From: a virus
Length of the DNA: 21,137 nt
Strand: one strand, 5' to 3'
Virus record (IMG/VR): IMGVR_UViG_3300037557_000649
Span: 1 to 21,137 of that record
The first letter of the stretch is position 1, and every line of letters starts with the position of its first letter. This document shows positions 1 through 21,137 of the stretch, in pieces. The notes beneath the pieces are model-generated. The model was not told where the DNA came from. It saw nothing but the letters and a program-made list of their open reading frames with translations, and searched no databases. Both the position numbers and the translations under genes were made by a program.

Positions 1-1
1 C

Positions 2-427
2 CTGCCCAGCCTCGTGCCCAGTGCCATGGCAGCCAAGGTGACCACTCAGCAGGGCAGGGTTTACGACGCGCTGAGCACTGGCGACCCAGACCTCGTTAGG
101 AAGCATATCGACAGCCTCATTGCCGGGTACACAGCCATGTCCAAGGCTGCTGCTGATGCTGGGCACCAGGAAATCGAGCCGCAGAGAATGGAGGCAGTTA
201 TGAGCGACGGGTCTCTTCTCGTGATCTGCGCGTCCACGGCTGACCTCGCCGGCGAGAATCGTCGTGCGCATGTCATGACCATGGACAGCGCTGCCAAGAT
301 ATTCGAGAGCTGGATGAAGCAAAACAGTGCGCAGGCTGTGGGAGCTGTGATGCGAGAATTCCCCGGGGCGACGGTGGAGGCAATTACGCCCATCGACTGG
401 AAGGTGGGTGATGAAATACCGTTCTAG
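2..427 (+). CDS. Hypothetical protein with SSB-like C-terminal tip (5' end may lie outside window)
   Basis: The reading frame is open from the left edge to the TAG at 425-427. Possible starts inside the window are GTG at 14 and ATG at 26, but no clear ribosome-binding site can be judged, so the gene may begin upstream. The visible part is a soluble, mostly helical protein of about 137 residues without a recognised enzyme motif. It ends in Gly-Asp-Glu-Ile-Pro-Phe. A terminal acidic residue pair followed by Ile/Leu-Pro-Phe is the known docking tip of bacterial single-stranded DNA-binding proteins, which recruits repair and replication enzymes. I do not see an OB-fold signature in the visible part, so calling it SSB would go too far. 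It overlaps the next gene by 17 nt, which suggests co-translation at the end of a DNA-metabolism or regulatory module. The gene is likely real; its function is unknown. Confidence 0.7.
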   Translation: MPSLVPSAMAAKVTTQQGRVYDALSTGDPDLVRKHIDSLIAGYTAMSKAAADAGHQEIEPQRMEAVMSDGSLLVICASTADLAGENRRAHVMTMDSAAKIFESWMKQNSAQAVGAVMREFPGATVEAITPIDWKVGDEIPF

Positions 428-869
428 TCGAGCAACCGAGGATGTACTTGTCGCTCAGCACGAGCGAGCTCAGCGTGTACTTCACGAGTGCGTCCTGGAT
501 GTTTACTGGCGTAGGCACAGCATCTCTGGACGAGAGCACCGGGCTGGCATGCATTTCAGAGACTGCTACCTGCACTCGACCTCTCCTCGCATCACAGCTC
601 CACCTGACGGGGCTCAGGCCACCAGTGCGCGAGGGTCGGCTAGGAGAGACCTGACCGAAGGGCAGCTTGCGACCAGAGAGCGTGTGGCCAGAATGCTGGC
701 AATGGCGTGTGGGTATGAGCAAAGGCGACTGCTCATTTCGGTGTGTGGTTGGAACGAGTGGGCAAGTCGCGCGTTCGAGGGAGAGGGGAAGCCTCCGCGC
801 CGCCGGCTGATCCAGACGCTGGCTGGAGCATTGGATAGGGTTGCCGATGGCCTGGGGATGGGGGATTGA
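411..869 (+). CDS. DUF6456-like phage protein, possible DNA-binding regulator
   Basis: A 152-residue basic protein. ATG 411 is preferred over GTG 408 because GGAAGG at 399-404 sits 6 nt upstream. The middle holds the pattern Ser-Gly-Arg-Glu-His-Arg-Ala-Gly followed by Phe-Arg-Asp-Cys-Tyr, and later Pro-Arg-Ile-Thr-Ala. This resembles the 'EYRAG..FR.LY......PRVTA' layout that I associate with DUF6456-type proteins of alphaproteobacteria and their phages. The C-terminal half (about residues 90-148) alternates helices (LISVCGWNEWAS, then LIQTLAGALDRVADGLG) in a helix-turn-helix-like spacing. Proteins of this type often lie just upstream of terminase genes, as here, and a role in late gene control or DNA binding is plausible but inferred. 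The family assignment is from memory of the pattern and is moderate. Confidence 0.65.
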   Translation: MKYRSSRATEDVLVAQHERAQRVLHECVLDVYWRRHSISGREHRAGMHFRDCYLHSTSPRITAPPDGAQATSARGSARRDLTEGQLATRERVARMLAMACGYEQRRLLISVCGWNEWASRAFEGEGKPPRRRLIQTLAGALDRVADGLGMGD

Positions 870-956
870 GGGATTACAACGGCTTGCGCCTGATATTAGC
901 TGTTGCGCGATGGTCAGTCGATTGGCTACTTTTAGGCATGGTCAGACAGTTGACAG

Positions 957-980
957 CAAGCTCCGAAAGGGGCTTTTTTT
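957..980 (+). terminator. Intrinsic terminator-like hairpin abutting terS
   Basis: Stem AAGCTCC (958-964) pairs with GGGGCTT (969-975) around a GAAA tetraloop, with one T-G wobble, and runs straight into a T tract ending at 980. The terS ATG follows at 982. The GGGG of the 3' arm (969-972) is also the only Shine-Dalgarno-like stretch for terS, so the hairpin could both stop transcription from upstream and hide the ribosome-binding site. It separates the upstream genes from the packaging module. Confidence 0.7.
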
Positions 981-981
981 G

Positions 982-1428
982 ATGGCGGATCGAGGTCCAG
1001 ATCGAGAACTCACGGTGAAGCAGCAGCGGTTTGTTGACCATGTGTGCAATCCAGATTGCCCTGACGCCTCGACTGCTGCTAAGCGCGCTGGGTATGCAAC
1101 AAAGTACGCAGACCGTCAGGCATACCAGCTCCTAGAGAACCCTAGAGTACAGGTTGCGATCGAGGCTGAGCGCGACCGCATCAAAGCTATGGTCTCCATG
1201 TCCGAAGAGGAAATCATCAGCACTCTGACGGAGCTGGCGAGGGGCAGCGAGGGCGCCGCGAGCCGTTTGAAGGCCCTGGATTTGCTTATGAAGTCCAAGG
1301 GAATGCTAAAAGACGTGCAACATCAACACGTTACCTACGATCACGCCGCCGCAGCAGAGCGCATCAACAACGCAATCGAGGCCGCCAGAGCTGACGACGT
1401 GATCGTGCCTCTACGCAAAACAGCCTGA
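982..1428 (+). CDS. terS: Terminase small subunit
   Basis: A 148-residue DNA-recognition subunit of the packaging motor, which selects viral DNA and hands it to the large subunit. The N-terminus 'ELTVKQQRFVDHVC' followed by 'AAKRAGYA', 'ADRQAYQLLENPRVQVAIE' is the typical Terminase_2-type helix-turn-helix layout (LT.KQ.RFV ... A..AGY ... G..LL.NP.V). The rest is helical, with an oligomerisation-like segment at about residues 65-110 and a short charged tail ending VIVPLRKTA. The frame is open upstream to TTG 841, but ATG 982 is chosen because family homology starts just after it and GGGG at 969-972 lies 9 nt upstream. The large subunit follows after a 0.2 kb structured gap. Alternative starts further upstream would add an unlikely Cys-rich segment. 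Confidence 0.9.
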   Translation: MADRGPDRELTVKQQRFVDHVCNPDCPDASTAAKRAGYATKYADRQAYQLLENPRVQVAIEAERDRIKAMVSMSEEEIISTLTELARGSEGAASRLKALDLLMKSKGMLKDVQHQHVTYDHAAAAERINNAIEAARADDVIVPLRKTA

Positions 1429-1638
1429 GATCAGTACCTTATCGGCCGGCACCTCCACGTAAGTGACTGATATCGTTAGCAAATACCGGCCGGCTCCACC
1501 TTAGTCCAGTCTGCGCCCTGGCCTGGTTCGTTGACCCCCCCCCTCGCGAGGGAGCGGGGGCAGCTGCTTTAGCTGCACTTGACCACACAATTCCACGCAC
1601 CATCGCGTGGCTCAGATACGCGATAGTGGATTTTTTTT
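1429..1638 (+). other. Structured non-coding gap between terS and terL
   Basis: No convincing gene is seen here. The region holds the CGGCCGGC repeats, a run of nine C (1535-1543) that merges into the perfect 12-bp palindrome CCCTCGCGAGGG (1541-1552), a GGGGG run (1556-1560), a GCAGCT/AGCTGC hairpin (1560-1565 and 1571-1576), and then the hairpin and T tract before terL. Gaps this long are unusual in this otherwise tightly packed module. It is a candidate for a packaging site or for control of terL expression. Confidence 0.45.
1443..1494 (+). repeat. Pair of CGGCCGGC direct repeats in the terS-terL gap
   Basis: CGGCCGGC occurs at 1443-1450 and 1487-1494. Each copy continues as [A/T]CC[T/A]CC, giving 14 nt with two mismatches, spaced 44 bp start to start. 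The core is itself palindromic, so the copies could also pair into a hairpin. The position beside the terminase genes makes a packaging-recognition role possible, but this is inference. Confidence 0.4.
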
Positions 1639-1640
1639 TT
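1592..1640 (+). terminator. Intrinsic terminator-like hairpin abutting terL
   Basis: The perfect 7-bp stem ATCGCGT (1602-1608) and ACGCGAT (1618-1624) has a 9-nt loop. It is extended by TCCAC (1592-1596) pairing with GTGGA (1626-1630) across a small internal loop. Ten T follow directly (1631-1640), and the terL TTG start begins within the last of these. The layout mirrors the element before terS. Any weak ribosome-binding bases for terL (GTGGA) would be inside the stem. Confidence 0.65.
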
Positions 1641-3036
1641 GATATCTGACGACAACCTGATGGCATTGAGGGCTGACCCAGCGCTGTTCGTACGCGCTGT
1701 CATCGGTGCTCAGCCGCAGCCCTGGCAGGTCCAGGCCCTCAACGCCGTGAGGGATCACCCCAGGGTCGCTATCAAGTCCTGTCATGGGGTCGGCAAGAGT
1801 GCCTACCTCAGTTGGCTGACGTTATTTTGGATACTCACACGGGTGCCGTCTAAGGTTCCGGCCACGGCGCCAACGCACCATCAGCTTTCCGACGTCCTTG
1901 CCGCTGAGACGCAAAAGTGGGCACGCCAGATGCCCATCGAGTGGCGCAACCTGCTGGAGTTTAAGAGTGATCAGATACGCTTAGGAGGTGCTGCCGACAC
2001 TGGCGTCTTTTACCGCGTGAGCCGGCGCGACACGCCAGTCGCGCTGCAGGGCTTCCACAGCCCCAATCTGCTGTTCGTTGTGGACGAGGCCAGCGCCATC
2101 GACAGTATAATTTTTGAGACCGCTGCCGGCTCGTTAAGTACCCCCGGGGCAAAAATGGTCATGTGCGGGAATCCCACGCAGACTCAGGGGTTTTTCTACG
2201 ATGCGTTTACGAAAAACGCAGCACGATGGCACACAATGACCGTGGGCCACGCGGACAGCTCGATGGTCGATCCAGACTGGGTCGAGCAGATGAGGCAGGA
2301 CTACGGCGAAGAAAGTGCGGTGTTCAAGATTCGCTGCGAGGGTCAGTTTGCCCAAGAAAGCGACGACACAGTTATCAATGCCGAGCTTGTCACGAGCTCT
2401 TTCGACAGAGACATAGCTGAGACCGACGATCCTGAGGTCTGGGGCCTCGACGTGGCCAGAGCAGGCAGCGATGCCACGGCACTAGTCAAGCGCAAGGGGC
2501 CGATCATCAAGGACATCAAGATCTGGCGAAACAAGGACTTGATGCAGACTTGCGGCATGGTCCTGCAGGAGTTCGAGAGCCTGCCCCCCAGCCTGCGCCC
2601 ACAGAGCGTGCACGTGGACGTGATCGGCATCGGTGCCGGCGTTTGCGACCGTCTCAGCGAGACCTTAGACTGCACTGTGCGTGGCATCAACGTGGCTGAA
2701 TCGCCGGCTCTGAAGACGCGCTTCCGACGCCTACGAGACGAGCTCTGGTTTTCCATGCGAGAATATTTCGAGGGGCGTGACGTACGATGTGTAGAAAGCG
2801 ATCAATTACTCGCGGAGCTGACGGCTCCACGATATGTCACGCTGAGCGACGGCAAGATCCAGGTCGAATCAAAGCCAGCCATGAAAAAAAGAGGGCACCC
2901 AAGCCCAGACTGTGCGGATGCTCTAGCCCTGACCCTGTCGGGTACGGCAGCAATGCTGAGCGCAGGGTCACGCGGAGGTTACGCGAGCGCATGGAACCGA
3001 CCTCTGAAACAGCCCAGCACTGAGTGGGTAGTATGA
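1639..3036 (+). CDS. terL: Terminase large subunit (ATPase-nuclease)
   Basis: A 465-residue packaging motor that translocates DNA into the prohead using ATP and cuts the concatemer. The ATPase part shows Walker A CHGVGKS (residues 48-54), Walker B LLFVVDEA (144-151) and the coupling motif CGNPT (176-180). The RNase H-like nuclease part shows GLDVARAGSDAT (269-280, Asp271), HVDVIGIGAGV (325-335, Asp327) and SPDCADALAL (422-431, Asp424 and Asp427), so all expected acidic residues are present and the length is normal. The start is uncertain: TTG 1639 keeps the conserved 'DDNL.ALR.DPALFV' region intact, while ATG 1660 would remove seven residues. Neither has a good ribosome-binding site, because the upstream sequence is a hairpin and T10 tract. 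The stop overlaps the next ATG (ATGA at 3033-3036). Confidence 0.95.
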   Translation: MISDDNLMALRADPALFVRAVIGAQPQPWQVQALNAVRDHPRVAIKSCHGVGKSAYLSWLTLFWILTRVPSKVPATAPTHHQLSDVLAAETQKWARQMPIEWRNLLEFKSDQIRLGGAADTGVFYRVSRRDTPVALQGFHSPNLLFVVDEASAIDSIIFETAAGSLSTPGAKMVMCGNPTQTQGFFYDAFTKNAARWHTMTVGHADSSMVDPDWVEQMRQDYGEESAVFKIRCEGQFAQESDDTVINAELVTSSFDRDIAETDDPEVWGLDVARAGSDATALVKRKGPIIKDIKIWRNKDLMQTCGMVLQEFESLPPSLRPQSVHVDVIGIGAGVCDRLSETLDCTVRGINVAESPALKTRFRRLRDELWFSMREYFEGRDVRCVESDQLLAELTAPRYVTLSDGKIQVESKPAMKKRGHPSPDCADALALTLSGTAAMLSAGSRGGYASAWNRPLKQPSTEWVV

Positions 3037-5366
3037 CTACATTTGAAGAGGCCATGCAGGCAGCGCGCCGGCGCCAGATGTCGCACAGCGTGGACCCAAC
3101 GATCGAGCGCGGTCAGCGCTCCGCGACTGATCTTATTAGGGGCGTTACTCTGGCCCCTGAGCGTCTCGTGGGCATGCCTGTTGATGTTGTCAACCAAGCA
3201 ATGGGCGGCCTTGGCCTGCCCATGTCTCAGAGGCCTGTCATGGGCTCCGACTGGCTCATTGAGAACAACCCGCTGCGCAGCCCGGAGAACATGCCCACGG
3301 GGTCAGGGGCTGAGATAGCCGGTGACCTCCTGGGCAGTGTGGTCGCCGACCCCTTTATCATTCCCGCCAAAGTAGCAGGCCTGATAGGCACTGGCCTTGC
3401 TGGCCTGGGATCTATCCGGCGTGTCAAGCCAACCAAATCCACTGAGCTTGAGAGCCTGCGAGGCAAGCCCGTTGACGAGGCCATCGAGATCGCTCGCGGC
3501 GAGCCCCACCTGATAAAGAGCGGTGATAAGGCTGAGGGGCTTTATGTCGGCGGCCCTCGCGATTTAAAGACCAAAAGAGCCTTAACCAATCTGCGCAAAC
3601 AGTTTGATGAATTTGTGGCTCAGGATACTCGCGGTTCAATGTGGTACGACAAGACGCGTAGCGACATTAACACGGCCTCTGGAGGCGACCGCAACGTCAA
3701 CGACTGGATCTCGGCTAATCAAGCACAGTATTCCGCTGGCGCTTCGCCCGAGCATGAGATTGCGTTCTCGATCAAGGACATGGCCGCAACGCTTGCCGGC
3801 ATGGATGCCACGCCGCGCTTTCCAGCTCAGCGAGCCGGCTCACGCTTAGCTGTGGCTATGAATGACCCTAGGGCACACCAACTCGGCACAAAAACTGGCA
3901 AATACGCCAAACTTATCAACCCCAACCAGGAGCTCCCGCCTGGTGCGACAGGCGTTAACGACTTTCGCCATGCGCGCAATTTTAAGTACACAGAGGCAGA
4001 TGGTTCCCCCCAGGGTGGGGCTCTGACCGAGGCGCAGCATCGTTTCCTCGACTACGAGACCGCCCTTGCCGTGGATCGAGCGAACAAGAACCGCCTGGGC
4101 GATCGCTCAAATTGGACAGGCGAGCAGCTGCAGGCAGCCCCTTGGGTGCGCCAGAAGGCCATGGCTATCCTGGAGCAGCGGCCGGCCATCCTGCAGAGAT
4201 ATATAAAGGCTGGCGTTCCTGAGAAGCGAGCAGCTGAGATGGCCTACGAGGATGCCTTCAGCGAGGCTGTTAAGACTGTCGGCGACTTCTATCCTAAGCA
4301 CGTGGCGTACGCCACGCACGAGGCCCAGCCAGGGTCTGTTGCGGCACGCACAGGTCATATGTCTCGGTCAGTTGATGCCAGCAACGCGCAGAGAGCAGAA
4401 TTTGCTGACGACCCAAGGAGCAGCTGGCGTCTGCCTGACGGTCGCGATGCCATATATTCTGGCCTGCGCCACAGGGGGCCGGCAGGCACCACCGGCGTAG
4501 CTATGCGGGTTTTGCCTAGCCAGGAAATGCAGGGCATATTCCCCACACCTGGTGGCGGCCCTTTGCAAACTAACCGTGGGGACGTGGCTAGGCCTTTGGT
4601 GGCCTTTGACACGGCAAAGGATGGCCTAAAAACCATTCCCCCCGCAGACAAGGCTCTGATCGAGGCCGGTGAGAGCGTGCGAGCCTATGGTGATGTGCAA
4701 GATGCGTCCGCCGCCCACAAGCACTGGACAGGCGGCCCTCCGGGCAAGTCACCCAGCCTGTTCACGCCATTAGACGGTCCGCTCACTCGCGACGAGATTC
4801 TAGGTGTGCGGGAGGGCGTCCGACGGCAGGCAGTCCTCGACCCGGTGCATGGCCTGCCTGAGGTGGTAGACACCGGTCAGGGCGTCACCGTGTCGAGTTT
4901 CTACCCAGAGGTGGGCCCGATTAGTAAAACTCCAAAGAAGGCCATGGGCCTCCTTGGCGAGGCAGTAGTGGACGCGCTTCCCAACCGCACAGGGCTATCG
5001 CCCAGGCGCACAAACGTGGACAGTGTCTACAGAGATTACACCGACGCCTGGGCTGCCGGCGAGGGATCTGAGGCTGCCACCAAGAGGATGCTGAAAGACG
5101 TTAACGCCACGCCTGAGATCAGGCAGGCCTTTGACGATAACCCACACCTTGCCCAAAAGGCCCTGGACCGTATTTCTCGGAACAGGGACTGGGAGAGCAG
5201 GTGGGGAGCCAGCCGCAAAGACGTGAACCGAGCCCTTGAGGAAATAGCAAAAGGGCCCGGTTGGATAGGCCGCCTGGAAGCCCTTATTGGGAAGGGGGTC
5301 CTTCCTGTGGCTCTTTTGGGGGCGATACTTTCAAACGTGGACGTGAAGTCCGAAGGATCGTCTTAG
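3033..5366 (+). CDS. Large polyvalent-type virion protein, function unknown
   Basis: A 777-residue protein starting at ATG 3033, which overlaps the terL stop as ATGA. The N-terminal 100 residues are Gly/Ala/Pro-rich with hydrophobic stretches (GDLLGSVVADPFIIPAKVAGLIGTGLAGLG), resembling the start of long ejection proteins, including the one at the right edge of this window. Residues about 230-435 form a distinct domain with 'KTGKYAKLINPN', 'NDFRHARNFKYT', 'LTEAQHRFLDYETALAVDRAN' and 'WTGEQLQAAPWVRQKA'. I recall this layout from large polyvalent phage proteins. The C-terminus ends with a possible membrane-active segment (GVLPVALLGAILSNV). No catalytic triad or protease motif is evident. Its place between terL and portal suggests a virion or ejected protein; this is inference. 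Its last 83 nt are antisense to a small minus-strand gene. Confidence 0.85.
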   Translation: MTTFEEAMQAARRRQMSHSVDPTIERGQRSATDLIRGVTLAPERLVGMPVDVVNQAMGGLGLPMSQRPVMGSDWLIENNPLRSPENMPTGSGAEIAGDLLGSVVADPFIIPAKVAGLIGTGLAGLGSIRRVKPTKSTELESLRGKPVDEAIEIARGEPHLIKSGDKAEGLYVGGPRDLKTKRALTNLRKQFDEFVAQDTRGSMWYDKTRSDINTASGGDRNVNDWISANQAQYSAGASPEHEIAFSIKDMAATLAGMDATPRFPAQRAGSRLAVAMNDPRAHQLGTKTGKYAKLINPNQELPPGATGVNDFRHARNFKYTEADGSPQGGALTEAQHRFLDYETALAVDRANKNRLGDRSNWTGEQLQAAPWVRQKAMAILEQRPAILQRYIKAGVPEKRAAEMAYEDAFSEAVKTVGDFYPKHVAYATHEAQPGSVAARTGHMSRSVDASNAQRAEFADDPRSSWRLPDGRDAIYSGLRHRGPAGTTGVAMRVLPSQEMQGIFPTPGGGPLQTNRGDVARPLVAFDTAKDGLKTIPPADKALIEAGESVRAYGDVQDASAAHKHWTGGPPGKSPSLFTPLDGPLTRDEILGVREGVRRQAVLDPVHGLPEVVDTGQGVTVSSFYPEVGPISKTPKKAMGLLGEAVVDALPNRTGLSPRRTNVDSVYRDYTDAWAAGEGSEAATKRMLKDVNATPEIRQAFDDNPHLAQKALDRISRNRDWESRWGASRKDVNRALEEIAKGPGWIGRLEALIGKGVLPVALLGAILSNVDVKSEGSS

Positions 5367-5463
5367 GACCGGCGGCCATGCGCCTATAGAGGTCATCCTC
5401 CTCTTCTTGAGTGTAGGGAGGCTCGTGCATGATGTAGCCCTTGGGGCTGAGAAACTGAACCAT
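5284..5463 (-). CDS. Small conserved-looking minus-strand protein (59 aa)
   Basis: Reading the minus strand from ATG (complement of 5461-5463) gives a 59-residue ORF ending at TAA (complement of 5284-5286). It starts MVQFLSPKGYIMHEPPYTQE, continues with an acidic run and LYRRMAAGPKTI, and ends in a Pro/Lys/Gln-rich tail. AGAAGGG lies 8 nt upstream of the start on the minus strand. The composition (GYIMHEPPYT, EEEDDLYRRM) looks like a folded short motif and unlike a random shadow. About 100 nt of it fills the gap after the 777-residue gene and its 3' part is antisense to that gene. It would be the only minus-strand gene in the window. No function is proposed. It is below common ORF length cutoffs and easily missed. 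Confidence 0.65.
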   Translation of the reverse strand: MVQFLSPKGYIMHEPPYTQEEEDDLYRRMAAGPKTILRTSRPRLKVSPPKEPQEGPPSQ

Positions 5464-5565
5464 AATGGAAACCCTTCTTTAGTGCTTTAGGCAGGATGCC
5501 AGGGCGCACAAGCTAGAGATCAAATGCCCAGAGGCCGACTTTAGTGCCGGCAAGGAGAAAATACA

Positions 5566-6225
5566 ATGGCTGTCAACGACAACATGGTTTTTAGTCCATC
5601 AGGTGACGGCAACGTAACAGCTGACGGCAATGTGGTGTGGAAATTCGCACCAAATTTAGACCCCCTCGGTGTGCTGATCAGCAACCCGGCAGACACTGGT
5701 CTGGATGTCGACGAGGGTTTCCTAAATAATTTCCAGGGGGGGTTGTTCAATCCTGGGTACTGGACAGAAGACGGCAATTTTGAGCAGGGCGGATATCAGG
5801 TCGGCATAAAAAAGGACCCGGAGACGGGGCTTTTCACGACGATAAATCCGAACACTGCCACGGGTAAATGGGCTACTGCTGAGGGCGGCGGCAACACGGC
5901 GTCCGGTCCCAAACCCGCCGAGCCGGCGGGAGAGATTGGAATCACAAATAGGCAGGCACTGGAGCTCAGTTATGCCCCATGGCTGGGCCTAGATCCGATG
6001 GAAACGGCTGGCGAGTTAGGCCACAACGCCGAGATTATACAGCGGGTCCTTGGCATCAACGCCGATGCCTACGGGGGCACAGGCGAGGCATGGATGCCAC
6101 GCGTTGGGCCTGACGGCACTTACGGTCCTGACACGCTTGAGGAAGCCTATGACCCGGCCTTTGTTAAGGTCGTGCAGGGCATGCTCCAAAGCGCGTCTCC
6201 AAGCTCTGGCCAGGGCGGTGAGTGA
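5566..6225 (+). CDS. Hypothetical protein between polyvalent protein and portal
   Basis: A 219-residue acidic, Gly/Asn-rich protein. ATG 5566 is supported by AAGGAG at 5552-5557, one of the better ribosome-binding sites here. The first half is rich in short beta-like turns (FSPSGDGNVTADGNVVWKF, GYWTEDGNFEQGGYQVG) and there is a Pro/Gly linker at about residues 105-122. The second half is more helical (NRQALELSYAPWLGLDP, GELGHNAEIIQRVLGI) and ends with a Ser/Gly-rich tail. No enzyme motif or signal peptide is seen. The location directly before portal fits a minor head protein or a late-module accessory protein, but this is position only. Confidence 0.8.
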   Translation: MAVNDNMVFSPSGDGNVTADGNVVWKFAPNLDPLGVLISNPADTGLDVDEGFLNNFQGGLFNPGYWTEDGNFEQGGYQVGIKKDPETGLFTTINPNTATGKWATAEGGGNTASGPKPAEPAGEIGITNRQALELSYAPWLGLDPMETAGELGHNAEIIQRVLGINADAYGGTGEAWMPRVGPDGTYGPDTLEEAYDPAFVKVVQGMLQSASPSSGQGGE

Positions 6226-6276
6226 TGAAATACCATTCGGCGGCGGCGCCGAGACAGCCGGCGCGTTGGGTTGACC

Positions 6277-8367
6277 ATGCCTCTTGACGAAGCCGACATC
6301 CAGCGCATTGTCGCTGCCGAGATCGAGGCAGCCATTGGGTTTACTGACGACAATTTTCAGTCCAAAAGAGAAAAGGCGATCTCGTATTACCATGGCGAGG
6401 ATTTCGGCTCTGGCGCTCAGGAGGGCCGGTCGCAAGTCGTAATCACCGAAGTGGCTGACGCAGTGGAGACCGCCACGCCATCCCTCATGCGCGTATTTTC
6501 TGGAGCTGACGTAGTTACTATCCAGGCACGCAACCCTCAGAGTGTTGCCTACGCAGCTCAGGCCACCGACGTGTGTCGGTACACTTTTGAGCGTGAGCTG
6601 GGATTTGCTGGCCTAACCGGCCTGGTCAAGGATGCTTTGTTGTACGGCATGGCTGCCGTCAAATGTGTGTACCAGGATGAGGAGCGCGTAGAGGAAGAGC
6701 TGCACGAGGGGCTGAGCGAGCTGCAGCTTACGGCTCTTCTGGAAGACGACATGGTCGAGGTCTTGGAGCAGACGGTGCAGGTGTCGGCAGAGGTCGAGAT
6801 CGGCGAGCAGGATCTGCCTGTGGACCCGGCCACCGGCATGCCGGCTGAGCCACCCATGAGTTTCGACGTGCGCGTCAATCGCCGAATTATCGACAGCGGC
6901 GTGGTCTTGTCGCATATACCACCCAACGAGATTCTGGTCGCTGACGATGCGGTGACCGTCAAGTCCAGTCGGCTGATAGGCCACCGATCAAACCGCACGC
7001 TGAGCGAGCTTGTTGGCCTTGGTTACGACCTAGAGGAGCTTAAAGAGCATTCTGCGAGCGAAATCCAGGAGGGTCAGGAAGAGCGAGACCGATACCAGGA
7101 CGTGCGTGAGAGCAGCGCGTCAAACGCAGCCGATGAGAGCATGGCTGAAGTAGAGTACTGCGAGGTATACGTCAGGCTTGACGCCGACGAGGATGGCATC
7201 GCTGAGCTGCACCGTGTCTGCACGCTGGGCTCAGGCCATCATGTCCTGATGGACGAAGTCATCACGCACTGCCCAATCGTGATCGGCACTGTGATTCACA
7301 TGGGTCACAGATTGATCGGCAGAGGCATCGCAGAGCTCTTGTTCGACTGCCAGGAAATAAAGAGCAGCATCGTCAGGCAGCATTTGGATAATTTGTACGC
7401 GCAGAATAATTCCCGCACGATCGCGGTTGAGGGTCAGGTCCAGATGGACGACCTCTTAAGCGCAACCCCAGGCGGCATAGTCAGGGTCAGGCAGCCTGGG
7501 GCGGTGCAGCCGCTGCAGGTGGCGCCCCTGCAGGCTTCAGCATTCCAGCTGCTTGAATATGTGGACACAATGGCGGAAAACCGCACTGGGCTGCAGAACA
7601 GCGCCGGCCTCAGCCTCGACAAGCTGCAGAGTGTGTCTGCCATCGGCATCAATGGGGCAATGTCCCAGGCACAATCCAAAACCGAGATGATGGCCAGGAC
7701 GTTCGCCGAGACCCTGATCAAGCCAGTGTATCAGGCAATTTATCACCTGCTGCGCACGCACCAGGATCGACCCAAGATCATGAGATTGCGGGGCAGTAAT
7801 TTTGTCGAGATCGAGCCCAGCGCCTGGGACGAGAACGTAGACACCATGGTGTCTGTCGGTCTGGGCACTGCCGGCAACCACGAGCAGAGGCTGATGTTTC
7901 TTCGAGACGTGGCCGAAAAACAGACGGCAATGCTGACACAGCTGGGTCTGGACAACCCCATAGCGACACTGCCACAGCATGCCGAGGTGCTGCGCAGAAT
8001 GCTGCAGATTGCTGGCATCGAGGACACTGAGCTCATCGTCAATAGCCCTGAGAAAGTTTCTCAGCTGCAGCAGCAAATGGCTCAGAAAAAAGCTCAGGAG
8101 CAGCCGAAACCGAACCCACAGATGCAGCAGGCCTTGCAGATCGAGCAGGCCAAAGCGCAGGCAGAGATCGAGATCGAGAAACAGAAAGCGCAAGCTACCA
8201 TGCAGCTCAAGGCGCAAGCGCAGGCTCAGGAGCTGCAGCTGAAGCGTGAGAAAGCGATGGCGGACATCGAGATCCGGCGAGAGGAGATGGCTGCAGAGGC
8301 TCAGATGGAGGCTCTGAAGATCCAATATGACTTACCCGGCGGTGACGCCAACATTCCACGACAGTAG
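6277..8367 (+). CDS. Portal protein (P22-like)
   Basis: A 696-residue portal forming the dodecameric ring through which DNA enters and leaves the capsid. The N-terminus 'DEADIQRIVAAEIEAAIGF', 'KREKAISYYHGEDFG' and 'EGRSQVVITEVADAVETATPSLMRVF' matches the widespread P22-type podovirus portal layout, as does the length of about 700. Residues about 125-190 are acidic. A region near residues 380-470 contains the 'SIVRQHLDNLYAQNN' and 'NRTGLQNSAGLS' segments typical of the stem and wing. The last 100 residues are a Gln/Lys/Glu-rich coiled coil, probably the barrel. ATG 6277 is chosen over TTG 6271; the ribosome-binding site is weak. The Gln/Glu-rich end causes a long leucine-rich antisense shadow ORF. 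Confidence 0.93.
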   Translation: MPLDEADIQRIVAAEIEAAIGFTDDNFQSKREKAISYYHGEDFGSGAQEGRSQVVITEVADAVETATPSLMRVFSGADVVTIQARNPQSVAYAAQATDVCRYTFERELGFAGLTGLVKDALLYGMAAVKCVYQDEERVEEELHEGLSELQLTALLEDDMVEVLEQTVQVSAEVEIGEQDLPVDPATGMPAEPPMSFDVRVNRRIIDSGVVLSHIPPNEILVADDAVTVKSSRLIGHRSNRTLSELVGLGYDLEELKEHSASEIQEGQEERDRYQDVRESSASNAADESMAEVEYCEVYVRLDADEDGIAELHRVCTLGSGHHVLMDEVITHCPIVIGTVIHMGHRLIGRGIAELLFDCQEIKSSIVRQHLDNLYAQNNSRTIAVEGQVQMDDLLSATPGGIVRVRQPGAVQPLQVAPLQASAFQLLEYVDTMAENRTGLQNSAGLSLDKLQSVSAIGINGAMSQAQSKTEMMARTFAETLIKPVYQAIYHLLRTHQDRPKIMRLRGSNFVEIEPSAWDENVDTMVSVGLGTAGNHEQRLMFLRDVAEKQTAMLTQLGLDNPIATLPQHAEVLRRMLQIAGIEDTELIVNSPEKVSQLQQQMAQKKAQEQPKPNPQMQQALQIEQAKAQAEIEIEKQKAQATMQLKAQAQAQELQLKREKAMADIEIRREEMAAEAQMEALKIQYDLPGGDANIPRQ

Positions 8368-8373
8368 GCAATT

Positions 8374-8640
8374 ATGTCAACAAAAGAACGCGCAGCGGAG
8401 CGAGGCCGGAGAATGGAGCAGCTCGACCTTTCCGATGCCTTTGCCGACGCGTGTGACACTTTATGCGATTTTTACATGCATGCACTTTTGGAGAGTGCGC
8501 CGGCAGACGTTGGCTCGCGCGAGGAATACTATCGGCGAATCAAGGTTGTCGAGGACATCCAAACGCAGATCATAAGCATTGTGAATGATGGCAAAATGGC
8601 GCGGGCCCAGCTCGACGCCGAACGAGACAGCATCCATTAA
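8374..8640 (+). CDS. Small hypothetical head-module protein
   Basis: An 88-residue, highly charged, probably all-helical protein starting at ATG 8374, seven nt after the portal stop, and ending just before the scaffold ribosome-binding site. Visible segments are 'LDLSDAFADACDTLCDFYMHALLESA', 'REEYYRRIKVVEDIQTQIISIVNDGKMA' and a final 'QLDAERDSIH'. No family is recognised with certainty. The position between portal and scaffold and the helical-hairpin look suggest a small head-assembly factor; this is inference. The alternative frame at 8327-8575 is a shadow. Confidence 0.75.
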   Translation: MSTKERAAERGRRMEQLDLSDAFADACDTLCDFYMHALLESAPADVGSREEYYRRIKVVEDIQTQIISIVNDGKMARAQLDAERDSIH

Positions 8641-8651
8641 AGGAGTTTTTA

Positions 8652-9671
8652 ATGACCGACACCACAATTGCTGAGGCCAACCCCGACGGGAGCATCAGCG
8701 TGGAAGAGGCAGCAAGCCGACTTTTTGACGAGGCTCCCGTTGAGGGGCAAGCCGAGTCTCAGGAGCCGGCAGTTGAGGTGGAAGCGACTAATGCTGACGC
8801 CGACGATGCGGGCATGGATCTCGAAGAGATTGACCGTATTTTGAGTCCCGACAGCGACGATGGTGACCAGGAACCAGCAGACGATCCCAGCGAGGCGCTG
8901 CACAGAGTAACCGTGCAGGGCGAGGAGCTGGAGATAACGACTGCCGAGGCTCTGGCAGGCTATCAGAGAAATAAGGACTATTCGATCAAGACTGCTGAGT
9001 TGAGCCAGCAAAGACGACAGCTGGAGCAGATGCAGCAGCAGATCGAGGCCGAGAAAGCCCAGAACGCGCAAATGCGGGAGGGCATGTCTCAGCGTTTGGG
9101 AGAGCTCGATCAACAGCTCAGCCAGACGGTGCAAGATCCCGGTGCCGAATACTGGGAGCAGCTCTACGAATCCGATCCTCTAGCCTACATGAAACAGCGC
9201 GAGCAATTCCGAGACTTTCGGGAACAGCAGCAGACGCTGGCTCAAGAGCGAGCTCTTTTAGCTCGTAGGGAGCAGCAGGAGGCCGTGTCGAACCACCGCC
9301 GAGTGCTCGCGCAAGAGCAGCAGGTGATGGTCCAGCGGATACCCAGCTGGTCTAAGGATGAGGTGCGGACTCGAGAAATGGCCGGCGTGAAATCCCACCT
9401 GATGGAGATGGGGTACACGGAGCAGGAAATCGACGGTGTAGTCGATTCTCGTGCGGTCAAAGTCGCCTACGATTCCTGGCTCCTGAGCCAGCTAAAATCG
9501 CAGACGTCTAAGGCCCGGGCCAAAACGAGCAAAGCGCCGAAAATGGTGACGACAAGTCGATCAAGATCGCCTCAGACGGGTCAGCAAAAGGCCGAAAAAG
9601 GCCTGCGAGCAGCCTTCAATAAATCGGGCTCTGTGCAGGACGCATTGGCCATCCTCAACTCAAGATCATAG
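8652..9671 (+). CDS. Capsid scaffolding protein
   Basis: A 339-residue protein that would template prohead assembly and then leave or be ejected. AGGAG at 8641-8645 precedes ATG 8652. The N-terminal 80 residues are strongly acidic and Ala/Pro-rich. 'HRVTVQGEELEITTAEALAGYQRNKDYSIKTAELSQ' (residues 84-119) is the usual lead-in of scaffold proteins in marine-type podoviruses and siphoviruses. It is followed by a long Gln/Glu/Arg coiled coil to about residue 240. The C-terminus is basic (SKARAKTSKAPK, then RAAFNKSG), as expected for the capsid-binding end. It lies directly before the major capsid gene, the standard order. Confidence 0.88.
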   Translation: MTDTTIAEANPDGSISVEEAASRLFDEAPVEGQAESQEPAVEVEATNADADDAGMDLEEIDRILSPDSDDGDQEPADDPSEALHRVTVQGEELEITTAEALAGYQRNKDYSIKTAELSQQRRQLEQMQQQIEAEKAQNAQMREGMSQRLGELDQQLSQTVQDPGAEYWEQLYESDPLAYMKQREQFRDFREQQQTLAQERALLARREQQEAVSNHRRVLAQEQQVMVQRIPSWSKDEVRTREMAGVKSHLMEMGYTEQEIDGVVDSRAVKVAYDSWLLSQLKSQTSKARAKTSKAPKMVTTSRSRSPQTGQQKAEKGLRAAFNKSGSVQDALAILNSRS

Positions 9672-9680
9672 GAGGCCATC

Positions 9681-10640
9681 ATGGCTACCGCAGCTGCCGC
9701 TCTTTACAAGACGGCTACAAGTACTGCCAAGCGTGAAAGCTTGGACGACATAATATATCAAGTAGATAGCGATGAAACACCATTTATTTCTACAGTAAAA
9801 AAGGGCACCGCGTCCGCGATTACTGAAGAATGGTTAGTACAAGAGCTTGCTTCAGCCAGTGCAACGAACTACGTTAATGAAGGAAGTGACACGGATTACC
9901 AGGCCCAGACTGCGCATACTAGACTTACCAACGTATGTATGATCAGTCAGAAGGGTATCTCAATATCCGGCACGCTTAATGAAGTAAAGCAGGCCGGCGT
10001 CAGCAATGAGATGAACTATAGACAGATCATTGCCGGCAAGGAATTGCGTCGAGACCTTGAAAAGTACTTCACCGATGGTGAGGTGGTTAAGTCTGGGTCT
10101 GATCCTCGCAAGTCCGGCGCGGTGAGCACGTGGCTATCCAACACCAGTTTCGGTAGCGGCGGCGCCGTGCCTACTGGGGACGGTTCCGACGCGGGAACGG
10201 CCGGAACGGCCAGAGCCCTCACGCTGGCTCTGATCGAGACTGCTCACAGCATGGCATGGGACGACGGTGGCAATCCTACATCCTTACTCCTCAGTGCAAC
10301 AAACAAGCAGAACTTCAGTGCTCTTACTAGTTCTGTAACTAATCAGCTGCATATGACAGCTGGGAAGCCGACTGAGGGTATGCATGTAGGATCAATTTCG
10401 GTCTTTTTGACTGACTTTGGCCAACTTGACGTCACGATGTCTCGCCAATTATCGAACGACAAGGCGCTACTTGTCGATTACGATTGGTGTGAATACCGTA
10501 CCCTCCCCAATCGCAATTTTGCGATGAAGGAGATGGCGGCAACCGGCGACAGCATGCAAAAGCAGCTGATTGTCGAGGGCACTTTGGTCATGACTGCGCC
10601 GAAATCTTCGGCTCAGGTCCTGGCACTCAACGGGTCCTAG
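9681..10640 (+). CDS. Major capsid protein, SU10/DUF5309 type
   Basis: A 319-residue HK97-fold coat protein. The N-terminal 'DDIIYQVDSDETPFISTVKKG' (residues 22-42), 'EEWLVQELASAS' and 'NVCMISQKGISISGTLNEVKQAG' match the DUF5309 / SU10 major capsid family. Later segments 'LLLSATNKQNFSAL' and 'LLVDYDWCEYRTLPNRNF' also fit. AGGAGG at 9670-9675 with ideal spacing marks ATG 9681. Unlike portal and scaffold, the first 400 nt use many A/T-ending codons (GAA, CAA, GTA, ATA), returning to GC-rich usage near 10,090. This could be tuning for high expression or a mosaic junction. It is followed by a hairpin-rich gap. Confidence 0.93.
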   Translation: MATAAAALYKTATSTAKRESLDDIIYQVDSDETPFISTVKKGTASAITEEWLVQELASASATNYVNEGSDTDYQAQTAHTRLTNVCMISQKGISISGTLNEVKQAGVSNEMNYRQIIAGKELRRDLEKYFTDGEVVKSGSDPRKSGAVSTWLSNTSFGSGGAVPTGDGSDAGTAGTARALTLALIETAHSMAWDDGGNPTSLLLSATNKQNFSALTSSVTNQLHMTAGKPTEGMHVGSISVFLTDFGQLDVTMSRQLSNDKALLVDYDWCEYRTLPNRNFAMKEMAATGDSMQKQLIVEGTLVMTAPKSSAQVLALNGS

Positions 10641-10645
10641 CACCA

Positions 10646-10687
10646 CCTAGCTGACGGCTAGGCGCCTCGGTCGGTGATCGGGGCGCC
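10646..10687 (+). other. Two adjacent hairpins after the capsid gene
   Basis: CCTAGC (10646-10651) pairs with GCTAGG (10657-10662). GGCGCCTCGGTC (10661-10672) pairs with GATCGGGGCGCC (10676-10687), giving a 12-bp stem with two wobbles and a GGT triloop. The two stems overlap by two bases. No T-run follows, so this is not a classic intrinsic terminator. It may protect or process the capsid mRNA, or slow the polymerase. Confidence 0.5.
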
Positions 10688-10737
10688 GCGCCACAGCTGC
10701 GTCTAATCCTACCGAAACCAGCGTTAAGGAGGCCACC

Positions 10738-10800
10738 ATGGCTAAGAAAAAAGCGAGCAAAGCCGGCGCCAAGATGCGCAAGGGCAAGTACTGCAGCTGA
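10738..10800 (+). CDS. 20-residue lysine-rich micro-ORF
   Basis: ATG 10738 to TGA 10800 encodes MAKKKASKAGAKMRKGKYCS, with eight Lys/Arg in 20 residues. AAGGAGG at 10726-10732 gives it one of the strongest ribosome-binding sites in the window, and its initiation context is nearly identical to that of the major capsid gene. Its stop overlaps the next start as TGATG, so it may be a leader for translational coupling, a nucleic acid-binding virion peptide, or both. No family is recognised. Confidence 0.6.
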   Translation: MAKKKASKAGAKMRKGKYCS

Positions 10801-11111
10801 TGTCCAAGCGGTACATCACCAACCGACCAGGTCGGCGAACGACCATCGAGATGCATGAGGGTCTACCTCTGATCAAAATGGAACAAGACGCTGACCCGGT
10901 GATGGACTATGCCCACGAGCTGAGTCGGGATGCTCCGACTCATCTTGTCGGGAGTCAGAATCATTACCGGCATGTGGCCGAGATTCCTGCGGTCCTTTAC
11001 CACCAGTGGAAACGCGATTACGGCGAGCCTAAGCACAATCCCATGAAGTGGAAGCAGCTCTTGAATGATCACGAGAATCGTCATTTTAGAGTGTGGGGAG
11101 GGCGGGTCTGA
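10800..11111 (+). CDS. Small conserved head-module protein
   Basis: A 103-residue basic protein starting at ATG 10800, overlapping the micro-ORF stop by one nt. The second half 'HVAEIPAVLYHQWKRDYGEPKHNPMKWKQLLNDHENRHFRVWGGRV' follows a pattern I recall in small proteins found downstream of SU10-type capsid genes (IP..vy..W....g......w...LND.E...FR...G.V). Several His and Trp residues are present but no metal-binding signature is clear. It overlaps the adaptor start as TGATG. A role in capsid decoration or head completion is possible but unproven. Confidence 0.78.
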   Translation: MSKRYITNRPGRRTTIEMHEGLPLIKMEQDADPVMDYAHELSRDAPTHLVGSQNHYRHVAEIPAVLYHQWKRDYGEPKHNPMKWKQLLNDHENRHFRVWGGRV

Positions 11112-11752
11112 TGGCATCCACATTTGCCGCGCTAGTCACTGAGACTAAAGATTTTTTGAATCGTGACGACCTGACAGACGCCAAGGTAGCCACCTTCATC
11201 GGTCTCGCCGAGGCGCACATGAATAAGCGCCTGCGCGTGCGTGAGATGGTGGAGCGATCCACGACCACCCTCAACGAAGAATACGAGTACTTGCCCAGCG
11301 ACTTTTTGGAGGCGCGGCGCATCTATATATCGAACACGAGCCCTACACACGAGCTGCGAGCAATGTCTCCCCAAGCGCTCACCAGGGCTTACTCAGGGGC
11401 CACAGCTGGCAGACCTCAGGCGTATGCCATCATCAGCTCTCAGATGCAATTCCGGCCTCCCCCAGACAGCGGCTCGACGTACACGATCGAGCTGGCTTAT
11501 TACGCTCGTATCGCCGCCCTCAGCGATACAAACCAGAGCAATGGTGTCCTCGATAATTATGAGGATCTCTACCTGTACGCGACGTGCGCGGTGGCCTCGA
11601 CATACCTCCTAGATGACCAGGGAGTGGCCAGATACGGCGTCGTCAGAGACCGCTTAATATTGGAGGCGAATGCCGCTACAGACGCCCACCAGTACGCAGC
11701 AGGCAGTCTAGTGGTCGAGGGCACACACGCCGTCGCGGGGAGCTTCAGATGA
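11111..11752 (+). CDS. Head-tail adaptor, SU10-like
   Basis: A 213-residue protein that would bind below the portal and connect it to the nozzle. ATG 11111 is used, since it overlaps the previous TGA; the upstream GTG 11093 is less likely. The N-terminal 'ALVTETKDFLNRDDLTDAKVATFIGLAEAHMNKRLRVREMVE' is the standard helical start of the family. It is followed by 'LPSDFLEARRIYIS', 'QMQFRPPPDSGSTYTIELAYYARIAALSD' and 'NYEDLYLYATCAVASTYLLDD', all of which match phage adaptor proteins of the SU10/P22 gp4-like group. It overlaps the following fibre gene as ATGA (11749-11752). Confidence 0.88.
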   Translation: MASTFAALVTETKDFLNRDDLTDAKVATFIGLAEAHMNKRLRVREMVERSTTTLNEEYEYLPSDFLEARRIYISNTSPTHELRAMSPQALTRAYSGATAGRPQAYAIISSQMQFRPPPDSGSTYTIELAYYARIAALSDTNQSNGVLDNYEDLYLYATCAVASTYLLDDQGVARYGVVRDRLILEANAATDAHQYAAGSLVVEGTHAVAGSFR

Positions 11753-12753
11753 GTACAACATGGACATCCATCGCCTCTGGATCAGCGACGGTATCTACTC
11801 AGCAGGCTTCTGAGAACGCCCGCGACGATGCTCAGAAAATAGCCACAGGGGCTGCTGGAGCCACCCAGACTCTCAGCTCTGGTTCGACTACTCTGTCGGC
11901 GTTGCATTATGCCGACGCGGCGAGCACCTCTGCCACGACTGGGGCGACCTCGGCTACGGCTGCAGCTGCCAGCTCGACAGCGGCTGCATCATCGGCCTCG
12001 GGCGCTTCAACCAGCGCAACGAGCGCTGCCGCATCTCTCGCCGAGTTCAACGGCATATACTACGGATCCAGTGGCACGGCGCCGACCACGAGCATCGCGT
12101 CTGGCGACATATTTTTCAACAGCTCTAGTAATCAGCTCCAAGTTTACAACGGATCTACTTGGCAAGCGGGAGTAACCGACACCTCAGGACTTCAGAGTGC
12201 CGATGCTGGGCTTACGAGTATTAGCAATCTCACGACCGCTGCCGACAACATGATCTATACCACGGGCAGTGACGCCTTCGCGGTGACCTCGCTAACCGCC
12301 GCCGGACGAGCACTCCTAGACGATGCTGATGCGGCCGCTCAGCTCACTACTTTGGGCGCGGCTCCACTAGCCAGCCCGACATTCACCGGTACTGTAATCG
12401 CCAGCAATCTCACAGTAAATGGAACCACGGTCACCAATAAAGCGACCACTGTACTGTACGATGATACAATACTGGAGCTAAATCTCGACTCTGGGTCTGC
12501 TCCAAGCGGGACTACGACCACCGATATTGGCATGGGGTATCACTATTACTCTGGATCGGCCAAGACGGCTTTTGCCGGGTTCGTCAACGCCACGTCCGAA
12601 TGGACATACATACCGGACGCAACACTAGGCTCAGCAGTATCGGGCACGCCCGGGACAATCAAAATCGGCACGGTGAAATTTGCCGACAGTACTACGATGA
12701 GCACGGCCTCGGGGCATGGGCTAGGGTCGCTGATCGCACTCGGTATGGGATAG
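11749..12753 (+). CDS. Tail fibre-type protein with Ala/Ser/Thr-rich shaft
   Basis: A 334-residue protein. Residues about 55-100 are an almost pure Ala/Ser/Thr low-complexity stretch typical of fibre shafts. After it come 'GIYYGSSGTAPTTSIASGDIFFNSSSNQLQVYNGSTWQ', a 'PLASPTFTGTV' motif (common in phage fibres), and 'TTVLYDDTILELN' with 'DIGMGYHYYSGSAKTAFAGFVNATSEWTYI', which resembles the repeat unit of cyanophage-type tail fibres. The C-terminus is Gly-rich and may trimerise. No chaperone or peptidase domain is seen. It starts the fibre cassette between adaptor and nozzle. It is likely a structural tail protein; its exact position in the tail is unknown. Confidence 0.82.
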   Translation: MSTTWTSIASGSATVSTQQASENARDDAQKIATGAAGATQTLSSGSTTLSALHYADAASTSATTGATSATAAAASSTAAASSASGASTSATSAAASLAEFNGIYYGSSGTAPTTSIASGDIFFNSSSNQLQVYNGSTWQAGVTDTSGLQSADAGLTSISNLTTAADNMIYTTGSDAFAVTSLTAAGRALLDDADAAAQLTTLGAAPLASPTFTGTVIASNLTVNGTTVTNKATTVLYDDTILELNLDSGSAPSGTTTTDIGMGYHYYSGSAKTAFAGFVNATSEWTYIPDATLGSAVSGTPGTIKIGTVKFADSTTMSTASGHGLGSLIALGMG

Positions 12754-12763
12754 GAGAGTTTAG

Positions 12764-13195
12764 ATGGCGAATCCAATAATTACGGGATCGGTTGAAGTAA
12801 AAAGCTACAGCGCAAGCACAATAATCACTACTGCGACCACCGATGAGAATATAATCGGGAATATCGCCAGTAGTGGCAAGCTTCTTAGGATTACGTCGAT
12901 GGTGGTCCACAATATAGATGGAGCAGCTGCAGCGACTTTTCAGCTCCGCAAACGCGATCAAGACGGCACGCCTATGCACTCCAACGTAGGTCCGTACCAA
13001 GTCGCAATAGGTGCAGACGTAGTCGCGGGCACCGATCTTGGGGGGTATCATAATATAAGTGTCGCGGCGGCAAATAGCTTGGTAGTAGTCGACCAGAGCA
13101 TGGGCGTGACGTTACAGGAGGATGAGTCGTATGTTATGCAAGCCTCTGCCGCCTCGGACCTGTCGGTCGAAGTCCACTACAGTGTGATCGGATAA
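12764..13195 (+). CDS. Small beta-rich virion structural protein
   Basis: A 143-residue protein with AGGAG at 12752-12756 before ATG 12764. It is predominantly beta with repeated small residues. 'GKLLRITSMVVHNIDGAAAATFQLRKRD' and 'SVAAANSLVVVDQSMGVTLQEDESYVMQASAASDLSVEVHYSVI' match a layout I recall in short structural proteins of marine phages (LVV.D....YLEEGDSL...AS....L.VVVSYE.I), usually beta-sandwich tail or decoration components. Codons are AT-richer than in the flanking adaptor and nozzle. The call as a virion protein is likely; receptor contact or decoration is inference. Confidence 0.75.
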   Translation: MANPIITGSVEVKSYSASTIITTATTDENIIGNIASSGKLLRITSMVVHNIDGAAAATFQLRKRDQDGTPMHSNVGPYQVAIGADVVAGTDLGGYHNISVAAANSLVVVDQSMGVTLQEDESYVMQASAASDLSVEVHYSVIG

Positions 13196-13200
13196 ATACT

Positions 13201-14781
13201 ATGCGGTTAATAGGTGGGAATATTTCGGATGCCCCCGTTAAGGCTATAGGAGACGGCTCCGCGTTTGCGGTAGGCGGTGGGGGAGGCAGCGCTACCCCAC
13301 TGCTGGCATCATTTGCTAACCCGGAGGGCACTACGCCGTGGCGCAAATGCCCCTCAGGCTGGCACGAGCCAGATCCTCGGGGTGCTCACCAAACGACTGG
13401 CAATACTACTTATCACGCATACATGGGGATTGGAGTTGAAATCGAGAAACTGGCCGACGATATACATATCATTGTATGGAGATCGGGAAGATCCGCTACC
13501 GGAGGCGTGTATACTGATCTAGCCACCGGCACCGACGGGGAAGTCAAAGCGGCCATTATTACATTTGATTCCTCAGGCGATCCCACATTTGGGGCCATGC
13601 AGGAATTAACAGATTTCACGACCAGACCCTCAGGGAACGTCCACGTAAGGCGTGTGTCTAGCACTCGATGTTTAATCGTGTCCAACGCTGATGTCGCGGG
13701 GAATCAATATGTGGAGATTGGAACCTACGATGTGTCTGGTGACACAATAAGTCTGATGTCTGGCTGCAGCATCCAGGCGATTGGCCCCGCTTCCACTTCT
13801 GACACTCTGTATAATTATGATTCGGCATATTTCGGAATCCATGTCCTCGATTCCACCCGGGCCCTGGTGTACATCAGCGACTATTATTTTGGCGGAGCCG
13901 GGACAAATGGTGGGCTGATTTACGGGATAAAATTTACACCGACCCAGGCGATTGGGGCTCGGTACACGGTAGGGGTTCCCTCCGGCACAGCCGACAATGG
14001 GTATACATTAAACGTTGGCATGTTCCGCGCTTTTAAGCAATTTTTGCCGGACCCCGACGGAAACGACAAGGTGTGGTTCCAGGACTCTGCAGCTTGGTGG
14101 TCCATTTCTTATTCCTCGGCAAGCACTCCTGCCGTGACGGCTTGCACCTTAGAAGTGTCCAACGGATATCTCCGCGTTGGTGGCAATTACCACGGGGGAG
14201 ACACTGGGACGTATACCCCTGGGTATTTAGTGGATCGTGTGTATGTTCCAGAAGCTGACCGTGGCGAATATGGCGAGCAATTCCACATTGGCGGCTATCC
14301 CAACGCCTCAGGCTATTACGCGGGGAAGGAGACCAATGATGGAGCCACGATCGGTCCAATCAGATCGACATTTAATCTTCTTCAATATAATGCCACACAC
14401 AATTATGCAATTATGCAAGCACAAAGTGCGACTCTTGTGTGGCTGGACAAGGTGGGTACTACGAATCGACTAATATCCGCTGGCACTGTTAATGAATCGG
14501 GTACTCCTATATTCGCCACTTTTAACTACGATCACACTAACCAAATACTTACGATGGGGCCCCAACTTAAAACTGTTGACACGACCGATTGGCCATTAGA
14601 CGACGCCGGTACAGGCCGGTGGAGCCATACTTATTCCGGGCTTATCCGAGCCATAAAGCCAAACGATTCGAGCAAGCGGATCACGTATGTGGCGACTGCG
14701 GCTGACGGGGCAGGGTCAGATTGGAATGGCGGCGAAGGAGGGTGGACTTATGCCACTGTCGATTGCCTACCACCAGAATAA
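13201..14781 (+). CDS. Putative receptor-binding tail protein (beta-propeller-like)
   Basis: A 526-residue protein starting at ATG 13201, five nt after the previous stop, without an obvious ribosome-binding site, so coupling is likely. The body is almost entirely beta, with recurring 'hydrophobic strand - Asp/Gly turn' units (IHIIVWRSG, CLIVSNADVAGNQYVEIGTYDVSGDTISLM, ALVYISDYYFGG, YAIMQAQSATLVWLDKVG). The last is a pattern reminiscent of propeller blades. No lyase or sialidase catalytic motif is recognised. The gene uses many A/T-ending codons compared with portal or nozzle, suggesting separate ancestry, as is common for host-range genes. The function is inferred from fold and place. Confidence 0.72.
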   Translation: MRLIGGNISDAPVKAIGDGSAFAVGGGGGSATPLLASFANPEGTTPWRKCPSGWHEPDPRGAHQTTGNTTYHAYMGIGVEIEKLADDIHIIVWRSGRSATGGVYTDLATGTDGEVKAAIITFDSSGDPTFGAMQELTDFTTRPSGNVHVRRVSSTRCLIVSNADVAGNQYVEIGTYDVSGDTISLMSGCSIQAIGPASTSDTLYNYDSAYFGIHVLDSTRALVYISDYYFGGAGTNGGLIYGIKFTPTQAIGARYTVGVPSGTADNGYTLNVGMFRAFKQFLPDPDGNDKVWFQDSAAWWSISYSSASTPAVTACTLEVSNGYLRVGGNYHGGDTGTYTPGYLVDRVYVPEADRGEYGEQFHIGGYPNASGYYAGKETNDGATIGPIRSTFNLLQYNATHNYAIMQAQSATLVWLDKVGTTNRLISAGTVNESGTPIFATFNYDHTNQILTMGPQLKTVDTTDWPLDDAGTGRWSHTYSGLIRAIKPNDSSKRITYVATAADGAGSDWNGGEGGWTYATVDCLPPE

Positions 14782-14802
14782 ACGGCTCAACGGAGAATAA
14801 TC

Positions 14803-15690
14803 ATGGCGTCGACTACTTCCTCACTACTCAAACTAGAGCTGCAGACTACTGGAGAAAACAGTAGTACGTGGGGAACAAAGCTAAATAATGTAATAAGCGA
14901 GACCGAGAAGGCAATAACCGGTGAAGTAACCGTGTCGATGGCGGGGTCAGCTGATGTCACGCTGACCGACATCGACTTCAACACTTCGCAAAGTCGATAC
15001 GCTGCGCTGCGTTTTACCGGCGCAATCACCGGATCAGTCAAGGCGATAGTGCCGGCTAGGGTCAAGTGGTTCTACGCGATAAATGCAACCACGCAGACCA
15101 CGGCGTTTGAGTTTACGATGAGCGTTGGCACCGCCAGTGGAACAGCCGTCGCGATTCCGCCTTCTGCCGCGCCCACGCTCGTGTATTGCGACGGCACCAA
15201 TTGCGTTTTGCCTCAGCCGGCCTTGCCGACAGCGCATCTCGCGACGAGCACTGATCACAGCCTGAACGCGTCGCCGTCTGGCCCGACTCTGCTGACATTT
15301 GCCTCCGGCGACATCGTTAGCGATAGCGAGGGGATGTTCGACGCAGCGAACAATAGGCTAGTCCTGCCAGCGACGGCCAGCGTTGCATTAGTCCAACTAA
15401 ATGCATTCTCCTCCATCACTGATGACACCACAGCTCTGGCGATGTCGATCTGGTCAGACGGGTTCGGCCAGAGCCCGGGGAGCAGCACCATCATGGGCTA
15501 CTGGGAAAATTCGACCATAGCTGCCCGATCGAGCTCAAGCCTCAAAAGCGCTTGCGTCACAGCATTAATTTATAACGGCCTGGTGCCGTCGTATGCCACG
15601 CGGAATTACAATATTCATTTTGGGGGCAAGGCGGGGTCCGGAACCCACACGCTTTACGGGTTCACGATTGACGCTGTGATTCTAAAATAA
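14803..15690 (+). CDS. Tail fibre protein with conserved N-terminal attachment segment
   Basis: A 295-residue protein with CGGAG at 14791-14795 before ATG 14803. 'LKLELQTTGENSSTWGTKLNNVISETEKAI' (residues 9-38) is the well-known N-terminal segment of many phage tail proteins (LKL.L..TGEN..TWGT..N.N......AI.G). Next comes a beta-rich region 'SQSRYAALRFTGAITGSVKAIVPARVKWFYAINAT', also usual in this family. The C-terminal 120 residues form a different Ser/Ala-rich domain ending 'GSGTHTLYGFTIDAVILK', probably the distal tip. The first 120 nt use AT-rich codons like the preceding genes, then usage becomes GC-rich near 14,930, a possible mosaic junction. The stop overlaps the nozzle start as TAATG. 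Confidence 0.82.
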   Translation: MASTTSSLLKLELQTTGENSSTWGTKLNNVISETEKAITGEVTVSMAGSADVTLTDIDFNTSQSRYAALRFTGAITGSVKAIVPARVKWFYAINATTQTTAFEFTMSVGTASGTAVAIPPSAAPTLVYCDGTNCVLPQPALPTAHLATSTDHSLNASPSGPTLLTFASGDIVSDSEGMFDAANNRLVLPATASVALVQLNAFSSITDDTTALAMSIWSDGFGQSPGSSTIMGYWENSTIAARSSSSLKSACVTALIYNGLVPSYATRNYNIHFGGKAGSGTHTLYGFTIDAVILK

Positions 15691-17474
15691 TGGCATATAC
15701 GCCCATTCAGATCGCTCCCGGTATTTTCGCAGACGACGCGCCTGCCACTACGTCTGGCAGGTACGTAGCCAGCGACATGGTGAGATTCCACCGAGGCCAG
15801 CCTGAGCTGATGGGTGGATATCAGCTGGCCACAGCCACAGCTGCCGTGGGAATAGTGCGCAATATCCTGCAGTGGGCAGCTCTGGATGGCACTGAGCTAA
15901 CGGCGCTGGCCAGCGAAAAACGCCTGATGATTTTGCAGGGTGGGGCGCTGACCGACATCACGCCGGCGGCCTCGACTGGAACGCTCCTCAGCAATCCATT
16001 CGCGGCCACGAGCGGCTCTGCCACCATCACTGTCACACACGCCTCACACGGCGCCGTGCCGGGGCAGGAGGTGGCATTCAGCAGCGCCACGGCGACCGCT
16101 GGAATTAGCGCAGACACACTCAACGCGACGCACGAGATCGTCGAGGCCCCCGACGCGAATAGCTACACGATCGCCCTGGGATCGACTGCCACGTCCACAG
16201 CATCGGGAGGCGGCACGCCGACCTACACAGTGCTCCTGGCTCCTGGATTCGCCACCAGCACTAACGGCGTGGGGTATGGCTCTTCGACTTGGGGGGACAG
16301 CACCTGGAACACCGCAAGGTCGGTGTCCAGCGTCACGTTCCGCATGCGTCTCTGGTCTCTGGCTTTGTGGGGTGAGGACCTTCTGGCGGTGGCCGACGAC
16401 GTGGGTACTGTGGTCAGGTATGACACCAGCGCCGGTGGTCGCGCCACGACGGTGTCTGGCCCTCCAGCCTGCGAGCAGATCGCGGTACTGGCAGACAGCC
16501 GTCAGCTCGTATGCTTCAGCTGCGCCTCAGACAGCATGCGCGTGGATTTCAGCGACAAAGCGGACTTGTCGGATTTCACTCCCACGGTGACGAATAGCGC
16601 CGGCAGCCTAAATATCGCCGGGGGCAGCGAGATCGTGGCCGTGGCGCCGGTCAGTGGCAGGGCCATGGCGATCATCACCGACGAGGCATTCCAGCTCATG
16701 GAATTTATTGGTGGTGACCTCGTCATGCGTGTGAGAAGGATCGGCAATTCACCTAGTCCTCTCGGTCCTAACAGCGTCGTGGAATCCGATGGACAGGTGC
16801 TTTACGCCTATGATGGTGGTGTCATGCAGTATGCCGGTGGCAGGCTGCAGCAGCTGCCCTGTCCTATCGCCAAAACGGTATTTGATGAGATCGATCTGAC
16901 AAACCGGCGCAGCGTGCAGGCTGGTCGAAACGCAGAATTTAATGAGTGGGTTTTCTTCTATCGCACGACCGGTACCAGCGGGGACAATGACAAGTGCCTT
17001 ACCTGGCATGCAGGTGAGGCGCCGGCTGGCCTCGTCTGGAGCACCAATACGCTCGCCAGATCAGGATGGTCAGACCGCACGGTGGGTAGTCAGCCCATTG
17101 GTGTGCACCCGACCACTGGAGCGATTTACGAGCACGACACAGGCACGTCAGCTGCTGGGCAGCCGCTCGTGGCCTCGCTCAGGACTGGGGACACCGCGCT
17201 GCCCGACGGTTCAATTTATACACTCAGCTCGATCGTGCCCGATTTTGTCCTGACCGGAGGCGACGCCTTGTCGCTCACGCTCAGGACTAGAATTGCCCCG
17301 CTAGGGCAAATCACCAGTTCTGGACCCCACACGATCCAGTCCGGAACGACAGTCGTAAACACTCGTGCCACCGGCAGGTATGTGGCTTATGAGGTGACGA
17401 GCAGCTCATCAAACCTGTTCTGGAGATCCGGCAACCAATCGGTGGAGATCGAGCAGTCGGGTGCTCAGAGATGA
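15690..17474 (+). CDS. Tail nozzle protein (P22 gp10-like)
   Basis: A 594-residue protein forming the tail nozzle below the adaptor. The start 'YTPIQIAPGIFADDAPATTSGRYVASDMVRFHRGQPELMGGY' is the standard opening of this family. Residues about 105-165 contain the inserted beta domain 'TITVTHASHGAVPGQEVAFSSAT...ADTLNATHEIVEAPDANSYTI', typical of P22 gp10-like and SU10 nozzles. Later 'EDLLAVADDVGTVVRYD', 'LVCFSCASDSMRVDFSDKADLSDF' and 'GQVLYAYDGGVMQYAGGRLQQL' form propeller blades. ATG 15690 overlaps the previous TAA by one nt, and the stop overlaps the next gene as ATGA. The fibre cassette just upstream probably attaches to this protein or to the adaptor. Confidence 0.9.
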   Translation: MAYTPIQIAPGIFADDAPATTSGRYVASDMVRFHRGQPELMGGYQLATATAAVGIVRNILQWAALDGTELTALASEKRLMILQGGALTDITPAASTGTLLSNPFAATSGSATITVTHASHGAVPGQEVAFSSATATAGISADTLNATHEIVEAPDANSYTIALGSTATSTASGGGTPTYTVLLAPGFATSTNGVGYGSSTWGDSTWNTARSVSSVTFRMRLWSLALWGEDLLAVADDVGTVVRYDTSAGGRATTVSGPPACEQIAVLADSRQLVCFSCASDSMRVDFSDKADLSDFTPTVTNSAGSLNIAGGSEIVAVAPVSGRAMAIITDEAFQLMEFIGGDLVMRVRRIGNSPSPLGPNSVVESDGQVLYAYDGGVMQYAGGRLQQLPCPIAKTVFDEIDLTNRRSVQAGRNAEFNEWVFFYRTTGTSGDNDKCLTWHAGEAPAGLVWSTNTLARSGWSDRTVGSQPIGVHPTTGAIYEHDTGTSAAGQPLVASLRTGDTALPDGSIYTLSSIVPDFVLTGGDALSLTLRTRIAPLGQITSSGPHTIQSGTTVVNTRATGRYVAYEVTSSSSNLFWRSGNQSVEIEQSGAQR

Positions 17475-17677
17475 GCCGTCTGTTGCCCACAGATCCTGAG
17501 GCGGCAGTGGTGGAGATTCAGAGCGCTCTGGACAATTCAGCTGGCGAGGCTGCCAGACAATTCGTTGTGCAGAACAACAGCGCGCCAAGTCGCTCTCTGG
17601 ACGTGAGCAGCTGCACGCTGGGACAGCTAGTGGCGGTGGTGGCCACACTAATACAGGATACGAGCGAGACTGAATGA
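17471..17677 (+). CDS. Small hypothetical protein
   Basis: A 68-residue acidic protein between nozzle and GNAT-like gene, linked by ATGA overlaps at both ends (17471-17474 and 17674-17677). It has two possible helices, 'PEAAVVEIQSALDNSAGEAARQFV' and 'LGQLVAVVATLIQDT'. No family is recognised. The tight coupling on both sides argues that it is translated. Confidence 0.72.
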   Translation: MSRLLPTDPEAAVVEIQSALDNSAGEAARQFVVQNNSAPSRSLDVSSCTLGQLVAVVATLIQDTSETE

Positions 17678-18048
17678 GTACGAATCAAGGTGAGTGGTCG
17701 AGAGCCCGACCACTGATTCAGCGTGCGCTCAAATACGCTGGGGGCACGCACACTGCAGAGGATGTGCTTGACGCAATCTTGGGAAAAACGATGCAGCTCT
17801 GGATGGGCGAGAGGTCGGTGGCAGTGACAGAAATCGTCACCTACCCACAGCTCACCAGCTGTCGAATTTTCCTGGCCAGCGGCCAGAAGGCAGAGCTGAA
17901 GGACGTCATACGACTGCAGATCGAGGCGTTTGCTTTGGAGAATGGCGCTACGCGCATGGAAATAATTGGGCGACGGGGGTGGACCCGGGTCTTGGCTGAC
18001 GCCGGATACACACCGGTGGCCGCCGTTATCAGTAAGGAGCTTGTGTGA
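17674..18048 (+). CDS. GNAT-fold-like protein, T7 gp13-like position
   Basis: A 124-residue protein with the layout 'ILGKTMQLWMGERSVAVTEIVTYPQLTSCRIFLASG', then 'LQIEAFALENGATRMEIIGRRGWTRVLADAGYTPVAAVISKEL'. The C-terminal 'GA..MEI.GR.GW.R.L...GY' is typical of the acetyltransferase-like phage proteins found between nozzle and ejection genes in many podoviruses, comparable in place to T7 gene 13. The usual acetyl-CoA loop (Q/R-x-x-G-x-A/G) is not clear, so catalytic activity is doubtful. A structural or assembly role is equally possible. It overlaps both neighbours by 1-4 nt. Confidence 0.75.
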   Translation: MSTNQGEWSRARPLIQRALKYAGGTHTAEDVLDAILGKTMQLWMGERSVAVTEIVTYPQLTSCRIFLASGQKAELKDVIRLQIEAFALENGATRMEIIGRRGWTRVLADAGYTPVAAVISKELV

Positions 18049-19178
18049 TGGGTAAAGGTGGTGGTGGCACGAAAATGGTCGAATCGACCAGCAAACCCTT
18101 GCCCGAGATCCAGGAGTACGGATACCAGAATCTAGAGCTCGCCAGCGAGATCGCGAATCAGCCTTATATTCCATTCAGAGGTGAGAGGACGGCTCAATTT
18201 GCTGATCTGGAGAACCAGGCTTTCGCGGGCATCGCCGGTCTTAATCAGGGACCGCTGAGCGCCGGCGCAATGGGTCTTGGAGGTGGTAAGAGTAACACCC
18301 TAACGGATTGGAGTATGAATCAGGCACAGGCCTCCACACCAGGTGCTTACAACACCAGTGTGCAGCAGGGCATGGCTGGTTATCAGGACCCGTATATTAA
18401 TCAAGTTCTAGGGGGAGTTGAGCAGGATCTGCGTCAGGCTCGCGACCGAACGCAGCGCGGCATTGACGACCAGCTCGATGCCAGTTCATTCGGTGGGTCA
18501 CGCGCCGCCGTTGCCTCCTCACTGGCAGACGAAAATTACATGGACGCCCTCGCGCAGGCGTCTGGTCAGCTGCGCAGCCAGGGCTTCAATACGGCTCTTG
18601 GCGCATCCCAGGCTGGCACCCAAGGTGCGATGCAGGGTGCTCAGAATTTTGGATCTCTAGGCCTGCAAGGCGCTGAGCAGATGCGCCGCTCTGCCCTCTC
18701 GCGTCTGGAGAGGGACACAGCCATTGCTCAGTCTCAGCAAGGGGCTGGCGCGCTGCAGAGGGGGAGAGAGCAAGAACTGCTGAGCAATAACTATGGCGAT
18801 TTCTTGGACGAAATGAATAATCCTCTACGAGGACTGCAGATACGGTCGCAGCAACTTGGGCTCACACCTCAGGGTCAAATATCGAGGCAGCCGGTGGTGC
18901 AGCAAGGGGGTGGAGCTGGCAGCTTACTTAGCGGAGTCGGAGGGCTTTTCTCGGGAATTGCTGCATTGTGCTGGGTGGCGCGGGAGATATACGGACCTAC
19001 GGACCCCACGTGGCTTCTGTTCCGCGAATGGCTGCTTGAGCGTGGCCCATCCTGGTTGAGGAATCTTTATATAGCCAAGGGCGAATCTTTTGCCGAATAC
19101 ATCTCAGACAAGCCGCGCATCAAGACTGCGCTGAGGTGGGTGATGGATCGAATTATCGACAGAGATTTGGAGCGCTGA
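18048..19178 (+). CDS. Ejection/internal virion protein with C-terminal CWVAREIYG domain
   Basis: A 376-residue protein. ATG 18048 overlaps the previous TGA. The N-terminal 300 residues are Gln/Ala/Gly-rich and helical (YGYQNLELASEIANQPY, GVEQDLRQARDRTQRGIDDQLDASSFGGSRAAVASSLADENY), as in T7 gp14-like proteins that enter the cell envelope during DNA ejection. A Gly/Leu hydrophobic stretch (GAGSLLSGVGGLFSGIAAL) precedes residue 308. There a distinct domain begins with CWVAREIYG and continues 'WLLFREWLLERGPSWLRNLYIAKG', 'DKPRIKTALRWVMDRII'. I recall this domain at the ends of many phage ejection proteins. It is rich in Trp and Arg and may be membrane-active. The mechanism is inferred. Confidence 0.83.
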   Translation: MGKGGGGTKMVESTSKPLPEIQEYGYQNLELASEIANQPYIPFRGERTAQFADLENQAFAGIAGLNQGPLSAGAMGLGGGKSNTLTDWSMNQAQASTPGAYNTSVQQGMAGYQDPYINQVLGGVEQDLRQARDRTQRGIDDQLDASSFGGSRAAVASSLADENYMDALAQASGQLRSQGFNTALGASQAGTQGAMQGAQNFGSLGLQGAEQMRRSALSRLERDTAIAQSQQGAGALQRGREQELLSNNYGDFLDEMNNPLRGLQIRSQQLGLTPQGQISRQPVVQQGGGAGSLLSGVGGLFSGIAALCWVAREIYGPTDPTWLLFREWLLERGPSWLRNLYIAKGESFAEYISDKPRIKTALRWVMDRIIDRDLER

Positions 19179-19181
19179 GCC

Positions 19182-20540
19182 ATGGCATTTCAGCCGACCA
19201 ACCCATTCCGATCAGCCAGCCCTCTAGCCCTTCGTCAGGCGGCTCGTCAGCGCTTTGTACAGCCTTCTCAGAGGCCGATGCAGGTGGCCGCGCCGAGAGG
19301 CCCCATCATGGTCGACAGCCCTCTTAAGGGGCTGGGAGCAGGCCTAGCCGGCCTGGGCAAGGGATTAGCTCAGGCAGGCGCGTACCGAAAAGAGCAGTCG
19401 GCTGCCGACGCCATTGCAGCCCTGTACAACACACCTCAGGAAAAGGCGGCGATGGCTCAGATGGGCGGCCCAGAGTTGGGCCCTGGCGTTCTTAAGCCGC
19501 GACCCACGGCGGACCAAATGCGCGCAATCGCCGCGCAATTTCCTGGCACTAAGGCGGCGGCTGCTGCGATGCAAAACGCGCAATCTATGCAAGCTCAGGC
19601 TAATCAAGACCGGTCAGCTCAATTAGCGCGCGACCGATTCGGATTACAGCAGAAAACAGCCGAATGGGAGCAGGGTGCCAAGACGAGAAAGCTCAACGAA
19701 ACGTCTCAATTCCTGGCGGCTCAAGGCATGCCAACCCTCGCAAACGACGTGAAAATGGGGAGCATGCCTGCCGGCATTGCGCTCAAGATCGCGTCCAACC
19801 AGCAGGCCCTTGCCGCGTACAGGGTAGGTAACACTTCACTCGCCATGAATTTAACAGCTGGCGGCGGCCAAAATATAACGGCTGCAGACCCCAACTCACC
19901 AAGTGGCTCGCGTCTCGAGCGGTTTATTCCAGGCATACACTATAACCCAGTGATTGCCGAAACGCCTGCAGTAAAGGGTCGCGACGTCAAGCTTCCCGAT
20001 AGCGTGCAGAATCAGAAGATCGCCGTGGCGGCTGCGCTGCAAGAGCAGAAGAGCGCGGCGGTGGTCGAGGCGAAACGTGAGGAGCGGTCCCGGCAATCGA
20101 AAGAGATGGTCGAGCTCGTCAATCAGGCGAAAGAACTCCTGCCGGGTGCAACGGGTTCGGTCCTGGGCAGTTTGGTCGATGACGCCCTGGCTGTGGTCGG
20201 AGTCTCCACCTCTGGCGCTCAAAAAGCTCAGAGGCTCAAGGTGATCCAAGCGGGGTTGATGCAAAACGTGCCGAGAATGGAGGGGCCACAATCGGACAGA
20301 GACGTGAATTTGTATAGAGAGGCTGCCGGCGTAGTTGGTGACGCCAGCATTCCTGTCGAGCGCCGCCAAGCAGCTCTCCAGACAATCCTGAGGCTGCAAA
20401 TTAAATACGCCCATCAAAACCAAGGGGATGCGGTCGGGTCAGACCCAACGGAACAGCAAGAGAAAGATATAGCTGAAAAAGGGTTCGAAGCAGTACCAAA
20501 CTCCGGTGAGGCCGGGAATACCAATTGGGGGCAGAGATAA
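19182..20540 (+). CDS. Internal virion (ejection) protein
   Basis: A 452-residue protein starting at ATG 19182, three nt after the previous stop. It is rich in Ala, Gln and Gly with a Gly-rich N-terminal segment (GLGAGLAGLGKGLAQAG), a helical middle and a charged coiled coil at about residues 280-330. 'QRLKVIQAGLMQNVPRMEGPQSDRDVNLYREAAGVVGD' (about 355-392) is a segment I know from internal virion proteins of other podoviruses. No lysozyme or transglycosylase motif is visible. It sits between two other ejection-type genes and probably forms part of the trans-envelope channel. The tail is Gln/Glu/Gly-rich and disordered. Confidence 0.83.
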   Translation: MAFQPTNPFRSASPLALRQAARQRFVQPSQRPMQVAAPRGPIMVDSPLKGLGAGLAGLGKGLAQAGAYRKEQSAADAIAALYNTPQEKAAMAQMGGPELGPGVLKPRPTADQMRAIAAQFPGTKAAAAAMQNAQSMQAQANQDRSAQLARDRFGLQQKTAEWEQGAKTRKLNETSQFLAAQGMPTLANDVKMGSMPAGIALKIASNQQALAAYRVGNTSLAMNLTAGGGQNITAADPNSPSGSRLERFIPGIHYNPVIAETPAVKGRDVKLPDSVQNQKIAVAAALQEQKSAAVVEAKREERSRQSKEMVELVNQAKELLPGATGSVLGSLVDDALAVVGVSTSGAQKAQRLKVIQAGLMQNVPRMEGPQSDRDVNLYREAAGVVGDASIPVERRQAALQTILRLQIKYAHQNQGDAVGSDPTEQQEKDIAEKGFEAVPNSGEAGNTNWGQR

Positions 20541-20542
20541 CG

Positions 20543-21137
20543 ATGGCCCTGAGATATAACCCAGCGACGCAGCAGGCTGTACTCTGGAACCCAGAGACTC
20601 GAAAATTTGAGGCTACACCTGTCAGGAAAAACCCAGCCACCGGTGAGGTCGTTGCTTACGACGGCGCCAGGTTTGTCACAGTGGTGGAGCCTCGAACCCC
20701 AACGCCCGCCGCCGATTACCTCCGCAAGGCTGAAATGGCTGCGCAGGGGTTTACCGATCGAGCGCTAGACTATGTTGAGGGTATTCCCAAACTAGCCGAG
20801 GCGGGGATGAGAGCTGTGGGGGTTCCAGAGACTGGGATTCGCGTTGACCCACGGGCAGCTTTCAACAAATTTGGGCGAGCAATATCGGCTCCGGTTCAGT
20901 CGGCCCTGGAAAAAGTTGGGGGCATGGATTTCGGTGGGCAGTACGAAACACCCGGCGACAAGATTGCCAGACGCGCAGGGGCTGGTGGAGCCGATGCTCT
21001 GGGCATTGCCCTGCCGGCTGGCCAAGTGGCCAGGACCACTCAGGCATTGTCGAGGACGCTCGCTCCTGGCCTCACAAATCGCGTAGCCACGTCAGTGGCT
21101 GCTCAACCGGCAGTGCAGGCAGCGTCTGGTGCTACAG
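20543..21137 (+). CDS. Large internal virion protein, N-terminal part (cut by window edge)
   Basis: ATG 20543 opens a frame without a stop through the right edge, giving at least 198 residues. The start 'MALRYNPATQQAVLWNPETR' leads into 'KNPATGEVVAYDGARFVTV', a short beta-like repeat. A Gly/Ala/Pro-rich helical region follows (GFTDRALDYVEGIPKLAEAGMRAVGVPETG, then RAAFNKFGRAISAPVQSALEKVGG and DKIARRAGAGGADALGIALPAGQVART). This resembles the opening of very long ejection proteins in other podoviruses, which may carry transglycosylase or polyvalent domains further on. Any such domain is outside the window. The N-terminal style is similar to that of the protein at 3033-5366. Confidence 0.85.
   Translation, partial: MALRYNPATQQAVLWNPETRKFEATPVRKNPATGEVVAYDGARFVTVVEPRTPTPAADYLRKAEMAAQGFTDRALDYVEGIPKLAEAGMRAVGVPETGIRVDPRAAFNKFGRAISAPVQSALEKVGGMDFGGQYETPGDKIARRAGAGGADALGIALPAGQVARTTQALSRTLAPGLTNRVATSVAAQPAVQAASGAT

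Follow-up and report, generated by a model that had tools for sequence, protein, structure and literature searches.

Sinorhizobium phage phiM5 carries a terminase large subunit (TerL) that, in a 2017 paper on that phage, was reportedly found to fit no established packaging group. Its genome (MF074189) is annotated with a 357-bp repeat, the first and last 357 bases being identical, and repeat and genome share a terminus that lies exactly 12 nt 3' of the hexamer GGGGGC, at GGGGGCAGCGCATATATC/TGCACCC (here and below, the slash marks the end). This hexamer closes an element made of a C-run and a G-run, and the gene that precedes it at the right end of phiM5 is terS, which encodes the terminase small subunit, so terS, element and terL follow one another in that order on the joined ends. 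For uncultured phages, contigs do not normally reveal where the genome ends. Here, we compare with phiM5 the terS-terL junction of a virus contig, in which the same element probably marks the packaging cut site and is flanked by two probable terminators of the ordinary kind, the position of the cut being predicted from the comparison.

Setting of the terminase genes

The window, by which we mean the whole stretch of DNA analysed, is a virus contig of 21,137 bases that was classed as linear and represents a 21-kb fragment. Its terminase region comprises:

982 to 1428, + strand: terS, terminase small subunit, 148 aa (PHROG 51, Pfam Terminase_2)
1429 to 1638, + strand: non-coding terS-terL gap of 210 bases, with no + strand open reading frame of 50 aa or more inside
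1639 to 3036, + strand: terL, terminase large subunit, 465 aa counted from TTG 1639; alternative start at ATG 1660

An SU10-type portal gene (6271-8367), a scaffold gene and an SU10-type capsid gene are also present in the window, and a 777-aa gene between terL and the portal gene (3033-5366) had no PHROG or Pfam match. A search for tRNAs returned none. Neither megablast among phages nor a scan for the portal pattern found close relatives; a TerL profile fetched 80 further viral contigs for comparison, with TerL 46-54% identical. A more distant TerL occurs in phages epsilon15 and phiCD27.

An element aligned with a known genome end

Two adjoining features of the gap are central to the comparison with phiM5:

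1534 to 1561, + strand: conserved element, A-C9-TCGCGAGGGAGC-GGGGGC (family form A-C7..9, a loop of ~13 nt, then G5..6-C-[A/G]-G)
1562 to 1580, + strand: stretch that aligns with the phiM5 physical end, with the predicted genome or repeat end at 1573/1574, AGCTGCTTTAGC/TGCACTT

The gap reads GACCCCCCCCCTCGCGAGGGAGCGGGGGCAG at 1533-1563, and at the same 12-nt distance as in phiM5 it continues as GGGGGCAGCTGCTTTAGC/TGCACTT, matching the phiM5 end in both position and sequence; from this alignment we predict a genome end at 1573/1574. Among carriers of the element, phiM5 is the only one with annotated physical ends. Contig breaks near the element were lopsided, eight contigs stopping within 40 nt on its 3' side vs one starting within 40 nt on its 5' side, an excess which fits a physical end but could be due in part to C-rich DNA being poorly assembled.

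In one contig, IMGVR_UViG_3300017735_000046 (34,264 bases), the element lies near both ends (L248:1-140 and the right end, L287) within an imperfect terminal repeat of ~140 nt, and the contig stops 17 nt after GGGGGC, pointing to a terminal repeat that was captured along with variation between strains.

Distribution of the element among TerL relatives

A version of the element was present upstream of terL in 56 of ~87 relatives (TerL 38-54% identical), 39 of them non-redundant. The strict pattern occurred in 48 of 84 upstream regions, vs 0-1 per shuffle, one with the reversed pattern and none on the opposite strand; about a third of the relatives were without the strict element. In most relatives, the G5..6-C-purine-G of the element is followed by an A/T-rich stretch and then CCC. 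In each of ten records the genome held a single copy, oriented like TerL, and the reversed control gave none; phiM5 has two, one in each copy of its terminal repeat. Within the 21 kb examined here, the element likewise occurs once, in TerL orientation and adjoining the terminase genes. In three relatives (L075, L077 and L105), ~330 nt upstream of terL, a C-run replaces GGGGG while the spacing and the A/T stretch are kept, and base pairing between the two runs is therefore not essential.

The distance from the element to terL is often 90-150 nt, and in many relatives it is 450-1400 nt, a whole gene or more. Extra genes intervene in seven relatives (L052, L054, L062, L113, L116, L117 and L123); where such genes could be named by eye from their sequence, in several relatives, they were methyltransferase-like, serine-recombinase-like or terS-like. 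In two others (L081 and L083) the element lies upstream of a terS-like gene, which shows that terS and element can occur in either order. The terS beside the element belongs to PHROG 51, 1482 or 2538 or to none of the families, with TerL constant throughout: the element is intergenic and tracks TerL, whatever the terS family.

DNA-only scans of 2.9 million viral contigs, using two patterns derived from family members, gave the same association. Among the matches listed, the first scan yielded at least 80 loci, of which 62 were followed on the same strand by this TerL, 13 lay on contigs that ended too soon and five were without it, placing this TerL family at 62 of 67 testable loci. The second yielded 43 loci (37 with this TerL downstream, five on contigs ending too soon, one without; 37 of 38 testable). 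Both scans together, again among the matches listed, gave 105 testable matches, 99 of them with this TerL family; some of the matches are training loci, but an element arising by chance would not give almost only this TerL family. Carriers are spread over deep branches of the TerL tree, with several losses or gains, and the three members nearest to phiM5 (L009, L012 and L304) are without the element. Cellular genomes held only two clear carriers (L289 and L300), and the element therefore belongs to this phage lineage rather than to distant prophages. A blastn search of the element region against phages returned only phiM5, C72C1 weakly, and chance matches, mostly to Mycobacterium phages. No description of such an element was found in the open-licence literature, which is weak evidence of novelty.

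An intergenic sequence that is unique per genome, lies beside an A/T-rich stretch and in some relatives adjoins a serine recombinase gene could act as a replication origin or as an att site for integration, and not as a packaging end. We consider this unlikely: the element accompanies TerL also in phages that have no recombinase close by, and in phiM5 it agrees to the base with the annotated end of the genome.

Two hairpins with T-runs

On either side of the element, sequence, folding energy and shuffles point to two probable intrinsic terminators:

958 to 980, + strand: hairpin (7 bp, GAAA loop) followed by T7, upstream of terS
1592 to 1640, + strand: two-part hairpin followed by T10, separating terL from the predicted genome end

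The first consists of AAGCTCC-GAAA-GGGGCTT (958-975) and a T7 run (974-980), with the terS start (ATG at 982) at a distance of 2 nt. In the second, an outer stem formed by TCCAC (1592-1596) and GTGGA (1626-1630) encloses an 8-bp stem at 1602-1624, T10 occupies 1631-1640 and the terL-frame TTG occupies 1639-1641, so the reading frame opens within the T-run. An earlier note on this DNA had drawn attention to both structures, and a check of the sequence bore out all of its coordinates as well as its statement that these are the two longest T-runs, no other run of T≥7 being present on the + strand of the window. It made no mention of the conserved element that lies between them. The terminator-like character that it assigned to both was also upheld, with folding energies of -9.5 to -10.1 kcal/mol for the terS hairpin and -14.9 kcal/mol for the terL hairpin. 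On the + strand, runs of T≥7 that follow a hairpin with a folding energy of -9 kcal/mol or lower numbered two, vs 0.08 expected per dinucleotide shuffle, and two together occurred in none of 100 shuffles; T10 appeared in one of 300. The pair is not due to chance. The 81-nt terL region as a whole was no more stable than its own shuffles (z -1.1).

Pairing of TCAGATA (1612-1618) with TATCTGA (1643-1649) gives an alternative fold of -16.4 kcal/mol, which is slightly better than the terminator fold once 1643-1649 is included and would take the place of that hairpin, but it is not significant relative to shuffles. We also considered translational coupling or frameshifting at T10, from sequence, and rejected it: the frame that opens at GTG-1607 runs into T10 and has its stop codon at 1640-1642, yet it lacks a ribosome site.

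The earlier note had gone further and proposed that the two structures form a matched pair which jointly attenuates transcription and blocks translation of terS and terL, possibly with relief by antitermination late in infection. Such a device would agree with the placement of both gene starts directly on a T tract, with the occurrence of the pair beyond chance in shuffles and with the competition between two folds at terL. It would also draw on the Shine-Dalgarno-like bases noted in the 3' arms; of these, AAAGGGG before terS is an acceptable match at 8-nt spacing, but GTGGA before terL is a poor one. The TTG at the end of the T-run is indeed in frame at 1639; as the start of terL, however, it is uncertain, the protein from the in-frame ATG 1660 aligning equally well. 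No antiterminator site was found, and Rfam covariance models gave no match, so no known structured RNA or riboswitch is recognised here. The two hairpins have no sequence in common.

The comparison of the same junctions in relatives speaks against a paired control of terminase levels, the hairpins being conserved at neither junction. A hairpin with T≥6 preceded terL at six of 89 loci, a count that includes the window, and terS at three of 37 other loci, and at looser thresholds the count before terL was 21 of 89 on the + strand vs 17 of 89 on the - strand of the same pieces, which is no real enrichment. Relatives with intact terS and terL thus mostly have no hairpin and T tract at these places, the outcome that the earlier note had itself named as contrary to its proposal. 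Strong terminators do stand directly before terL in L075, L077, L105 and L112 and before terS in L107, with unrelated sequences. Being rare and unrelated in sequence, the hairpins are read as terminators acquired independently, and we judge the matched pair very unlikely. Both elements are probably ordinary Rho-independent terminators, a form of insulation that would have been acquired repeatedly.

Proposed packaging mechanism

That the C-run/G-run element is an RNA hairpin regulating terL, as leader or terminator, with its closeness to the phiM5 end a coincidence, is highly improbable: its runs can pair and its distance from terL is often 90-150 nt, but many relatives have 450-1400 nt and a gene or more in between, which is evidence against a terL leader RNA, L081 and L083 have it upstream of terS, it has no T tract, and in some relatives the runs are unable to pair.

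The preferred reading of the element is that of a probable packaging cut site in the terS-terL junction. Within the concatemer, terminase would recognise the C-run/G-run element and cut ~12 nt to its 3' side, where the DNA of most relatives is A/T-rich. A few hundred bases upstream would then be duplicated to give a short direct terminal repeat, which in the window's phage would end near 1573, and the linear virion DNA would carry terL at its left end and terS at its right end. Transcripts of the upstream genes or operon would end at the terminator before terS. The terminator before terL, just outside the repeat, would halt transcripts that cross terS and the joined ends, and the terL-portal-capsid operon would thereby be shielded from read-through over those ends.

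More tentatively, there may be a large TerL lineage, mostly uncultured and producing short terminal repeats, for which the element is the site of both recognition and cutting. Because at least three different terS families adjoin the same element, its reader in that case would be TerL or another conserved partner. If true, a short DNA signature of this kind, marking the end and specific to one TerL lineage, would make it possible to orient many viral contigs, to trim them to their true ends and to assign a packaging strategy from sequence alone. A further question is how one site is maintained by terminases whose small subunits differ. The terminators on their own would be an ordinary finding.

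Comparison with known systems

In outline, the arrangement resembles the T7-type concatemer junction, which combines a fixed end with a duplicated short repeat, the duplication in the window's phage being the predicted counterpart. To our knowledge, the T7-type junction differs in belonging to a different TerL lineage and in having a different site sequence. LUZ24-type phages have a related virion structure (PMC10386132), and the 184-bp repeat of LUZ24 (NC_010325) ends at GGGGGGAAT/ATCCC, with a similar layout of G-run, A/T stretch and CCC; in the stretch examined (150-210), however, no A-C7..9-loop-G5-C element immediately precedes that end, and the likeness is a resemblance between different sites. 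Like Rho-independent terminators, the structures at 958-980 and 1592-1640 consist of a stem followed directly by a T-run, but the T tracts of the window run straight into the start of the next gene, which is unusually tight.

The closest counterpart is phiM5. There, terS lies 13 nt from the element, vs 105 nt in the window, and the end is annotated, whereas in the window's phage it is predicted by alignment. The two phages are alike in their TerL family (44% identity over 97%), in the order terS, element, terL, which in phiM5 appears on the joined ends, in the C-run/G-run element itself and in the aligned sequence at the cut, GGGGGCAGC...C/TGCAC.
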